From: Prochlorococcus sp. AG-402-P18
GTDB taxonomy: Bacteria; Cyanobacteriota; Cyanobacteriia; PCC-6307; Cyanobiaceae
Direction of reading: 5' to 3'
DNA: 64,000 nucleotides
Assembly: GCA_003216275.1 (NCBI GenBank)
Contig: QCJC01000007.1
Coordinates: 1 to 64,000 of the forward strand
Of this stretch, positions 1 through 64,000 are shown one piece after another; the first letter of the stretch is position 1; each line of letters begins with the position of its first letter. The notes under the pieces are model-generated. The model ran no database searches, was not told the origin of the DNA, and worked only from the letters and a program-made list of their open reading frames with translations. The translations under genes and the position numbers were made by a program.

Positions 1-60
1 CAATTCTTATCTAGATATATAAAATATTTTCATCTTGGATATTTTTTGTAATTAAGAATT

Positions 61-501
61 TTAATCTTCGGCATTTTCGAATTGTTTTGCCAACCTAAAC
101 CCTTTGCGCAGAATTAGATAAACTCCATATAAACCTGCAATAATCGGAAGAATAATTAAGGGATTCGGGCTGTAGTTCGCATAATCTTTGACACCATCTA
201 CATATTCAATTCCTGAACATTTTAAGAATAGAAAACTTGTAAATATCACACCCCAACCAATTATTGACAGGATACCTCCTTTTTTGTCTCCCTCATAAAA
301 CCTGTCCAACCCCCATCCCCATCCAATTACAAGGATAACTCCTCTTGCGATTGCATTCTTTTCTTGCTTTCGAAGCATTGTAGGTTTCATATTTATGTTC
401 GGCATGAACATAACTGAATCAGAGAGACCTTGCCAATACTTATTAAAAAGATACTTATTTTTGTAAGAATTTGATGGTGGGTGTACCTCTTTAGAGATCA
501 A
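61..501 (-). CDS. Small membrane protein with TM2-like domain
   Basis: The 146-residue product has two or three hydrophobic segments. It also has a G-x-G-x-D-R-F-Y-x-G-(4)-G-G pattern at about residues 60-75, which resembles the TM2 domain (two membrane helices joined by a short turn). The first possible start is TTG. An internal ATG near residue 31 (MFMPNINMKP) would still keep the whole TM2-like part, so the N-terminus is uncertain. It stands alone on the minus strand ahead of a 400-base gap. Its function is unknown; TM2 proteins have no common biochemical role. Confidence 0.55.
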   Translation of the reverse strand: MISKEVHPPSNSYKNKYLFNKYWQGLSDSVMFMPNINMKPTMLRKQEKNAIARGVILVIGWGWGLDRFYEGDKKGGILSIIGWGVIFTSFLFLKCSGIEYVDGVKDYANYSPNPLIILPIIAGLYGVYLILRKGFRLAKQFENAED

Positions 502-905
502 TGGTATGAAATTTATTTATGGAGCATTTATCAAGTGACATTAAAATTTCAGAGGAGCATAGAAAAATTGAAGACAATGGCTAATGTTCTCCTATTCCAA
601 ATTTGGTAAAGATCTTGATCATCAGATCTCAGTCATTATTTTGGTTTTCAGGCATAGTGGACTTTTTAGAATTAGTCGATTATCAAATTTTGACTTTTGA
701 CTTAATTAAAATTATAAGTGTATCTTCTTCTTCTTAAGCATTTTGATCTAGTGTAAAAAGTTATTTTTGATTTTGTATTCAGAAGAAATACTTAGAGATT
801 ATTTAAACTTAATTCTATAAAGCTTCTTTAAATTGTCTATGCATAGTTTGATGGGGTGGTCTAGATCAAAAAAAAAAGATAACTTGGTTCAATAGCTGAT
901 TACTT
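502..905. other. Intergenic region, 404 bases
   Basis: I see no convincing ORF, RNA or repeat here. The two flanking genes diverge, so promoters for both should lie inside. There is a run of ten A residues near 868-878, shortly before the plus-strand gene. Confidence 0.5.
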
Positions 906-1517
906 TTGACTGTTGCACAACAAACTGATTTACAGTTAAACCGTCGCCTTCAGAAGGATAGTATCTCCATTGCAGGAAAGATTATTTATATTAATCCTTT
1001 TCTTTATTGGAGACGCTTCGATAATAATACTGATAGATGGTTGAGAGAGCCTGGTCAATTAGGAGAGGATCTGATCAATCTTAATCGAGCTCGTTTTTAT
1101 CCTGAAGTGGATTGGACTTTCCTGAAAGATGAAGAGCGAATTATTAAAGATGCTGCAGTTGAAATGTTTTTGAAAACACTTGAATTAATAGGCACTTTTC
1201 ATCCAGATCTTACTGCAGGACAATTGTTGGAAGTGGAGAGAAAAATGGCTGTAACTAAGAAAAAGTCTTTTGAACGTTGGGTAGAAAAGTCTTTTAGAAG
1301 GAAAATAAATCAAGCTTCAAGAGAACGTAGTCGCTTTGCTAGAGAACGTTTTATTAGAGGTTGGAGAGAATGGCTAACTTTAGAAACTACCCATCAAGCT
1401 TTTCTTCCATTTGCAGCAATTATTGTGATGTCATTATTTGGCGGTTGGTCTATAGGAATTTCCAATAATAGTTGCACTCCTTACTTTCCAACCTCAGAAA
1501 CAGGTATTCTTAAGTAG
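906..1517 (+). CDS. Conserved hypothetical protein with C-terminal membrane segment
   Basis: This 203-residue protein starts at TTG. It is soluble and basic through most of its length, with an arginine-rich stretch (SRERSRFARERFIRGWREW) at about residues 138-156. One hydrophobic segment follows near residues 165-182 (LPFAAIIVMSLFGGW). I recognise the general look of a conserved picocyanobacterial hypothetical but no named domain. It lies 14 bases upstream of the next gene and, with mrdA, probably forms one transcription unit. The product is likely anchored by its C-terminal helix with the basic part in the cytoplasm. Confidence 0.65.
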   Translation: MTVAQQTDLQLNRRLQKDSISIAGKIIYINPFLYWRRFDNNTDRWLREPGQLGEDLINLNRARFYPEVDWTFLKDEERIIKDAAVEMFLKTLELIGTFHPDLTAGQLLEVERKMAVTKKKSFERWVEKSFRRKINQASRERSRFARERFIRGWREWLTLETTHQAFLPFAAIIVMSLFGGWSIGISNNSCTPYFPTSETGILK

Positions 1518-1531
1518 AACTTATTTAAGCC

Positions 1532-1912
1532 ATGATGGCTAAAGATCAATTAAGGGATTTACATCTATTTGCTATAGAGTCTGTTTTGCCTTTTGGGATG
1601 GGGGTATTTAAAAATGCTAAAAATGGTGACTTAACCAAAATAATGCATGTATTTAGATCAAAAGATCCATTTGTAGAATTTAAGGCTGATGGTGAAACTT
1701 CTGCAAGGTTAGTTAGAGATAAAATTGATCAATTGATTCCTGGATTAGGACACCCAGTTGTGTCAGTTGGTGTTACGGTCGAAGATAATTACCCTGATTA
1801 TGAAATCAATGATCAAGATTCTTTAGTGTCAACTTTGAATAGGATAGATAATAATTTAAATGAATTGAGGAATTTTTTAAATAACGGCTCAGAAAAAGTT
1901 GATATTAAATAA
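1532..1912 (+). CDS. Conserved hypothetical protein
   Basis: This 126-residue soluble protein has no recognised domain. The first two codons are both ATG, so the start is uncertain by one residue. The sequence is typical of a folded alpha/beta protein with a helical, asparagine-rich tail (residues 103-120). It sits 14 bases after the previous gene and 20 bases before the PBP2 gene, so co-transcription with cell-wall synthesis is likely. No function can be inferred beyond that context. Confidence 0.6.
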   Translation: MMAKDQLRDLHLFAIESVLPFGMGVFKNAKNGDLTKIMHVFRSKDPFVEFKADGETSARLVRDKIDQLIPGLGHPVVSVGVTVEDNYPDYEINDQDSLVSTLNRIDNNLNELRNFLNNGSEKVDIK

Positions 1913-1932
1913 GTATTTTTTGAATTCTACAA

Positions 1933-3762
1933 ATGAGAAGAAAAGAAAGTTTTTCCTTAAGCTCTAAAAAGCATGTAGGTGCTTTAAATCAACCTTTAGT
2001 GTTCATTTTTTTCATTTGTTTAATTTTTTTATTAACGGGTAGTCGTCTTTTTTGGATTCAAATAATTAATGGTACTTATTATAAGAAACTTTCAGATCAA
2101 AATAGAATTAAGCTGATTGCAAACCCACCAATAAGAGGTAGATTACTTGATCGTAAGGGAGTAGTTCTTGCAGATAATAAACTGTCTTATTCATTATCTA
2201 TTCAGCCTAGACTTTTATCGAATAGTGAATGGATTGACCTGAGGAACTCTTTATCTGACTTATTAAATGTTTCTACAAATCAATTAGAGATTGCATTTAA
2301 CAAAAGTAATTTAGATACTCCGTATAAAAAAGTATTATTAACTGACTTATCAGAAGAGCAAATTATTAGGTTTAAAGAACAAGAGATTAATTTGTATGGT
2401 GCTCAAATAGATATTGGTTTGGTTAGAAATTATCCTTATAAGTCCCTGGCTGCGCATACTTTGGGCTACACACAGTTGATAACTCAAAATGAGTTTTCTA
2501 AGCTGGCAGAAAAAGGTTATAAATTATCTGACCGCATTGGAAGAAAAGGTATAGAAGCCGCTTTTGAATCTGAATTGAGAGGTACATGGGGAGGCGAAAT
2601 GCTTGAGATTGATGCAATAGGTACTGTTCAACGTAGTCTAGGACTCAAGTTGCCTAAAGCTGGTCAGGATATCAGGTTAACGATTGATCTAGAGCTACAA
2701 CGTATTTCAGAACAAGTCTTATCTGACAAGCTTGGAGGAGCCATAGTAGCACTTGATCCACGTACAGGTGCAATTAGAGCAATTGCCAGTCAACCTACTT
2801 TTGATCTTAATTTTTTTTCTCAGCCTTTTACAAATAAGCAATATGACAACTTATTTTTGTCATCGAATCGACCTCTTTTGAATAGAGCATTTAATGCATA
2901 TGATCCTGGAAGTACATGGAAACCTGTAACAGCTATTGCAGGTATGGAAAGTGGTAAATTTCCTACCAGTCGAAAATTGAATACAGTCCCTTGTATTAGA
3001 TATGGTAGTCATTGTTTCCCAGAATCTAATAAAAGAGGCTTTGGCTGGATTGGCTATGAAGATGCATTGAGAGTATCCAGTAACACTTTTTTTTATCAAG
3101 TAGGTGTTGGGGCTGGATCTAAGGCTTTGTATGATTCAGCAATCAAACTTGGCTTTGATAACTACTCTGGTATTGAAACTGCTCTTGGTGAAAATAAAGG
3201 CCTAGTTGGAAATAAAGAATGGGCTGATCAAGGTCGCGGGTTGGGAAACCCTGGAGAAACTCCTTGGATTGTAGAAGATATGGCTAGTGCATCCATTGGT
3301 CAATCAGTTGTGCAAGTTACTCCTTTGCAATTAGCACGTGCATATGCGGTTTTTGCAAATGGTGGTTATTTGATTACTCCTCATTTAGTCGATGGCACAA
3401 GAAATTGGAGATCAGAAAAATATATGCAAAAGGTAGATATTAAAGAAACAACGCTTGAGACAATTCGTCGTGGTCTTCGAAAAGTAGTGACTAGTGGTAC
3501 AGCTATGGGAATTAATATAGACACCTCAGTTCTTCCTCCGGTAGCTGGTAAAACTGGAACTGCTGAAGATAGTAGTGGAGGTGATGATCATGCATGGTTT
3601 GCTGCTTTTGCACCCTATGATGCTGGGGAAATAGTTATTGTTGCTTTTGCTCAGAACACTCCTGGAGGTGGTTCAGTTCATGCACTCCCAATGGCAAGAA
3701 AGATTTTGGAAAAATGGTATGAATTGGAATCTAATGATCAGCCACCGACAAATAGAGATTAG
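1933..3762 (+). CDS. mrdA: Penicillin-binding protein 2 (peptidoglycan DD-transpeptidase)
   Basis: The product cross-links peptidoglycan during cell elongation, acting in the periplasm from an N-terminal membrane anchor (residues 20-44). The dimerisation region with RGRLLDRKG follows the anchor. The transpeptidase domain carries all three penicillin-binding motifs: S327-T-W-K330 with the acyl-serine, S382-S-N384, and K540-T-G-T543. The length of 609 residues is normal for class B PBP2. It ends eight bases before the convergent FMN reductase gene. FtsI/PBP3 is the alternative, but the overall layout fits PBP2 better. Confidence 0.9.
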   Translation: MRRKESFSLSSKKHVGALNQPLVFIFFICLIFLLTGSRLFWIQIINGTYYKKLSDQNRIKLIANPPIRGRLLDRKGVVLADNKLSYSLSIQPRLLSNSEWIDLRNSLSDLLNVSTNQLEIAFNKSNLDTPYKKVLLTDLSEEQIIRFKEQEINLYGAQIDIGLVRNYPYKSLAAHTLGYTQLITQNEFSKLAEKGYKLSDRIGRKGIEAAFESELRGTWGGEMLEIDAIGTVQRSLGLKLPKAGQDIRLTIDLELQRISEQVLSDKLGGAIVALDPRTGAIRAIASQPTFDLNFFSQPFTNKQYDNLFLSSNRPLLNRAFNAYDPGSTWKPVTAIAGMESGKFPTSRKLNTVPCIRYGSHCFPESNKRGFGWIGYEDALRVSSNTFFYQVGVGAGSKALYDSAIKLGFDNYSGIETALGENKGLVGNKEWADQGRGLGNPGETPWIVEDMASASIGQSVVQVTPLQLARAYAVFANGGYLITPHLVDGTRNWRSEKYMQKVDIKETTLETIRRGLRKVVTSGTAMGINIDTSVLPPVAGKTGTAEDSSGGDDHAWFAAFAPYDAGEIVIVAFAQNTPGGGSVHALPMARKILEKWYELESNDQPPTNRD

Positions 3763-3770
3763 CTATTGAT

Positions 3771-4295
3771 TCAATCAGGATTTTTTAGTTGTAGGAGTTG
3801 ATTGAGAATTTCATTGATTGATTTATCTTCAGCCAATTTTGATTTATTACTAGTTAATTGACGACCTAAAACTAGAGCTCCAAGATGGGTTAATTGAATA
3901 CGCAACGAAAGTAGTAATTCCATACATCCTCCTCCGGAAAAACTTGCAATTGCAATTGGACGTTCATTAAATAAACTGCGAAAATCTTTTCCTTGCACTG
4001 AAAGCCAAGCTATTGCGTTCGTCAGAATCGGAGGGATTGAACCGTTGTATTCAGGCGCACATATTACCCAGTGTGAGTGATCTTCCATTTGAAGATTGAT
4101 GGATTCAAGATTGGCTGGTGCTTTATCATTTAAATTTGTACGTGGATTAAATAGAGGTAATTCATTGTCTGATTGAGTTAAATCAAGTAATTCACATGAA
4201 TAATTAAGCTTCTTTCCCTCGATTAAAAACCTCTCAGCTAATTTGAGATTTTCACCATTACTAGCGGTTACAATAAGAAGCTTTTTGTTAAACAT
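3771..4295 (-). CDS. NAD(P)H-dependent FMN reductase family protein
   Basis: This 174-residue flavodoxin-fold protein starts with a beta strand and phosphate-binding loop (LLIVTASNGENLKLAERFL). It has the family pattern APEYNGSIPPILTNAIAW at about residues 100-117 and GG near residue 136. Members reduce FMN with NAD(P)H. It lies downstream of flv1 and flv3 on the same strand with a 49-base gap, so it may be part of that unit. A role in feeding or protecting the flavodiiron proteins is inference from position only. Confidence 0.75.
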   Translation of the reverse strand: MFNKKLLIVTASNGENLKLAERFLIEGKKLNYSCELLDLTQSDNELPLFNPRTNLNDKAPANLESINLQMEDHSHWVICAPEYNGSIPPILTNAIAWLSVQGKDFRSLFNERPIAIASFSGGGCMELLLSLRIQLTHLGALVLGRQLTSNKSKLAEDKSINEILNQLLQLKNPD

Positions 4296-4344
4296 CGTTA
4301 ATTGGAAGGGATGTATAGGTGGATCAAGTCATTTTTACAATGGG

Positions 4345-6174
4345 TTAGTAGTTCGCTCCGGTTTTTCGATGGTGAACTGCTGTTAGTCCATCTTTTTTGA
4401 TGACTTTTCCATATTTAATCTCAGCATATATCAGCCAATGATCTCCACATTCCATTCGTTGATTAACTGTACCTTCTAACCAAGCTAAAGCTTCATTTAA
4501 TAATGGTTGATTCCCTGGACTTAGTTTGATTTCTAGGCCATTAAATCTATTCTCCCCGGGTTTGAAGGATTGAAGAAACTGTTTAAGGAGGTTTTGGTAA
4601 TTGTTTTCCTCTAAAATATTTAAAGCGAAGCTATCACCTTTATGAAGTAAATTTTCTACGGCTCTTTCTTTCGCTACTGCTATCGTAATACCAGGTGGAG
4701 AAAAGCTTGCTTGGCTCACCCAACTTGCTACCATAGCTCCGCTAAGTAGATTATCCTCATTACCTTTTTGAGCAGTCAATATACATAGCGATCCAACCAC
4801 CCTTCCTAATGCATTGATTGTTGGATCACTTTTACTTGTATTTAGACCAACATTTGCTTTTCTTTGTTGACGTAGTTTTGCATTAATTAATTTCTTACCA
4901 TATTGAATACCTGTTTCTTCAAGCTTTTTGATCATTGAAGGATCAGGACTAAATTTAATTTTTATTGGCTCGAAACCAAACTTAAAGCCTCCATCTTTTA
5001 ATTTTTTTTCAAGTAACTCAAGAGCTTCACCACTCCATCCATAACTTCCAAATACTCCAACAGGCTTTTCTCTGTTGCCTTCTGAGAGAAGTGTACCAAG
5101 TGCCGAAACAATAGGAGTGGGCGCATGTCCACCTAATGTTGGTGATCCAATCAAATATCCATCTGCTTTACGAATTTCAGTGATCAAGCTCTCTGATGAG
5201 GTGAATTCACAATTAATAATTTTAATTTTGACTCCGGTTTTACTAATTCCTCTAGCGATTGCATCAGCAATAGCAGCAGTGTTGCCATATGCGCTAGCAA
5301 ACAATAGAGCAACTCTTAAGTTGTTATATTTTTGACTTTCACCCCAGCTTTGGTAGTTATTTAATAAACTTCTCCAACTGCCACTGATTGCAGGTCCATG
5401 TCCAGGTATTATTGTATCGATATCAAACTCTTCAAATTTTTCAATAATGCTATTGACTTGATTTGACATAGGTGCCATTAAACAATCGAAATAATGTCTT
5501 CTTTCATCTTCTGTACTAGTACTATTTGGCTCAGCCCATTTTTCTTCATAAACATGTGCTCCAAATAATTTATCACTCATCAATAAACCAGTTTGCTTTT
5601 CGAAAACAATTAGTCCACCAGGCCAACGAGCTGTGGGTGCAGGAATGAAAGTTAATTCAAAATTATTATCGAGTAAAAAGGTTTCTACTTGTCTGATGAT
5701 TTGAATCGCCGGAAGACTTTCTTCTTTTTCTATTACTTGATTAGTAGTTGTATTATTGTTTGGTTTTCGTTGATGCCAAATCTCTTTGAATAATTTTGCT
5801 CCTGGATTAGAGCAAATAACTGTTATATTTTTATACTTAATACTCATTCTTTTTACAAAAGCTACTTTGTTTGGATTGATATGACCCATAACTAATTTTA
5901 TTTCACTTGAATCTCTGCTAATTAATGTCTCAAATTTTTTTAAAAATTCTTTTTCGAATGTCAAACCTGGAGGGTGAATTAAAATAGTATCTTCTAAAGA
6001 TTTGAGTATAAAGGAATTAGTACAACTACCTTTTTCAAGAGAATATTCCACTTCAAATCTTGTTCTATTTGGATTAAGACTTCTTAGGCAAAAGAAGTTT
6101 TGTTCAATTGGGATATGAATAGTTTTTTTGACTAGGTTACCTAAATTCGGCGAGGAAATTTTGTCTTCTAACAT
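4345..6174 (-). CDS. flv1: Flavodiiron protein Flv1 (class C)
   Basis: Flv1 works with Flv3 to pass electrons from photosystem I to O2, making water and protecting PSI. The order is metallo-beta-lactamase-like domain (about 30-260), flavodoxin domain (about 285-430, VALLFASAYGNTAAIA) and C-terminal flavin-reductase domain (about 455-600). That fusion defines the cyanobacterial class C. The usual iron ligands H-x-E-x-D-H are replaced by H98-x-N100-x-N102-K103, and the later His and Asp by Arg (APTARWPGG) and Lys (MSDKLFG). This is the known pattern of Flv1. It follows flv3 with a two-base gap. Confidence 0.88.
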   Translation of the reverse strand: MLEDKISSPNLGNLVKKTIHIPIEQNFFCLRSLNPNRTRFEVEYSLEKGSCTNSFILKSLEDTILIHPPGLTFEKEFLKKFETLISRDSSEIKLVMGHINPNKVAFVKRMSIKYKNITVICSNPGAKLFKEIWHQRKPNNNTTTNQVIEKEESLPAIQIIRQVETFLLDNNFELTFIPAPTARWPGGLIVFEKQTGLLMSDKLFGAHVYEEKWAEPNSTSTEDERRHYFDCLMAPMSNQVNSIIEKFEEFDIDTIIPGHGPAISGSWRSLLNNYQSWGESQKYNNLRVALLFASAYGNTAAIADAIARGISKTGVKIKIINCEFTSSESLITEIRKADGYLIGSPTLGGHAPTPIVSALGTLLSEGNREKPVGVFGSYGWSGEALELLEKKLKDGGFKFGFEPIKIKFSPDPSMIKKLEETGIQYGKKLINAKLRQQRKANVGLNTSKSDPTINALGRVVGSLCILTAQKGNEDNLLSGAMVASWVSQASFSPPGITIAVAKERAVENLLHKGDSFALNILEENNYQNLLKQFLQSFKPGENRFNGLEIKLSPGNQPLLNEALAWLEGTVNQRMECGDHWLIYAEIKYGKVIKKDGLTAVHHRKTGANY

Positions 6175-6176
6175 TA

Positions 6177-7952
6177 TTAATAATTACTTCCGACTCTTCT
6201 ATGATGAACAGCTGTTTTACTTTGTGTATTAGATAAATTACCTTTTTCAACTAGTGAATAAATGATCCAATGATCAGTTGTCTCCATTCTTTGCATGACT
6301 TTGCAAGAAAGGAATGCAAGTGCATCAGATAAAACAGGTCCACCAGGTGCAAGATCATTCATTAATTCAACTCCTTCAAATCGATTAGCGCCAGGTGGAA
6401 AACGTTTTAAAAAGTGTCTGAAGAGATGCAAATAGTTATTTTCTTGAAGGATATTCAGCACAAAACGGTCATTGACTTGTAATAGTGACTCAATGGCTCT
6501 GTCTTTGGCTACTGCTACGGTTATTCCAGGTGGTTCAAAACTTGCTTGACTTACCCAACTTGCAACCATTGCACCGTTTCGACTGTCAGAGCCAGTATTT
6601 TCTTTGGCAGTAACGATGTAAAGGCCGCCACTCAAGCAACCAAGGGCTTTATTGAGATCTCCATCAAGGTTTTTAGTGACTGCTATATTTTTCTTTCTAG
6701 TAAGAATTTGTCCTAAATCTGTACCAGCTTCTTCAAATTGTTGGTAGACATTTTTGTTTGGTTCATCACGAACTCGAAGTGGTTTAAATGCTTCTTTTTG
6801 GCCAAGTTTTCTTAACTGGTTACTAATAAAGTCAATAGGCTCTTCATTTCCGCCATATGAGTCATAAGTAGCTACCCATTGCTTTTGCTTTAAGGATGCA
6901 AGAAGTGTTCCTATATTACCTTGTAACTCTGAATCAGGTTTTATAGGCCAAGTAGGAACAACTACGGCACTTGCTTCACTAATTAGACCACTTAACTCTT
7001 GTTTATCAGATGAAATAAGGTCTACTAATTGAACTTGAGCATTTGCTTTGCCAATTCCATGTGCAATTGATTGACTTAGACGATCACAAAAACCATATTG
7101 GCTAAGATAGCAAACTATAGCATAATTTTCTCCTGAACTCCTTTGCTTACTCCATTCTTTGTAATTGTTAAGCCATATCTTTGTATTGAAATTTAGGATT
7201 GGCCCATGGCCAACTCCAATAGTTTTAATAGATGGTAGATTGTCGATTTTTTTTAATGCCTGCACTACACTCCGGGCATTAGGCCCCATTAGGCAGTCAT
7301 AATAAAATCTAAAATCTTCTAATAAAAGGTTTGGATCTTCATCATATAGTTTTTCTGAACAGTAATGTAATCCAAAAGCATCACATGTATATAAGACTTT
7401 TGTACCATGATCAAATGTGAAAATAGTATCTGGCCAATGTAAATTTGGTGCACTAATAAATTCAAGCTTGTGTTCAATCTGAGTAATCGAATTAATTTCT
7501 AAATTGAGCTCATCTCCACTTTTGACAGCTCTTGAATTAAAAGGTTGATGAATTTGGTCTTCAAGGAATTTGATAGCTACTTTAGAACCGACGATTTCAA
7601 TCTTTGGATTAAGTTCAACTAGGTATTTGATTAACCCTGAATGATCTGGCTCGGTATGACTGACAATTAAATAATCTATATCTGATGGATTGATTTCTTG
7701 TTTGAGTTTTTCAAGCCAAATATCTTTGAATTTTAAATGGCTTGTATCGATTAAGGCAGTTTTTTTACCTCGAATCAAAAAACTGTTGTAAGTAGTTCCA
7801 TTTCGAAGCCCAAATTCAATATCAAACCTGCTTCGATTCCAATCTAGCGATCTTAAGGTATGGGTATCTACTGCAATTTTTGCATATTGAAGTGAAAGTT
7901 CTGGAGTCTCACCTTTCTGATTCCTTAATGCTGTTGATTCAGTAAAAACCAT
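6177..7952 (-). CDS. flv3: Flavodiiron protein Flv3 (class C)
   Basis: This is the partner of Flv1 in light-dependent O2 photoreduction. The 591-residue protein has the same three-domain order. Unlike its neighbour it keeps the canonical iron ligands H99-x-E101-x-D103-H104, and the later His (NLHWPDT), Asp (YTCDAFG) and His (GVGHGPI). The C-terminal flavin-reductase part aligns closely with that of Flv1 (ASWVSQASFEPPGITVAVAK). It is the first gene of a minus-strand unit flv3-flv1-reductase. The 301-base upstream gap is shared with the divergent alaS gene. Confidence 0.88.
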   Translation of the reverse strand: MVFTESTALRNQKGETPELSLQYAKIAVDTHTLRSLDWNRSRFDIEFGLRNGTTYNSFLIRGKKTALIDTSHLKFKDIWLEKLKQEINPSDIDYLIVSHTEPDHSGLIKYLVELNPKIEIVGSKVAIKFLEDQIHQPFNSRAVKSGDELNLEINSITQIEHKLEFISAPNLHWPDTIFTFDHGTKVLYTCDAFGLHYCSEKLYDEDPNLLLEDFRFYYDCLMGPNARSVVQALKKIDNLPSIKTIGVGHGPILNFNTKIWLNNYKEWSKQRSSGENYAIVCYLSQYGFCDRLSQSIAHGIGKANAQVQLVDLISSDKQELSGLISEASAVVVPTWPIKPDSELQGNIGTLLASLKQKQWVATYDSYGGNEEPIDFISNQLRKLGQKEAFKPLRVRDEPNKNVYQQFEEAGTDLGQILTRKKNIAVTKNLDGDLNKALGCLSGGLYIVTAKENTGSDSRNGAMVASWVSQASFEPPGITVAVAKDRAIESLLQVNDRFVLNILQENNYLHLFRHFLKRFPPGANRFEGVELMNDLAPGGPVLSDALAFLSCKVMQRMETTDHWIIYSLVEKGNLSNTQSKTAVHHRRVGSNY

Positions 7953-8253
7953 TTTTCTAAAGCCATTGAAAATTGTAAGAAGCCTGAAAATTCCAATATA
8001 TCAGGCCACTAGGTGAAAATACTTATTTGTTTAAAACCATAATAGGATATTTAAGTTAGTAATAGTGATACTGCTTCCCGTAAATAGCATTTGTTTGTAC
8101 TTGATAGAAGTAGAAGTTCAATTTTTTATTATTTTGTCTTTCTAAGTCTTATGGGTTTCTGTTTTGTTATTGTCTTAGGGTGCGTTCAGAAGCATTGTCG
8201 CTCTTTTGTTTGTGATTATTTTCAAAAACCTTATTTGAGATAATTTTTTAGAT
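7953..8253. other. Divergent promoter region between flv3 and alaS
   Basis: This stretch of 301 bases is without a gene. It separates two divergent transcription units and should hold both promoters. I see no clear operator, hairpin or small ORF. Confidence 0.4.
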
Positions 8254-10917
8254 ATGCAAAACAATGATTCTTCTTCTGTAATTAATCCACCATCTCTTTC
8301 TGGAGATGAAATAAGGGATGCATTTATAAACTTTTTTGCTAAACATAATCATAAAAAACTTGAAAGTGCTTCTTTAATTCCGGATGATCCAACAGTTTTA
8401 TTAACAATTGCTGGGATGTTACCTTTCAAGCCTATCTTTTTAGGGTTAAAAGAGTCTGCTACTCCTAGAGCTACATCCAGTCAAAAATGTATTAGAACGA
8501 ATGATATTGAAAATGTAGGAAGAACGGCGAGGCATCATACTTTTTTTGAGATGCTCGGTAATTTTTCTTTTGGTGATTATTTTAAACAAGAAGCTATTCA
8601 ATGGGCTTGGGAGTTAACTACTGACATTTTTCGACTAAATCCACAAAATATAGTAATTAGCGTTTTTGAAGAGGATTTAGAAGCAGAAGAAATTTGGAGA
8701 AATGTTGTCGGAGTAGATGCAAAAAGAATTGTCAGAATGGGTGCTTCTGATAATTTTTGGTCGTCTGGACTAACAGGACCTTGTGGACCATGTTCTGAAC
8801 TTTATTTTGATTTTAAACCTGAATTAGGTACTGATCTATTAGATCTCGAAGACGATAATCGATTTATAGAATTTTACAATTTGGTTTTTATGCAATACAA
8901 CCGAGATTTAAAAGGTAATCTGCACCCATTGGCGAATTGTCATATTGATACTGGAATGGGCTTAGAAAGAATGGCTCAAATCTTACAAAGGAAATCTAAT
9001 AATTACGAAACGGATCTTATTTTTCCTCTCATTGAGGCTGCGGCGTTGTTAGCTCAAATCAATTATGAAACTACAAATAAAAAAAATAAAACATCATTAA
9101 AAATCATTGGAGATCATTGTAGAGCTGTTACTCATTTGATTTGTGATGGGGTAAGTGCTAGTAATTTAGGCCGAGGTTATATTCTTCGTCGTCTCATACG
9201 GCGAATGATTCGACATGGTCGACTGATAGGTATTGATAAGCCGTTTTTACCGAACCTAGCTCGAGTTGCTATTGAGTTGATGAATACAGCTTATCCTCAA
9301 TTACTTGAGAAGAAAAATTTTATACTTAATGAATTAAAAATAGAAGAATCTCGTTTTCTTGAGACCCTTGAACGAGGTGAGAAACTTTTATCAGAGATAA
9401 TTACGGATGAATGTAATGTTATTAGTGGTACACAGGCTTTTGAGCTATATGATACTTATGGTTTCCCTTTGGAATTAACAGAAGAGATTGCGAATGAACA
9501 GGGTATTTCTGTTGATGTCATTGGTTTTGATAATGAAATGGTTAAGCAACGTCAACGTGCAAAAGAGGCCTCTGTAAGCATTGACTTAACTGAGGAAGGT
9601 TCAATTGAACGAGAAATTTCTTTATTTGATGAAACGATATTTGATGGCTATGAAACATTAGAAAGCACTGCAAAGGTTATTGGCATTTTCAAAAAAAATG
9701 AATTAGTGAATGAAGCTGTAGAGGGTGAATTAGTGAAAATTATTTTTAACAGAACTCCTTTTTATGCTGAGTCTGGAGGTCAAATCGGTGATGAGGGCTT
9801 AGTCACGTCTAATGATGTTGAGGTATTTATTAAAAATGTTAGAAAAAAGAAGAGTGTTTTCATTCATTCTGGCCGAATTCAATCTGGCATCCTCAAGGTG
9901 AACTCATCAGTCTTAATGAATGTTAATCCATCTTTTCGTCAACGAACTAAATCTAATCATACGGCTACTCATCTATTGCAGTCAGCCTTAAAGTTATTTA
10001 TTGATGTGGGTGTAAGTCAAAGAGGCTCCTTAGTTTCAAATGACCGATTACGATTTGATTTTAATGCACCAAAGCCAATAACAACAAAAGAACTTCAAGA
10101 GATGGAAGTACAGATTAATCAATGGATCAGTGAAGATCATCCAATTCAAACCAAAACAATGCCAGTGAAGGAAGCCATGGCAGCAGGTGCTTTGGCAATG
10201 TTTGGAGAAAAATATGGAGATGTGGTACGTGTTGTGGATGTTCCTGGTGTTTCTATGGAGTTATGTGGTGGGACTCATGTAAGCCGCACGTCACAATTAG
10301 GCACGTTTAAGATTATTAATGAGATAGGGATTGCCTCAGGTGTCAGACGAATAGAGGCAATAGCGGGTCCATCAGTTTTAGATTATTTAAATGAGCGTGA
10401 TTTAGTTGTCAAGGAGTTAAGTAAATCATTTAAGGTACAGTCTCATGAAATTGTTGAACGTGTTTCATCAATTCAACTTGAACTGAAGGATAAAATAAGA
10501 GAGCTCAGCAAAGTGAAGAATGAACTTGCTTTAGCTAAGGCAATAGGTTTAGCGAGTCAAGCTAAGTCTGTTTCTAATAGTCAATTATTAGTTAGACGCT
10601 TAGATGGAATTGATGGTTCGGGATTGCAATCTGCCGCTTCATGCTTGATTGATCATTTAGGTAAAAATTCTGCTGTTGTTTTAGGTGGTATTCCGAATCA
10701 TGAAATAGACAATAAATTAATTTTCGTCGCTGCATTTTCTTCTGAGTTGGTATCAGATGGTTTACATGCCGGTAAATTTATAAATGGAATTGCAAAATTA
10801 TGTGGCGGCGGCGGCGGCGGCCGTCCAAATCTTGCCCAAGCAGGTGGTAGTGAATCTAAATCTTTGGATTTGGCACTTGAAAAAGCTAATGAGCAACTAA
10901 TTGAACAATTATCGTAG
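8254..10917 (+). CDS. alaS: Alanyl-tRNA synthetase
   Basis: The enzyme charges tRNA-Ala, and the tmRNA at the end of this window would also be a substrate. The 887 residues cover the class II catalytic core (about 10-260), the tRNA-recognition helices, the editing domain with HTATHLLQSAL and CGGTH zinc/editing residues, and the C-terminal DHHA1 domain. A run of six glycines (CGGGGGGRPNLAQAGG), encoded by repeated GGC, is the normal glycine-rich motif of AlaRS. The stop codon abuts the stop of the convergent speA. Confidence 0.96.
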   Translation: MQNNDSSSVINPPSLSGDEIRDAFINFFAKHNHKKLESASLIPDDPTVLLTIAGMLPFKPIFLGLKESATPRATSSQKCIRTNDIENVGRTARHHTFFEMLGNFSFGDYFKQEAIQWAWELTTDIFRLNPQNIVISVFEEDLEAEEIWRNVVGVDAKRIVRMGASDNFWSSGLTGPCGPCSELYFDFKPELGTDLLDLEDDNRFIEFYNLVFMQYNRDLKGNLHPLANCHIDTGMGLERMAQILQRKSNNYETDLIFPLIEAAALLAQINYETTNKKNKTSLKIIGDHCRAVTHLICDGVSASNLGRGYILRRLIRRMIRHGRLIGIDKPFLPNLARVAIELMNTAYPQLLEKKNFILNELKIEESRFLETLERGEKLLSEIITDECNVISGTQAFELYDTYGFPLELTEEIANEQGISVDVIGFDNEMVKQRQRAKEASVSIDLTEEGSIEREISLFDETIFDGYETLESTAKVIGIFKKNELVNEAVEGELVKIIFNRTPFYAESGGQIGDEGLVTSNDVEVFIKNVRKKKSVFIHSGRIQSGILKVNSSVLMNVNPSFRQRTKSNHTATHLLQSALKLFIDVGVSQRGSLVSNDRLRFDFNAPKPITTKELQEMEVQINQWISEDHPIQTKTMPVKEAMAAGALAMFGEKYGDVVRVVDVPGVSMELCGGTHVSRTSQLGTFKIINEIGIASGVRRIEAIAGPSVLDYLNERDLVVKELSKSFKVQSHEIVERVSSIQLELKDKIRELSKVKNELALAKAIGLASQAKSVSNSQLLVRRLDGIDGSGLQSAASCLIDHLGKNSAVVLGGIPNHEIDNKLIFVAAFSSELVSDGLHAGKFINGIAKLCGGGGGGRPNLAQAGGSESKSLDLALEKANEQLIEQLS

Positions 10918-12861
10918 TTAATTCTGTAGGTAAGTACTTTGTCGAAGACTGGCTTCTACATGCTCTATTAGTTTTTGTGCATCATCAATTTTTAAATGAC
11001 CAGCTTGAATTGCTGATTCACTTGATTTTCGTAACCGTTCTAATAATATTTCTGGATCATGTTCCAAATATTCAAGAACATTTGATTTTGTATTTCCACG
11101 AATAACATGCTCCACTTTATAGTTATCTTTTTCGTTAAATCTTATGTGTACGGCGTTAGTACTCCCAAATAAATTGTGCAAATTCCCCATTACTTCTTGA
11201 TAAGCTCCACCTAAGAAAAGTCCAATTAGATATTTTTCTTCAGATTTAAATTCATGAAGAGGCAGCAAATTTTTAATTTTTCCATTATCAATAAATTGAT
11301 CAAGCTTTCCATCTGAATCACATGTGAGATCTGCAAAATGACCCAGTTGATCAGGCTCTTGATTAAGACGATGTATTGGCATAATAGGAAATACTTGACC
11401 GATTGCCCAAGTATCTGGAGCTGATCTAAATACTGAAAGATTTGCATAATAAGTAACTGCTAAACTTTCACTTAATTTTTTTAGCTCTTTAGGTAGAAGT
11501 ACATTTTTTGGTAATTGATTAACTATTGTTTTTGCGCAAGCCCATGTCAACTGCTCAGCCTTTGAACGTTCCACTAAATCTATATAACCCAGACGAAACG
11601 CAGCTAGAGCATCTGCCTTAAATTTAAGAGAATCATTCCATGCTTCTTGTAACTTGGTTAAATCTTCTTCTTGCTTAAGTTTTAGATTATTAATATGTAC
11701 TAAGGTTTCGCGTAAATTTTTGACAGATAGGCATTCTTTTTTATCTTTTTTAGGAATATCAGATGGTAATGAATTTTTGCCTAAAATATTGAATATTAAT
11801 ATTGAAAAATGGCTGGCAATAGCTCTTCCACTCTCAGTAATCAATGTTGGTAGCTTTATGTTTTTTGATGCGCAGCATTCTTTTATTGTTGCTACAACAT
11901 CATTGGCATAATTTTGAAGTGAGTAGTTAGTAGATGCTATTGAAGCAGTTTGACTTCCGTCATAGTCAATTCCTAAACCACCGCCAACATCTAAGTATCC
12001 CATAGGTGCTCCAAGATTAATTAATTCGACATAAATTTGTCCAGCTTCTTGTAAGGCATCTTTTAAAATACCAATATCGTTAATTTGACTGCCTAAATGA
12101 AAATGTAAAAGTTTTAATTCATTGAGAAGATTTGCTTCTTTTAGTCTTTTGATGGCTTGCAATATTTCTGGAATTGAAAGTCCAAATTTTGATTTATCAC
12201 CAATTGAGTTACTCCACCTTCCACTGCTTTGACTGGATAGCTTGGCTCTTATTCCTATGAGTGGAGATGCGCCCAGTAAATTACTCGATTTTATTATAAG
12301 ATCAATATCAGTAGCTTGTTCTATCACTACTATAGGTTGACGTCTAAGCTGACGAGCTAAGATAGCTGTTTCAATATAGCGTTGATCTTTATAACCATTG
12401 CAAATAAGTAATGCGTGAGGATCGTCTAAAATAGATAAAGCAATAAGTAACTCTGCTTTGCTTCCTGCTTCTAACCCAAAATGCCATTGCGAGCCGGAGG
12501 TTACTAATTCTTCAACTACATGACGCTGCTGATTACATTTTATTGGAAATACGCCTTGGTATTTTCCTTGATACTCATAGTGAGTAATCGCGTTTTCAAA
12601 AGCTATGTGTAAGTTTCTTAGGCAGTCTTCGAGAATATCGTCAAATCTTACTAGTAGAGGAAATTTTAGGTTTCTACTTTCTAGTTCATTTAATAGTTTT
12701 ATCAGATCATAATCTTTGCCTTTAGAGCTTTTAGGACTAATTGCAACATGACCTTTTTCATTGATAGAAAAATAACCTTTACCCCATCGATGCAGCCCGT
12801 AAAGGTCAGAGCTGTTTTCGATAGTCCAAGATGAAGATTGATTAGTATTCTTCACCGCCAT
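10918..12861 (-). CDS. speA: Biosynthetic arginine decarboxylase
   Basis: This PLP enzyme converts arginine to agmatine, the first step of polyamine synthesis by the agmatine route. The 647-residue length is standard for the long SpeA type (fold III, alanine-racemase-like barrel). The PLP-binding lysine lies in YQGVFPIKCNQQ near residue 105. The glycine-rich phosphate-binding loop DVGGGLGIDYDG is at about 292-303, and the catalytic Cys-Asp region is DLTCDSDGKLD at about 510-520. It is convergent with alaS with no gap and divergent from ndk. Confidence 0.94.
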   Translation of the reverse strand: MAVKNTNQSSSWTIENSSDLYGLHRWGKGYFSINEKGHVAISPKSSKGKDYDLIKLLNELESRNLKFPLLVRFDDILEDCLRNLHIAFENAITHYEYQGKYQGVFPIKCNQQRHVVEELVTSGSQWHFGLEAGSKAELLIALSILDDPHALLICNGYKDQRYIETAILARQLRRQPIVVIEQATDIDLIIKSSNLLGASPLIGIRAKLSSQSSGRWSNSIGDKSKFGLSIPEILQAIKRLKEANLLNELKLLHFHLGSQINDIGILKDALQEAGQIYVELINLGAPMGYLDVGGGLGIDYDGSQTASIASTNYSLQNYANDVVATIKECCASKNIKLPTLITESGRAIASHFSILIFNILGKNSLPSDIPKKDKKECLSVKNLRETLVHINNLKLKQEEDLTKLQEAWNDSLKFKADALAAFRLGYIDLVERSKAEQLTWACAKTIVNQLPKNVLLPKELKKLSESLAVTYYANLSVFRSAPDTWAIGQVFPIMPIHRLNQEPDQLGHFADLTCDSDGKLDQFIDNGKIKNLLPLHEFKSEEKYLIGLFLGGAYQEVMGNLHNLFGSTNAVHIRFNEKDNYKVEHVIRGNTKSNVLEYLEHDPEILLERLRKSSESAIQAGHLKIDDAQKLIEHVEASLRQSTYLQN

Positions 12862-13003
12862 TTATTTGATAAAAAAGTTGCAAAGATTTGATCATTCAAG
12901 ATTAATCCAACTAAATTTAAGAACAGTTTTATTAAGTGTCATCTTTTACTTGCCAAGAGGGCATGCTTAGGAAGACTATGGCTTCATATTATTGAGTATT
13001 GTA

Positions 13004-13459
13004 ATGACTTTGGAAAGAACTTTTGTTGCTATCAAGCCAGATGGTGTGCAAAGAGGTTTAGTTGCGGAGATTATTGGTCGTTTTGAAACTAAAGGTTTTA
13101 AGTTAATTGGTCTTAAACAATTGAAACCAAGCAAAGAATTAGCTGAGAAACATTATGGTGTTCATCGAGAGCGTCCATTCTTTTCTGGCTTGGTTGATTT
13201 CATCACTAGTGGACCTGTCGTTGCAATGGTTTGGGAAGGTGAAGGCGTTATAGCAAGTGCAAGAAAACTTATTGGAGCAACAAAGCCTCTAGAGGCAGAG
13301 CCTGGAACCATTAGAGGAGATTTAGCTGTAAATATAGGTCGTAATGTTATTCATGGTTCTGACGGTTCTGATACAGCAAGTTTTGAAATTAATCTTTGGT
13401 TTCAGGACGAGGAACTGGTTGAGTGGATTCCATCAGATCAAGAATGGAGAGTGGAGTAA
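13004..13459 (+). CDS. ndk: Nucleoside diphosphate kinase
   Basis: The enzyme moves the gamma-phosphate of NTPs onto NDPs through a phosphohistidine. I chose the ATG at 13004, which gives [18 protein letters not shown], the usual N-terminus. An in-frame TTG four codons earlier would only add MSIV. The catalytic histidine is H117 in NVIHGSDG. The length of 151 residues is normal. It is a single gene between the divergent speA and the convergent thiO. Confidence 0.95.
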
Positions 13460-13494
13460 TTCTTGTTGAAATTTTGATATCTTTCTGGGGATTT

Positions 13495-14598
13495 TTAAAA
13501 TCTGTTCCATCGGAATTTGAATAATAAACTACTTTCTTCATTAGTTATTGGTATTGAGCAAATTGATTTTCCAATTAATTCTGCGGTAATGGCGGCCAAT
13601 AAAACTCCATTTCGATAATGACCAGTAGCTAGCCATAGTCCATTAATGGATGACATTCCTAAGAGTGGTCCTTCATCAGGTGTACATGGACGAAAACCCC
13701 ACCACCTTTCCATATGAGGTAATTGATTAAGTTCAGGAATAAGCGATTCAATGCCTTTTTGGAGCTCGCTCTGTCCTTTTGGAGTTAGTCCACCTTGAAA
13801 ACCTGCTTCGATCTCACTCGTTGCTCCTACAATGATTAGACCATCCTCTCTCGGAACTAAATAAATTCCTGGTCCAAAAACAATTCTTTTCAGAATCTGC
13901 TTTGGCCCCTGAATTGATAACATCTGGCCTTTAACAGGAAAAATAGGTAATTCTTTGAAAATTTGTTTGCTCCAGGCCCCGCAGCAGAGAACTGCTTCTT
14001 TACTTTCTAAATGTGTGATATTTCCATTAATGTCTTTAATTTTGACCCCTGTAAACTTATTTAAATCTTGAATTATTTCAACCACTTCCACACCTTCCTG
14101 AAAGTGAACGCCTAATTCCACACAAGCTTTTTCTAGTGCTCTCATTAAAAGTCTACGATTATCGATTTGACCGTCTTGCTTAAAAAGTAAGCCTAATTTC
14201 CATTTAAGTGAAAGTCCTGGAACTTCTTTTCGTAATTCATTTGTGTTGAGCTTTTCGCCATATTTATATGTTGGGTAAGATTCGCAATCTGTTTGGCTAT
14301 CAAATGGGACAACAATCCCACTAGTTTTAAGACCACAGGACATGTTGCTGTTTGACTCAATGTTTTTTATCCATGCGGAGTGTCTTTGAAGACTAATTTG
14401 ACCAAGATTTAAAAGATCACCTTCAAGTCCTTCAGCATGAGGGGCTAGCATTCCAGCTGCGACAAATCCTGCTGCCTCCAGTCTGCTTCTACTTAAAACT
14501 TCTACGCGTTTGCCTCTTTGTGCAAGTTCATGGGCTATGGCAAGACCCATTAATCCTCCCCCGAGGATTAACAATGGTTTTTCATTTAAGACAGCCAT
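13495..14598 (-). CDS. thiO: FAD-dependent glycine oxidase (thiamine pathway)
   Basis: ThiO oxidises glycine to dehydroglycine for the thiazole half of thiamine. The N-terminus has the FAD-binding GGGLMGLAIAHELAQRG loop (residues 13-29). The C-terminal GFRPCTPDEGPLLG and TGHYRNGVLLAA segments are characteristic of the DAO/ThiO family. The length of 367 residues is normal. In some cyanobacteria ThiO is fused to ThiG; here it is stand-alone. It is divergent from gatB across 99 bases. Confidence 0.85.
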   Translation of the reverse strand: MAVLNEKPLLILGGGLMGLAIAHELAQRGKRVEVLSRSRLEAAGFVAAGMLAPHAEGLEGDLLNLGQISLQRHSAWIKNIESNSNMSCGLKTSGIVVPFDSQTDCESYPTYKYGEKLNTNELRKEVPGLSLKWKLGLLFKQDGQIDNRRLLMRALEKACVELGVHFQEGVEVVEIIQDLNKFTGVKIKDINGNITHLESKEAVLCCGAWSKQIFKELPIFPVKGQMLSIQGPKQILKRIVFGPGIYLVPREDGLIIVGATSEIEAGFQGGLTPKGQSELQKGIESLIPELNQLPHMERWWGFRPCTPDEGPLLGMSSINGLWLATGHYRNGVLLAAITAELIGKSICSIPITNEESSLLFKFRWNRF

Positions 14599-14697
14599 AG
14601 CTTGTCTTTCGAAAATGTTATTTTCAATGCTTTAGATTACGTTAGCTTCCATGTCTGAGCTTTTCTTTCATAAGATTCATATATCTAGGTCAAATTA

Positions 14698-16173
14698 ATG
14701 TCAGAATCAAATGTTTCTTGGGAACCGGTAATTGGATTAGAGACACATGTGCAGTTGGGAACTCAAAGTAAAATATTTACTGCCGCATCAACAAATTTTG
14801 GTGATGATCCAAATACACATATTGACCCAGTGGTTTGTGGCTTACCAGGTACCTTGCCAGTTTTGAATAAGAAGGTTTTGGAATATGCAGTTAAAGCTGC
14901 GATGGCTTTGAATTTAAACATTGCTTCGCATAGCAAATTTGATAGAAAGCAATATTTTTATCCAGATTTACCAAAAAATTATCAAATATCTCAGTTTGAT
15001 GAACCTATTGCAGAAGATGGTTGGATAGAGGTAGAAGTCGCGGAAAAAGGCAAAGAAACGTATGTCAAAAAAATAGGTATTGAAAGATTACATATGGAAG
15101 AGGATGCTGGGAAACTTGTTCACGCAGGTAGTGATCAATTGTCGGGCTCCACTCACTCTTTGGTTGATTACAACCGAGCAGGAGTGGCACTAGCGGAAAT
15201 AGTTAGTAAACCTGATTTAAGAACAGGTAGAGAGGCAGCAGAGTATGCGGCTGAAATCAGAAGAATAATGCGTTATTTGGACGTATCTGATGGGAATATG
15301 CAGGAAGGATCTTTGCGATGTGATGTGAATATTTCGGTAAGACCAACCGCTAATGATCCATTTGGAACAAAAGTTGAAATTAAAAATATGAATTCATTTT
15401 CTGCTATTCAAAAAGCTTGTGAATATGAAATAAAGCGGCAAATTAAAGCTTATGAATCTGGTGAAGAGGTAAAACAAGAAACGAGGTTATGGGATGAAGG
15501 TAAGCAACTGACAAAAAGTATGAGATCAAAAGAAGGTAGTAGCGATTATCGTTATTTTCCTGATCCTGATCTTGGTCCGATAGAAGTGAGTAAAGATTTA
15601 AAAGAAAAATGGCGTTCAGAATTGCCAGAATTACCAGCCTCGAAACGAAATAGGTACTCAAAAGAACTTGGTCTTTCTATTTATGATGCAAGAGTTCTGA
15701 CTGATGAATCTTCAATGGCTAAATATTTTGAACAAGTTGTTGATGAGGGAGGAACAGCTAAGTCGTCGGCAAACTGGATAACTGGTGATATAGCAGCATA
15801 TGTTAATGCTAATAGATTATCTTTTGAGCAGCTATCTTTTAAGCCAAGAGAATTAGCAGAAATGTTACAGATGATAGAGGCAGGAGAAATAAGTGGAAAA
15901 ATAGCAAAAGAAATTTTACCTGAATTATTAACTAAAGGTGGATCTCCTAAGCAATTAGTCAAAGAACGCGGTTTAGGTATGATTGGTGACCCTAAAATTA
16001 TTGAGGAAATAATTAATAAGTTGATTCTTAATCATCCTAATGAGGTCGAATCTTTTAGGGCTGGGAAGAAGAAACTTCTGGGATTTTTTGTTGGTCAATT
16101 AATGAAGGAAACAAAAGGAAAAGCTGATCCAAAACTTGCTAATCAAATGTTAAATAAAAAATTACAAGGCTAG
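14698..16173 (+). CDS. gatB: Aspartyl/glutamyl-tRNA amidotransferase subunit B
   Basis: This is the kinase/tRNA-binding subunit of GatCAB, which amidates mischarged Glu-tRNA-Gln or Asp-tRNA-Asn. The N-terminus (WEPVIGLETHVQLGT) and the zinc-site and catalytic stretches (FDRKQYFYPDLPKNYQISQ; MQEGSLRCDVNISVRP) are diagnostic. The C-terminal YqeY-like tail spans about 345-491. The length of 491 residues is typical. Its last four bases overlap the stop end of the convergent coaE. Confidence 0.96.
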   Translation: MSESNVSWEPVIGLETHVQLGTQSKIFTAASTNFGDDPNTHIDPVVCGLPGTLPVLNKKVLEYAVKAAMALNLNIASHSKFDRKQYFYPDLPKNYQISQFDEPIAEDGWIEVEVAEKGKETYVKKIGIERLHMEEDAGKLVHAGSDQLSGSTHSLVDYNRAGVALAEIVSKPDLRTGREAAEYAAEIRRIMRYLDVSDGNMQEGSLRCDVNISVRPTANDPFGTKVEIKNMNSFSAIQKACEYEIKRQIKAYESGEEVKQETRLWDEGKQLTKSMRSKEGSSDYRYFPDPDLGPIEVSKDLKEKWRSELPELPASKRNRYSKELGLSIYDARVLTDESSMAKYFEQVVDEGGTAKSSANWITGDIAAYVNANRLSFEQLSFKPRELAEMLQMIEAGEISGKIAKEILPELLTKGGSPKQLVKERGLGMIGDPKIIEEIINKLILNHPNEVESFRAGKKKLLGFFVGQLMKETKGKADPKLANQMLNKKLQG

Positions 16174-16814
16174 AGATTAAATAGTGTGTTTAATTGTTCT
16201 TTCCATGACTCGTCATCTTGAGAATTATTAATTATATAATCTGCAAATTGTTTTTTGAAAGAGTTAGACCATTGTGCATCAATTCTTTGATTAGCTTCAT
16301 TATCATTGAGTTTATCCCTTGACTTAAGACGCTCTAATTGCTTCAATCGTGAACAGTCTATGTACATTATCTCACTACATATCTTTGTATAATTCTTTTC
16401 AAATAGTAGAGGAATGATTAGTATTATTACTGAATTAGATTTAAATTTTTCTAACTCTTCATCAAATTGTCTATTCACAAATGGATGTATTATTTCTTCT
16501 AACCATTGTTTCTCAAGATTGTTTTGAAAAATAATTTGAGCTAATGCTTTGCGATTAATAATTGGCTGATTTTGTTTAGATTTTTCAAGTATTTTATTTC
16601 CATATCTTAATAAGATTTTTTTTGCTATTTGGCTGTCGGATTTCAGTGCTTTATGAGCATATAAGTCAGCATCCAAAATAGGCCATTGCTTTGCTTCAAA
16701 AAGAAAATTTCCAACGAGTGTTTTCCCACTAGCAATACCCCCAGTGATACCTATTCTTCTTTGCTTACCTTTCCATCTAAGAGAAAAGTTGTTTTTTAGT
16801 TTTTTGTTAATCAT
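16170..16814 (-). CDS. coaE: Dephospho-CoA kinase
   Basis: The last step of coenzyme A synthesis is phosphorylation of the ribose 3'-OH of dephospho-CoA. The P-loop GITGGIASGKT spans residues 22-32. The second conserved block DADLYAHKAL is at about 50-59, and the lid region with R-L-K-S-R-D is near 160. The length of 214 residues is slightly above the family norm because of a basic N-terminal extension of about 19 residues (RIGITGG is the usual start of the fold). It is divergent from argJ with only 15 bases between starts. Confidence 0.92.
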   Translation of the reverse strand: MINKKLKNNFSLRWKGKQRRIGITGGIASGKTLVGNFLFEAKQWPILDADLYAHKALKSDSQIAKKILLRYGNKILEKSKQNQPIINRKALAQIIFQNNLEKQWLEEIIHPFVNRQFDEELEKFKSNSVIILIIPLLFEKNYTKICSEIMYIDCSRLKQLERLKSRDKLNDNEANQRIDAQWSNSFKKQFADYIINNSQDDESWKEQLNTLFNL

Positions 16815-16829
16815 TAATATTTATAGTAA

Positions 16830-18092
16830 GTGACAAATGATCTTCTGAACTTGAGTCTTTTGGCAGCTTCTATATGGTCTCCAATTTCAGGTGGAATTAC
16901 TAGTCCTGATGGTTTTTTGGCGGCTGGTATTTCAGCAGGACTGAAGCCTTCTGGGAAGAAAGATCTTGCTTTGCTGTATGTACCTGAGGGTTCTTGTTGC
17001 AGTGGGACATTTACTCAATCAGTGGCACGTGCCTCTTGTGTGGATCTATGTATTGATCGCCTTAACGCTTCCCAGGGAAAGATTCGTGCTGTCCTAATTA
17101 ACTCTGGTCAGGCCAATGCTTGTACAGGTAGTAGAGGGAAAATTGACAGTGAAGTTATCACTCATGAGCTTGCTAAACGGTTGGGATTATCTAATGAAGA
17201 AGTTTTGATTTGCTCTACAGGTGTGATCGGTGAGGCAATACCTGTAGAAAAAGTGAAAAGTCATTTAGACCATCTAATAAACAGCTTGGATAAAAATGCC
17301 TATCTAGATGCAGCAAATGCAATTCTTACGACAGATCTTCAGGTAAAGCAAATTGCATATCAAGCAGTTTTAGGAGGAAGACGGGTATGTATAGGAGGCA
17401 TGGCTAAAGGTTCAGGAATGATTCATCCATCAATGGCAACAATGTTGAGTTATATCACTTGTAATGTAGGCATTGATCAAACATTATGGGACTCGCTGAT
17501 AAAGAGAGTTGCGGATGCATCTTTTAATGCTATTACAGTTGATGGTGATACGAGTACAAATGACACTTTTTTAGCTTTTGCTTCTGGACATGAATTAGAT
17601 GCTAAATATTTACCTGCTCTTGAGGAGGGATTGCATCTCGCGGCTCAATATTTAGCCAAAGCTATTGCAAGAGACGGTGAAGGTGCTAATTGTTTGATCG
17701 AGATTAAAGTTGAAGGTGCTAAAGATGAGATGGATGCTCAAGCAGTAGCTCGAACTGTAGCTTCATCTGCCTTGGTCAAAACTGCTGTTCATGGTTCGGA
17801 TCCTAATTGGGGAAGAATTATAGCTGCGCTTGGTCGGGCAGGCGCTGTGTTTAATCTAAATGATGTTCAATTATGGATTGGTCCATTTCAATTATTCGCA
17901 GATGGAATGCCTGTTGATTTTGATAGACAAAAAGTTATAAATTATATGAAACAGAAACTCCAAGGAAAATATTTGATAGATGATGCAGTAGTCATTAGAT
18001 TAAAGCTTGGCGATGATGAAGGCACATCTACTGCGTGGGGTTGTGACTTATCGGATGAATATGTACGTATCAATGCCGACTATACCACTTAA
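16830..18092 (+). CDS. argJ: Bifunctional ornithine acetyltransferase / N-acetylglutamate synthase
   Basis: ArgJ recycles the acetyl group in arginine synthesis. It is made as a precursor that cuts itself before a threonine, here T204 in KGSGMIHPSMATML. The GTG start gives 420 residues, near the normal length, and the C-terminal VHGSDPNWGRI block is intact. The 3' end is unusual: its last codons recur at about 21,550 with synonymous differences, on the far side of the helicase gene. This suggests the current 3' end was either supplied or separated by an insertion. Confidence 0.94.
   Translation: MTNDLLNLSLLAASIWSPISGGITSPDGFLAAGISAGLKPSGKKDLALLYVPEGSCCSGTFTQSVARASCVDLCIDRLNASQGKIRAVLINSGQANACTGSRGKIDSEVITHELAKRLGLSNEEVLICSTGVIGEAIPVEKVKSHLDHLINSLDKNAYLDAANAILTTDLQVKQIAYQAVLGGRRVCIGGMAKGSGMIHPSMATMLSYITCNVGIDQTLWDSLIKRVADASFNAITVDGDTSTNDTFLAFASGHELDAKYLPALEEGLHLAAQYLAKAIARDGEGANCLIEIKVEGAKDEMDAQAVARTVASSALVKTAVHGSDPNWGRIIAALGRAGAVFNLNDVQLWIGPFQLFADGMPVDFDRQKVINYMKQKLQGKYLIDDAVVIRLKLGDDEGTSTAWGCDLSDEYVRINADYTT
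18060..18079 (+). repeat. Direct repeat, left copy (argJ 3' end)
   Basis: This 20-base stretch inside the last codons of argJ is identical to 21553-21572. It encodes most of the C-terminal YVRINAD. The following ten or so bases differ from the right copy only at synonymous positions, so both copies read ...ADYTT-stop. Together they bracket the helicase gene like attachment-site halves. Confidence 0.85.
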
Positions 18093-18139
18093 TCCGAGAT
18101 CTCCTCTGCTGGAACGGATTTAAGGAATTGATTTTTTAA

Positions 18140-18158
18140 ATATACCACCTTTATACCG
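18140..18158 (+). repeat. Inner flanking repeat, left copy (TATACC motif)
   Basis: These 19 bases match 21428-21446 at 18 positions and overlap the stop codon of the helicase gene (18151-18153). The core TATACCAC also occurs at 18081 in the argJ end and at 21490 and 21501 on the right side. The repeated unit therefore clusters only at the two edges of the helicase gene. Confidence 0.7.
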
Positions 18159-21100
18159 ATTTGTATCTCTCGTCCGTAATTTCCCAAACCCAACCTTCAA
18201 GACTTTCTAATAAATCAATTCGTTCTTTAGGTAGATCATTGTTTGAATATTTTTTTTTCTGTCTTTTAATCCAACTATTAAGCGGATGCTTCCATGGTGG
18301 TCTGAAATGATCATTTTCTATATGAAATAGTTTTAATTCATTGAATGTTTGATTCCATTCTTCTTTATTTGGATCCCATACAAAATTTAAACTCTTTAAC
18401 ATTTCAATTCGTTCTTGGGATAATTTACCCTCTCTAAACTCTCGTCTTTGACTATCAACCCAATTCCTCAGAACATGATCTGTTGGAGGCTTTGAGTGAT
18501 CATGTTCAAAGTTAAAAACTTTTAATTGCCTATATTTTTCATTCCAGAATGCTTCTGCGGGATCCCATATAAAACCCACACTTTTTAAAAGATTTATTTG
18601 CTCCTCTGATATCTTTTTATTCTTAAAGTATTGCCTTTGCCTCTTGCTCCACTCACCAAGAGATGGATGATTTATTGGAACTAATGCATGACCATTCTCT
18701 TTATAAAAAATTTCAAGTTCATTAAATTTATTATTCCAACTTTGTTGACTAGATCTTTGTTGACTAGATATCTTAAACTTTTCAGAAAAAAAGTTAATAC
18801 TTTTAAGTAAATCGCTGCGTTTTTTAGAGAGATTTCCTTTTCTATATAATTGAATTTGATTATTACTCCACATATAAAGATCAGGATTCTTTCCTAGAAG
18901 ATTTAAATGACCATGAGATGATTGGAACTCTTTTAATTGCTCAAACTGCTTTGTCCATGATTCTTCTGAAGGATCCCATATAAAACCAATCGATTCTAAA
19001 AGACTAATTCTTTCTTGAGAGATCTTTTCTTTTTTATATATCTCTCTTTGCCGATCACACCAATTACCTAGTATTGGGTAGTCGAATTTGGGAGTTGTAT
19101 GCCCGTACTCTAATTTAAATTTTTTTAATTCCTCAAATTTATTATTCCATTCTTTGTTTCGTGGATTCCAAATAAAATCAATCGATTCTAAAAGACTAAT
19201 TCTTTCTTGAGATAAATTATTTCTTCTATATTGCACTCTTTGAACTTGTGTCCAAGTACGAATAAAAGGGTATTCCTTTTCAGGATTGACATGACCATGT
19301 TCTACACCGAATGCTTTTAATTTCCCAAAGTTTTCCAACCAATCATCAGAAGTATTTCGAATGATGGTTGTTTGAATCTTGTCTATATAACTTTTAGAAA
19401 CTTTTTTAGGGAGATCAATAATTACTTTTTTTATACCTGTTTGTTTACCACTACCTTTTCCTTTCTTACCCAAACTCACACGAAGAGTATCAATCTCATC
19501 CATTAACGAATCATCTTGTGATTTTAGAGCAAGGATTATCTTCCATACGCTTGAGAATTTACTTGCAAGAATTTGGTCATTAACCTTTTCAGCAATATCT
19601 GATAGATATACAGGAATAACTATTGTTCCAAAAATTTTATTTTCACTTTTTCGTATCGCTCTACCAACTGCCTGAATAATATCCACCTGACTTTGTCTTG
19701 GATCTATAAATGCAATTCCATCAAGAGTGGGTACATCAACTCCTTCAGATAGGCACCTTGCATTTGTGAGTATTCCTATTTCACCTTCGCGGAGATTTTT
19801 TAGTGTATGGATCCTTTTATTTCTCTCTGAACTGTTCATGTCACCTGATACATGAGCAGTAGAAATCTCTTTTACAGATTGCCCCGAATTGTTCATCCAA
19901 TCATTCACTTTTAAATGGTCTTCAGCAAAGTTTTTCGCACCTTTAATGCGTCCATGAAAAGTAATCACTCTTTGTAGGTCATAGTGATTAATCGCCTTTG
20001 CAAGAGCAATATGAGAAGCAAGAGTTTCAGCATCTGTCTTTAATCCATTAGTACTGATCTCTAAAAGATCTCTATTTTCAATCTGACTTCTAATCATTTC
20101 ATCATCGACTCCAACAACTACGACCTGATAATCAGAAAGAAGATTCTTTTCAATTGCCTCTGAAAATTTGATTTGATATAGAACTTCTCCAAACACTGAA
20201 TGGTTATCCATTGAGGCCACTTCAATATCTTTTTCAGAGGCACTTTTCTTTAATTGATTTGAGAGAACTCTTGGAGTAGCAGTGAGAAAAAGTCTTTTAT
20301 TTGAGTGGATTTTCTTGGAATCCAGAACACATCCAAAAGCATCAGAAACTTTTCCTGCACATCTATGTGCTTCATCTGCAAAGACAAGGTCAAAATCTGA
20401 AAGATTTGAATTCTTCTGTGCATCAGCAACTAATGGAGATGATTGATAAGTAGAGAAGACTATTTTTGAACCTGTACCTTTTAGGAATGATTTGATCTCT
20501 GCTGGATCACTCGTAACAGGGACTCCCATTTCAGAGAGATTGGTGATCCAGTCATCTTCTGTTTTGTCTTGCTTGGCAACTGACTTGTCTGAGCAAACAC
20601 AAATCCATTCAAATGGTTCTGAAGCAGCAGCAGACCATTCTCTGAGAGTTTGAGAAAGAAGACTTAATGATGGGAGAAGAACCAATGTCCTTTGTGCTTT
20701 TAATCGCTCCTTGATCCATAACGAAGTAAGAGTTTTTCCTGTTCCACATGCCATAAGGAGTTGCCCCCTCTCAGCACTTTTCAGACCCTCTTCGACAGCA
20801 TCAATTGCTTCAAGTTGATGAGGTCTTGGAGTTCTTGGATCTTTCTTTTTGCCAGTAGAAAGGTTATCTGGAGACTGTGGATATTCAATTTCAGATTGGC
20901 GAAATTGATTGAGGAGGAAACACACAACTTGCTTCTCTTGCCTCTCAATTACTTGAACAGCATTGCGTCCAATTCCATCAGTGCTTGCAATTAATAAGCG
21001 TCCGTAAAACCTGGGATCATTGGACTCACTTAAAAAACTATCGATTTGTTTTTTTGGAATTTCAAGATCAGGAGAAATGCACTTGGATTGAACTGCCCAT

Positions 21101-21324
21101 GTCTTTCCATTCTTCTCTTTAAAAACAAGATCTATCCCACAGTCACGACCCCATCGATCTGGATACTCATCCCATAACCAAATCTCTTCAACTTTGGATT
21201 GCCACTCGGGAGAATTTTTTAAAAACCATTTGACAAATTTTTCAAACTGCTTTCCTCTGACATCCGAATTCGGATCAAGTGATATATAGAACTCGTCAAA
21301 GGTCGCCACTTTCCTTGATGGCAA
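18151..21324 (-). CDS. Mrr-like nuclease / SF2 helicase with six helicase-associated repeats
   Basis: This is a 1,057-residue fusion. Residues 20-140 look like an Mrr-type endonuclease, with D65 and Q79-x-K81 as the PD-(D/E)xK core (GIDLVF...AVQSK). The superfamily 2 helicase follows with Walker A MACGTGKT (191-198), DEAH (317-320), LTATP (about 347-351) and QAVGRAIR near 575. Six helicase-associated (HA, PF03457-type) repeats fill about 655-1045, each with a GH core, a W and an ISQERI-LLES-GF-W ending. The start is TTG. The function is unknown; the layout resembles phage-defence nucleases. It sits alone between repeats derived from argJ, so it is probably an inserted gene. Confidence 0.8.
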   Translation of the reverse strand: MPSRKVATFDEFYISLDPNSDVRGKQFEKFVKWFLKNSPEWQSKVEEIWLWDEYPDRWGRDCGIDLVFKEKNGKTWAVQSKCISPDLEIPKKQIDSFLSESNDPRFYGRLLIASTDGIGRNAVQVIERQEKQVVCFLLNQFRQSEIEYPQSPDNLSTGKKKDPRTPRPHQLEAIDAVEEGLKSAERGQLLMACGTGKTLTSLWIKERLKAQRTLVLLPSLSLLSQTLREWSAAASEPFEWICVCSDKSVAKQDKTEDDWITNLSEMGVPVTSDPAEIKSFLKGTGSKIVFSTYQSSPLVADAQKNSNLSDFDLVFADEAHRCAGKVSDAFGCVLDSKKIHSNKRLFLTATPRVLSNQLKKSASEKDIEVASMDNHSVFGEVLYQIKFSEAIEKNLLSDYQVVVVGVDDEMIRSQIENRDLLEISTNGLKTDAETLASHIALAKAINHYDLQRVITFHGRIKGAKNFAEDHLKVNDWMNNSGQSVKEISTAHVSGDMNSSERNKRIHTLKNLREGEIGILTNARCLSEGVDVPTLDGIAFIDPRQSQVDIIQAVGRAIRKSENKIFGTIVIPVYLSDIAEKVNDQILASKFSSVWKIILALKSQDDSLMDEIDTLRVSLGKKGKGSGKQTGIKKVIIDLPKKVSKSYIDKIQTTIIRNTSDDWLENFGKLKAFGVEHGHVNPEKEYPFIRTWTQVQRVQYRRNNLSQERISLLESIDFIWNPRNKEWNNKFEELKKFKLEYGHTTPKFDYPILGNWCDRQREIYKKEKISQERISLLESIGFIWDPSEESWTKQFEQLKEFQSSHGHLNLLGKNPDLYMWSNNQIQLYRKGNLSKKRSDLLKSINFFSEKFKISSQQRSSQQSWNNKFNELEIFYKENGHALVPINHPSLGEWSKRQRQYFKNKKISEEQINLLKSVGFIWDPAEAFWNEKYRQLKVFNFEHDHSKPPTDHVLRNWVDSQRREFREGKLSQERIEMLKSLNFVWDPNKEEWNQTFNELKLFHIENDHFRPPWKHPLNSWIKRQKKKYSNNDLPKERIDLLESLEGWVWEITDERYKSV

Positions 21325-21427
21325 TTTGATCGTCTTTCTATTATGCCTGTTTAACCAATTTGTCTATTTTAATGACACTTATATGAGAGAAAGATTTTCG
21401 CTTTATTATTATCTACTGATGATTGAT

Positions 21428-21446
21428 ATATACCATCTTTATACCG
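21428..21446 (+). repeat. Inner flanking repeat, right copy (TATACC motif)
   Basis: This copy matches 18140-18158 at 18 of 19 positions. It lies about 100 bases upstream of the helicase start codon, so it could also be an operator for that gene. Confidence 0.7.
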
Positions 21447-21548
21447 GTGAACCACTTATAACTGGGTTTTCAGCGGGAAAATGGCAAATATACCACTAAA
21501 ATACCACTAACGTAATCCTTGTAATCAATTGCTATCACTGATTTTTAA

Positions 21549-21584
21549 TGCTTATGTACGTATCAATGCCGATTACACTACATA
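21549..21584 (+). pseudogene. Detached 3' end of argJ
   Basis: In the plus frame this reads AYVRINADYTT and stop (TAG), the same C-terminus as the intact argJ 3.5 kb upstream. The first 20 bases are identical. The last five codons differ only at third positions and in the stop triplet. It has no start codon and cannot be expressed. The simplest reading is an attachment-site half left by insertion of the helicase gene. Confidence 0.8.
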
Positions 21585-21652
21585 GAAAGTGTGACCAAAT
21601 AAAACTCAGTTATGTCAATGGATTTTGACGGTGTTATATACGCACCTTTGAT

Positions 21653-21810
21653 GAGTGTGATGTAAGTGTGACCTTATTACGAACCTTTTTTTGATTTTTC
21701 TATAGGTGAACTATGGCTCATGTCTAGATTTTTAAAATATATTTATCTATCATGATTACTTTTCTTGATTATTAACTAAACCCAGTCATTTCAGTAAAGG
21801 GAGTTTTATT
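21653..21810 (-). pseudogene. Decayed DUF4214 gene tail (copy A)
   Basis: This is a direct repeat of 22356-22515, the 3' end and downstream flank of the 754-residue gene. One uninterrupted match exceeds 40 bases. On the minus strand it still reads TPFTEMTGFS and stop, matching the C-terminus of the intact protein (LFTEMTGFG). The rest of the coding sequence is absent. Confidence 0.75.
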
Positions 21811-22042
21811 TCTAATGCTCAAAAAATACCGTGAGATTTGCTCATTAATGAAGAGTTATTTTTTAAAATTACAAATGACTGCAGCAATTGGCACAAAGTA
21901 AAGTAGCATAAGTTTTTAGGGTATTTGATTTCTTTATTCTGTTACGGTTTAAGGCTTTATTTTATACATCCATATCACAATTGATCATGTTCCATGTTAA
22001 TTGAAGTTCTTTTTTATAAGTTGGTAAAAATTATGTAAAGAA

Positions 22043-22324
22043 ATGGAAGTTGATCTTACAGAATTGTTGAATTCATACGAAGTTGTTCCTGTATCCCTGA
22101 GTGATCCTTTTAAATCCTTAGTTGTGGATCCTTCCACGATGGTAGTCTTGAGAGTTATACCCATTATTGGATTTATAGCTTTATTAATGGCAGCGGTATG
22201 GATACAGAGTAAAAAAATCCCAGCAAAAGCTTTTATTAAGTTAAATGAAACTAATAAGTTAGAAGCAGATAATGACGTGGATTTGAGAATGCTAGGAATT
22301 GAAGAAAGTAGAGATTCTGAATAA
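22043..22324 (+). CDS. Small membrane-anchored hypothetical protein
   Basis: This 93-residue protein has one hydrophobic segment at about residues 35-54 (VLRVIPIIGFIALLMAAVWI) and an acidic, charged C-terminal tail. I do not recognise the family. It is the only gene between two copies of the DUF4214 3' tail (21653-21810 and 22356-22515), which makes it look like cassette cargo. The topology is probably N-terminus out and tail in, following the positive residues after the helix. Confidence 0.55.
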   Translation: MEVDLTELLNSYEVVPVSLSDPFKSLVVDPSTMVVLRVIPIIGFIALLMAAVWIQSKKIPAKAFIKLNETNKLEADNDVDLRMLGIEESRDSE

Positions 22325-22355
22325 TAATTAATAACCTGTACGAGAAGTATAAGGA

Positions 22356-22515
22356 GAGTGTGATGTAAGTGTGACCTTATTACGAACCTTATTTTTATAT
22401 TTCTAGAGCTGAACCGTGGCTCATGTCTAGATTTTTAAAATATATTTATCTATCATGATTATTTTTCTTGATTATTAACCAAACCCAGTCATTTCAGTAA
22501 AGAGAGTTATATTTT
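22356..22515 (-). repeat. DUF4214 3' tail and flank (copy B)
   Basis: This covers the last codons of the 754-residue gene and about 120 bases downstream, repeated as copy A at 21653-21810. The near-identity in the untranslated part shows recent duplication or homologous exchange, not shared protein constraint. Confidence 0.8.
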
Positions 22516-24739
22516 CTGCTGATTCAGCAAATCCTAAAAGTAATTCATATCTTGTCTCTAATCCGCTATTTAAGTTGCCTAACCAATAGTTATAACCCTC
22601 TTGGTCATAATCTCTACCTAAGACATTCGTATAGAGAGTCTCAACGTATTTAGCGTTCGAGACATTAGCTCCATAACGCTCTTTAAATTCGTCAGACACT
22701 AGAAATGATTGAGCAACTTCTCGTTCATCATTTTCTCCAGAAGTGTATTTACCGATCCAATATTTCAATCCATCTGCATCAGGAAGACGCTTAAATGCAG
22801 CATTGTATAAGCGGAACATTTTTGCATCATCTGTATTTAATCCTGTGACTTGATCAAACGTTCCTTTGATATCAACAATTGCACTGGTGTCTCGAAAAGA
22901 ACTCGTTGTTGCTTCTCCTGTAAAGGTCAATAAAGGAAGACCTGTAATGTCGTCATATCCAGAGTTGGTTTTGATCTCATATTTTCCATTACCTTTGTTG
23001 TAGAACTTGTAATCACTAAACATACCACTATAGGTTTTAATTATGTCTACTTTTGATTCTTCAACTGTTTGATCTGAGAATTGAATGTATTCAATGCTTG
23101 AAAGAGTATCTGTTCCGTCATTTGTTCCTGTCCTTTCATCTTCTATTTCCAGTGTGGTACTGATACGTGTAAATGAGTAATCTGAAAATTTTCCAGAATA
23201 AATCACTTTATCTATACCTGACCCTCCATTGATTGAATCATTACTGGGACCACTGATAAATGAATCATCTTTATCTGTTCCATCAAAATCAGATGAAGGG
23301 GTTTTAGACGTATCGCCAATAGAAACAGAAGAGGTACTTCCTACTTGAGTAGACCGAGATGAATCAGAAAAGAGTTTGATATTGAGAGTTTCACTGCCTT
23401 CTGTGGTGAGATCATTGGCAAGTGTATGGGAGAAGGAAAGAGATCCATCACTGCCCACAGTTCCTGACCCAGTCAAAGCACCAGAAGAAAAGTCATCATT
23501 AGTGATTACGTTTCCACTAAGAGACCAGTAGAGGTTGGTCCCAGCATCAACGTTTGTTGTAGAGATCGAAGTTGTTAGTGTGCTGCCCTCATTAATCGAG
23601 GTGCTAGAAGGATTAATGGTATAGGCAGGAGAAAGAGTTTTAGACGTATCGCCAATAGAAACAGAAGAGGTACTTCCTACTTGAGTAGACCGAGATGAAT
23701 CAGAAAAGAGTTTGATATTGAGAGTTTCACTGCCTTCTGTGGTGAGATCATTGGCAAGTGTATGGGAGAAGGAAAGAGATCCATCACTGCCCACAGTTCC
23801 TGACCCAGTCAAAGCACCAGAAGAAAAGTCATCACTGTTTATTCCTGTTCCACTGACTGACCAATAGAGAGTGGTCCCAGCATCAACGTTTGTTGTAGAG
23901 ATCGAAGTTGTTAGTGTGCTGCCCTCATTGATGGAGGAGCTAGAAGTAGAAAGGTTATATTCTTTGTCATCATCTTGAATCGTTACAGTTGCTGTGCCAT
24001 CAGTGATCTGTGCAGGGACTGTATCTGAGTTAGAAGCAGTAAGTGATAATGAGAATGTCTCACTCGATTCGGCATTGGTATTCTCTATAGATGAAATCGC
24101 AACTGTCTTGGATGATTCACCTGCTACAAAAGATATTGTTTGGTTAATTGCTGTGTAATCAGACCCAGCATTCGCAGTCCCATTACTTGAAACCAAACTG
24201 AAGGTCTGAGCTGTATTTGTTCCTCCAGTTCTGGAAATAGTTACGTTGCCACTATTTCCCTCTGTAATCGTAAGATCGGAAATAGAGAAATAGGAAAGTG
24301 GAATTTCTGCTATACCTTTTAAAACTCCAAAACTCCCACTTGAATTATTATGCATATCATCTAAATAGATGTATGGATTCGAATGATTAGGGTTATTAAA
24401 TATCGCTAAAAATTTATTGTGATTTGAATCATTATTATTGATTAATAGACTAGATAAGGATGTATCAAAATTCTCTCCACTTGACCATTCCCAATTGCCA
24501 CTTGAATTTTTTGTTGCGCCTGTCCAATAATGATTAATTGTCCATTCACTTGCAGGACCAATATTGTCTCCTGCATATTGATATTTTGTTTGTGAGAATT
24601 CATTCCCTAGCCATGTACTTTCACTTTCATCATTAACTGATACTAAATTTCCTCCTAGATTAATCGCATTACTTTCAGCGGTACTCCAGGTCTGTCCATT
24701 AACAGTGATATAAAAACTACTTCCTCTGATCACAGACAT
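22475..24739 (-). CDS. Secreted multidomain protein: C-type-lectin-like, Calx-beta, tandem repeats, DUF4214
   Basis: The 754-residue protein has no Sec signal and is probably a type I secretion substrate. In order I see a C-type-lectin-like domain (about 5-145, with YWTGATK and WEWSSGE but no cysteines), one Calx-beta domain (about 150-255) and two nearly identical 112-residue repeats (about 262-485). An RTX-like stretch (NDSINGGSGID) and a C-terminal DUF4214 region (about 565-754, VLGRDYDQEGYNYWLG) follow. The set suggests calcium-dependent surface adhesion. The 3' end is duplicated nearby. A 24-base inverted repeat lies 37 bases upstream. Confidence 0.8.
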   Translation of the reverse strand: MSVIRGSSFYITVNGQTWSTAESNAINLGGNLVSVNDESESTWLGNEFSQTKYQYAGDNIGPASEWTINHYWTGATKNSSGNWEWSSGENFDTSLSSLLINNNDSNHNKFLAIFNNPNHSNPYIYLDDMHNNSSGSFGVLKGIAEIPLSYFSISDLTITEGNSGNVTISRTGGTNTAQTFSLVSSNGTANAGSDYTAINQTISFVAGESSKTVAISSIENTNAESSETFSLSLTASNSDTVPAQITDGTATVTIQDDDKEYNLSTSSSSINEGSTLTTSISTTNVDAGTTLYWSVSGTGINSDDFSSGALTGSGTVGSDGSLSFSHTLANDLTTEGSETLNIKLFSDSSRSTQVGSTSSVSIGDTSKTLSPAYTINPSSTSINEGSTLTTSISTTNVDAGTNLYWSLSGNVITNDDFSSGALTGSGTVGSDGSLSFSHTLANDLTTEGSETLNIKLFSDSSRSTQVGSTSSVSIGDTSKTPSSDFDGTDKDDSFISGPSNDSINGGSGIDKVIYSGKFSDYSFTRISTTLEIEDERTGTNDGTDTLSSIEYIQFSDQTVEESKVDIIKTYSGMFSDYKFYNKGNGKYEIKTNSGYDDITGLPLLTFTGEATTSSFRDTSAIVDIKGTFDQVTGLNTDDAKMFRLYNAAFKRLPDADGLKYWIGKYTSGENDEREVAQSFLVSDEFKERYGANVSNAKYVETLYTNVLGRDYDQEGYNYWLGNLNSGLETRYELLLGFAESAENITLFTEMTGFG
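23301..23588 (-). repeat. Internal tandem repeat, unit 2
   Basis: This is a near-identical copy of 23637-23924 at an offset of 336 bases (112 codons) within the lectin/Calx-beta gene. The two units differ mainly in a short stretch after the shared DDFSSGAL-coding part. This is recent in-frame duplication. Confidence 0.85.
23637..23924 (-). repeat. Internal tandem repeat, unit 1
   Basis: This is the partner of 23301-23588 and lies closer to the gene's 5' end. Each unit codes for a beta-rich repeat that begins INEGSTLTTSISTTNVDAG and ends SVSIGDTSKT. Confidence 0.85.
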
Positions 24740-24775
24740 TGCTTGACCCTATATTTTTATGATCCTATGTTATTT

Positions 24776-24799
24776 TCTATACAATTTATATTGTATAGA
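24776..24799. promoter_or_regulatory. Inverted repeat upstream of the lectin/DUF4214 gene
   Basis: There are two perfect 10-base arms (TCTATACAAT and its complement) around a four-base AT spacer. It begins 37 bases upstream of the ATG at 24739. The symmetry suggests a dimeric regulator site. It lacks a T-tract of the right polarity for a terminator. Confidence 0.45.
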
Positions 24800-24989
24800 T
24801 TGTGATGTTGTAATTTTTCAAATGATTGAGTAGCTCTTCTGCCTTATTAATTAAGTGGATTGGAAGCTTGATTCTGAGATCTATGTAGTCCTTTTTTGAG
24901 TTATCTAAAGATGAGTCCAATGTTCTTTTAGGTAGCTAAAAAACTTTTTTCAAGGGTTGCACGAAATGGAAAAGAGCACCATTTGCAAT

Positions 24990-25030
24990 GTCGTCAACCA
25001 GTCATCTCAGTAAAGAGCAATTTATTCTCT
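24990..25030 (-). pseudogene. DUF4214 C-terminal remnant
   Basis: On the minus strand it reads SVENKLLFTEMTG and stop. This matches the C-termini of the two intact DUF4214 proteins in the window (AENITLFTEMTGFG and AENKGLFSEMTGLV). The upstream frame is closed within two codons. Confidence 0.65.
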
Positions 25031-25071
25031 ACAGATTATACGTAGCGGTTAACAACCTATCTCTGTAATAC

Positions 25072-25404
25072 TTAACTTGCTCCTATTACTTTGATTTGAT
25101 TGCCAGCATCACTTAATTTCATAAATTTCTTTTCATCATCAACAGCAAAGGTTTCTATCCTTTTTGCATAAACAGCATCTGAATTTAAATCTTCGATCAT
25201 TTCGTATCCAAAGAACTCTAGTAATTCTTCCTGATTCTTAAAACATCTATCACTCCATTCATAATTTTTGTTCCCCTTTGCATTTTCATACTCATAGCAC
25301 TCATAAAAATAATCAGTTTTATATCGATCTACTAATGCAAACTCTTTTTTCTCTTCCTGTTGGAGTTTGTCGTAAATACTCCAACCAATTATTAAGACTG
25401 GCAT
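25072..25404 (-). CDS. Hypothetical protein
   Basis: This is a 110-residue soluble, acidic protein if translation starts at the ATG at 25404 (MPVLIIGW). The frame is open to 25455, but that part overlaps the upstream ORF. It is rich in Tyr, Glu and Lys (YKTDYFYECYEYENAKGNKN). No family is recognised. It overlaps the 3' end of the preceding gene by 13 bases, so coupling is likely. It lies between two DUF4214 remnants. Confidence 0.45.
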   Translation of the reverse strand: MPVLIIGWSIYDKLQQEEKKEFALVDRYKTDYFYECYEYENAKGNKNYEWSDRCFKNQEELLEFFGYEMIEDLNSDAVYAKRIETFAVDDEKKFMKLSDAGNQIKVIGAS

Positions 25405-25703
25405 TTGTCTACATGCTGAACTTTTTTGCTCCACTCTTGAAAAGTTGAACTGCAATTAGGTATAGGTTTTGATCTAATTTCCTGAAGTTTTTTCCATCTA
25501 GTGTAGAGAACACCAATCAACCAACTATCAGTTAATGACTCATCACCATTCTTCAACAAGTTCTCTTGCTTCTTGTTGAAGTTTGCTGAATCAAGTAATT
25601 CTTCTTTCCAATTGATTTCATTCATTCCTTTTCTACCCCGTCTTGTAAAAAGTTTCTTTGCATCTAACAACTGATGCCTGGTATCCCTTTGGAAACTATT
25701 CAT
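25392..25703 (-). CDS. Hypothetical protein
   Basis: The frame gives 103 residues from the ATG at 25703. An internal ATG near 25625 (MNEINWKEELL) would give 77 and may be the true start. It is basic and helical in character, with no recognised domain. It is upstream of, and overlaps by 13 bases, another unknown ORF on the same strand, which supports a small two-gene unit. Coding potential is moderate only. Confidence 0.4.
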   Translation of the reverse strand: MNSFQRDTRHQLLDAKKLFTRRGRKGMNEINWKEELLDSANFNKKQENLLKNGDESLTDSWLIGVLYTRWKKLQEIRSKPIPNCSSTFQEWSKKVQHVDKCQS

Positions 25704-25784
25704 GAGAACCCAAGTCAATTATTCACAAATACACCCTAGCTCGATCTTGTTAGATTTTTACTTAAATCACTTGACGATATTAAG

Positions 25785-25880
25785 TATAATCAATAGTATG
25801 TCTGTACTAGGATACTCCTCGCGCAAGCAGTTCTAGCTCATAAAGCACCTGCGTAATACCAGTGAGCAAGGTGCTTTTTT
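25785..25880 (+). ncRNA. Candidate small RNA with promoter and terminator
   Basis: A perfect -10 box (TATAAT, 25785-25790) is followed about 85 bases later by a strong hairpin (AAAGCACCT...AGGTGCTTT, 25842-25877) ending in T residues. The predicted transcript of about 80 nt contains no ORF. It has an unpaired ACTCCTCGCGC stretch near 25814, similar to the ACUCCUCACAC motif of the cyanobacterial RNA Yfr1 but not identical. A short 5' palindrome (TAGTA...TACTA) covers the start. The -35 box is weak. Confidence 0.45.
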
Positions 25881-25905
25881 GATGGCTTAAATAAAGAAGC
25901 GAAGT

Positions 25906-26181
25906 ATGAATCAACCAATCAGAGAAGCATTGCCAACACCCACAGGATGGTTAGTCGCACCTACTAGAGATTTGTGTTTGTTCTTTATTCGAGATCCGAA
26001 GTCGGTCATGGTTTCTCCGACTGTGTTCACCCAACTTTGGTATTGCACTGAGGAAGGTATTCCAACCAAATTAAAAAACACAAGGAGATTAGATTATGAA
26101 AGTGCCTATGAAACTTGGAACGAACTTCTTTCGAATGATTGGGAATTGATAGAGCATCAAATTAATGATCTTGTTGCTTAA
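25906..26181 (+). CDS. DUF1651 family protein
   Basis: This 91-residue protein has the general layout I know from DUF1651, a small family limited to marine picocyanobacteria. There is an N-terminal GWLV...F-RDP block (residues 13-31) and a C-terminal A-x-x-x-W-x-x-L-x-x-x-x-W block (residues 66-81). The function is unknown. Its final codons overlap the stop of a convergent broken gene by three bases. The last 22 bases or so before the stop recur at 26846-26867. Confidence 0.65.
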   Translation: MNQPIREALPTPTGWLVAPTRDLCLFFIRDPKSVMVSPTVFTQLWYCTEEGIPTKLKNTRRLDYESAYETWNELLSNDWELIEHQINDLVA

Positions 26182-26618
26182 CCATATTTAACTCTAATTT
26201 GCTCAAAAGGTTGACCAGTTTTACCCTCAAATTCTTTTTCTAACGATATCCAATATTCCTCTTCCTCTAATGAAACGTCATAAAACCTTCTTGCGAAATG
26301 TGCGTTTATTTCATCAATATTTTTAACCCCATATTCATCTAATGCTTCTTCCGCTGATTCATAAATTCCTTCACCATCGTCATCAATAACAACACTTATT
26401 TCTCACCAATTTTTACTTTCCCATTCGGGTAGTAAATCAAGTAGTGCTTGTGGAGCAACCAGTTCTACCGACCATTCGCCACCATTTCTAAATCTATTGT
26501 TTCCATTTAAATCGTCATCATCTATATATTCCAAATAATTATCTGCTCTCATCCTCTCAACTTGTCTTGGATTGAATGCTTTGATCCAAACTTCTATTTC
26601 ATTTTTAGTTTTATACAT
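26178..26618 (-). pseudogene. Small gene interrupted by one in-frame TGA
   Basis: The frame is 147 codons long and open except for a TGA at 26403-26405. The 71 residues before it end ...PEWESKNW. The 74 codons after it read as clear protein (EISVVIDDDGEGIYESAEEA...) but have no ATG, GTG or TTG near their start. TGG to TGA is the simplest explanation. As annotated by start-to-stop rules only the first half would be called a gene. The family is unknown. Confidence 0.65.
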
Positions 26619-26622
26619 GTTT

Positions 26623-26766
26623 TTATTTTAGCAATACCTTTCTATTTACAACTCTACAAAACGGATTTCTTGCTTTTACAATCTGATCGGCATCCTCAAA
26701 TTTATTTACATGAACTATTTCTTTGATGACCATTCCTCCAACGAAACAAGAAACTTCAACTTTCAT
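26623..26766 (-). CDS. Small conserved hypothetical protein, 47 residues
   Basis: The start at the ATG 26766-26764 is set by a strong ribosome-binding site, GGAGGAGG, seven to eight bases upstream. The longer open frame to 26847 is not needed. The product begins MKVEVSCFVGGMVIKEIVHV and has a helix-like middle (EDADQIVKARNP). It lies four bases upstream of the interrupted gene on the same strand, and the two probably formed a unit. No function is known. Confidence 0.6.
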   Translation of the reverse strand: MKVEVSCFVGGMVIKEIVHVNKFEDADQIVKARNPFCRVVNRKVLLK

Positions 26767-26845
26767 TATTACCTCCTCCAAGTAGGGAATGATGAATGAA
26801 TCTTTAATTGATATGTCTATAAAAACCCATTCTCCTATTTCAAGC

Positions 26846-26867
26846 AATAGAGCATCAAATTAATGAT
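26846..26867 (+). repeat. Second copy of the DUF1651 gene end
   Basis: This 22-base match to 26149-26170 covers part of the last codons of the DUF1651 gene. There is no gene context here, so it is a fragment left by duplication or recombination. Confidence 0.6.
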
Positions 26868-27179
26868 CATGGTGGATTGATTTTTTTACGATTTGAGCAG
26901 GACTTCTTTCTGATCCAGAATAGTATCCCTTCGCTGTTTAAGAAGGTTTTTCATGTTTAGCCGAAGCTCATTATCTCAGTGAATAGAGTTTTATTTTTAG
27001 CTGATTTAACCAATAGTTTAGACCACGGCTATCTGCATCCCTTCCGAGAACATTTTGATACCAGGTATCTCTATTTACTACCATAACTGAAACAGTGACG
27101 CCAACCTTTATTACAATAGTGTTTTTATTATTTTTGTGTTTTCTGCTTTTTCAGGATTGTTTAGCTAATCAATTTTCTA
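26868..27179. other. Stretch between the small cargo genes and the next small genes
   Basis: The only recognisable content is the DUF4214 remnant at 26957-27080. The rest shows no ORF or hairpin I would trust. Confidence 0.4.
26957..27080 (-). pseudogene. DUF4214 domain remnant
   Basis: On the minus strand it reads WYQNVLGRDADSRGLNYWLNQL, matching the last DUF4214 helix pair of the intact proteins (VLGRDYDQEGYNYWLGNL). A deletion then removes the next stretch, and LFTE-like codons follow out of frame. There is no start. It is the third broken tail in this region. Confidence 0.75.
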
Positions 27180-27353
27180 ATGACTTATAAAATTGTCCGG
27201 CATGATCAAGAGTCTGATGAAATCACTCATCAATTATTTGATAGCTATGACGAGGCATATGATGTTTTAGAAGAAATCTATTCTGATATTTGTTGTTCTG
27301 ATGCAGATTATGGGGATCGTCCCTATTATGAGATTATTGAGGTAGAAGAGTGA
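27180..27353 (+). CDS. Small conserved hypothetical protein, 57 residues
   Basis: The sequence MTYKIVRHDQESDEITHQLF is followed by an acidic tail (YDVLEEIYSDICCSDADYGD). This has the look of a small marine picocyanobacterial family that I cannot name. The ATG is clear, although no strong ribosome-binding site precedes it. Its TGA stop overlaps the GTG start of the next ORF (GTGA), a typical coupled arrangement. Confidence 0.6.
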   Translation: MTYKIVRHDQESDEITHQLFDSYDEAYDVLEEIYSDICCSDADYGDRPYYEIIEVEE

Positions 27354-27475
27354 AACTTATAGACAGTCATAAGTGGCTAATTGCTTGGAATCAAAATAAA
27401 TTGACCCTTAGTGATTATGGATTACTTTGGCTTGTTTTTTTAAAGGAGTATTTGTTGCGCTGGTATTTGAATTAA
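27350..27475 (+). CDS. Small hypothetical protein, 41 residues
   Basis: This starts at GTG within the stop codon of the previous gene. It encodes a 41-residue peptide rich in W and L (YGLLWLVFLKEYLLRWYLN) that could lie along a membrane. The only support is the four-base start/stop overlap and the sensible amino-acid composition. No family is recognised. Confidence 0.4.
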   Translation: MKLIDSHKWLIAWNQNKLTLSDYGLLWLVFLKEYLLRWYLN

Positions 27476-27486
27476 TTTTAGACTAA

Positions 27487-27693
27487 ATGTTCGATCAATA
27501 TGCTTTATTTGAATATCTAAGCTCACCTGAGGGGAGAAATAAAATTATCGTCGGAATTATTTTAGTTGGAGCAATTAATGCAATTTTTATAACTTATAGC
27601 GTTAGGAGTATTTATGGAGCTGTACAAAAAGAAAGAGAAAAATTAAGAATCCAACAAGCTAAAATCGATAAATTAGCACCTAAACAGGAATAG
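27487..27693 (+). CDS. Small single-pass membrane protein
   Basis: The 68 residues include one membrane helix at about residues 19-38 (IIVGIILVGAINAIFITYSV). A charged coiled-coil-like tail follows (AVQKEREKLRIQQAKIDKL). It starts with ATG 11 bases after the preceding small ORF, so the three may be co-transcribed. The function is unknown. Confidence 0.55.
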   Translation: MFDQYALFEYLSSPEGRNKIIVGIILVGAINAIFITYSVRSIYGAVQKEREKLRIQQAKIDKLAPKQE

Positions 27694-27909
27694 AACAGAT
27701 GCTTATTTAAGACTATGGATATAATCATCCAATGGTAGACGTATATATGTCCAACGTGTCTTTATTTACCGAAGGTGTTTTTGAGTATATGTCTTGATTG
27801 ATAGCGTTATACCTTTGTTTTTGGTTGGATTTGTAGCTTACTATTGTATAGATGGATAGATAAATGCTGATTTTGGTGATCGACTAATTAGAGTTTGAGG
27901 AACGGGAAA

Positions 27910-28050
27910 GTGAAGATAATTCTTTTGATTGCTATTGTTTATGGCCTTACTTTTCCAAGTTTGCGTATTACCCTTGCAGTTTGATTAGAAGACATCTCTG
28001 ATTATCTATATGATTCAGCAAAGAAGGAAAAAACTTTCATTCCTTTTTAG
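27910..28050 (+). pseudogene. Small gene interrupted by one in-frame TGA
   Basis: This GTG-start frame of 47 codons is broken only by TGA at 27982-27984. The first part is a hydrophobic leader (MKIILLIAIVYGLTFPSLR). The second part (LEDISDYLYDSAKKEKTFIP) continues in the same frame as plausible protein. A GAGG element lies about ten bases before the GTG. GGA to TGA would explain it. The residue pattern looks like a small exported picocyanobacterial protein. Confidence 0.5.
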
Positions 28051-28144
28051 CTGAAGAAAGTTCGAGATAACTAATCATTTCTTGTCTGAGTAGCATACTT
28101 TTCTTTGCTTCATCCGTAGTTAGATTAAATTCATTTCACTTCAT
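28037..28144 (-). pseudogene. Small gene with TGA at codon 3
   Basis: On the minus strand the frame reads M-K-stop followed by NEFNLTTDEAKKSMLLRQEM and 12 more residues to a proper TGA. There is no alternative start in frame before residue 16. TGG to TGA at codon 3 is the simple reading. It is convergent with, and overlaps by 14 bases, the broken frame at 27910-28050. Confidence 0.45.
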
Positions 28145-28399
28145 ATAAGTCTGTCAATAATCTTTCTTGCACTAGTTATGGATATCTTGAAGATATTTGT
28201 CTAGGTTTTCTTGATACTTATTTTTTCGAGGAGGTAAAATTTTATTTCATCTAATCTTTTAGGTCTGTTTTAAATTCAGTGTTAAGAGTTCAATTTCTTT
28301 TATTATCGCTTGTATGTAATCATCTAAGTGGGAACCTAATTAATCATGAAAAATATTGAAGGCTCAAAAAGTTGTGACGATAAAAGATAAAAAAGGAAA

Positions 28400-28822
28400 A
28401 TGAATCTAAGGATTAATACTAAACTTGAAATACCAGCTAACGAAATACAGTGGAGATTCTCTAGATCATCAGGATCAGGTGGACAGAGCATAAATAAGAC
28501 TGATAGTCGAGTTGAAATTGTATTTAACGTATTTGAATCCAAAACCTTAACTCCATACCACAAGCATAGAATCTCAATTCAGAATGAAATTAAACTCATA
28601 AATGGTTGTATTTGCATAGCTGTCCAGGATAAAAGAACTCAATATCAAAATAGACAATTAGCATTAAGTAGGCTTGCTTCAATCTTAGGGCAGCTTTTAA
28701 AGCCACCTCCAAAGAAGAGAAGGGAGACCATACCAACACGTTCATCTCAAAGAAAGAGGGTTGAGTCAAAGAAAAGACGAGGTGAATTAAAGAGAAATAG
28801 ACAATCCAAAATAGATTTTTGA
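28400..28822 (+). CDS. arfB: ArfB-like peptidyl-tRNA hydrolase (RF-1 domain)
   Basis: This 140-residue protein has the release-factor catalytic motif GGQ (G27-G28-Q29) in a SRSSGSGGQSINKTDSRVEI context, plus a long basic C-terminal tail (KKRRETIPTRSSQRKRVESK). That is the layout of ArfB/YaeJ, which rescues ribosomes stalled on mRNAs lacking a stop codon. The basic tail enters the empty mRNA channel. With the tmRNA at the end of this window, it gives the cell a second rescue route. Function is assigned by family. Confidence 0.85.
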   Translation: MNLRINTKLEIPANEIQWRFSRSSGSGGQSINKTDSRVEIVFNVFESKTLTPYHKHRISIQNEIKLINGCICIAVQDKRTQYQNRQLALSRLASILGQLLKPPPKKRRETIPTRSSQRKRVESKKRRGELKRNRQSKIDF

Positions 28823-28940
28823 TACTTAAGGATTCATAGGTATTTTATTAGTGACATTAATTGAATAGACAAGAGGATGAATCAATCACGCCTGAAAACT
28901 CCTAAGAATTTCGTGTAAGTTCTTGTAATTGCTTCTTTTG

Positions 28941-29153
28941 CTAATGATCTAATCCCTTGAAACCTATTTCAACATCTGATCTGGTTAGATCTAAGTAGCC
29001 TCGGGACATCATCCAATCTTTTTCTCTAGTCGCTGCATCCAGTATCGACATTTGAAAGTTAGATGATCTCCATGAGGAATCAGCCTTTGATGGAGATGAC
29101 AAGTAACAATCGTTTGGCAATGCTTGTCCCAGCAGTAATTGAAATGTTGACAT
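28941..29153 (-). CDS. Small hypothetical protein, second gene of a LexA-box operon
   Basis: This 70-residue product starts at the ATG at 29153, one base after the stop of the upstream gene. A longer frame from TTG 29162 is possible. It is polar, with no membrane segment, and has an acidic middle (ILDAATREKDWMMSRGYLDL). No family is recognised. The tight spacing and the LexA box ahead of the first gene imply SOS control. Confidence 0.45.
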   Translation of the reverse strand: MSTFQLLLGQALPNDCYLSSPSKADSSWRSSNFQMSILDAATREKDWMMSRGYLDLTRSDVEIGFKGLDH

Positions 29154-29154
29154 G

Positions 29155-29355
29155 TTATGCAAACGCTAGCTGAATGTGTTTGTTTAAGAGTGGTTTCTTC
29201 GAGACAGTTCCATTCTTCTGCTGGGTTGTAACGTTTTTTGGGGAGTACTTTTTAGGTGCGATATGAAGACATCGTCTTAATCCAATAGGTTCTACTACCA
29301 CTGAATTCCACTCAGATGCACGAAAAACAGCATAGGGTGAGGACGTTGGTACCAT
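29155..29355 (-). CDS. Small hypothetical protein behind a LexA box
   Basis: I chose the ATG at 29355 (MVPTSSPYAVFRASEWNSVV). The frame stays open upstream but would run through the LexA box. The 66-residue product has a basic C-terminal half (PKKYSPKNVTTQQKNGTVSK) that could bind nucleic acid. Because the LexA box ends 12 bases upstream of the ATG, this gene is a candidate damage-induced effector. No homologue is recognised. Confidence 0.45.
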   Translation of the reverse strand: MVPTSSPYAVFRASEWNSVVVEPIGLRRCLHIAPKKYSPKNVTTQQKNGTVSKKPLLNKHIQLAFA

Positions 29356-29366
29356 GCGCTTATAAC

Positions 29367-29380
29367 AGTACACATGTACT
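29367..29380. promoter_or_regulatory. LexA (SOS) box
   Basis: AGTACACATGTACT is a perfect 14-base palindrome fitting the cyanobacterial LexA consensus AGTAC-W-N-W-TGTACT. On the minus strand it precedes the ATG at 29355, with a -10-like TTATAA between them, so a bound repressor would block the promoter. Confidence 0.75.
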
Positions 29381-29587
29381 AGCAAGCCTAAGTAGGCGTT
29401 GTCAAGTATTGATTCAAAATTTTTGGAATATCTGATTGAGTCTTTGGATTTTTAAGATTTCATCTATTAACAAATAGACCTATTTGTTTAGTTCTAGCTG
29501 CTTTATATAGATCAAATACGATTTTTAACTTCTTACCAATAGTAATCTTAAGATTATTTTACGAGTTAATGCTTTAATTTTGACTCT

Positions 29588-30334
29588 TTAGTTCTTATCT
29601 AATTGATTCAGAAATTTTCTACTTCTATCATGCTTTGCATTAGAGAAGAATAGATCTGGAGTAGATGTTTCTATGACCTTACCTGAATCCATAAATAAAA
29701 CTTGATCACTTACGTCTTTAGCAAAACCAATTTCATGTGTTACTACAATCATTGTCATTCCCTGCTTAGCAAGTCTTCTCATTGCATCAAGTACTTCGTT
29801 TATTCTTTCTGGATCAAGAGCACTAGTTGGTTCGTCAAATAATAGTAATTCAGGTTTCAATGCTAGAGCTCGAGCTATTGCCACACGCTGTTGTTCTCCG
29901 CCACTAAGCTGACTTGGATATTTTTTTGCATGTGAATCTATTCCCATTTGACCTAGGAGATACATACCATATTCTTCAGCTTCGCTTCGATGACGTTTTT
30001 GTACATTTACTGGAGCGAGTGTAATATTTTCTAGGATTGATAAATGAGGGAACAAATTAAATTGTTGAAAAACCATACCTACTCTCTTTCTTATTCTTTG
30101 AATTTTTCGTTCATTGTGATTGCAATCTAATTTTATTCCCAAAATATCGATTTCACCTTGATCAAAAGTTTCGAGACCATTAAATGTACGAATCAGAGTA
30201 CTTTTACCAGATCCTGAGGGACCCATAACTACAAGTACTTTTCCTTGATTAACTGTAAGAGAAACATTATCAAGAGCACGTATTCCTTTCGTATACGACT
30301 TGGTGAGGTTTTTTGCAATAACAATAGGTTTCAT
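29588..30334 (-). CDS. Polar amino-acid ABC transporter, ATP-binding protein
   Basis: This 248-residue ATPase of the GlnQ/AapP family drives amino-acid import from the cytoplasmic face. Walker A is GPSGSGKST (38-46), the signature is LSGGEQQRVAIARA, and Walker B is LLLFDEPTSALDPE. It is the last gene of a four-gene minus-strand operon (binding protein, two permeases, ATPase), starting six bases after the second permease. In freshwater cyanobacteria the matching ATPase (BgtA) is shared between systems; here it sits within the operon. Confidence 0.92.
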   Translation of the reverse strand: MKPIVIAKNLTKSYTKGIRALDNVSLTVNQGKVLVVMGPSGSGKSTLIRTFNGLETFDQGEIDILGIKLDCNHNERKIQRIRKRVGMVFQQFNLFPHLSILENITLAPVNVQKRHRSEAEEYGMYLLGQMGIDSHAKKYPSQLSGGEQQRVAIARALALKPELLLFDEPTSALDPERINEVLDAMRRLAKQGMTMIVVTHEIGFAKDVSDQVLFMDSGKVIETSTPDLFFSNAKHDRSRKFLNQLDKN

Positions 30335-30340
30335 GAATTA

Positions 30341-31369
30341 TCAGAAATTTGCCTGATTCATTGTCATTCTGTGTTCAAGATGTCTTCCAAGAACAGCCAT
30401 TATTGTACAAACTAACCAATAGACACATGCTAGCCAAACATAAACTTCAATATATTGACCAATAAATTCTGGATTTGCCAAGATACTTCTTCCTACGCCA
30501 AGTAATTCTACTAATCCTAATATTGCCATTAAAGAGGTATTTTGAAAAAGTCCTATAGATTGATTAGTCAGAGCTGGCAATGCAATTCGTAAGGCTTGAG
30601 GAATCAATATAAATTGAATGATTTGGTATTGATTAAGGCCAAGACTATTTGCTGCCTCTATTTGAGTATTAGGTATTGCTTGTAAACCTCCGCGAATATC
30701 CTCCGCTATATAGGCAGAGACAAATAAAGTGAATGCAAGGATAGATCTCCAAACCCGATCAATTTCAATTCCTACTGGAAGAAATAAAGGTATTAGTAGT
30801 TGACCAAAAAATAGGACTGCAATCAGAGGAATTGCTCTCATTACATCGATATAAATAGAACTTAGCTTTCGAATTAATGGTAATGAACTTTGGCGACAAA
30901 GAGCCAAAATAATGCCAAATGGTAAAGAGAATAATGAACTACAAGTAGTAAGTAAAATAGTTAGTGTTAGCCCACCCCAATGCCTACTCATTATAGGTGA
31001 TAAGCCAAAACCACCGTAAAGTAAATATAGACCTAAGGGTATTGTGCTTATCCAAGTTAGTAATAGATTTTGACGTAGCCATTTCCACTCAGGGCCAAAA
31101 AGGGTGATGATACTGAGTAATAGCAGACTAATAATCCAAGTCGCAGGTCTCCATTGTTCATTAGATGGAAAACTACCAAATGCGTATAAAGGAAGATTCG
31201 ATGTTACAACTTTCCAATTAGCGTCAAAAATAATCCATTCAAAAGTATTTAAAAAAGCTAAACTAATAAGCAATATGATGACCAAACTAAAAATAGTATT
31301 TAATATATTCGAGAAGAAGATATTCCTTAGTTTTTGAATGAAAATCATAATTGAATTAATGTTAAACAT
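30341..31369 (-). CDS. Amino-acid ABC transporter permease (AapM/NatH-like)
   Basis: The 342-residue membrane protein has an extra N-terminal region of about three helices before the HisM-type core. The conserved coupling motif with EAANSLGLNQYQIIQFILIPQALR lies at about residues 237-260. This longer form is typical of the AapM subunit of general L-amino-acid transporters. It lies three bases from the preceding permease gene. The paired permeases would form the heterodimeric channel in the plasma membrane. Confidence 0.88.
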   Translation of the reverse strand: MFNINSIMIFIQKLRNIFFSNILNTIFSLVIILLISLAFLNTFEWIIFDANWKVVTSNLPLYAFGSFPSNEQWRPATWIISLLLLSIITLFGPEWKWLRQNLLLTWISTIPLGLYLLYGGFGLSPIMSRHWGGLTLTILLTTCSSLFSLPFGIILALCRQSSLPLIRKLSSIYIDVMRAIPLIAVLFFGQLLIPLFLPVGIEIDRVWRSILAFTLFVSAYIAEDIRGGLQAIPNTQIEAANSLGLNQYQIIQFILIPQALRIALPALTNQSIGLFQNTSLMAILGLVELLGVGRSILANPEFIGQYIEVYVWLACVYWLVCTIMAVLGRHLEHRMTMNQANF

Positions 31370-31372
31370 AAA

Positions 31373-32272
31373 TTAATTATATTTTCTTGATTTGATAATT
31401 ATTTTATTGATTATCTCCATACTATTACTTATCAATAGATTTAATAATAAGAAGCTAGTTAGCAATATAATAAAACACTCGATAGCCCTACCTGTTTGAT
31501 TGATAATAGTATCATTGATTGCATAAATATCTGAATATCCAACTGCTATAGCTAGGGTACTATTTTTAGCAAGATTGAGATATTGACTTGTTAATCCTGG
31601 AATAATTGCTGGTAATGCTTGTGGAATAATTATGCTGAAAAGACCTTTCTGTTCAGATAAGCCTAAACTTCTAAAAGCTTCCCATTGTCCGCGAGGAACA
31701 GAAAGGATTCCTCCGCGAATTACTTCCGCTATGTAAGCACTTGTAAATACACCAAGACCAAATAATAATGCTGAAAATTCTGAGGATAGAGTTAGTCCAT
31801 AAAACTCTATTCCTTGATTGGAGATTTTAAATATATTTTTTATATGAATAAATATATTTTCTTTTAAACCCAAGAAACCAATGAAATACCAAAACATAAG
31901 TTGAAGTAAAAGAGGAGTCTGTCGAATTATCGTTATGTACCCAGCTGAAATCAAACCTAGTAATGAGTTTTTACCTGTTCTTGCGAATCCAACTAGGGTT
32001 CCTAGGAAAGTAGCTAACAGTAGTGCGGAGATAATTACTTTGAGGCTATTGAGCCAACCGATAAATAACGCCCAAGCATAGCTATCTGAAGAGGAATAAG
32101 GTAAAGGATGTTCAGCTAAAGCAAAACTAGCTGGTTTGAAAAGCCAACTGAAATTAAAGCCAAGATCAGTTCTTATGAGATTGATTGTGAGATTATTAAT
32201 TAATATTCCAATGACACTAATCACAAAAATACAAATTCCACATTGATAAAATATTGCTCTTCTTTTCTTCAT
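31373..32272 (-). CDS. Amino-acid ABC transporter permease (AapQ/NatG-like)
   Basis: This is the second channel subunit, with the coupling motif EAFRSLGLSEQKGLFSIIIP near the C-terminus and at least five membrane helices. I prefer the ATG at 32272 (MKKRRAIFYQCG), which gives 299 residues with a positive-inside N-terminus. The frame is open to 32341, where a start would overlap the binding-protein gene by 50 bases. Its place after the binding-protein gene fits the aapJQMP order. Confidence 0.85.
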   Translation of the reverse strand: MKKRRAIFYQCGICIFVISVIGILINNLTINLIRTDLGFNFSWLFKPASFALAEHPLPYSSSDSYAWALFIGWLNSLKVIISALLLATFLGTLVGFARTGKNSLLGLISAGYITIIRQTPLLLQLMFWYFIGFLGLKENIFIHIKNIFKISNQGIEFYGLTLSSEFSALLFGLGVFTSAYIAEVIRGGILSVPRGQWEAFRSLGLSEQKGLFSIIIPQALPAIIPGLTSQYLNLAKNSTLAIAVGYSDIYAINDTIINQTGRAIECFIILLTSFLLLNLLISNSMEIINKIIIKSRKYN

Positions 32273-32291
32273 TGAGAAATAATTTATTTTA

Positions 32292-33338
32292 TTAGTTAAA
32301 TGGTGGTGAAATATGTATACCTCCCTTGTTATAGAGCTCATTTAAGCCTCTAGGAATTGGTACTTCGCTATTTTTTCCTAAATGTCTTTCATAAATCTCT
32401 CCATAATTGCCAGTTGAGCTAATCACCTTAACGACAAAGTCATTACTAAGACCGATTTTTTCTCCTAGTCCTCCGTCAACGCCAAGAAATCTTCTTAATG
32501 GTTTTAATTGAGGATTGCTTTTTGCAAGTTGAACTTTTTGATCAATATTTGATTTTGTTATTCCTTGCTCTTCCGCTGATATCAGAGCAAACACGACCCA
32601 TCTCATAGCATCAGCTAGTTTTTGGTCTTTACCATCAGAGGCTGGAGCAAGAGGCTCCTTACTAAGTACATCAGAAAGAATAATATGTTCTTTTGGATTT
32701 TCAAAGCCCGATCTGGCTGCTGCTAATTGTGAGCGATCAGAGGTCATAGCTGAACATCGACTCTGTAAATATCCTGCGACCACCTGATTAAGATCTTGAT
32801 ATTTTATCGGAGTATAAGGTAGTGAGGCACTTTCAAATGCATCATTTATATTCTGCTCAGTAGTTGTACCTGATCCTACACAGACAGATTTATTTTTAAG
32901 ATCTTCAAGACTTTTTATTCCACTGCTTTTCTTTACCATTAATCCCTGACCATCATGAAAAACGACCGGGGCAAAAGTTAGCCCATTTCCTCCTGCTGAA
33001 TCTCTACTGAGAGTAAAAGTGGTGTTTCTTGATAGCAGGTCAATTTCACCAGTTTTAATAGCTGTGAATCTTTCTGCGGCAGTTAGAGGTCTGTATTGAA
33101 TTTTTTCTGAATCCCCTATTATCGCTGCGGCAAATGCTTTGCATATATCGACATCTAATCCCTCATAACTACCATTGCTCTCAAGAAAACTAAATCCGGG
33201 AATTTTCCCACTGACTCCACATATCAATTCATTGCGTTTTTTGATTAAATCAAGTCTAGAACTATTTCCCTGGCTTGGATTTGCACAGCCAGATAATATC
33301 ATTGCAAGACCTACTATTCCCGTAAATAATCGCCGCAT
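32292..33338 (-). CDS. Amino-acid-binding lipoprotein of ABC transporter (AapJ/NatF-like)
   Basis: This 348-residue periplasmic binding protein has a signal peptide ending in a lipobox (MILSGC, cysteine at residue 18), so it is lipid-anchored. The family core is visible as YEGLDVDICKAFAAAI, DLLSRNTTFTLSRD and SVCVGSGTTTEQN. The AapJ type accepts a broad range of L-amino acids. It is first in the operon, so the promoter should lie upstream of 33338. This matches mixotrophic amino-acid uptake known in Prochlorococcus. Confidence 0.9.
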   Translation of the reverse strand: MRRLFTGIVGLAMILSGCANPSQGNSSRLDLIKKRNELICGVSGKIPGFSFLESNGSYEGLDVDICKAFAAAIIGDSEKIQYRPLTAAERFTAIKTGEIDLLSRNTTFTLSRDSAGGNGLTFAPVVFHDGQGLMVKKSSGIKSLEDLKNKSVCVGSGTTTEQNINDAFESASLPYTPIKYQDLNQVVAGYLQSRCSAMTSDRSQLAAARSGFENPKEHIILSDVLSKEPLAPASDGKDQKLADAMRWVVFALISAEEQGITKSNIDQKVQLAKSNPQLKPLRRFLGVDGGLGEKIGLSNDFVVKVISSTGNYGEIYERHLGKNSEVPIPRGLNELYNKGGIHISPPFN

Positions 33339-34011
33339 AATTTTGAAAGCACTAATTTTAATTTTCGCAATATATTCCTATCTTCCATACAATTAAAGGA
33401 AATCTTTCACTTTTTCTTCATTGAAAGTTGCGATATGGGAAATAGAACTTTCATGTTTCACTAATAGGTAATTTAATTCTATTGGAATCTATTTATAGTT
33501 GAGAAAGATTCTACTTCTATTATTTAATAAACTAGTAATCCAAGATTTGTGCTTAAATAAAAATAATCTTTTGGTTTTATTTAATAGTTTTGAAATGGAA
33601 ATGCAACTTTTTAAAATGCTGATTTACCCTTACCAGATCTAAGAAGAAATAAAGTTGGTAAGCCTAGTAGGATTATTATTGAAGTAATGAGGAGTAGGTT
33701 GATAGTGAACGAACTAATACCTAGTTCAGAGGTCGCTAAAGCAAAAAACATTGGATCGAAGTTAAATCCATTTTATTTTTAACTATATTTATAAAAAACC
33801 TCGAACTCTTAAAAGTTTGTAGGGATTATTGTCTATTGATTGGATTTGATTGAAGCTTTTTTTCATCCTTGATATTGTTTTGTGATTTTTTTTACTTCCA
33901 AATAGTACAAATAGACAAGTTCTTTGAGCAAATAGTTTTATTAACTAGTTCCTAATAATTATATAGTTTTTAAATTTATCCTAAATTTAAGAGGATTTTA
34001 AATTACTGCTA
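33339..34011. other. Region upstream of the transporter operon
   Basis: Of 673 bases, only the 46-codon membrane ORF at 33611-33751 is convincing. The transporter promoter should lie between 33340 and about 33500. I see no hairpin or operator. Confidence 0.4.
33611..33751 (-). CDS. Tiny single-pass membrane protein, 46 residues
   Basis: It starts MFFALATSELGISSFTINLL and continues as one long hydrophobic helix, ending in a short basic tail (RSGKGKSAF). The layout resembles tiny thylakoid subunits, but it does not match PsbX, PsbM, Psb30 or PetM well enough to name. It stands alone between the amino-acid transporter and the next small gene. Gene-callers with a 60-codon limit would miss it. 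Confidence 0.5.
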   Translation of the reverse strand: MFFALATSELGISSFTINLLLITSIIILLGLPTLFLLRSGKGKSAF

Positions 34012-34212
34012 ATGGATTCTTCTTTGGCTATTGCAATAATCTTGACATTTGTTGGAATGATTATTTTTATATTAATTTCTAAAAATGATCTTGGGGTTAC
34101 AACTTTAAAGAAAGATCCAGCAACGCATAAGACTTTGATCGGATCTTTTGCTAAAGGCATTCCTGGCTCTGATATTTTAGGTATGGACTCGATCCATAAT
34201 GTAAAGGAGTAA
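34012..34212 (+). CDS. Small membrane-anchored hypothetical protein, 66 residues
   Basis: There is one N-terminal membrane helix (about residues 5-24, AIAIILTFVGMIIFILIS). A polar tail rich in Gly, Lys and Asp follows. The ATG is well placed. Its last codons contain AAGGAG, which acts as the ribosome-binding site of the next frame (ATG at 34220), so the two genes were translationally coupled. The function is unknown. Confidence 0.6.
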   Translation: MDSSLAIAIILTFVGMIIFILISKNDLGVTTLKKDPATHKTLIGSFAKGIPGSDILGMDSIHNVKE

Positions 34213-34219
34213 TCCGAAA

Positions 34220-34450
34220 ATGCATTTTACGACTAACAAAGAGTCTAATGAAGAGCTTATTTGGTCATTGATTATAAATAATTTGAACTCGAATTTATCA
34301 AAAGTGTCATCAGCTTCTACATCGAGTTTGTTTCGGACTGAAGATGGTATTTAATGTTCAGTTAGGAAAAGAAAAGGTGATTTGATTGCACATTGTTATT
34401 CCGAATCAGATCGTATGGGTAATAGACGATGGACTATTGATCTTAAATAA
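34220..34450 (+). pseudogene. Small gene interrupted by one in-frame TAA
   Basis: The 77-codon frame starts at an ATG with a good AAGGAG site 12 bases upstream. A TAA at 34352-34354 breaks it. The 31 codons after it stay in frame and look coding (CSVRKRKGDLIAHCYSESDR and on). No start exists for the second half except a late ATG. It is probably a recent nonsense mutation in a small soluble protein of unknown family. Confidence 0.6.
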
Positions 34451-34916
34451 TTCTTTAGTAATTAAAGAAGTTAATAATAGAGATAAACCATATTGATAGT
34501 TGAATAATTATCCTTTCAAATAGGTTTCATCGCTCTTGAGGGGTATTGGTGAAAGGATTTGAAAGAAAAAACTCGTACTAGTAACAGACATTCCTAAAAG
34601 CAGGCTCCAGAGCTATTGAAATATTATCAATATGAGTTTGTGAAATATTACTATATATTTGGGAAAAACCATAACTTAATTTTCTGCTGATAAGTTATAA
34701 ATATACCAGCATTCTAATTCTTATAACCTTCTTTTTGTACTAGAGTTCAATACTTATATTTGGATTAGTTTAGATTGCATCCTATAGAGAGTGTCATTTT
34801 GATACTTTTCTTGTATGGCTTCTGGTTCTCAAATAGCTTTGCCTGTGTATTTTAATCAAATAAAATAAATCTAGCTACTTGCTACTATTAATATTGCATA
34901 AGATTAATAAAGGACT
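34451..34916. other. Intergenic region, 466 bases
   Basis: I find no ORF over about 20 codons with a plausible start. There is no tRNA, repeat or clear terminator. The promoter of the methyltransferase gene should be in the last 100 bases. Confidence 0.4.
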
Positions 34917-35909
34917 ATGGATATTAAAGAAGATTTGAAAAAAGGGATAAATTGTAAAAATGAAGAGAAATTCAATGAAGCCATTCAGATATTTAAAACT
35001 ATTTTAAGTGTCGATCCAAGTAATTCTGAGGCAAATTATAATATGGCAATTATCTTATCTAAACTTTCTAGATTTGATGAGGCTTGTGCTTTCTTTTCTT
35101 TTTGCCTGAGAGAAGAACCTAAAAATTTCGAATATTTACAAGCATATATAAAGACTTTAATTAGTATGGGAAAAATTTCTAAAGCACGTAAAATTTTTTA
35201 CTCTTTACAGAGAAACTATGAACCAAGTGATCAAATAAATAGTCTAAGTTTACAGTTAAATCCTGATAATAAATTAGATTTTTTCTATAGTTATTTAGAG
35301 AATTTAGGAATTTTCGAGTCAACGGTCGGAGAGATGATACATGTGAACTCGGAGCCAATGCCCAAATTAACTAATACCTTTTTGCATTGGTTTGAAACAC
35401 AATGTTGGTCTAAGCTTCATTTATTAGAACTTGGAAGTGGAGGGTCAACATTATATTTTTCAAAATTTTTCAGAGCTGTTACTTCCTATGAAACTAATAA
35501 TGATTGGTATACTCAATTGTTACCAAAAGTTCCATCCAAAGTAAATCTAAAGAAAATAGATTCTATGAAATATTCTCTTCAGAATGAGATCATTAATCAA
35601 TTTGATGTGATATTGATAGATTGTGCAGAAAATAGAGCGAATTTGTCCCAAATCCTGGTAAATAAAAATTATAAAGGTATTATTTTTCATGATAATGCTG
35701 AGTGGTATAGAAATAGTATAAATATTTTAAGATCAGTTGGATACATTGAGATCCCATTTTTTGGTATCAAGCCAGTTGACGATCATGTTGCTTCAACGAG
35801 CTTGTTAATTAAAGAGTCAGATATTTCTAGAGTGTTCAACTCCAATTGGAAAAAATTACCTAAATTTGCTTCATATTCATCGAATAATCCGTGGGATATT
35901 AATAGTTAA
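34917..35909 (+). CDS. TPR protein with class I methyltransferase-like domain
   Basis: The 330-residue protein combines N-terminal tetratricopeptide repeats (about 5-110) with a Rossmann domain. That domain carries the SAM-binding motif LLELGSGGSTLYFSKF (about 168-183), an acidic strand end (SYETN) and a second acidic strand end (VILIDCAENRA). It is probably an S-adenosylmethionine-dependent methyltransferase acting on a protein, lipid or glycan. TPR-methyltransferase fusions are common next to surface-glycan genes, but here it is a single gene, so the substrate is open. Confidence 0.7.
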   Translation: MDIKEDLKKGINCKNEEKFNEAIQIFKTILSVDPSNSEANYNMAIILSKLSRFDEACAFFSFCLREEPKNFEYLQAYIKTLISMGKISKARKIFYSLQRNYEPSDQINSLSLQLNPDNKLDFFYSYLENLGIFESTVGEMIHVNSEPMPKLTNTFLHWFETQCWSKLHLLELGSGGSTLYFSKFFRAVTSYETNNDWYTQLLPKVPSKVNLKKIDSMKYSLQNEIINQFDVILIDCAENRANLSQILVNKNYKGIIFHDNAEWYRNSINILRSVGYIEIPFFGIKPVDDHVASTSLLIKESDISRVFNSNWKKLPKFASYSSNNPWDINS

Positions 35910-36062
35910 TAAACTTATTTTAAGAGATTCTTATTGTAATATAGTATTCCAATTAATATAGTATTCCAATTATTATACAAGTTTTTTATAATATCAAAAA
36001 CTATTGACTGAATGAAATGGCAATTGCTTTATGTTATTACTACTCTCCATATTTTGCTTATA

Positions 36063-36656
36063 TTAGAAAGAGAAATTATTTTCTAGTTTGCTAGATTTGA
36101 ATTTGTACGAGTAATTATATTTTGAACTATTTATATTTGATAATAATGGCTCAATATAATCAATCTTTTGTATTTGAGGTTGCATTTTGTTTAATCTATT
36201 TAGACTCAGTACTGGTATTGTAGATGATTTTTTTGATTCGATTTTTAGTTTGATCTTTGCCTGACTAGAGTTCATATCTTCATAGGATTTTTGTATGCTT
36301 TGTAAACCTAGTAGACTTGCTCCTCCCATCGCTAAAGCCGTGAGGCTACTAAGTCCTAATAATTTTGAAGGAAGATAGAGTTTTAGCTTGCTTAAGCTAT
36401 TTTTTTCTATCTTTTTCTTATCTAAGATTGTTGTCTGCAGATGTAACTGATCTTCTAATTTAGGTTTTAATGGTTCAATACTTGAATTATTATCTATATT
36501 TTTACTAAGTTTATTTGTTTCATTCTCTAAAATATTATTAAAGAAATAGCCTATGAATGCAAAGACCATTAATAGAGAAACTATTAATATTGCATCTATA
36601 GGAATTGTCATTGCCTTAACGTCTCCAAACAGAAACAGAGTGATTAAAAGAAACAT
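36063..36656 (-). CDS. Membrane-anchored hypothetical protein
   Basis: The frame gives 197 residues. An ATG 15 codons in (36611, MTIPIDAILIVSLLMVFAFIGYFF) is an equally good start. There is one strong N-terminal helix and a weaker hydrophobic stretch near residue 105 (LTALAMGGASLLGLQ). The rest is lysine- and serine-rich. No family is recognised. It stands alone on the minus strand between two intergenic gaps. Confidence 0.5.
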   Translation of the reverse strand: MFLLITLFLFGDVKAMTIPIDAILIVSLLMVFAFIGYFFNNILENETNKLSKNIDNNSSIEPLKPKLEDQLHLQTTILDKKKIEKNSLSKLKLYLPSKLLGLSSLTALAMGGASLLGLQSIQKSYEDMNSSQAKIKLKIESKKSSTIPVLSLNRLNKMQPQIQKIDYIEPLLSNINSSKYNYSYKFKSSKLENNFSF

Positions 36657-37041
36657 CTCAAATGTATAACTCCATATATTAAAACTGGTATCAAGAGTAA
36701 GGCTAGAGTCTCTTTACTAATGTATTTAATTTCAATGCTGAGATAGTTTGTAAATTTAAAAATTCATCTTAAAGCTAATGGCATATTGAAATTATGTATG
36801 CATTCATCTACTGAAAAGAATATTCTTAACTTTATTGATGACCTACAGTTGAAGAAGCACAATGATTTTAGCTTTACTTTATTAAGTTATTCGGAATAAT
36901 AAATCGTACAAACACATTTATGAATACAAAAGTAAAAATTATTTGTAAGCGAACCAATTCCCAAGAGTGTGAATATCAACTTGTGGATTAATTAATTCAA
37001 AAACTCAGGCTAAAGTGATCAAAACTTATTACAGAGCATAG
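36657..37041. other. Intergenic region, 385 bases
   Basis: A 33-codon frame at 36798-36899 starting at ATG and a 23-codon frame near 36920 are possible but unsupported. I see no other content. Confidence 0.35.
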
Positions 37042-37218
37042 TTGAGCCAAAGTCCAGATATTGAAGAATTGATAGCTGATTCGATGACTGTTCTTATGAT
37101 CAGAGTTGAAGGACTTCGTGATAATGATCAAGTTGCTATTATTGAAGAGTTTAGAGAGTGGTTGGATGAGGGAGTAAGACTTGAGGATGTCTTGAAATTA
37201 AAGATTATAAAAAAATAA
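37042..37218 (+). CDS. Small conserved hypothetical protein, 58 residues
   Basis: It has a TTG start directly after a stop codon. The product is acidic and helical (MSQSPDIEELIADSMTVLMI...RVEGLRDNDQVAIIEEFREW). It has the look of a small picocyanobacterial family with a closing LEDVLKLKIIKK. An ATG at 37084 would remove the first 14 residues. It is too short for most ORF lists but the composition is clearly coding. The function is unknown. Confidence 0.55.
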   Translation: MSQSPDIEELIADSMTVLMIRVEGLRDNDQVAIIEEFREWLDEGVRLEDVLKLKIIKK

Positions 37219-37320
37219 AAAATCTTCGCGAAACAAGAATGTCTTATTTGTCTTGAGTAAATCACATAATTTGCGCTCTTTTTTTACCTGGATAAAATAA
37301 ATTCATCCTAGATCATTTAA

Positions 37321-37530
37321 ATGCCTGTAGAATACTTAGCTATCATTCTTCCTTGTTGCACTATTCCTGTATTACTAGTCTCAATTAATGAATTCAATAA
37401 AATGGCAGAGATCGAGAAAAGAAAGAGTAATGTTGTTGATTTTAATAAATTTGTAAAGTATAAAAAGGAAGGTGATGAAGTGGATAGTGATATTGCTGAG
37501 TTAATAGACAGTGAAAATCTCGCAGCTTGA
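37321..37530 (+). CDS. Small membrane-anchored hypothetical protein, 69 residues
   Basis: The N-terminal hydrophobic segment (EYLAIILPCCTIPVLLVSI, residues 4-22) contains a CC pair. A charged tail ends in an acidic stretch (EGDEVDSDIAELIDSE). It starts with ATG 102 bases after the previous small gene. I do not recognise the family. A short cytoplasmic domain on a single membrane anchor is the likely topology. Confidence 0.5.
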   Translation: MPVEYLAIILPCCTIPVLLVSINEFNKMAEIEKRKSNVVDFNKFVKYKKEGDEVDSDIAELIDSENLAA

Positions 37531-37775
37531 AAAAAGAAGCAAGGCTTTGCACCTTATTATGCTACGAAATAAAATATAGTAGACGTCTATAATCCTATTG
37601 ACTCATTCTTGATTTTATTGTTTAAGCTCATTTATGGGAAGAAGAGGATCAAGAACGAAATAGAATTAACTAATCAGTCGGGTGATTAGCAATGAATAAT
37701 CTAGATGGATAACGGGAGTATTGAGACAATTATTTTATTATATTTGTCTGGGATTATTAAGAACCTTTTCTCCAG

Positions 37776-39596
37776 CTAATTACTCTTCCAATCTTTTAAC
37801 TTTGTTTGTAGTTCTATTGATATCTGAACCATTACTCCATGCCAGTCATTTCTTTTCTTTTGTCGAAATAATCTCATAGAGGGATACCAGAATGTTCGAT
37901 TTTCATCCATACCCCATCGCCATTCTGGTACATCTTTAAGTAATAACCAGGTTGACTTAGCCATTCCCCCTGCCAAATGAGCAATAGATGTATCAGAGGT
38001 AATAATTAGATCACAGTTATCAATTATAGCTGCATTTTCTTCAAAATCCCAAACCGAGTTAATTTCTTCTTGACATCCAACAAACTTTTCTCTGAAGGAG
38101 CAATTGTCTAATTGTTCTGATCCATAACCTTTTTGAAGAGACAAGAATCTAAAATTTGTGTTTTTAGCAATAGTGGAAAAGTTTTCGAGAGGCAGTGATC
38201 GACCTTTGAGATTATATCTTTCTGCTTTAAAATTACCTTGCCAATTTATGCCAATGATTGGTTTTTGTTCTTGAGAGAGAATTGTTTTCCATTTCTTGAA
38301 TAATGTAATTTTTGAATTTATATATTGATCTGTAACAAGTGGATTATTACGACTTATTGTTAGATTTTTAGGCAAAGATAATAGTGGAATCCATTGCCCT
38401 TCAGAGATTGAATTTGCTTCCTCTATTGTTAAAGGGTTTGAATGAATCTTGGAGGATTTAATTAAACCATGTAATTTTGTTTGAGCACAAAATGAGACTT
38501 CAATATTTTGTTTTTGAAGATACGGTATATACCTCATATATTGAATTGTATCTCCTAACCCTTGCTCGCTAACAACTAACAATTTGTCTCCTTTTTCGAG
38601 TACGTTACCTTGCCATTTCTTAATGATAGGTTGCGCATGAGGTATAGAAGGTTCAATCGTTTTTTGAGAACGATATTCGTACTGTTCCCAGCCTTTTTTA
38701 TATTGGCCGTCTAATAAAAAAACATGCGCAAGGTTGTTATGAGCATCTAAATAGTCTGGATTGAGCTTTATTGCTTGTTGAAAAGAGGATATGGCACCTT
38801 TGATATCACCTTGTTCATGAAGTGAATTGCCCAGGTTGAAATATGTTTCTGAAAAATTTGGTTTAACTTTAAGTGCATTTCGATATGTGGCGATTGCATC
38901 GGTAAGACGACCAGTTTCATGTAATGCATTTCCGAGATTGACAAGCCCTTGGTGGTGATTTGACTTAAGTCTTATCAGTTGATGATAAGAAACAATAGCA
39001 GCATTGAACTCTCCTTTTGCTTGCAAAGCATTGCCTAGATTGAAATAAGCTTCTAAACAGTGTGGATTGAGCTTTATTGCTTCTTGATATGATGCTATGG
39101 CTGAAGTGAGATCATTATTTTTCTTTTGGGAAATACCTAAATTTAGAAATGCTTCTGGATATTTTGGCTGTAATTTAATAGCTTTTTGATAGGAGATTAT
39201 CGATTGCTTAAAATCGCCTTTTTTTTGTAGGCTAAGACCAAGGTTGTAATGCGCTACTGAAAATGTTGGTCTTAATCTGATGGCTTTTTGATATGCGGCA
39301 ATGGCAGCATTAAAATCACCTTGCTCTTGAAGAGCGTTAGCGAGATTGTAATGAGCTTCTGGATAATCTGGTTGAATTTGTAGAGCATTTTTTAGAAGAT
39401 CAATCATTTCAGTTTTGTTTCCTCTTTTGCCACAAAGCACCCCAAGATTTCCGTAAACAAGATGATTAGTTGTTCCTGTAGCAATTAGCTTCCTATATAT
39501 CCTCTCAGCTTTATCTAGTTGACCTTGCCTGATAAATGCCAATGCCTTTTCTTCATTGACGGAGTTTTGATTGCAGTCGCTATTGGGTTGAATCAT
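37776..39596 (-). CDS. TPR-repeat glycosyltransferase-like protein
   Basis: The first 290 residues are about eight tandem tetratricopeptide repeats of 34 residues (AIASYQEAIKLNPHCLEAYFNLG type). Residues 330-600 form a GT-B-like domain related to ADP-heptose/O-GlcNAc transferase folds. It has GLGDTIQYMRY, the GINWQGN strand and the ITSDTSIAHLAGGMA motif that contacts the sugar nucleotide. TPR-GT fusions of this kind modify proteins or surface glycans. The length of 606 residues is typical. It is single and unlinked to the envelope cluster 9 kb away. Confidence 0.75.
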   Translation of the reverse strand: MIQPNSDCNQNSVNEEKALAFIRQGQLDKAERIYRKLIATGTTNHLVYGNLGVLCGKRGNKTEMIDLLKNALQIQPDYPEAHYNLANALQEQGDFNAAIAAYQKAIRLRPTFSVAHYNLGLSLQKKGDFKQSIISYQKAIKLQPKYPEAFLNLGISQKKNNDLTSAIASYQEAIKLNPHCLEAYFNLGNALQAKGEFNAAIVSYHQLIRLKSNHHQGLVNLGNALHETGRLTDAIATYRNALKVKPNFSETYFNLGNSLHEQGDIKGAISSFQQAIKLNPDYLDAHNNLAHVFLLDGQYKKGWEQYEYRSQKTIEPSIPHAQPIIKKWQGNVLEKGDKLLVVSEQGLGDTIQYMRYIPYLQKQNIEVSFCAQTKLHGLIKSSKIHSNPLTIEEANSISEGQWIPLLSLPKNLTISRNNPLVTDQYINSKITLFKKWKTILSQEQKPIIGINWQGNFKAERYNLKGRSLPLENFSTIAKNTNFRFLSLQKGYGSEQLDNCSFREKFVGCQEEINSVWDFEENAAIIDNCDLIITSDTSIAHLAGGMAKSTWLLLKDVPEWRWGMDENRTFWYPSMRLFRQKKRNDWHGVMVQISIELQTKLKDWKSN

Positions 39597-40036
39597 ATCG
39601 CTAATTTTATTTCTTCATTTTATATAACAAGCTATTAGAAAGCTGAAGTATCAATTTAGTTAAAGAGCGAATCAATCATTGAATTCTCTGTTATTTACTA
39701 AGCTATAGATTCGGAGGGGTATTGGGTTGAGAATAGCTCTAGTGGATTCATTTCTTTATTTTATAATCATATAATTGGGAAATTTAAAATTTTCAAGATT
39801 GTCTCTCTTGAGGTCTAACTATAGAGAGGCTCTTCATGAAGTTAATTGTTTTGTAATAAGAGGCGGGGTTAGCCATAGTTTAATAAACCATATACTTGAG
39901 TAGTCGTTTGACATATTGGGAGTAGTAGAAGATCAATAAATACAGTCGAAAATAATAGATGATTCATTTTTCTTATTTTCCTATATTAACTTTTTATATT
40001 TCCAGATAAAAATAGTAGTTGTTTGCATACTAATAA
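39597..40036. other. Intergenic region, 440 bases
   Basis: This lies between the end of one minus-strand gene and the start of another. It should contain the promoter of the TPR gene. No ORF, repeat or hairpin was found. Confidence 0.35.
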
Positions 40037-41830
40037 TTAAACTAAACCGGTCATTTCAGAAAAAAGACCTTTGTTTTCTGCAGATTCAGAGAAACCTAAA
40101 AGTACTTCATGCCTTTGCTCAATGTTATTGTTTAAGTTACCTACCCAATATAAGTATCCACTTGTATCAAGATCTCTATCTAAGACATTCAAATAGAGGT
40201 TTTTTACATATTGTTCATTAGAGATATTTTCACCATAACGCTCTTTAAATTCTGCGGAGGCAAGAAAAGAAGATGACACAGCTCTTGAGTCATCTATACC
40301 TGAGCTGAAATTACCAATCCAATATTTGAGACCAGTTGAGTCAGGGAAACGAGCGAAAGCAGCATTGTAAAGTCGGAACATTTGACCAGTGGCATCATTT
40401 AATCCTGTGACTTGATCAAATGTAGCTTTTACATCATCTATCAGATGTAGATCTTTATCATCAAATTTAAGAAGAGATGCACCAGTTAGCTCATCGATGC
40501 CTTCAGTTGTTCCTACTCCATATTTATCATTACCAAGATCATAAAATTTATAACTATCACTTTTACCAGAATAAACTTTTTCTGATTGGAATCCTAATTC
40601 ATTAATCGCTTTAATTTTTTTGCTGGTGATCAAGGCATTTTTATCAGCAAAAGTCAGTTTCTCAATATTTGATAAAGTATCTATACCATCTTTACTAGAA
40701 GCGCGAACATCGCTCACGCTAACAATTTTATTAAAGATTACAAATGTATAGTCGGAGAAATTACCTGAATATTTAGCGATGTCGTAATCACTTCCACCAT
40801 CAATCGTATCGTTCCCACCATTTCCTTGGATAACATCATTTCCTATTCCTCCTTGGAGCGTATCTATACCATCTGATCCGTTAAGATTTTCTCCTTGAAT
40901 ATCTTTAACACTGACGATTACATATTGATTGGATTCATTCCCATCTGCATCAATCGCAGTAACAATTACATTAAACGTATTTTGTATTTGTTCAGGTCTT
41001 GCATTAATGCTAATAATGTTATGAATTGCAAAATAATTAGTGTTATAAATAACACTTCCATTACCTTGAAGATTTATTAAAGGTAATTGAGTAAGATTCA
41101 GGCCAATATCTGAATAATTTACATTATATATTGTTTGATTATTTAATAATAGTGGATTCTTCATACCATCTCCTAATATATGTCCAAAAACAGTAAATCC
41201 TCCATTTTGAGAATCTAAATTTTTATTATCAGATAAATTTATAAACCATTCAGATTCAGCACTATTAGGATCGCCTGAAATTTTAGCCATTGCTATTGTA
41301 CCCATCAAATTCGAATTACCAGGTTCATTTATTATTGTCCCTTTTGACTGTATTTTTGATGGTAGACCAGTTGTTTGATTCGATGGAAGTGTTGGCCATG
41401 TATACCCACCACTCTGCATTACAAAGTCAGTAGCTAATCGATGGATTAAAGTTTTATCATATGAACCATCTGTTACATATTGAGTGAAATTATTAGCAGT
41501 GATAGGAGTTGTTTGATTACTTTCATTTTGACTATCATAAATCTCAAGAAAAAAACTTTCGTTGACATTTTGAGTAGAATAATTGGTAATAACTTGGAAA
41601 GTTGTTCCGTTTAATTTTTTAACTGTTTCAAAATCAGGAGTTTCTAGGAAGCTTAATTTTCCAGTGTCTTGATCAATGGTAAAAAGATTTTTTTCTCCGC
41701 CATTAATTGACCAAGAGACATCCTCATTTGCAGTGAAAGTGAAAATATCTTTATTATTTTCATTAATAGAAGCGTAAGTTAATGCTTCTCCCTCTGCCCC
41801 GGAGGCACCTAGAATTAATGGCGCGGTCAT
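40037..41830 (-). CDS. Secreted cyclophilin-type PPIase with RTX and DUF4214 regions
   Basis: This 597-residue fusion starts with a cadherin-like fold (about 15-95). A cyclophilin domain (about 100-240) keeps key residues (LIHRLATDFVMQSGGY, GTIAMAK, SEWFINL, GGFTVFG). A second cadherin-like piece, RTX nonapeptides (GGIGNDVIQGNGGNDTIDGG, about 330-350) and a DUF4214 C-terminus (about 450-597) follow. There is no Sec signal. RTX repeats and C-terminal location suggest type I secretion and calcium-aided folding outside the cell. The C-terminal 140 residues match those of the 754-residue protein. Confidence 0.8.
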   Translation of the reverse strand: MTAPLILGASGAEGEALTYASINENNKDIFTFTANEDVSWSINGGEKNLFTIDQDTGKLSFLETPDFETVKKLNGTTFQVITNYSTQNVNESFFLEIYDSQNESNQTTPITANNFTQYVTDGSYDKTLIHRLATDFVMQSGGYTWPTLPSNQTTGLPSKIQSKGTIINEPGNSNLMGTIAMAKISGDPNSAESEWFINLSDNKNLDSQNGGFTVFGHILGDGMKNPLLLNNQTIYNVNYSDIGLNLTQLPLINLQGNGSVIYNTNYFAIHNIISINARPEQIQNTFNVIVTAIDADGNESNQYVIVSVKDIQGENLNGSDGIDTLQGGIGNDVIQGNGGNDTIDGGSDYDIAKYSGNFSDYTFVIFNKIVSVSDVRASSKDGIDTLSNIEKLTFADKNALITSKKIKAINELGFQSEKVYSGKSDSYKFYDLGNDKYGVGTTEGIDELTGASLLKFDDKDLHLIDDVKATFDQVTGLNDATGQMFRLYNAAFARFPDSTGLKYWIGNFSSGIDDSRAVSSSFLASAEFKERYGENISNEQYVKNLYLNVLDRDLDTSGYLYWVGNLNNNIEQRHEVLLGFSESAENKGLFSEMTGLV

Positions 41831-41901
41831 CTTTCCTCTTGCAGCTCTTAAAAATTATTGATTCAAGCCATACTATACCCAGTAGATAACACAACAAACT
41901 A

Positions 41902-42261
41902 ATGAAGGACAAAAATGTTTTAGGAACTGAACTTCAATCATGTAGCTGTAATCCAATGACTGGATGGTATCGAGATGGGTCGTGCAGAACAGATGTCACA
42001 GATATAGGCATGCATACAGTGTGTGCTGTAATGACTGAACAGTTTCTTTCATATAGTAAAGCTCAAGGTAATGATTTATCTACTCCTCAAAATGGATTCC
42101 CAGGATTAAAGAAAGGAGATCATTGGTGTTTATGTGCTCCCCGCTGGAAGCAAGCTTTTGAAGATGGGATGGCTCCTTTAATTAATCTTGAAGCAACAGA
42201 AGAGAGTACTTTGGAAATTATCGAAATTGGTATTTTAAAAAAGTTTACCTATAAAAAATAA
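41902..42261 (+). CDS. DUF2237 family protein
   Basis: This 119-residue protein with many conserved cysteines and glycines matches the DUF2237 pattern. I see NVLGTELQSCSCNPMTGWYRDGSC at the start, HTVCAVMTEQFLSYSK in the middle and GDHWCLCAPRWKQAFEDGMAP near the end. The family is widespread in bacteria and plants and has no known function. It begins 71 bases from the divergent cyclophilin gene. Confidence 0.85.
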   Translation: MKDKNVLGTELQSCSCNPMTGWYRDGSCRTDVTDIGMHTVCAVMTEQFLSYSKAQGNDLSTPQNGFPGLKKGDHWCLCAPRWKQAFEDGMAPLINLEATEESTLEIIEIGILKKFTYKK

Positions 42262-42263
42262 TA

Positions 42264-42554
42264 TAAAATATATTAGTAGCCGACTAACACATTAATAGAG
42301 AAATAGTTGTTATGAATAATTATCTTCACTGCTAATTTTGTCTGCTTTTGTTACTTTTCTTCAAATCATCAACAATAAAACTTTACCAACTCAAGTATCT
42401 TAAGAAAAACAGAGATAATCTCAAAAATAAGTACTCAAAATAAATAAGACAATAATTCAAATGTGGTTAATAGTTTTTTAATTTAATAATAAGTATCTTG
42501 GCTTAAATTTCCTTGCATTTTATTTAATCCAAGCTAGAAATAATAAAATAATAA
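42264..42554. other. Intergenic region, 291 bases
   Basis: No gene, RNA or repeat is recognised. It is very AT-rich and lies between two plus-strand genes. Confidence 0.35.
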
Positions 42555-42863
42555 ATGGCTATGTTAACAACTTCATCACGTCTTCGAATACAAGAAATAT
42601 TAACCAGGTTAGCGAAAGGAAATGAAGTGAGTCTTCAAGAAAGAATTTATTTAAAGAAATATGCCTTAAGGGATCAAAACGTTTTTTCATGGTTACAAAA
42701 AGCCTTACACCTTCAACAAAATAATACTAGTTCTAATCCAATAGATCAGTTGCTTGAGGGGTTGGATTTATGCTCATCAGATCCATATTCTACATATGAT
42801 CCGAATAGAGAGGATCTTGGCGATTGGTTCTCTGGCGCTCCTTCATGGGTTAGAAGAAGTTAA
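42555..42863 (+). CDS. Conserved hypothetical protein, 102 residues
   Basis: This is a soluble helical protein with a basic N-terminal half (SSRLRIQEILTRLAKGNEVS). The acidic, glycine/tryptophan-containing tail is DREDLGDWFSGAPSWV-like. It resembles a conserved picocyanobacterial hypothetical, but I cannot assign a domain. It is convergent with the next minus-strand gene. A short AT-rich hairpin at about 42871-42890 may end transcription. Confidence 0.6.
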   Translation: MAMLTTSSRLRIQEILTRLAKGNEVSLQERIYLKKYALRDQNVFSWLQKALHLQQNNTSSNPIDQLLEGLDLCSSDPYSTYDPNREDLGDWFSGAPSWVRRS

Positions 42864-42924
42864 ATTTCATACTATAAAAAAGTTTTTATAAATATTATAG
42901 ACATTCGGGAATATACTTTAAAGA

Positions 42925-43191
42925 TTAAGCAGCCTTTTCTTCCTTCTCAACTTTTAGGAGATCTATTACATCAGCTTTTATAGATCCAAAGTCATCATCT
43001 TTTGCAGATGAAATAGAGTCTTTCATTAAAAGCTTCACTAGAGAAGTCATGGATGAAGATAAATACTTTAAACTTTCTAAAATATTTCCCACTTCTTGTT
43101 TAATTTCTCCTTGATGCTTACTTTTGCTCATTAATGTTGAAACAGTCCAACCAGCCAAGCCTAGAATGAGGAGGAAAATAATTGTAATCAT
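42925..43191 (-). CDS. Small membrane-anchored hypothetical protein, 88 residues
   Basis: It begins MITIIFLLILGLAGWTVSTL, an N-terminal membrane helix. An amphipathic, lysine- and serine-rich helical region follows, ending in an acidic/basic tail (LLKVEKEEKAA). The length and layout suggest a single-pass inner-membrane protein with a cytosolic coiled-coil. No family is recognised. It is 37 bases from the next gene upstream on the same strand. Confidence 0.5.
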   Translation of the reverse strand: MITIIFLLILGLAGWTVSTLMSKSKHQGEIKQEVGNILESLKYLSSSMTSLVKLLMKDSISSAKDDDFGSIKADVIDLLKVEKEEKAA

Positions 43192-43228
43192 AATGTGTTT
43201 GAATACAAATTAGGTATATCTATTTATT

Positions 43229-43498
43229 TCAATTAAAGCAAGCTTGCATAGTGATATTCTTTAGATCTTTACTAAACCTTAAGAATAAATGAATTATATT
43301 CCAAGAGGAATTGTCAATGACTTCGCTTTTTAATTTATCTGTAGAGGAATAGATAGCCCACTCAGCTTCTTCTATAGCAAGACATAACAAAATAAATGCC
43401 AATATGAAATTTATAAGCAAAAATTTCAATCCATTCACTAAAGTCTTAATAATGGTATTATTTTCGTTTTTGAATTTGGACGTGTATAAAATACTCAT
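43229..43498 (-). CDS. Small membrane hypothetical protein, 89 residues
   Basis: One hydrophobic segment is visible at about residues 26-43 (FLLINFILAFILLCLAIE). The rest is polar and helical. It is upstream of another small membrane protein on the same strand, so the two may be co-expressed. I do not recognise the family, and confidence that it is expressed is moderate. Confidence 0.4.
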   Translation of the reverse strand: MSILYTSKFKNENNTIIKTLVNGLKFLLINFILAFILLCLAIEEAEWAIYSSTDKLKSEVIDNSSWNIIHLFLRFSKDLKNITMQACFN

Positions 43499-44305
43499 TG
43501 CCTAGTCTCAATTGAATACGTCAATAATAAGAAATTTCAATAAGAAGTCAATTCATCTTGAAAACAATTTCAAAAGGTATTTCCTTATTGAATTAAATAT
43601 AAAAATTAGTTTGCTTATAATAAGTGTTTTTATTAATGTTTATTCTAACTTCTCTTTTTACTTTCGAAAAAGTTAAGATTAGATATTGATTGTCTTGAGA
43701 ATCAAGCTAAATTCTTCTTTTTCTAAATTAGAACTATAGAAATATTTTCCTTATTATGCATTGAAGTCAATCCTCATTCAAGATGTGTATGAAATAGGCC
43801 AAATATATACCAAATCATTTGCATCAGCGTAAGAGAAGTTATATCTTCTTCATGCCTTAGTTTTATTAACAACCTCAGAGGACTTGCGCCATGGCATATG
43901 TATAGTACACTTGTATCATACATGAGTAACTTCTGATGGAAATTCTTTCTTTTCTTTTGATTATGCAAAGTGTTCTTTGCATTACTGCAAGTCTTTCTCT
44001 GTCAATGTCAAACTAATTAATTGATATTGTACTAAATTTTTGTGATTTTTCTTCCTTCAGGACTTTCTGATTGAGTTGTGCAAGAGCATTTCATTTAAAT
44101 CAATTACCATAAAGATTTCATGGCTTTTTGCTTTTTTGGCATTATTTTGATTTTGTGACTACAGCATTACTCTTGAAGACTTCATAAAGCAGTTTTGTAA
44201 ATTAATTAACTTCCAATTTAGGCTTTTACAATTTCTAAATAATCAATTATTAAATTTAAATTTGATTATTTACTTGCACTATAAACTATAATTAATTTCA
44301 ATTGA
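43499..44305. other. Long gene-poor stretch, 807 bases
   Basis: I see no convincing gene. The one notable item is the LexA-like site at 43904-43917. A 15-codon minus-strand frame (MPWRKSSEVVNKTKA) starts just below it. The 64-codon frame at 43774-43968 has unnatural composition, and its upstream part runs over the LexA-like site. Confidence 0.4.
43904..43917. promoter_or_regulatory. Possible degenerate LexA box
   Basis: AGTACACTTGTATC fits the cyanobacterial LexA consensus AGTAC-W-N-W-TGTACT except at the last two positions. It lies seven bases above a minus-strand ATG (43897) that opens only a 15-codon frame. It may control a short transcript or be a relic. Confidence 0.35.
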
Positions 44306-44836
44306 TTACTCAATGATGCAATTGAGTTCAGCTAAAGCTGTTGTCGGTAGAAAAAGTAATCTATTTAATAGATAATTGTCAGTTTTTCTGATATAAGCTG
44401 TACCTACGAGCTTACTTTTACCATTCTTTTGTAATTTTAAGCCTTGACTTTCTATGTTGTTTGTTTGAACTTTGCCTGTGTTCAATATAGTTTTGACAAA
44501 TAAACTGGGAAATTTAATTATAGATAATATTTCCAAAGTAAATGACGCTTCGAAATTTAATGATATTTCACCAGATACTTTATTGATCGTTCCTTCAAGT
44601 TTGTCCATACAAATATTAATCTTGATTCCAGGTGGTAATGGAAGATGCATGAATTTTGTTGTTTTCCAGCTTAGAGAAGGTATTTGAAATGTTTTTGGTG
44701 AGAATCTTACATACTCTTTGCCGACTTGAATTGACTTTACTAATAGTGCCTCTCCACCTCCACCAGTTGCGTTATATATAAAATTTGGATATGAACCAAT
44801 TGCTAAGCGACACTCTTTTGTACTTTTTAGATGCAT
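44306..44836 (-). CDS. Conserved hypothetical protein, 176 residues
   Basis: This beta-rich soluble protein has no signal peptide or membrane helix. Visible features are a glycine cluster (NATGGGGEALL) at about residues 23-33. A long amphipathic strand region follows (KINICMDKLEGTINKVSGEI). The pattern recalls cyanobacterial hypothetical proteins near lipid or pigment genes, but I have no firm assignment. It is isolated on the minus strand with a large gap downstream. Confidence 0.55.
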   Translation of the reverse strand: MHLKSTKECRLAIGSYPNFIYNATGGGGEALLVKSIQVGKEYVRFSPKTFQIPSLSWKTTKFMHLPLPPGIKINICMDKLEGTINKVSGEISLNFEASFTLEILSIIKFPSLFVKTILNTGKVQTNNIESQGLKLQKNGKSKLVGTAYIRKTDNYLLNRLLFLPTTALAELNCIIE

Positions 44837-45009
44837 ATAAGGACATTAAGGGAATAAATGCATTTTAGAAAATTGTATAATTTTTCTTAAAGATTTCTAT
44901 TTTAAACACCATCAAATCTTATTTCTTTTGGAAAATGTGCTTAGAATCACAGACGGAGATTAATCTGATCGCTATTATTTATATATAGTTTACTTACGGA
45001 GGTGATCCA

Positions 45010-45111
45010 TTGTCGCATCTACCAATCGGTCAAGAGTCAATGGAAACAAGAAATCTTTGCTACTCAGTGACTCCTGCCTTGAAAGGTTTTACTATTAATA
45101 GATTTATATAG
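45010..45111 (+). CDS. Tiny protein with perfect ribosome-binding site, 33 residues
   Basis: GGAGGTGATC at 45000-45009, a full complement to the 16S rRNA 3' end, precedes a TTG at ideal distance. The frame reads MSHLPIGQESMETRNLCYSV and 13 more residues. A strong intrinsic terminator follows 25 bases after the stop (45136-45162), so this looks like a complete one-gene transcript. The function is unknown. The alternative is a non-coding RNA that mimics a Shine-Dalgarno site. Confidence 0.5.
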   Translation: MSHLPIGQESMETRNLCYSVTPALKGFTINRFI

Positions 45112-45135
45112 GTAATTGCATCTATATTTACATTA

Positions 45136-45162
45136 ACCAGCTACAAAGTAGCTGGTTTTTTT
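45136..45162 (+). terminator. Intrinsic terminator
   Basis: A perfect nine-base stem (ACCAGCTAC / GTAGCTGGT) with an AAA loop is followed by seven T residues. It ends the short transcript that begins before 45000. Confidence 0.9.
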
Positions 45163-45300
45163 ATGACTTTCTATTCTCAGTCTTAATTAGAATTTTTGTT
45201 TAATACCTTTCTTTTAACCTCCTAACCATTTTTAGATTAGCCTCTTGATATAAATATTAAAAATGGTAATCTGATATTATAAAATTTAGTTTTTATCTCT

Positions 45301-45459
45301 ATGTCTAATGATGAAAAAATTGCTGTAGCCGAACAAAGAATTATTGAGTTAAGGACTTTGATTAAGCATTGGAAGACAAGTAATATTGCATCTAGAAAAT
45401 CTACTGCTGATCTCGTAGAGGTGCTCCTTGCAGATAGGCTTGATAGTAAAGTTGCATAA
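45301..45459 (+). CDS. Small conserved hypothetical protein, 52 residues
   Basis: This helical, charged small protein reads MSNDEKIAVAEQRIIELRTL, then LIKHWKTSN and VEVLLADRLDSKVA. It has a clear ATG and balanced composition. It is below the usual length limits of ORF lists. No domain is recognised. It stands alone, about 140 bases after the terminator at 45162. Confidence 0.55.
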   Translation: MSNDEKIAVAEQRIIELRTLIKHWKTSNIASRKSTADLVEVLLADRLDSKVA

Positions 45460-45623
45460 TTGTTATATTTAATTAAAATGTATATCTGAATACTGAAAGT
45501 AGCTAATTAAGCTTGAATTCAATTTTATATATTTGATTTTTTACATTACACATCATAATTATACTAAGTAGACCTTGATAATCATTTATATTATAATATT
45601 AGGTGTTATGTAAAAAAGTTCTT

Positions 45624-46157
45624 ATGAAAGAGAGATTACAGCTAAACATTAAGGAATCTATATGGTATGGTTTAAGGAAAATCACAAATAACTTTAGTAA
45701 TTTAAGTGTGAAGACCGTAGAAAATGGATATATAAAGTGTTTATGGGATATTAGTCGTCTAGATCAATTTAAAATTAAATTGACTAAAAGTTGCTTTTAC
45801 GCTATTAGATTATTTGACATAACTAATAATAGAAATATTAATAATGTAACTTGCATTATGAAGGAAATTCAAGTTAGCAAATTTCAATCATCTATTTCAT
45901 TTCCTATTCCAATTAATAAAGGTGTGTATTACTTTGAGTTTGGCTATCGGAAGCTTAATGGTGAATGGAGAAGATTAGCTTCTAGGAATTTAAACTTAGG
46001 TTATAGGATAAAAAAAGTTATTCATCGATTTGATAAGGATACTTGGTTTATGACAAAAAATAGTAAGAATAATATTAGCTACAGTCCTCATGAAGATGCT
46101 TATCAACTCTCCCTTCCTACTAGAATAGGGTCTTCTGAAAAATTATTCCATGAATAG
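45624..46157 (+). CDS. DUF4912 domain protein
   Basis: The middle of the protein (YAIRLFDITNNRNINN ... KGVYYFEFGYRKLNGEW ... RLASRNLNLG) matches the DUF4912 pattern. In other bacteria this domain recurs next to a DNA-binding region. Here one domain is flanked by a basic N-terminus and a polar tail. I chose the ATG at 45624 (MKERLQLNIKES); a GTG at 45603 would add seven residues. The function is unknown. The next gene starts 51 bases later on the same strand. Confidence 0.6.
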   Translation: MKERLQLNIKESIWYGLRKITNNFSNLSVKTVENGYIKCLWDISRLDQFKIKLTKSCFYAIRLFDITNNRNINNVTCIMKEIQVSKFQSSISFPIPINKGVYYFEFGYRKLNGEWRRLASRNLNLGYRIKKVIHRFDKDTWFMTKNSKNNISYSPHEDAYQLSLPTRIGSSEKLFHE

Positions 46158-46208
46158 AATATCTTATTTCCCTTGCTATTAAACTATTTTTATTGACTTT
46201 TTAAAAAT

Positions 46209-46622
46209 ATGCAGAAGAATTTAGAAATTATCAGGACTTTAGAACTTGAAAATTTTACCAAAATTGATATTGAGGAAATTTTAAATTATTTAGAAACTCT
46301 AGAGTATCAACTTGAGAATACTTGTTATATAGGAAGTATTTTGTCTAGCAATGAAAGATTAGCTAAATATTTTTTTTTAAGAGATCACTTAAGGTTTAAT
46401 ATTGATTCTTTAGATGAATTTTCTCATGTCAAAGAAATTCTAGATCAATGTATTGATTGGAGTGAATTCTGGAGATTATTAGTAATTAAAAAGGGTTTTT
46501 GTTGTATTAAGTTGTCACGTCAGTTAACTAAGAGGCGATGTTATGTATTTCTTGCCGGTTCTAATATTCTGTCTGGTCCTTGTGCTGATATATCATATTC
46601 AATTCATGATGACGACGATTAA
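46209..46622 (+). CDS. Hypothetical protein, 137 residues
   Basis: This soluble helical protein ends in a run of acidic residues (SIHDDDD). The N-terminal half is strongly alpha-helical (LEIIRTLELENFTKIDIEEI). The second half contains three cysteines and a basic patch (KLSRQLTKRRC). There is no recognised family. It follows the DUF4912 gene and probably shares its transcript. Confidence 0.5.
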   Translation: MQKNLEIIRTLELENFTKIDIEEILNYLETLEYQLENTCYIGSILSSNERLAKYFFLRDHLRFNIDSLDEFSHVKEILDQCIDWSEFWRLLVIKKGFCCIKLSRQLTKRRCYVFLAGSNILSGPCADISYSIHDDDD

Positions 46623-46742
46623 TCACATTCATGTTTGTTTTTTCTGAATGTTGTTAGTAACAGAATTCTTTTGTATCAATTAAATGAACTTATGATAAAT
46701 TAAATTTTTTGGTTTACTCTTAGCTAAAGTATATTTTTTATC

Positions 46743-47408
46743 TTGTCAACTTATTTAATCACTGGAGCCAATAGAGGTATTGGTTTGGAACTAGTTCGCC
46801 AATTAAAAGATAGGGAAGAAGACGTTATAGCTACCTGTAGATCCTCATCTGCCGAATTGGACTCCCTCTCTGTTCGAGTTGAGACAGGTATTGACATTAC
46901 TTCAGGAGACTCAGTTATAGAGCTTAGAAAAAAATTAACAGGTATTACAATTGATGTTTTAATTCAAAATGCAGGAATAGCAGAATTTAATTCTCTCACG
47001 AACTTGGATCCGCAAAGTATTGTTAATCAATTTGAAGTTAATGCTTTAAGTCCGCTTTGTTTTGTTCAAGAAATGCTTGGACATCTTAATAAGCCTTCAA
47101 AGATAGCTTTAATAACTAGCCGTATGGGTTCAATAGAGGACAATACTTCTGGGGGCTCATATGGATACAGAATGTCAAAAGTAGCTTTATGTATGGCTGG
47201 TAAATCTTTATCAGTAGACTTGAAGGCAAATCAAATTGCAGTAGCAATTTTACATCCTGGATTAGTAAGTACTCGAATGACTGGTTTTACTTCAAATGGA
47301 ATTCAACCAGAAGAATCAGTCAAAGGTCTGATTCAAAGAATTGATGAACTTACGCTCCAAAATACTGGTACTTTTTGGCATTCAAATGGAGAAATATTAC
47401 CTTGGTAA
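46743..47408 (+). CDS. Short-chain dehydrogenase/reductase
   Basis: This 221-residue classical SDR starts at TTG. The coenzyme motif TGANRGIG spans residues 7-14. NAG is near residue 79, the catalytic serine is in ITSRMGS, and YGYRMSK gives the Y-x-x-x-K pair. The sequence is close to the CsgA-like/carbonyl-reductase group. The substrate is unknown. It is convergent with the small HhH gene. Confidence 0.85.
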   Translation: MSTYLITGANRGIGLELVRQLKDREEDVIATCRSSSAELDSLSVRVETGIDITSGDSVIELRKKLTGITIDVLIQNAGIAEFNSLTNLDPQSIVNQFEVNALSPLCFVQEMLGHLNKPSKIALITSRMGSIEDNTSGGSYGYRMSKVALCMAGKSLSVDLKANQIAVAILHPGLVSTRMTGFTSNGIQPEESVKGLIQRIDELTLQNTGTFWHSNGEILPW

Positions 47409-47479
47409 CCATTCCCATTATTCATTTCATATTTTTGGAATATTGTAGTTGATTACATAGTAAAGAATTGACAGTTTAT

Positions 47480-47749
47480 TTATATTCTTCCTAAGGTCTT
47501 TCTAAGCTTTTTTACAAAGCCAATACCTACACCAGGTATGGTTAAAAGTTCTTCATCAGATGCAGCGATAATTGATTCTGGAGTCATATACCCAGCTTCG
47601 TAGAAGATATTGCAATTTTTTGTTCCTATTCCTGGAATAGATGTAAGATTTTCGCACCTATCTGATAACTTCTCTCCTTGCTTATTAAAAATTCTAAAAA
47701 TGTTTGTAATTTTCTTTTTTGTTTTTAATAAGATTTTTTCGATCAGCAT
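47480..47749 (-). CDS. Helix-hairpin-helix protein
   Basis: The C-terminal 55 residues hold two helix-hairpin-helix units (SIPGIGTKNCNIFYEAGY and TIPGVGIGFVKKLRKTLG). This is the fold used for sequence-independent DNA contact in RuvA, UvrC and the DUF4332 group. The N-terminal part is basic. The 89-residue product might be a stand-alone DNA-binding accessory protein. No partner gene is adjacent, except that an orphan ParA is divergent from it. Confidence 0.65.
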   Translation of the reverse strand: MLIEKILLKTKKKITNIFRIFNKQGEKLSDRCENLTSIPGIGTKNCNIFYEAGYMTPESIIAASDEELLTIPGVGIGFVKKLRKTLGRI

Positions 47750-48001
47750 TTCTTTACATTATTCATTACCTTAAATATGATGCAAAAAAAATATCTTGCA
47801 AGTTTTAATATTTTCTTTTGATGATGAATTTAGCAATAATTGCGAGGAAAAGTAATCAAATATACAAATTAATCTTATAATAATTTGGTTTTCTTATGTT
47901 TTAATATATCAATTATTAGTATTACTTGATTAATCTTCCTTTGGGTACTTGACTTTGTATTCAGATCCAGCAAATTATTTTTAGATATAAAGTTAAGTCC
48001 T
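47750..48001. other. Intergenic region between divergent HhH and ParA genes
   Basis: These 252 bases are without a recognised signal. Both promoters should lie here. Confidence 0.35.
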
Positions 48002-48673
48002 TTGTTTATAACTGTATGTGGCCAAAAGGGTGGAGTAGCTAAAACTTGTACCTCTATCCACTTAGCAAGTGTTTGGTTCTCTCAAGGGAAAAATGTTTGC
48101 GTAGTTGATGCAGATAGAAATCGATCCGCTTTAGCATATGGATCTAGAGGCAATCTTAAATTTAATATAGTTCCTGTAGAAGCAGCAGCGAAAGCAACAA
48201 GAGTCTCAGAAATTGTGATTACGGATGGTCAAGCAAGTACTGATGAAGAAGAGTTAAAACATTTAGCTGCTGGCTCAGATCTTGTCCTTTTACCTACAGC
48301 TCCCAAAGCAAGGTCAGTAGAATTAACTGTTGAATTAGCCTCTTTACTAAAGCAGTTAAATATTCCTCATGCTGTTTTGCTTGTCAAAGTAGATTTTCGC
48401 CAGAAACGAATTGCAATGGAAGCAAGAGAAGCTTTAGAGAAATTTGAGTTAAATGTTTTGGATGGCGATATTCCATTGTTGTCAGCGTTTGACAAAGCCG
48501 AAAATCAGGGAGCTTCCGTCATTGATGCAGTTGACGATAAAGGTCGCTCCGATCCCAGGCGAATGTCTGGTTGGTCGGCCTACTGTTCCATTGCTCAACA
48601 AATCCAATGCCTGATTTCGAAGCCCTTGTTCGACATCAACAAGCCAGTCGAAAACCTACCAATGAGCGCTTAA
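48002..48673 (+). CDS. Orphan ParA/MinD-type ATPase
   Basis: This 223-residue P-loop ATPase starts at TTG. The deviant Walker A CGQKGGVAKT (6-15), with the signature lysine, is followed by VVDADRNRSAL as switch I. Walker B-like DLVLLPTAP is at about 94-102. Family members use ATP-driven dimer switching to move plasmids, chromosomes or protein clusters on DNA or membranes. No parB follows. Instead a one-helix membrane protein gene overlaps its 3' end, which could be its anchor or partner. Confidence 0.85.
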   Translation: MFITVCGQKGGVAKTCTSIHLASVWFSQGKNVCVVDADRNRSALAYGSRGNLKFNIVPVEAAAKATRVSEIVITDGQASTDEEELKHLAAGSDLVLLPTAPKARSVELTVELASLLKQLNIPHAVLLVKVDFRQKRIAMEAREALEKFELNVLDGDIPLLSAFDKAENQGASVIDAVDDKGRSDPRRMSGWSAYCSIAQQIQCLISKPLFDINKPVENLPMSA

Positions 48674-48852
48674 AAGTAGTTGATAAACTACCTATTGCGT
48701 ATAAGAGTCCTACTCCTCCTACTACTGATGGGAAAAACTTAAGTACATTACTCTTTGGTTTTGTCGGAGGATTAACTGGCTCGATTGTTGGTACAGCTCT
48801 TATTTTTTATCTTTCAGCAAAAGAATTTATTGATTTGAAACTCCTCTTTTAA
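48607..48852 (+). CDS. Single-pass membrane protein overlapping parA-like gene
   Basis: The most likely start is the ATG at 48607 (MPDFEALVRHQQASRKPTNE), giving 81 residues. The frame is open to 48571. There is one membrane helix at about 49-71 (STLLFGFVGGLTGSIVGTALI). The gene overlaps the ParA-like gene by 67 bases in another frame, so translation is coupled. The basic N-terminal 45 residues could face the ATPase. The partnership is inference. Confidence 0.55.
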   Translation: MPDFEALVRHQQASRKPTNERLKVVDKLPIAYKSPTPPTTDGKNLSTLLFGFVGGLTGSIVGTALIFYLSAKEFIDLKLLF

Positions 48853-48892
48853 ACTTGAATAATTATTTTATCTTAGGATACAAGTATTTCAT

Positions 48893-50728
48893 TTATATCT
48901 TAGATTCATTTCTTCTTTTTGCGACATCTACCATATCTGAAAAACTGTTCGATTTTTCTAGTAATTGTTGATAATTGCCATATGCATTGATTTTTCCGTT
49001 CTTAAATTCATATATACAATCTGATCTCTCAATAGTTGATAATCGATGAGCGATGGTTATAATCGTGCAACGTCTACCTATTATTTCAATTGCATCCATA
49101 ACATCTGCTTCTGTTTTGTTATCCAAAGCACTAGTTGCTTCATCTAAAACTAATAATTTTGATTTTCTATAAAATGCTCTAGCTAGAGCTAATCTTTGTC
49201 TTTGGCCGCCAGATAATCTAATTCCATTGTCACCTATTGGTGTATATAAACCTATTGGCATTTCTATTACTAAGTCTGCAAGTTGTGCAGCTTTAAGTGC
49301 ATCCCAAACTCTTTCATGATCAATGATTTTTTGATCTAATCCGTATGCAATATTTTCAATAATGTTGCTATTCAGCAAAGCAATTGATTGTGGAACATAA
49401 GAACAACAATCTTGCCATGCAGGTACCTCAGAATTGGTAACTTCAATTCCATCAATTAAGAGATTACCCTTAGTAGGTCTAAGAAGACATAATAATTGAT
49501 TAGCAGTAGTGGTTTTACCACTTCCAGTTTCTCCAACAAATGCAATTCTTGATCCAACAGGAATTGTAAGATTTATGTTTTCTAGAGTATAGTCTTCACT
49601 ATTAGGATACTTATAACTAAGTTTCTCTAATTGAATATTGTTTCTAGGCAGGATACCTTCTTTTGAAGGTACTCCTTTTGATCTTGTTGTTAGTCTATGA
49701 GTTGGTAATTCGATTATTTTTAAAATTTCTTCTAAATCTGGTATTGACGCTCGCATTGAAGTAAGAGCTTTAAATGAATCTTGCAATGGAGGTGTTAATT
49801 TAAGTGCTGCGACTGCAATTGTTGCTAAAAATGGCACAATTTCAATTAATGTCGACTCTTGCTGACCGGTTAGATATGGAAAAAGACCAATTGAAAAAAT
49901 TAAAGTAATCCCAAAGGGTTCTATAAGTGAACGTGGAAATTCAGGTAAGACTTCTGCTTTCCAAATAAAGGGGAAGGAATTTTTACCAGCTAATTTATAT
50001 TTTTTTTCAAAATATTGTTCCGAGCTAGTGAGATGTACATCAATGATTGTTCTCATTGACTCGGTAAGAATATTATTTGTCTCTTTCTCTAACCTTATTC
50101 TTTGACGTGAAGAATACCTTATAAATGGTGTTACAAATAATGATATGAATATATAAAAAATTAAAAGACTGATAATTAAATATAGGGCTATTGATTTTGC
50201 TATAAGAAGAACAGCAATACATATAAAAGTTATGACACATAATCCACTGGCAATTTGAAGTATTGGTCTAACTAAAAATTCTGAAACTCTAGAAATATTA
50301 ATTAGTATCTTAGATGATAAATCAGATTGTTTTTTGTTTAGGAAGAATTCATATGGTTGATAGAGTAGCTTTTTCTGTGCAAGTTCTGATAAATCACGCC
50401 ATATTGCTACTCTCAGCCTTTCTTGTGCGGCTTTTAGGAATAATTTTGAAAAAGAGGCTAGCCAATTCATTGATATGTAGATTATTACTAAACTGAGAAC
50501 TTTTGTTTTTGGGTCTTCAGGTATTAATTCTTGAAATGGTAAGGGAGGCTGATTTGGTTGACCAATAAATACAGTGAATAATCTTGATACAATCCCTACT
50601 ACAATTACATCAACTAAACCTGTTAAAGCAGCTACGGGGATTAATTTTACTAGCGACCTTCTTCTTTTTACTGGGAGTGCCTTAAGTAGACGCACCAATA
50701 GGTGATATGTCTTGCTGTTGCGAATCAT
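48893..50728 (-). CDS. ABC exporter, membrane and ATPase domains fused (MsbA-like)
   Basis: This 611-residue type IV ABC exporter half has six membrane helices (about 25-320) and a C-terminal ATPase. Walker A is GETGSGKTTT near 400, the signature is LSGGQRQRLALARA near 505, and Walker B is LLVLDEATSALD. It is closest in layout to exporters of lipid-linked glycans and lipid A. It lies at the edge of a cluster of glycosyltransferases, so export of a lipid or glycan intermediate is a fair inference. It works as a dimer in the plasma membrane. Confidence 0.85.
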   Translation of the reverse strand: MIRNSKTYHLLVRLLKALPVKRRRSLVKLIPVAALTGLVDVIVVGIVSRLFTVFIGQPNQPPLPFQELIPEDPKTKVLSLVIIYISMNWLASFSKLFLKAAQERLRVAIWRDLSELAQKKLLYQPYEFFLNKKQSDLSSKILINISRVSEFLVRPILQIASGLCVITFICIAVLLIAKSIALYLIISLLIFYIFISLFVTPFIRYSSRQRIRLEKETNNILTESMRTIIDVHLTSSEQYFEKKYKLAGKNSFPFIWKAEVLPEFPRSLIEPFGITLIFSIGLFPYLTGQQESTLIEIVPFLATIAVAALKLTPPLQDSFKALTSMRASIPDLEEILKIIELPTHRLTTRSKGVPSKEGILPRNNIQLEKLSYKYPNSEDYTLENINLTIPVGSRIAFVGETGSGKTTTANQLLCLLRPTKGNLLIDGIEVTNSEVPAWQDCCSYVPQSIALLNSNIIENIAYGLDQKIIDHERVWDALKAAQLADLVIEMPIGLYTPIGDNGIRLSGGQRQRLALARAFYRKSKLLVLDEATSALDNKTEADVMDAIEIIGRRCTIITIAHRLSTIERSDCIYEFKNGKINAYGNYQQLLEKSNSFSDMVDVAKRRNESKI

Positions 50729-50870
50729 TTTATGAAATTACTTACTTTTGAGGTATTATTTGCGTTTAATCAGCCAGTTCTTGGGGTGTTTGGTTATGCG
50801 TTTTTTTGTTTATAAGAAATAATTGTGGAGAAGTTTAATCTCTAATAAGTATTTTGTTGAGATTATTTAA

Positions 50871-51380
50871 TTATGTTTTAGTCGCTATCAAATATCCGAA
50901 AAAAATTAATATGAGTACTGGCATTAAGTAAATAATGATCATAAAACCAGACAAAAATACAAATAGAATCAATAAGAATATAATTCCTATTAATATAATT
51001 TGTAGAAATCGTTTGATACGATTTATCCAGAAAATACCTTTGATTTTTTCTAGATTTATTTGTAGTTCTCTTCTTCTATCATATAATTCTTTCAATTTAT
51101 TTTTGTGCCAATCTATTGACTCATCTATTTTTGATCTGTAGATATTTTTCCCTAAGCTCTCTATGAAATTATTGGATTTTGAAAACGTTGATCTCAATTT
51201 TACAATTTGTGCTTCAATCAGTGCTGAACTATTTTCTGATATTTTTTGGTCTATACCGATGATTTCAATATTGATTTGACTTGCTAAGTCAGAATTCTCA
51301 TTTGAATTATATTTTATAATCCCATAATTTTTATTTTGTTTGTATTTAAAAAATCTATAAAAAAAGTTTGCTCTCAACAT
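50871..51380 (-). CDS. Coiled-coil membrane hypothetical protein
   Basis: The 169-residue product has a long charged helical region (about 30-115, with KNKLKELYDRRRELQINLEK-like content). Two adjacent hydrophobic helices follow near the C-terminus (about 120-165, LQIILIGIIFLLILFVFLSG). This suggests a cytosolic coiled coil on a hairpin anchor. No family is recognised. It is upstream of the exporter gene on the same strand with a 142-base gap. Confidence 0.5.
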   Translation of the reverse strand: MLRANFFYRFFKYKQNKNYGIIKYNSNENSDLASQINIEIIGIDQKISENSSALIEAQIVKLRSTFSKSNNFIESLGKNIYRSKIDESIDWHKNKLKELYDRRRELQINLEKIKGIFWINRIKRFLQIILIGIIFLLILFVFLSGFMIIIYLMPVLILIFFGYLIATKT

Positions 51381-51428
51381 CTGACTTAGTATTATTTAAA
51401 ATAGATTTGCTATGCGAATATTATAACA

Positions 51429-52493
51429 ATGTCATCTATAGTTTTTAATGGCAGCTATATCACCTCAAAAAACACAGGGATAGGAGTTGTTTCTAGGGAT
51501 CTAGTTGAATCTTTAAATGCTCAGAATATCACTACACTTATTCCAGAAGATATAGGAGTGAAAGGTGATATTTACATTCCTAATAATCTTGCACCTGGTC
51601 AAGGTTCTATAAGTCATTTTAGGCGTTTGTACTGGCTTCAAAAAGTTGTTCCAAAAATCATGAATAATTTAAATGCGCAATATTTTCTATCTCCATTATT
51701 GGAAGCCCCACTATTTACTAATGTAAAATCTATTGTTTTAGCTCATGATTTGATACCACTAAGGTATCCCTCAATATCATTTTTAACTTTATATCATCTA
51801 ATTTATATACCTTTAGTTTTAAAACAATCAAAGCTAATTTTATGCAACTCTATCTCTACTGCTAATGACTTGCACTCTTTTTACAATGTTCCTAGAAATA
51901 AATTACTTCCAATTAAATTAGGTTTTAATAACAAAAAGTATTATCCATTAAATAAAAATAGAAAAAAATTCTTTCTTATTATAGGTAGACATAATCCTCA
52001 TAAGAATTTGGAAAGGGTTATTAGAGCATTTTCATTTGCAAAGATTAATGATTATAAACTTATTTTTGTAGGTTCCTATGACAAAAGATATACACCAAAA
52101 TTATTAGAAATAATTGACGACTTGAATATTAGACATTTATGTGAGTGGAAAGGTTGGATTAATGATGAGGAAAAATTACTACTACTAAATCAATGTCAGG
52201 CACTGATTATAGCGAGTCTTTGGGAAGGGTTTGGCCTTCCTGCTCTTGAAGCAATGGCTTGTGGAACGCCTGTAATAGCTTCGGAAAGAGGAGCACTTCC
52301 TGAAGTTATTGGAGATTATGGTTATTTGATAAATCCACTAGATATTCATTCAATAGCTTCTGCTATGAATGCAATTGTTAATGATAAAAAATGTTTTGAA
52401 AAGGCTCTTAATGAAGGTCCGAGACGGGCTGCCTCTTTTAATTGGGTTGATACTGCTAGGTTAATAGAGAAAATTATTCAAGAAATGGAATAA
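51429..52493 (+). CDS. Glycosyltransferase family 4
   Basis: This 354-residue GT-B enzyme has a nucleotide-sugar domain in its C-terminal half. FLIIGRHNPHKNLERVIRAF opens that domain, and the E-x7-E motif appears as EGFGLPALEAMACGTPVIAS near residue 267. The N-terminal half has NGSYITSKNTGIGVVSRDL, the acceptor side. GT4 enzymes retain the anomeric configuration and commonly build surface polysaccharides. It is part of the envelope cluster with the exporter, the GT-C enzyme and the dprE-like operon. Confidence 0.88.
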   Translation: MSSIVFNGSYITSKNTGIGVVSRDLVESLNAQNITTLIPEDIGVKGDIYIPNNLAPGQGSISHFRRLYWLQKVVPKIMNNLNAQYFLSPLLEAPLFTNVKSIVLAHDLIPLRYPSISFLTLYHLIYIPLVLKQSKLILCNSISTANDLHSFYNVPRNKLLPIKLGFNNKKYYPLNKNRKKFFLIIGRHNPHKNLERVIRAFSFAKINDYKLIFVGSYDKRYTPKLLEIIDDLNIRHLCEWKGWINDEEKLLLLNQCQALIIASLWEGFGLPALEAMACGTPVIASERGALPEVIGDYGYLINPLDIHSIASAMNAIVNDKKCFEKALNEGPRRAASFNWVDTARLIEKIIQEME

Positions 52494-52702
52494 AAATAAA
52501 TCTCTAGTTCTACCCTATTTGTTTATACTTGATGAATTAAATGGATTTGAATACTTGTTCATAATACTGATGACTTTAGATATTTCAATTTCCTACAAGA
52601 CAATCGTTAAATATAGTATTTGATTAAATAAATCCACTTTTAAGACTGCTTACTTCATAAACTAATAATGCTAAAATAATATATTCGACACTATTGCTAA
52701 GA

Positions 52703-52876
52703 ATGTCAAGTAAAAAATCTAAGAAAAAATCAACTTCTAAGATCATTGATCCTAATTTAGAAAAAAAAGCAACTCCTACAACTGCAAAAATCGTTCTTTT
52801 TGTATTTGGCGTTGGGCCTTTACTTATTATGTGTTTATTTTTATTTTCAAATGGATTTTTTAGTTCACCTGGATAA
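52703..52876 (+). CDS. Small membrane protein, 57 residues
   Basis: I chose the ATG at 52703 (MSSKKSKKKSTSK); a TTG three codons earlier is less likely. A lysine-rich N-terminus is followed by one membrane helix (about 30-50, AKIVLFVFGVGPLLIMCLFL), so the N-terminus should be cytoplasmic. The sequence has the look of a conserved small cyanobacterial protein of unknown function. It precedes the GT-C gene by 44 bases on the same strand. Confidence 0.6.
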   Translation: MSSKKSKKKSTSKIIDPNLEKKATPTTAKIVLFVFGVGPLLIMCLFLFSNGFFSSPG

Positions 52877-52920
52877 TTTAGTAATTCACGGAAGAATAAA
52901 CTAAACTATCTTTATTAATA

Positions 52921-54441
52921 ATGTTGAGAATGATTTATAGGCAAATCCGTTTTATTTTATATAATCATTTAAAAAATTTTTCTATCTGGCCAGTTTTCTT
53001 TTTAGGCTTGACTCTAAGATTAGTGAATATCAATGCCCCTGTATTAGGAGTTCATAGTTGGCGTCAAGCTGACACAGCATCCATAGCAAGAAACTTTTTA
53101 TCGAATGATCTGATTTTTTGGCAGCCTCAAGTTAATTGGTCTGGTTCTACAAGTGGATTTGTTGAATGTGAATTCCCATTATATCAATATCTAGTAGCAA
53201 ATTTATATAAGATCTTTGGAGTTAATGAAGTTTTCGCAAGAGGATTATCAATAACCTTTGGATGTCTATCAATATTATTTTTATTTAGATTAACAAAAAA
53301 AATTTTTAATCTTGAAGTGGCTTGGTGGGGAACTCTCTTTTATTCAATATTACCAATTACTGTTTTTTATAGTAGAACTATTCAACCAGAATCCTTAATG
53401 ATTTTTCTTGGTATTTTTTCATTGGAGAGATGGATTACATTTATTAATACAAAAAATATAAAGACATTACTGTTGTCTTGGTTATCTTTTACTTTAGCAG
53501 TTCTAATAAAGGTTTTGCCCTTATTTTGGATTGGTATTCCTATACTTATTAGTGCATATCAGAGAGATTTGATTTTCAAATATAAATTATATATTTTTCC
53601 AATATTAACTATATTAGCTTGTTTTATTTGGTATTCTTATTCGTATGAAATGGGGCAATCTACTGGTTTAACATTTGGTCTTTGGGGTTCAGATACTGAT
53701 CGCTATTCTTGGTTAACTTTATTAGAATTTAGATTTTATCTTGATCTTCTTATTAGGATTTTGTTTAGAAATTTTCTTTTACTAGGATTTTTCCCTATTT
53801 TTTTATCAATAAAAATAATAGGGACCAATAATATGTTTTTTATTGGAATCCTATCAGTTCTCTTTACAGGATTAATTAATCCTAGTTCTTTTGCTATACA
53901 TGAGTATTATCAGCTCCCTCTAATGATATTTAGCTGCCCTTTGATGGGATATGGATTTGTGAGATTAAAAAGAACCTCATATCAAAATAATATTTTAATT
54001 TTCATTTTTACCACCCTAATGTTTCTAAGTAGTTTAATTATGTTAAAGATTGATTATTGGGATATGGAACATAAAAGTCGACAACCTGTTTGGGATACGT
54101 CTCAGTTGATAAAAAATAATACAAACCAATCAGATCTAATAATTTCTATAACGGGTGGTGATCCTACAATGTTGTATCTTGCGAATAGGAAAGGTTGGCT
54201 TGTTTCACCAGTAGAAATTACTGAGAAATCAATTTTAGAATGGAAAAGTAGAGGAGCAAAATACATATCTGGAAGTTGGAATGTTATAGAAAGCTATAAT
54301 AAATTTTCGGATGAGAAACTTAAAAAAAGACTAAGTAAATTAATATGTAATACTTCTATATCTGATCAGTTTTATAGAAAGGGATGTGAAGAGAAAGATA
54401 ATTCATATTTAATAGATTTACAGTCACTAAATAATTTTTAA
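52921..54441 (+). CDS. GT-C fold glycosyltransferase (PMT/ArnT-like)
   Basis: The 506-residue polytopic protein has an early acidic loop motif in GVHSWRQADTASIARNF (about residues 40-56). Around ten membrane helices and a polar C-terminal domain (about 380-506) follow. This is the pattern of GT39/GT83-type enzymes, which take the sugar from a polyprenyl-phosphate donor on the outer face. Its last 15 bases overlap the 3' end of the DprE1-like gene, whose pathway would make polyprenyl-phosphate arabinose. It is therefore a candidate user of that donor. Confidence 0.75.
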   Translation: MLRMIYRQIRFILYNHLKNFSIWPVFFLGLTLRLVNINAPVLGVHSWRQADTASIARNFLSNDLIFWQPQVNWSGSTSGFVECEFPLYQYLVANLYKIFGVNEVFARGLSITFGCLSILFLFRLTKKIFNLEVAWWGTLFYSILPITVFYSRTIQPESLMIFLGIFSLERWITFINTKNIKTLLLSWLSFTLAVLIKVLPLFWIGIPILISAYQRDLIFKYKLYIFPILTILACFIWYSYSYEMGQSTGLTFGLWGSDTDRYSWLTLLEFRFYLDLLIRILFRNFLLLGFFPIFLSIKIIGTNNMFFIGILSVLFTGLINPSSFAIHEYYQLPLMIFSCPLMGYGFVRLKRTSYQNNILIFIFTTLMFLSSLIMLKIDYWDMEHKSRQPVWDTSQLIKNNTNQSDLIISITGGDPTMLYLANRKGWLVSPVEITEKSILEWKSRGAKYISGSWNVIESYNKFSDEKLKKRLSKLICNTSISDQFYRKGCEEKDNSYLIDLQSLNNF

Positions 54442-55791
54442 TCTGATTGCTATGTCAGATTTAAATATCTTTTTAGGATCTAATATCCGTTTTTTTTCTT
54501 GCCAAATATTTAACAATTTATAAGTCTTTTTAAATATATATTCTGACTGTCTTGAATCCTTAGCAAGGTAAATTCTTCCTCCAATATGAGCTACTTCTTT
54601 ATCAATTTCATTCAATAACGATTCAACTTCTTTATTATTTGCTGGAAGATCTATAGATAGGGTCCATCCTGATATTGGAAATGATAAATAACTTTTATTT
54701 GGTTTACCTAATTTTTTTAACACAGGTAAAAAACTTAATGCATTAATTCCTTTTAATTTTACTAATATCTTTTTAATCATAGCGCTATGTTCTAGGGGCA
54801 CAACAATTTGATATTGAAGGAATCCTTTCTTACCATAAATATTATTCCAATTATTAATTGCATCTAAGGGATAAAAGAAATTATTAATTGATTTTAATTT
54901 TTTTTTCTTTCTTGTTTTAGGTGATTTTAGGTACCACAATTGATTGAAAATCTTTATTACAAACTTATTCATTATATTGTTTGGTAATATATCTGGAATA
55001 TTTGCTTTGGCTTTATGCTTGAAAGATAAATCTTTTATGTTTTTAGAGTTATTATATTTACTAATTTTAGCATGATTGCCACAGCTTAGAATCCCTCTAA
55101 AATCATTATGCATACTATCTATCCAAGCGACACTGTATTTATATTTAGTATCAATTTCACTCATTTCTTTTATTAAAACTTCTATGTTTTTACAACGCGT
55201 TGTTTCCTCCTCTATATATGATGTTTCTATTGGAATGATAGAAAAAGTAGCATCAATAATTATTCCAGTAAGACCCATACCGCCGATTGTCGCCCAAAAG
55301 AATTCTTTATTTTCGTTATTCGGGCTTAAAGTGATAGTTTTACCCATTCCATTAGTTAGTCTTATTCTTTTCACATGATTTCCAAAACTTCCGTCTTGAT
55401 GGTGATTTTTACCATGAATATCAGCTGCGATTGCACCTCCTAATGTGATTTTTTTTGTCCCAGGCGTAACAGGAAGAAAATAGCCTTTTGGGATGATTAC
55501 TTCTAATATTTCTTCAAATGAAACTCCAGCTTGTGCAGTAATTTCATTGCTATTGTAATTTGCAAAAATTTCTTTGAAATTATTTAATTTTAAGATTGTA
55601 CCTCCTTGAATTTGTGCTGCGTCTCCATATGATCTACCCATACCCCTTGCAATGATTGATTTAGGTGGAGAATTAATAATAATATTTTCGATCTCTTTGA
55701 TCGTTTTAGGGTTAATTATTTCTACGCTGGCTAAATTAGTCTTACCCCAACCACTTATTTTTTTAAATTTCGTTTTTAAGGATGATTTCAT
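54427..55791 (-). CDS. DprE1-like decaprenylphosphoryl-ribose 2-oxidase
   Basis: This 454-residue FAD enzyme of the vanillyl-alcohol-oxidase fold is predicted to oxidise the 2'-OH of polyprenyl-phosphoryl ribose. The DprE1 signatures are present: ARGMGRSYGDAAQ (about 45-57), PGTKKITLGGAIAADIHGKN, SFGNHV and ATIGGMGLTGII. Near the C-terminus S379 occupies the place of M. tuberculosis Cys387, and K411 in YLAKDSR that of the catalytic Lys418 (alignment from memory). It overlaps the DprE2-like gene by four bases. L-gulonolactone oxidases are the nearest alternative. Confidence 0.82.
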   Translation of the reverse strand: MKSSLKTKFKKISGWGKTNLASVEIINPKTIKEIENIIINSPPKSIIARGMGRSYGDAAQIQGGTILKLNNFKEIFANYNSNEITAQAGVSFEEILEVIIPKGYFLPVTPGTKKITLGGAIAADIHGKNHHQDGSFGNHVKRIRLTNGMGKTITLSPNNENKEFFWATIGGMGLTGIIIDATFSIIPIETSYIEEETTRCKNIEVLIKEMSEIDTKYKYSVAWIDSMHNDFRGILSCGNHAKISKYNNSKNIKDLSFKHKAKANIPDILPNNIMNKFVIKIFNQLWYLKSPKTRKKKKLKSINNFFYPLDAINNWNNIYGKKGFLQYQIVVPLEHSAMIKKILVKLKGINALSFLPVLKKLGKPNKSYLSFPISGWTLSIDLPANNKEVESLLNEIDKEVAHIGGRIYLAKDSRQSEYIFKKTYKLLNIWQEKKRILDPKKIFKSDIAIRLKII

Positions 55792-56537
55792 AGCTTAGAT
55801 GTTATGAAATTAGGAATAACTTTTATAACTGACATAATTAATACCCACCACCAAGGAACATATTCGATGCCGCGACGATGAGGTTTTTTTAATAAGTTCT
55901 TTGCAACTGACATTGCATTGACGCATAGCATTTTAGGAGCTCTACCCTTCGTCATAGGAGATGTTATATAGCCTGCTTTGATAATTCGTACTGAGAATGG
56001 CTTACCCTCACATCTTAGTGATAAGCCTTCGCAGAAAATTGTTAATGCAGCTTTGGCTGCTCCGTAATGGTAATTGCTTGGCCTTCCTTTGTCTGCCGCA
56101 ACTGAACTGAAAACCCATAACATTCCTTTCTCTGATAAACGCTCCTCTGATGCAATAGAAGTCATCCATGGAATTATTCCAGAGTAGTTAGATGCTGTAA
56201 TTTCTAATGCTTCTAGTGGACTTTCTCTTGCAAGTTCTGGGTTACCTAGCGAGCCTGCAGTTATCAAATAAAGATCAAAATTATCAACTTTTGGTTTGTT
56301 CAAATTTTGAATCTTAGAACTATCGATTAAATCAACTTTTTCTTGTGTTACATAAGCATTATATGTATTTTCTAATTTGTTAATTAATTCTTGGTTATGA
56401 ATCGGGCTTCTTGAAATCAAATGAAAGCGTTTGCAGTTGTGATTCTTTGCTAGTTCCAAACAGATAGCTTTTGCAACGATACTTGTACTTCCTAAAACAA
56501 AAGTACTTTTAATGTGGCTACAATGATTTTTATTCAA
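55788..56537 (-). CDS. DprE2-like short-chain reductase
   Basis: This 249-residue SDR starts at TTG two bases after the previous stop. The coenzyme loop is the atypical LGSTSIVAKAI (residues 16-26), as in DprE2, which lacks the classical TGxxxGxG. The catalytic site is SSVAADKGRPSNYHYGAAKAAL with Y-x-x-x-K. The C-terminal segment (RGIEYVPWWWVLIMSVIKVI) resembles the membrane-facing end of DprE2. With DprE1 it would convert the 2-keto intermediate to polyprenyl-phosphoryl arabinose. The four-base overlap with the dprE1-like gene supports a joint complex. Confidence 0.8.
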   Translation of the reverse strand: MNKNHCSHIKSTFVLGSTSIVAKAICLELAKNHNCKRFHLISRSPIHNQELINKLENTYNAYVTQEKVDLIDSSKIQNLNKPKVDNFDLYLITAGSLGNPELARESPLEALEITASNYSGIIPWMTSIASEERLSEKGMLWVFSSVAADKGRPSNYHYGAAKAALTIFCEGLSLRCEGKPFSVRIIKAGYITSPMTKGRAPKMLCVNAMSVAKNLLKKPHRRGIEYVPWWWVLIMSVIKVIPNFITSKL

Positions 56538-56538
56538 T

Positions 56539-58125
56539 TTAGCTTTTACCTGAAATTTGTGTTTGATTGAACGACTTTTTGTGAGCCTTATAGTTATTTA
56601 ATAATAGACATATCACTCCTAGTATCGTTGCGAACCAAAGTGTCATTAAGCGAATCAAAAATGTTGCTGATGTCGCTATAGATACAGGAATGCCTTGCAT
56701 AGACAAAAGTCCTATTGTGCTTGCTTCAGTAGGGCCTAGGCCACCTGGCATAAATGTTAATGCCCCTAGTAGAGAAGAAGTGGTGTGAGTGAAAGTAGCT
56801 GCAAGCCAGCTTATTGATGTATTAAAACCTTTTAATATAATAAAAAAGCTTGTACCTTCAATAATCCACGCAACTAATCCAAGCATTGTCGAAATAGTTA
56901 TATTTATAGGACTGATAAGAACTTTTATAAGATCTAAATTCTTGTTGTCAAACTGAATTTTCTTATTAGGTAGTATATTTTTAACAATGAATTTCAAAAG
57001 ATTTTGTATTATCTTTCTATTATTCAATAGTATAAGTACTAATCCTACAATTATTATAGAAAATAAAAATAGATTTAAATTGTTTTTACTATTGTTGATC
57101 GGAATAAGTTTAAAATTGAGGAAAAAGATCAATAAGACAGCCATACCGTCTGTTAACCTCTCTATAAAAAGTGCAGATAAAACTGGCATAATAGGAATTT
57201 TACACTGCTTGTTAAGTAGTAAAACTCTGATACCTTCTCCTGCCTTTCCGGGCGTCGCAGTAAAAGCAAATGATCCCATCCATATATAAATATTTTTGAG
57301 AATAGGTGGCTTCAGCTTAATACTTTCTAACATTAGATTCCATCTGAAAAATCTTATAACATAACTAATTATTACTAAGAATTCTCCTATTAAAATATTT
57401 ATCCAGATATTGTTAGGCTGTTTTTCATAATTAAAAAAAATCTCTAAATTACTAATTGCTAGATAAGTGAATATTGCAATCCCAATTATTGGAATGATTG
57501 AATTAAGTGAATAAATAGGGTACTCACTTGGACAATCTACAAAATTACGAAAATGTGGAATCGAAGCTGCATTAAGGATTTGTTGATCTCCTTTGCTATC
57601 ACCATATACTTCTAACTTTAGATTTTTTAGAGATCCATATCTCTCTTTTAATCTTTTTAATTTCTCATGACCTTGACAATTTTTACCCTTAATATTTGCA
57701 GTCCATTTGTCTCCAACTTTGGACATGTTAGTACAAATTAGATGAACATTTAATTCTTTTGCAAGTCCTTCCAATATCATGTCTGGTGAAGCAGAACATA
57801 AGATAACTATGTCACCTTTTTCTTTATGCATATTAAGTCTAGATAAAGCCTTTTTTCTAATTATTTTTTTCAAATCATTTACTAACCAATTTGGGTTATT
57901 TTGACTAATCTCTAAATTATATTTCTGGCATATTTTAAATCTTTCTATGAATGATTCTTTGACTTTCTTGGTATTAATCAATCTTAGTTTCCATGCAACT
58001 AAGAAAGGAATAAAATTTATACTAAACCATATTAACTCTATTAGACTATTTGACTTTCTAGCGGCTAAAAGAAGTGCATCTCCTCGAAGTAATGTTCTAT
58101 CTACATCAAATACTGCAATACTCAT
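56539..58125 (-). CDS. HAD phosphatase fused to LPG-synthase-type (flippase-like) membrane domain
   Basis: Residues 1-210 form a HAD-IB phosphatase: FDVDRTL with nucleophile D7 and acid D9, LCSASPD as motif II, and YGDSKGDQQ as motif IV. Residues about 215-520 hold eight or so membrane helices. They include the UPF0104/LPG-synthase-TM pattern (SFAFTATPGKAGEGIRVLLL, FMPGGLGPTEASTIGLLS). In the mycobacterial pathway a phosphatase acts after the UbiA step and a flippase moves the finished donor. This fusion could supply both. It lies between the UbiA-like and DprE2-like genes with one- and seven-base gaps. Confidence 0.75.
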   Translation of the reverse strand: MSIAVFDVDRTLLRGDALLLAARKSNSLIELIWFSINFIPFLVAWKLRLINTKKVKESFIERFKICQKYNLEISQNNPNWLVNDLKKIIRKKALSRLNMHKEKGDIVILCSASPDMILEGLAKELNVHLICTNMSKVGDKWTANIKGKNCQGHEKLKRLKERYGSLKNLKLEVYGDSKGDQQILNAASIPHFRNFVDCPSEYPIYSLNSIIPIIGIAIFTYLAISNLEIFFNYEKQPNNIWINILIGEFLVIISYVIRFFRWNLMLESIKLKPPILKNIYIWMGSFAFTATPGKAGEGIRVLLLNKQCKIPIMPVLSALFIERLTDGMAVLLIFFLNFKLIPINNSKNNLNLFLFSIIIVGLVLILLNNRKIIQNLLKFIVKNILPNKKIQFDNKNLDLIKVLISPINITISTMLGLVAWIIEGTSFFIILKGFNTSISWLAATFTHTTSSLLGALTFMPGGLGPTEASTIGLLSMQGIPVSIATSATFLIRLMTLWFATILGVICLLLNNYKAHKKSFNQTQISGKS

Positions 58126-58132
58126 AAATAGA

Positions 58133-59053
58133 CTAATTAGTGATTAGGCCAATAAAAATTGTTGTCAATAACCAACCTGCAACTGTAATGCGAATGCCCC
58201 TATCTCTGAGAAGAATCTCTTCTGGATTCTCTGCAGTTCTTCTCACTTTGTCGTTGCTCCTTCTATTAGCTTCCTCGGGATCACTAAGCAATTGGTATTG
58301 AAAAATGCCTATTAATACGAATGGAACTGTTAATAACATCCAGCTTGTTTTGGCTCCTTGTAATGCTGGTCCTGCTGCCCAAAGGGAGTAAGTGACAAAT
58401 GAGCTTGTTGCAACAAGACTTTCAATCCTCAAAAGTAGTGGCAGAGAATATCTTGTGAGAACTTTTCTTGTGATCTCTTTATTGATACTTATATTTCTTA
58501 TTTCTGCTTTTCTTTTTTCTAATGCGAGAAACAATGCTAATAGACCTATTGATAAAAGAAACCATGGTGAAATTATTAGACCTGAAGATATCCCTCCCGC
58601 TATTGCTCTTAAAAGGAAACCACTTGATATGCACATTAAGTCAAACAAGGGCTCTTCTTTCAGCTTTAAACAGTAAATTATTTGTATAGTGAGATATATA
58701 GATAGAATCAGCAACAGAGGATTTGATACTAGAAAAGCTAGATATAAACTAATTATTATCAGAATTAATGAAAATAAATAAGCGGTTTGCTCTGATAATA
58801 ATTTAGCTGCAATTGGTCTGAATTTTTTAATTGGATGTAGTCGATCAAATTTTGCATCAATAATGTCATTAAATATATAAACTGCAGACGATAACAAACA
58901 GAAGCAAACAAGAGTTTGTAGTGATTTCAGCCAGATTACAAATTCTGGCTGAAAACTAAAAAGAGGCGCAGCAAAAACTAATAGATTTTTTGTCCAATGT
59001 CTTGGCCGACTTGCCTTGAAAAGCAGCTTAGATATCGAAAATATCGAGTTCAT
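58133..59053 (-). CDS. UbiA-family phosphoribosyl-polyprenyl-phosphate synthase
   Basis: The 306-residue, nine-helix prenyltransferase-fold protein has FNDIIDAKFDRLHPIKKFRP (about 61-80) as the first Asp motif. The second site is LKLKEEPLFDLMCISSGFLLRAIAGG (about 128-153). The DR-x-HP-x-K-x-x-RPIA form is that of decaprenyl-phosphate phosphoribosyltransferase (DPPR synthase), not of ubiquinone or chlorophyll enzymes. It would join polyprenyl phosphate to PRPP. It is first in the operon with the HAD fusion, DprE2-like and DprE1-like genes; the promoter should be above 59053. Confidence 0.82.
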   Translation of the reverse strand: MNSIFSISKLLFKASRPRHWTKNLLVFAAPLFSFQPEFVIWLKSLQTLVCFCLLSSAVYIFNDIIDAKFDRLHPIKKFRPIAAKLLSEQTAYLFSLILIIISLYLAFLVSNPLLLILSIYLTIQIIYCLKLKEEPLFDLMCISSGFLLRAIAGGISSGLIISPWFLLSIGLLALFLALEKRKAEIRNISINKEITRKVLTRYSLPLLLRIESLVATSSFVTYSLWAAGPALQGAKTSWMLLTVPFVLIGIFQYQLLSDPEEANRRSNDKVRRTAENPEEILLRDRGIRITVAGWLLTTIFIGLITN

Positions 59054-59216
59054 TTGTTGTTGTTAATCCTTGACCTTTATTTGTAGGTCAAGAGATTTTG
59101 TTATTAATGATTCTATGCTTTTTATGTCTGCTTTTTACAACATCATTGTTCATTGATCTATATATGAATCATTTCTTTTGCTTTTCTAGCTAAAATTGGT
59201 TTTTAACGTATCACTA

Positions 59217-59534
59217 ATGCAACTCTATTTAGTTGATTGCCAGTTTCCAAATATTGAAAATCAAACTGCTGCCTATAAGCAATTTGTAGAATTGTGGGAA
59301 AGTGGAGAAATGTCAAAGCAAGATAAATTTGATGGTTTTGAAATGCTTTTTCGTGTTCATGCACCTGGAGAGGGACGAGTGGTAATTCTCTGCAATGCAA
59401 ACAGTGATAAGGAGCTTTTCCTACACTTTGCCCCATGGAGAGCTCAATTTGGTATTGATATGGAAATTACCCCAGTAATAAGTTGCCAAAATGTTGTTGA
59501 CTATCACAAAGATTTATTTGCAAAAATGTCTTAG
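59217..59534 (+). CDS. DUF3303 family protein
   Basis: This 105-residue protein begins at the ATG at 59217 (MQLYLVDCQFPNIE); an upstream TTG at 59196 would add seven residues. The family pattern is visible in FEMLFRVHAPGEGRVVILCN and the later FAPWRAQFGIDMEITPV. DUF3303 proteins are small ferredoxin-fold-like proteins found in cyanobacteria and elsewhere, and their function is unknown. It is divergent from the UbiA-like gene. Confidence 0.75.
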   Translation: MQLYLVDCQFPNIENQTAAYKQFVELWESGEMSKQDKFDGFEMLFRVHAPGEGRVVILCNANSDKELFLHFAPWRAQFGIDMEITPVISCQNVVDYHKDLFAKMS

Positions 59535-59589
59535 ATTATATGTAAGTAATTAACTATCAAGGACAATAATTTTGTTTTAATCTAATTTC

Positions 59590-59766
59590 TTAGCGATTTG
59601 ATAGTGCGTTTCCGCTTGACCATATCCTCCGCAAACCTGTTTTATCTTTAAGTAAAATTATGGGGAGGCTAACTAATATTCCTAATGCTATTAGTGCAAA
59701 AGAGTCTGTTGTAAATCTAGCAACGCCCCATGCTGATGAAGCTAAAGCGAAAATAGATAACTGCAT
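59590..59766 (-). CDS. Tiny membrane protein, 58 residues
   Basis: The minus-strand frame starts MQLSIFALASSAWGVARFTT. It has one strong hydrophobic helix (DSFALIALGILVSLPIILL), then a basic tail (KDKTGLRRIWSSGNALSNR). It resembles the 46-residue membrane protein at 33611-33751 in its start and layout. It could be a small thylakoid or plasma-membrane subunit. It is too short for most ORF lists. Confidence 0.5.
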   Translation of the reverse strand: MQLSIFALASSAWGVARFTTDSFALIALGILVSLPIILLKDKTGLRRIWSSGNALSNR

Positions 59767-59993
59767 TGAATTACTATTTAGAACAAAAAAATATTATCAG
59801 ATTATTTAATATGCATTCTTTTGCTTATTAAAAATTATTATAATTTTTAGATATTTATGTCACTTTTGTAATATCTAATTAATTCTCTATTTATGAAAGC
59901 CAAATACCACCGCTTTTTATGGCTTCTAAAAAGTAATTAGACCCTTGTTCTTTCTGAATTAATCGATTGTGGCTTTTCTTCTTGTCATGATCT

Positions 59994-60182
59994 TTGATAG
60001 CTGTTTTGGATACTGCCGTGAAGCTAAGTTTTGAAAAAATTGACTTTGCTTTGGCTCTTGCAAAAGCAACCATTGATAGAAAAACGATTAATTCATTAAT
60101 AGCAATACCAACAGAAAAATTAACTTTTCATAATGTTCATTTTGGGATTGACCTCAGTTGTAATGAAAACAAACAATTTTAA
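59994..60182 (+). CDS. Possible small hypothetical protein, 62 residues
   Basis: This TTG-start frame has sensible composition (KLSFEKIDFALALAKATIDR) and no membrane segment. A minus-strand frame of similar size overlaps it, so coding is uncertain. No family is recognised and there is no ribosome-binding site of note. Confidence 0.3.
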   Translation: MIAVLDTAVKLSFEKIDFALALAKATIDRKTINSLIAIPTEKLTFHNVHFGIDLSCNENKQF

Positions 60183-60460
60183 GACCGTATAAGAATAATT
60201 ATCAATCCTGATATTGATTCGATGTAGGGAGAATTTAATTTTAGTTTTTCTAATAAGTAGCTTTCTCGTGAAGAAGGTTCATATTGGTTGAAAACTGTTC
60301 TCGAATATTTGTGTTTAAGACAACTCGATCAGCTAAAACCAATCTGATATTTTTAGAGCTTTATTAGCCGTTTTTTATTTCTTCCTTGCACTCAGGGCTT
60401 GAATTTCGTTCCAAATATTTTCTGGTAGTTCAAAAAAAATTTATCTCAATTGAACCTTAG
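60183..60460. other. Stretch with a possible minus-strand gene relic
   Basis: A minus-strand frame ending ELPENIWNEIQALSARKK and stop (about 60376-60432) looks like a protein C-terminus. It has no start and runs into a stop 25 codons up. Nothing else is recognised. Confidence 0.3.
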
Positions 60461-60795
60461 GTGGAAACTCTTGCTAGAGCGACTGAATCTTGGCATGGAG
60501 AGCAGTTTAAGTATCTAAGAGGCCAACTAGCAATGAGCCTTAAAAGAGACTCTGCTCACACTGGTTTGAAAACACCTTTCCATTAACATCCAAAATCTGG
60601 ATTGTTTATGTAATCAGAGGAACATTAAATTGTGAAACTAGAGATGAAAAATAACTTCCAGTCGTTTCTGGAGACAGCTTTGATTCATCTCTGGATAAAG
60701 TTGATTATTGCTAAAATAATGGCAATGAAGAAGGTATTTATTTTTTGCTTTAGCAGGTGATAAAGGAAAGAAATCAACTGATTATACTGAATGAA
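60461..60795 (+). pseudogene. Decayed cupin-domain gene
   Basis: The remnant reads VETLARATESWHGEQFKYLR, then LKTPFH, IRGTLNCETRDEK, LPVVSGDSFDSSLDKVDYC and ALAGDKGKKSTDYTE. These pieces are broken by several in-frame stops and at least two frameshifts. The order fits a small single-domain cupin: metal-binding His after a P-F-H motif, G-x-L strand, G-D-S-F turn. It lies 99 bases upstream of an intact exported cupin and may be a lost paralogue. Confidence 0.6.
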
Positions 60796-60893
60796 TGAAA
60801 AGAATTTTCTTTTCTTTTTCCTTCGAGGGTAATAATTTTGACTTTCCAATTTTTTTGCATCGGATATAATTTTATGGAAATATTTTAAAAATT

Positions 60894-61334
60894 ATGCTTC
60901 AAAGGATCTATAGCTTAATAGTGTGTATAGCTTTCTCATTAATTAGTCATGTACCTATGGCTATGGCAATTGATGATAAACCTCCTGTCGATGTGCAAGA
61001 GCTTTTTAAAAGTACACAGCCAATTTATGGTGAGTCATTCACATACCCCGAAGGCAAAGGAGAAATGCGTTTATATAAAGTTGATGTTCAACCTGGAGGG
61101 GTGGTTCCTCTGCATTTCCATGAGGCACCATTAACTAGTTATATAGAAGAGGGACAATTAACCCTTAAGACGAAGAAAGGTAAGAGTACAACTTTTCGTG
61201 AGGGCGACTCTTTTGTCTTAGCAATTGATACCCCTCCTCATACCATGGCTAATAATGGAAAAGTACCAGCTGTTATGTGGGTAACTGTTGCAGCCGCTGA
61301 GGGAGTTCCTACACTCACCAATGTTGAAGGATAA
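60894..61334 (+). CDS. Exported single-domain cupin protein
   Basis: A signal peptide of about 25 residues (MLQRIYSLIVCIAFSLISHV, cleavage after AMA) precedes a cupin. Cupin motif 1 is PLHFHEAPLTSYIEEGQLTL, with the metal-binding His pair and Glu. Motif 2 is PPHTMANNGKVPAVMW with the second His. It is likely periplasmic and metal-binding; the substrate is unknown. The length of 146 residues is normal. An intrinsic terminator follows at 61377. Confidence 0.8.
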   Translation: MLQRIYSLIVCIAFSLISHVPMAMAIDDKPPVDVQELFKSTQPIYGESFTYPEGKGEMRLYKVDVQPGGVVPLHFHEAPLTSYIEEGQLTLKTKKGKSTTFREGDSFVLAIDTPPHTMANNGKVPAVMWVTVAAAEGVPTLTNVEG

Positions 61335-61376
61335 TTATTTCTAATTGACTACCGATTGTGATTGGAACCAGAAGGG

Positions 61377-61398
61377 CTGACTTAAGTCAGTCTTTTTT
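61377..61398 (+). terminator. Intrinsic terminator after the cupin gene
   Basis: A perfect palindrome (CTGACTTAAGTCAG, 61377-61390) is followed by TCTTTTTT. It is placed 43 bases after the cupin stop codon. Confidence 0.75.
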
Positions 61399-61433
61399 AT
61401 GACTTTGAGATAATTGAGAATGCCTTTGAAGGG

Positions 61434-61546
61434 AATTATTGGATTTTGCCCCCAAAGCTTATTTTGACTTTTTTTGAGATCTTGAGACCCATTGCGCTGC
61501 AATTACAAAGGATCCCTTTTAGATCACGTGGATTAATTAGCTAATA
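61434..61546 (-). repeat. ssrA-downstream repeat, copy R1
   Basis: This is a copy of R3 (63221-63335), sharing the cores AATTATTGGATTTTGCCCCC, CCAAAGCTTATTTTGACT and ATTGCGCTGCAATT. Its hairpin part has diverged (GGATCCCTTTTAGATC). It lies at the outer end of the two-gene block. Confidence 0.85.
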
Positions 61547-61587
61547 ATCCTAGGATTCTATTGGAAGTTAATTTCACCGTAATGCTC

Positions 61588-62241
61588 TTAGTCGTCGTCT
61601 TTGTTGCTTAAATAATTAGCAAAACTATCTTCGTCAATCTTTAATCCTTTTAAATATGCAATTATTGGGTCAATATTTTCAACTATAAAATTCTTTTCCT
61701 TGTCAAATTTTCCTGGACAATCAAATGTCATTTGATATACATCATCGTCTTTTTCATCATCCCAGCAGTCAAAAACCCATCCTGGTGTGATAGCTATTTT
61801 GATTGGACTTTCTCCACTAGTTGTTGTGTCAAGTTCGTAGAGTTCTTTTTTGGCTTTTATATCAAATGGCGCTTTAATTCTAGTTATTGCAACTATTGTC
61901 TCGTCTTCTCCACCTAGGTTTAGATTCCCGATTTTTTCTCCAATAAGTTCTACATTCTTTAATAAGGGATTAAAATGTCTGTTAGCTGAATATTCATTAA
62001 ATACTGTAATTCGAATTTTGTTAGGCAAGAGATTCTTAGATTCATCAATTTTTAATGACCAACTTTCTGGTTCCTTGTTCTTCTCTTCAATTTCCCAATC
62101 GTAACAAAATGGAGCTGCGATTGAATCATTTATAAATTTAATCATTAAATTGTCTAAAATTTTTGGAAAGTTATCTATTTCTTTGATTTCTATATCTTCT
62201 ACAACGAATGAAATATCATTTTGAAAATCATATTGATTCAT
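61588..62241 (-). CDS. Hypothetical protein of the ssrA-linked block, 217 residues
   Basis: This acidic soluble protein (KDDD and DDEKDDD clusters) has no membrane helix or recognised domain. Visible stretches are a beta-rich middle (NKIRITVFNEYSANRHFNPL) and a C-terminal helical end. It lies between repeats R1 and R2. No homologue is known to me. The composition (acidic, Asn/Lys rich) matches the neighbouring 231-residue protein, but I see no clear sequence similarity. It is probably cargo inserted behind the tmRNA gene. Confidence 0.55.
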   Translation of the reverse strand: MNQYDFQNDISFVVEDIEIKEIDNFPKILDNLMIKFINDSIAAPFCYDWEIEEKNKEPESWSLKIDESKNLLPNKIRITVFNEYSANRHFNPLLKNVELIGEKIGNLNLGGEDETIVAITRIKAPFDIKAKKELYELDTTTSGESPIKIAITPGWVFDCWDDEKDDDVYQMTFDCPGKFDKEKNFIVENIDPIIAYLKGLKIDEDSFANYLSNKDDD

Positions 62242-62332
62242 AGATCTAACATAGATTGATTATGTAAATTTAGCATTCATTACCATAGATTAAGTAATTC
62301 TTTTAGAGAATTTGAGATCGAGAATTATTGGA

Positions 62333-62419
62333 TTTTGCCCCCAAAGCTTATCTTGAGCCCATTGCGGTGCAATTAAAAAGAACCCCTTCCAGCGTCCATG
62401 GATCAATTGGGTAATAAGA
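62333..62419 (-). repeat. ssrA-downstream repeat, copy R2
   Basis: This copy lacks about 25 bases in the middle compared with R3. It keeps the outer AATTATTGGATTTTGCCCCC core and the CAGCGTCCATGGATCAATTG end. It lies ten bases from the stop of the 231-residue gene. Confidence 0.85.
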
Positions 62420-62428
62420 GCTTGTTGC

Positions 62429-63124
62429 CTAGTTAAATCCAATTTCTTCATCACCATCAATCCAGAACTCTCCTTCTCCTCCATCAGCATCAACAAAAGA
62501 TAATGTCGATATGCCTATAGACTCAGCTAGGAATTTTATTTGTATACCTAATTCATATAGAAGGTCATTGTCATTCGCTAAAGAATCATTGCATTTATTG
62601 AATTGTAGAAATTTTATTATTTCTTGACGTTCCTCAATGTTTATGTTCTCAAATTCTGTTTTTTCAGTTGCTAGACGAACAAATGGTTCATGATCTTTTG
62701 TTAATGGTTCAAATAACTTATTACTAGAAATACCAGCTCTTAGATTGATTGTGTAATCATTACACGACGGATTCGTTTCAATATTCATTCCATAAATATT
62801 TATTTCCAAGGGCTCTGGATTCTTTAATGCTTTTATCGGATTTTTGAACTTTATGGATGCCTGATCAGTTTCAGCGGAGATTGTTTCTGGCAACCATAAG
62901 TCAATTGGTTCATCTGGTGGTTCAAAAATATTTTTGATTTTATTCTGCAAATCTGTTGGCAGATTATTTCTTTGTTCTGTAGCAAGGGTTTTATTAAACT
63001 CTTCAACTGAATTAAAACCCATTAATTCAAGCATCTCTGATATTACTTTTTCGTCCAATTGGACTTGGTCGCTCTCTAAATTTCCTGGAGCGTAGTAACG
63101 CCAACATCCAAAGTGATATGACAT
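62429..63124 (-). CDS. Hypothetical protein of the ssrA-linked block, 231 residues
   Basis: I chose the ATG at 63124 (MSYHFGCWRYYAPGN). The frame is open up to 63289, but that part is the translated repeat R3 and not real protein. The product is acidic and soluble, with an EEFNKTLATEQRNNLPTDL helix and an acidic tail (DADGGEGEFWIDGDEEIGFN). No domain is recognised. It lies between repeats R3 and R2, directly behind the tmRNA gene on the same strand. Confidence 0.55.
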   Translation of the reverse strand: MSYHFGCWRYYAPGNLESDQVQLDEKVISEMLELMGFNSVEEFNKTLATEQRNNLPTDLQNKIKNIFEPPDEPIDLWLPETISAETDQASIKFKNPIKALKNPEPLEINIYGMNIETNPSCNDYTINLRAGISSNKLFEPLTKDHEPFVRLATEKTEFENINIEERQEIIKFLQFNKCNDSLANDNDLLYELGIQIKFLAESIGISTLSFVDADGGEGEFWIDGDEEIGFN

Positions 63125-63220
63125 ATCTAATGAATAAGCTATTAAAAATAATACATTCAATCCATAACTGACAGTAAAACTAATAATTTGATTACTTTGC
63201 TTTAAAAAGACTTTTAAGAG

Positions 63221-63335
63221 AATTATTGGATTTTGCCCCCAAAGCTTATTTTGACTGTTTTTGAGATCTTGAGACCCATTGCGCTGCAATTAAAAAGGAC
63301 GCCTTCCAGCGTCCATGGATCAATTGGGTAATAAG
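63221..63335 (-). repeat. ssrA-downstream repeat, copy R3 (contains ssrA terminator)
   Basis: This is the native downstream flank of ssrA and includes the terminator hairpin at 63297-63314. R1 and R2 are copies of it, so the duplicated unit begins at the end of the tmRNA transcript. Confidence 0.85.
63297..63314 (-). terminator. Intrinsic terminator of ssrA
   Basis: On the minus strand a six-base stem (GGACGC / GCGTCC) with a six-base loop is followed by TTTTTAATT. It lies just after the tmRNA sequence. Confidence 0.8.
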
Positions 63336-63549
63336 GCTGATCTGACCCCATCTCCCTTAGAGATCAAGCAGCAACAGGGGCTGTTTGACGGGAGAAACTA
63401 ACGATGTTGTTAGCAGTTATGGTTTTGCTCTGACCGAGCAGGCTTCAGTCACTCTCCTGATACCCCGTCGAAGCCATTGCAGCCCCATTTGATGGAGCTG
63501 AGCGGAATCGAACCGCTGTCCGAGATACTGGTGTGAATCACCTAGTCCA
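63316..63549 (-). ncRNA. ssrA: Transfer-messenger RNA, permuted two-piece form
   Basis: On the minus strand the acceptor piece comes first. It has the T-arm AGCGG-TTCGATT-CCGCT and the acceptor half CAGCTCC plus discriminator A at 63493. A six-base spacer (63487-63492) is cut out. The coding piece starts GGGGCTG at 63486. The halves pair over seven bases with G3-U70, the alanine identity mark. CCA is not encoded. The tag frame (63364-63414) reads ANNIVSFSRQTAPVAA and stop. This permuted form is known in picocyanobacteria. Outer ends are approximate. Confidence 0.93.
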
Positions 63550-63646
63550 TTAAAAAATAGACAAATATATTCTGACAGATCTTTTGAAATTTATCGATTA
63601 GGGTTAAAAAGAAGCTTTCAAAAGCTTTTTGATTAAGTTAAAAGTC

Positions 63647-64000
63647 ATGAAAATCGTAGCTTCTATTGCACAAGGACTTGAAAATGAGGGTGCTAAAGAG
63701 TTGATAGAACTTGGAGCTTTAGCAGTCAAAGCCTCTAGGAGACACATTTTATTTGAAGGGGATATGGCTGTTCTATATAGAATCCATTTAAAAGCAAGAT
63801 TGTCTTTCAGATTTTTAAGAGAGATTAGTAGATTTCACTGTTATGGACCAGATGATTTGTATAGAGGTATCCAAAGAGCAATTGATTGGAAAAGTTGGCT
63901 GCATCCATCAAAAAGCTTTCGAGTTGATGTGACTGGATTTGGAGAAGGCTTAACACATTCTCATTACACTGCTTTGCAAGTAAAAAATTCAATTATTGAT
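63647..64000 (+). CDS. THUMP-domain 23S rRNA methyltransferase, N-terminal part
   Basis: Only the first 118 residues are in the window. MKIVASIAQGLENEGAKELI and LYRIHLKARLSFRFLREISR are typical of the N-terminal ferredoxin-like/THUMP region of RlmL/YpsC-type RNA N2-guanine methyltransferases. The catalytic domain would lie beyond 64000. It is divergent from ssrA with about 100 bases between them. The family is firm; the exact modified base is not visible. Confidence 0.8.
   Translation, partial: MKIVASIAQGLENEGAKELIELGALAVKASRRHILFEGDMAVLYRIHLKARLSFRFLREISRFHCYGPDDLYRGIQRAIDWKSWLHPSKSFRVDVTGFGEGLTHSHYTALQVKNSIID

Follow-up and report, generated by a model that had tools for sequence, protein, structure and literature searches.

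An integrase-less nuclease-helicase element at the 3' end of argJ in Prochlorococcus, probably mobilised in trans by an argJ-linked recombinase

Introduction

A central question about the streamlined cells of Prochlorococcus is how they acquire and exchange genes, and elements that target tRNA genes are the answer known so far. We analysed a stretch of 64,000 nucleotides from Prochlorococcus sp. AG-402-P18 (contig QCJC01000007.1; hereafter the window), in which the end of the protein-coding gene argJ is found a second time 3.5 kb downstream, with a nuclease-helicase gene in between. This locus raises the question of whether argJ has served as the attachment site of a mobile element and, if so, what moved an element that encodes no integrase.

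Results

The end of argJ is present on both sides of a single gene

The features of the locus, in window coordinates, are as follows.

16830-18092, + strand: argJ (glutamate N-acetyltransferase; TIGR00120, 434 bits; NF003802, 479 bits), whose 3' end is the probable insertion site, restored by the element
18060-18092, + strand: attL-like copy, the live argJ 3' end, putatively element-derived after crossover
18138-18157, + strand: left arm repeat AAATATACCACCTTTATACC, a motif confined to argJ elements with class A ends
18151-21309, - strand: cargo gene, convergent with argJ, encoding an Mrr_cat_2 nuclease, a ResIII/Helicase_C translocase and six HA repeats (Pfam)
21428-21445, + strand: right arm repeat, distal pair (ATATACCATCTTTATACC), from sequence reading
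21486-21507, + strand: right arm repeat, proximal pair (AAATATACCACTAAAATACCAC)
21553-21585, + strand: attR-like copy, the putatively displaced original chromosomal argJ 3' end, in agreement with a helicase-less site in G015
21586-21680, + strand: chromosomal flank similar to the left end of a further argJ element, with AAAGTGTGA and the arm repeat GTGTGATGTAAGTGTGAC

Both sequence reading and a repeat finder locate TATGTACGTATCAATGCCGA twice, at 18060-18079 and 21553-21572; the latter tool gives 84% identity over 37 nt for the pair. Past these 20 identical bases the left copy continues GAC TAT ACC ACT TAA and the right copy GAT TAC ACT ACA TAG, differing only synonymously up to the stop, and both encode VRINADYTT*. 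The sequence-only reading had described this same pattern of shared bases, synonymous changes and common C-terminus and stop, and its right copy (21549-21584) was a few bases off the exact 21553-21585. Its statement that the helicase gene stands alone between the copies also holds, since the element has one open reading frame of at least 80 aa. A degenerate argJ-end pattern matched the 1.85-Mb genome twice, at the 18060 and 21553 copies only (reversed control, 0), and 3' of 21585 the best further match within the window was no better than 5 mismatches in 23; the window itself holds two argJ-end copies. Across the 3' ends of 52 open reading frames in the window, a second copy (5-7 mismatches in 33 nt) was found only for argJ and for an end at 22475, the latter inside an unrelated, ordinary DNA duplication.

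Other repeats and composite genes were observed downstream. Two copies of a 159-nt repeat (93%), at 21653-21811 and 22356-22514, enclose a 703-bp unit that contains a 93-aa open reading frame (22043-22324); in siblings G015, G021 and G004 the repeat apparently occurs once and the open reading frame is apparently absent. The Calx-beta/DUF4214 gene at 22475-24739 contains an internal 300-nt duplication (23290-23589 and 23626-23925, 94%), and a module with a relative of this gene recurs at argJ in the same three siblings. A single protein encoded at 40037-41830 combines a cyclophilin-type isomerase domain, RTX repeats and DUF4214.

A helicase-less site identifies the displaced argJ end

At the closest sibling argJ locus, that of G015, argJ terminates in GATTACACTACATAA, the helicase gene is absent, and the DNA 3' of argJ matches the window flank past the right copy (88.8% identity over 197 bp). 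This agreement of both end and flank indicates that the right copy is the displaced, old chromosomal end, and that the left copy, which today is the live argJ end, arrived with the element. The left copy is indeed element-like, as ACTATACCACTTAA followed directly by CCTGAGATCTATTC is also found at the left end of other elements, in G019, G033, G014 and G002. A further sibling, G021, has the right junction of the window next to a 0.8-kb element with class A ends (see below), which contains the first 38 helicase codons and another small gene. The G015 site is empty of the helicase module only: the flank at 21586-21680 is kept in G015, G021 and G004, and it forms a bounded module in G004, so that this 'empty' flank resembles the left end of an element that entered argJ earlier. 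Taken together with the alternative cargo described below, the G015 site and the shared left ends back the earlier proposal that an element entered the 3' end of argJ and restored the gene with its own diverged copy.

Class A elements share their ends and carry different cargo

We defined class A as argJ elements with ATACCAC arm repeats at both sides of the core. The arm motif AAATATACCAC-N4-ATACC occurs in 8 of 400 family genomes, every time at argJ-type elements (reversed control, 0), and in complete class A elements it lies to either side of the core at a distance of ~60 bp, much as arms flank the core of lambda-type attachment sites. The window element has these class-specific arms around its core (18138, 21428 and 21486) and in-frame copies of the argJ 3' end at both boundaries (18060-18092 and 21553-21585), but has no cognate argJ-clade integrase inside, which other end classes do carry.

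Class A cargo is of three types, namely the nuclease-helicase of the window, a cyanase found in 7 genomes (TIGR00673, confirmed on one copy), and, with the helicase remnant, the small protein of G021; an integrase between the two ends is absent from all class A elements seen. The cynS genes of class A elements are 97-99% identical across the 7 genomes, versus 84-94% for the argJ genes of the same genomes, which indicates that the cyanase gene spread horizontally, although homologous recombination around argJ could also contribute. In G038 and G015 a neighbouring module has taken over one class A end of the cyanase module, indicating that rearrangement by other routes occurs as well. Among the 400 family genomes the search yielded no integrase with ATACCAC arms, and a helper for class A is therefore hypothetical. 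Contig C2 of G015 was rejected as a source of one: it holds both a class A right end and a 440-aa integrase, but these belong to separate modules, and the integrase has GTGACTAA arms.

argJ is a stacking site to which one integrase clade is linked

Of 33 sibling argJ loci, 21 had at least two argJ-end copies, with a maximum of six in series, and the modules of these arrays span 0.8-10 kb; the reversed control gave 0 in 409 kb. An integrase inside and identical arm repeats at both ends mark some modules as complete (GTGACTAA in G039 and G040, GGTAACAC in G005, GTGTGATTATT in G037). argJ is a recurrent docking site where marine picocyanobacteria gather genes such as cyanase; neither this hotspot nor its integrase clade figured in the sequence-only reading. 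Sequence reading adds to the cargo at this site apparent type I restriction-modification genes (L059, L071; G005, G037) and a cytosine-methyltransferase-like gene (L056; G008). At one locus (L052, G002), opposite-strand argJ-end copies occur 5-9 kb away from argJ, indicating that array segments were inverted.

The tyrosine integrases of argJ modules form one family, with members in 49 of 400 genomes and 12 genera. An argJ-end core lay within ~1.5 kb of the integrase at all 24 of 24 strong loci, and four more distant family members were likewise near such a core; among other tyrosine recombinases of the genus only one was, itself within an argJ array. A maximum-likelihood tree (27 rows) places the argJ-linked integrases in one clade with support 97/92, on which argJ linkage takes one change versus 9.8 in shuffles. 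In most integrase lineages, 7-8-bp arm repeats specific to the lineage lie near the common core, and the more distant relatives without argJ ends have no tRNA within a few kb either. Broken integrase fragments are present in several genomes. The family search found no argJ-clade member in the genome of the window, so that the earlier remark that no integrase is present applies both between the copies and, for this clade, genome-wide. A viral origin was considered and rejected: the argJ-end pattern matched IMG/VR once, in an unrelated phage contig, which we judged to be chance, and the integrase family search gave one weak partial match.

The cargo is a nuclease-helicase that recurs at argJ and at tRNA genes

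The helicase open reading frame reaches 21324 with a TTG start, whilst the GTG at 21309 is the likely start because homologues begin MATFDEF. LlaBIII (4xqk, residues 28-664) aligns to cargo residues 21-623 with E = 2.8e-90, and the D...D...QxK, GTGKT and DEAH motifs are kept. The cargo and the type ISP enzymes LlaBIII and LlaGI hence have the nuclease-translocase half in common, over an alignment of 600 residues, whereas the methyltransferase and target-recognition domains of those enzymes are both absent from the cargo, which has six HA repeats there. This domain kinship suggests that the cargo is probably a phage-defence effector.

A second genus, that of high-light Prochlorococcus (e.g. AG-347-J19), has homologues of the cargo that likewise sit at argJ and are bounded by argJ-end copies, and the argJ helicase elements of this group (G271, G133, G383) have ATAACAC arms. 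Other homologues adjoin tRNA-Asn, tRNA-Ser or tRNA-Thr, and in MIT 9302 (L004) the helicase gene is alone in 3.4 kb between tRNA-Asn and its 3'-end copy. The tRNA-end repeats bounding helicase cargo comprise three copies for tRNA-Asn in MIT 9302 (L004) and a tRNA-Ser repeat at L147. Such bounded genes indicate that tRNA sites host comparable modules, and the occurrence of homologues at both argJ and tRNA sites that several families of site-specific elements repeatedly carry the helicase gene as cargo. A second, broken N-terminal helicase copy, 61% identical to that of the window, was observed elsewhere in the same genome (contig C11, 2649-3164; L149).

Discussion

We conclude with considerable confidence that an integrated, non-autonomous element occupies 18060-21585, that it has no integrase and takes the argJ 3' end as its attachment site, and that it was probably mobilised in trans by an argJ-clade recombinase. 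On this reading it is one module of a wider system in marine picocyanobacteria, with small gene modules stacked at argJ. In the mechanism that we propose, a tyrosine recombinase of this clade, supplied in trans by another element, would recombine the attP of the element with the argJ end, the crossover falling inside the identical 20-bp core; the argJ end of the element would then complete the gene, and the old end would be shifted 3.5 kb downstream. A plausible core is GTATCA-ATGCCGA-CTATAC, in which the 7-bp spacer ATGCCGA, at 18073-18079 and identical at 21566-21572, would lie between inverted half-sites (GTATCA; right half CTATAC/TTATAC). The circular junction of the element is predicted to consist of the right arm, TATGTACGTATCAATGCCGA, then CTATACCACTTAATCCGAGATC. 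For the window element, both mobilisation in trans and the exact crossover are probable steps, which we infer from comparing sequences.

The sequence-only reading had offered a mobilised satellite or a trapped remnant, and the evidence leans to a mobilised, integrase-less module, as cynS is 97-99% identical where argJ differs by 6-16%. The remnant, whose own integrase would have been lost by deletion in this lineage and which would now be fixed, we regard as possible but rather unlikely. It accords with an element that has no integrase, in a genome that has no member of the clade, and deletion does occur, since G021 retains class A ends at the same junction with only 38 helicase codons left; the broken integrase fragments of several genomes are also in its favour. 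However, the integrase is missing from all class A elements across three cargo types, hosts that carry the cyanase module at different array positions have nearly identical versions of it, and the core, both arms and the helicase frame of the window element are all intact.

Two further explanations place the duplication outside an argJ-specific system altogether or within a known one. Direct repeats can form by partial gene duplication or homologous recombination rather than site-specific integration, and the island has ordinary duplications too, such as the 159-nt repeat. We reject this origin as extremely improbable because boundaries, arms and integrases recur: argJ-end copies stop within the same few bases in many genomes and many genera, class-specific arms lie on both sides, and a dedicated integrase clade adjoins the same sequence. 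It is improbable, to a lesser degree, that the element is a tycheposon in the strict sense, with argJ replacing a tRNA as the site. The host group, the tyrosine recombinase and the cargo islands are the same, and cargo is held in common with tRNA-site elements, yet the site has no tRNA, the window element has neither an integrase nor another tycheposon gene, and, of the recombinases sampled, those linked to argJ group in a clade of their own.

If our preferred reading of a trans-mobilised element is extended to the system as a whole, the argJ 3' end may be a dedicated cassette platform of marine picocyanobacteria, at which a monophyletic, argJ-specific integrase clade with a diverse arm-site code moves and tandem-stacks integrase-less, single-gene modules (nuclease-helicase, cyanase and others) in trans, integron-like without being an integron; we consider the case for and against this wider model to be evenly balanced. 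A second, protein-coding docking site with an integrase clade, stacked modules and recognisable ends provides a sequence rule for finding modules, ties a nitrogen-use gene (cyanase) to a probable defence gene through a single route of delivery, and opens trans-mobilisation to direct testing. Our literature search found no paper linking argJ with an integrase or attachment site, and nothing relevant on argJ and genomic islands; the defining tycheposon paper was outside this search, and priority is uncertain.

The tycheposons of Prochlorococcus (Hackl et al. 2023, Cell) are reportedly elements that insert site-specifically by means of a tyrosine recombinase and bring cargo genes into islands. 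They and the argJ elements are thus both cargo elements of tyrosine recombinases in the same bacteria, but the tycheposon sites are tRNA genes, whereas the window site is the protein-coding argJ and its module of 3.5 kb holds one gene and no recombinase. A tmRNA 42 kb away is the sole tRNA-type gene of the window, no integrase lies between the argJ-end copies, and with its single open reading frame of at least 80 aa the element has none of the tycheposon hallmark genes (replication, satellite genes). PMC10872708 gives tycheposons at seven tRNA genes, with sizes of 4-200 kb. The same paper describes fGI-2 of Methylopumilus, an additive flexible genomic island recognisable by its repeats of the terminal 20 bp of tRNA-Lys. 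Repeated insertion at one site leaving serial gene-end copies is common to additive islands and to argJ, where such series were found at 21 of 33 sibling loci with up to six copies; the gene end in fGI-2 is that of tRNA-Lys, whereas here it is that of argJ, with arm repeats and a dedicated integrase clade identified. Integron gene cassettes are, by analogy only, also small, mostly single-gene, integrase-less modules in tandem at one site. Unlike in integrons, the argJ boundaries are direct repeats of the end of a coding gene with lambda-like arms, and integrases are found inside some modules. In how it works the argJ system resembles tycheposons and additive islands, with a protein-coding gene as its site.

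Follow-up and report, generated by a model that had tools for sequence, protein, structure and literature searches.

A five-gene present/absent unit in Prochlorococcus, predicted to make and use polyprenyl-phosphate arabinofuranose, encodes a phosphatase fused to a flippase-like domain

What would genes resembling the mycobacterial route to a lipid-linked arabinofuranose (Araf) be doing in a picocyanobacterium? The question was raised by a stretch of 64,000 nucleotides from Prochlorococcus sp. AG-402-P18 (GCA_003216275.1 QCJC01000007.1:1-64000; hereafter, the window), in which a sequence-only reading had recognized four tightly packed genes at 54427-59053, for a UbiA enzyme, a HAD phosphatase, a DprE2-like SDR and a DprE1-like FAD oxidase. 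The four reading frames are open, lie on the minus strand and are spaced as that reading described, with gaps of 7 bp between the UbiA and HAD genes and 1 bp between the HAD and SDR genes, and a 4-bp overlap of the SDR and DprE1 genes. On the other side, the 3' ends of the DprE1 gene and of a gene for a GT-C enzyme overlap by 15 bp. The features of the locus are the following.

48893..50728, minus strand: MsbA/PglK/HepA-like ABC exporter, assigned by family only; conserved backbone outside the unit, kept in genomes without it
51429..52493, plus strand: GT4 glycosyltransferase (Pfam), which may make the acceptor glycan; part of the conserved backbone, outside the unit and kept in genomes without it
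52880..59120, no strand: five-gene insertion/deletion unit, with ~50-70 bp in its place in seven genomes of the genus
52921..54441, plus strand: GT-C membrane glycosyltransferase, predicted arabinofuranosyltransferase, 506 aa (PMT_2, model matches, inside the 6.2-kb insertion)
54427..55791, minus strand: DprE1-like FAD oxidase, 454 aa (NF053785, DprE1 in the PDB, residues)
55788..56537, minus strand: SDR, DprE2-like predicted 2-keto reductase, 249 aa (NF053786 below cut-off, position beside DprE1)
56539..58125, minus strand: HAD-IB phosphatase (predicted 5-phosphatase), N-terminal, with a PF03706 flippase-like membrane domain, C-terminal, 528 aa (Pfam/NCBIfam, motifs, fold)
58133..59053, minus strand: UbiA-family polyprenyl-phosphate 5-phosphoribosyltransferase (DPPRS/PPPRS type), 306 aa (NF008978, PDB 8j8j, substrate-site residues)

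The UbiA protein scored 237 bits against the DPPR-synthase model NF008978, thus passing its curated cut-off of 207, and remained under the cut-offs of two sister models; it matched the structure of Rv3806c (PDB 8j8j) with E=4e-45. Eleven residues of Rv3806c that bind PRPP or decaprenyl phosphate (PMC10994848) were used as a test set. Ten of them are identical in the window protein and the exception is Y157F, a Phe that has also been reported at this position in some mycobacteria (PMC10994848); the same pattern is common to all 19 full-length cyanobacterial orthologues. The four control UbiA proteins of the same genome, in contrast, have 3-6 of the 11 residues, with K28, Y70 and Q135 absent in all four. 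Since the window protein keeps the DPPRS site and the controls do not, the objection that it could be a UbiA of the quinone pathway fails; a quinone or chlorophyll identity is rejected.

The oxidase matched the DprE1 model NF053785 with E=1e-144 and 482.7 bits, narrowly under the curated cut-off of 500, which several Cyanobiaceae orthologues exceed. It aligns with mycobacterial DprE1 over the full length (E=6e-97 for M. smegmatis DprE1 in the PDB). Residues Y60, H132, K134, W230, Q334, K367 and K418, which are among the key residues of known DprE1 structures, are kept, as is Q336; C387 is changed to Ser and N385 to Thr. Since position 387 is Ala in 40 of 44 non-mycobacterial homologues, we do not expect covalent inhibition by benzothiazinones; in M. 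tuberculosis DprE1 the change C387S led to high resistance (PMC8776228).

It could still be argued that an ordinary quinone-type UbiA and an unrelated oxidase of the sugar-lactone type lie side by side by chance, because both superfamilies are large and generic and weak matches to those families exist. However, the DPPRS and DprE1 models win over these alternatives by wide margins and the residue tests agree; this explanation, to which we assign almost no probability, is already refuted at the sequence level. Synthesis of a polyprenyl-phosphate pentose of the DPPRS/DprE1/DprE2 type is, accordingly, strongly supported by the substrate site of the UbiA protein and by the oxidase.

The SDR matched the DprE2 model NF053786 over its full length (E=2e-27), but at 96.5 bits it is far below the cut-off of 250, and another SDR model fits it better. 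Its gene lies directly beside DprE1 in the window, in all intact Cyanobiaceae loci seen and in 36 of 40 gammaproteobacterial loci. The term DprE2-like is used here for what the protein would do, not for what it is, and the call rests mainly on this constant place. The low score would also suit a pathway ending in another pentofuranose, either unepimerized ribose or a different epimer, through another specificity of the SDR or the oxidase, and ribose-type relatives without DprE1 exist. The key residues of DprE1 are kept, however. Moreover, DprE1/E2 homologues mark the arabinofuranose versions of three-component systems, and do so in sequenced strains whose glycan structure is known (PMC11127046). 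We consider another pentofuranose improbable and arabinofuranose the predicted product.

The protein described by the sequence-only reading as a HAD phosphatase has the HAD motifs and fold, but that description was incomplete, as the same gene carries a likely flippase domain. According to Pfam and NCBIfam, the 528-aa product consists of a HAD domain (residues 4-184) and a PF03706 domain, "LPG_synthase_TM" (residues 249-503), the latter scoring 131 bits versus a threshold of 33.4 and bearing the NCBIfam label "flippase-like." Sixteen such HAD:PF03706 fusions align end to end, and the HAD motifs DxDxT, S, K and GDSxxD are invariant. In the AlphaFold model (mean pLDDT 78) the N-terminal part resembles HAD phosphatases and the C-terminal part resembles MprF (9goe, 7duw; E=5e-4 against 9goe). 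By family and fold, therefore, the PF03706 domain is likely a flippase of a lipid-linked sugar. It shares sequence family and fold with the MprF/PF03706 flippase domains, but differs from MprF in being fused to HAD and in being linked to genes for a polyprenyl-phosphate pentose instead of aminoacyl-phospholipid synthesis.

A DPPRS-type UbiA gene lies within 8 kb of all of the at least 13 named full-length fusions among the matches listed; the scan of species genomes for the fusion was driven by HAD peptide patterns alone. Among 24 Cyanobiaceae DprE1 loci, 18 have the fusion, and of the remaining six at least two reach a contig edge; it is absent from all 40 gammaproteobacterial DprE1 loci (Fisher P ~4e-11, shared ancestry ignored), and outside the Cyanobiaceae it was found in one cyanobacterium (L142). 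Two main layouts occur among Cyanobiaceae cassettes: type A, with UbiA, HAD:PF03706 (and a second PF03706), SDR and DprE1, and type B, with UbiA, SDR, DprE1, an epimerase, an FAD oxidoreductase, GtrA and a divergent HAD:PF03706. No GtrA was found in the type-A cassettes, the window included. Unfused counterparts exist as well: two proteobacterial loci (L158, L159) have a polytopic protein, DprE1, SDR, HAD, UbiA and PF03706 in a row, which we count in favor of the pathway, two others (L059, L071) hold all five parts, L071 together with GtrA, and Polaromonas-type loci combine UbiA, PF03706, a PMT_2 GT-C and HAD without DprE1.

Could the fusion have another purpose, with PF03706 moving a different lipid, or anchoring or scaffolding the phosphatase, while another protein flips the sugar? 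MprF, the solved relative, moves aminoacyl-phosphatidylglycerol, GtrA occurs in type-B cassettes and in L071, and the window genome encodes a second PF03706 protein elsewhere; the first two points count against PF03706 as the flippase. On the other hand, 9 of 40 gammaproteobacterial loci have a PF03706 gene in the neighborhood of DprE1, clearly more than a rough estimate for chance would give, PF03706 stands beside DPPRS in ribose-type loci, and the type-A cassettes do without GtrA. Another purpose of the fusion is thus conceivable, but we doubt it. A broader proposal, in which PF03706 proteins flip polyprenyl-phosphate-linked pentofuranoses in many Gram-negatives, the cyanobacterial fusion physically links dephosphorylation with flipping, and the unit with its own GT-C forms a present/absent surface-glycan trait in Prochlorococcus, seems to us evenly balanced. 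A strict mutual exclusion of PF03706 and GtrA was considered and rejected: the two did not occur together in any of 15 gammaproteobacterial loci, but the pattern lacks statistical significance (P=0.19), and the type-B cassettes and L071 contradict such a rule.

The extent of the unit was delimited by genomes that do not have it. Seven near-complete genomes from the genus lack 6.2 kb (52.88-59.12 kb) and have ~50-70 bp instead, and the missing segment holds exactly the genes for GT-C, DprE1, SDR, HAD:PF03706 and UbiA. Collinearity stops at 52879-52914 (for six of the seven genomes at 52879 or 52886-52887) and restarts at 59117-59125. To the left, the segment 46236-52879, which contains the GT4, ABC and membrane-protein genes, is kept in the genomes without the unit at ~77% identity. 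The same unit occupies this site in two other genomes of the genus (G314/L126 and G296/L041). As the borders include the GT-C gene and exclude GT4 and ABC, the GT-C is part of the unit and the other two are independent of it. The sequence-only reading had mentioned all three as neighbors; the GT-C is inside, whereas GT4 and ABC are conserved backbone, and we reject them as obligate parts. No target-site duplication or terminal repeat above the AT-rich background was seen at the insertion ends, and GC content (0.306 in the insertion versus 0.312 in the left backbone) is not informative on foreign origin.

The GT-C product belongs to Pfam PMT_2, and its model, of moderate confidence (mean pLDDT 69; six sequences), was matched by Foldseek to oligosaccharyltransferases, ArnT and, more weakly, the arabinosyltransferase AftA. 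The fold, matching protein-glycosylating oligosaccharyltransferases as well as ArnT, would also allow the same donor pathway to place Araf on a protein rather than a polysaccharide, e.g., on a type IV pilin as in the group IV pilins of Pseudomonas aeruginosa; as far as the account in PMC11127046 goes, DPPRS orthologues have a precedent in pilin arabinosylation. However, no pilin gene was seen beside the unit, and the neighboring GT4 and MsbA/PglK/HepA-type ABC exporter fit a glycan better, so a protein acceptor appears unlikely and we keep to a surface glycan.

Based on these data, the 6.2-kb cassette probably forms a self-contained module for decoration with a pentofuranose, of the three-component type, with donor synthase, phosphatase, candidate flippase (by family) and GT-C all inside the unit. 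While the protein families, catalytic residues, fusion and unit borders are read from the sequence, we infer each reaction, the stereochemistry of Araf, the flipping step and the nature of the acceptor. The UbiA enzyme would transfer 5-phosphoribose from PRPP to polyprenyl phosphate and the HAD domain would remove the 5-phosphate; oxidation at C2 by DprE1, followed by reduction by the SDR, would yield polyprenyl-phosphoryl-D-arabinofuranose, which the PF03706 domain would flip to the periplasm. The GT-C would then transfer Araf to an acceptor that is already in place outside, a glycan (or protein), and plausibly a glycan made with the neighboring GT4 and ABC. The predicted outcome is a polymorphic periplasmic arabinofuranosylation of a surface glycan, i.e., an arabinofuranose-containing envelope glycan. 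Besides the points on PF03706 given above, these findings count against this pathway: the SDR score below the DprE2 cut-off, the cassette of L040 with no HAD:PF03706 nearby (genome 64% complete), and GT-C homologues without DprE1 in G272 (87% complete) and G300 (54% complete).

The closest precedent, and a biochemical one, is the pathway of Citrobacter youngae O1/O2, in which a synthase-phosphatase yields polyprenyl-P-ribofuranose, flipping is presumably done by a MATE protein and the sugar is transferred by a GT-C (Kelly et al., 2024; PMC11127046). The window shares with such systems a polyprenyl phosphoribose synthase, a HAD phosphatase, a candidate flippase and a GT-C, the DprE1/E2 homologues of Araf versions, and strain-variable side-chain decoration; it differs in that the phosphatase is fused to PF03706, whereas in Citrobacter the phosphatase domain is in the synthase protein and the flippase is MATE. 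The DPPRS and DprE1 of the mycobacterial decaprenylphosphoryl-arabinose pathway (Rv3806c, Rv3807c, DprE1/DprE2, Rv3789) are homologous to those of the window, which keep the key residues, and the SDR of the window takes the position of DprE2. In contrast, the window phosphatase is a HAD protein and not of the Rv3807c family, the cassette lacks a GtrA/SMR flippase, C387 of DprE1 is Ser, the PMT_2-like GT-C is far from the Emb/Aft enzymes, and no arabinogalactan context is known for the cassette. In the Pseudomonas D-Araf pathway (Harvey et al., 2011, as far as presented in PMC11127046), DPPRS-type donor synthesis also operates outside actinobacteria, but the acceptor is pilin and the P. aeruginosa phosphatase PA7_6246 is of a different family. 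We class the window cassette with the three-component pentofuranose systems of Kelly et al. (2024), as a variant, and do not regard it as imported from mycobacteria.

The distribution of DprE1 agrees with this conclusion. Strong matches were found in ~22 of 300 Cyanobiaceae, 10 of 244 sampled cyanobacteria and 69 of 369 sampled gammaproteobacteria, and a looser FAD-oxidase tally (285 of 300 Cyanobiaceae), mostly generic FAD oxidases, was left out of the count. Among the carriers, Synechococcus sp. Tobar12-5m-g, Synechococcus sp. CS-1325 and Cyanobium usitatum Tous seem to be cultured isolates. In a midpoint-rooted tree with long branches, whose deeper order is unsafe, the DprE1 of the window groups with its genus mates inside a clade of 28 sequences of Cyanobiaceae type with support of 98/95, and import from mycobacteria is rejected on this ground. 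The "mycobacteria-like" character stressed by the sequence-only reading is thus no specialty, since loci of this kind are frequent in gammaproteobacteria and turn up sporadically among cyanobacteria. A phage-borne cassette was likewise rejected, with no DprE1 match in the phage collection.

Our literature search found no work joining DprE1, arabinofuranose and cyanobacteria, or Prochlorococcus and decaprenyl. The donor pathway is common in bacteria, so that Prochlorococcus adds a new host to it but no new biochemistry; the novelty lies in the fusion of a phosphatase with a flippase-like domain and in a five-gene unit with sharp borders. The fusion, with its unfused counterparts beside the same synthase, offers a concrete, testable candidate family, and the clean presence/absence unit makes surface variation, and possibly recognition by phages or grazers, genetically accessible in a phototroph that ranks among the most abundant of the ocean.

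Cyanobium CV13-4-11 has UbiA and the fusion, and DprE1 was not found in its genome, as expected of a ribose version. An orthologous GT4-GT-C-DprE1-ABC neighborhood was observed in another genus (L040).

Partial repeats of one tmRNA-gene end lie to the right of the five-gene cassette, and copies were also found in the collinear loci of relatives from the same genus. The features concerned in the window are:

63273-63582, minus strand: tmRNA gene (ssrA)
62358-62418: partial repeat of one tmRNA-gene end (95% over 61 bp)
61486-61547: partial repeat of one tmRNA-gene end (79% over 62 bp)

The tmRNA gene and its two repeats flank the ORFs at 61588-62241 and 62429-63289, an arrangement that looks like the outcome of repeated integration at ssrA. 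The conserved gene immediately left of the insertion is a small ORF (52704-52877; about 58 aa, one hydrophobic segment).

Homologues of the cassette GT-C were revealed in two Prochlorococcus-genus genomes in which DprE1 was not found:

L127:10305-11801 (G272): 67% identity, in a different variable region
L128:8826-10373 (G300): about 40% identity

In Cyanobium CV13-4-11, a cluster (L048:7048-10824) encodes UbiA, HAD:PF03706 and a polytopic protein; DprE1 and the SDR are absent from it, and it is likely a ribofuranose version.

Two other loci are notable for their DprE1-like genes:

L142:9720-11027: the second of two DprE1-like proteins in one cyanobacterial cluster
L042:3357-4752: Prochlorococcus AG-402-B05, whose DprE1 gene is divided between two frames that overlap

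With H132, K134 and K418 replaced, the former is a paralogue whose DprE1 activity has probably been lost. The split in AG-402-B05 reflects either a frameshift or an assembly error.
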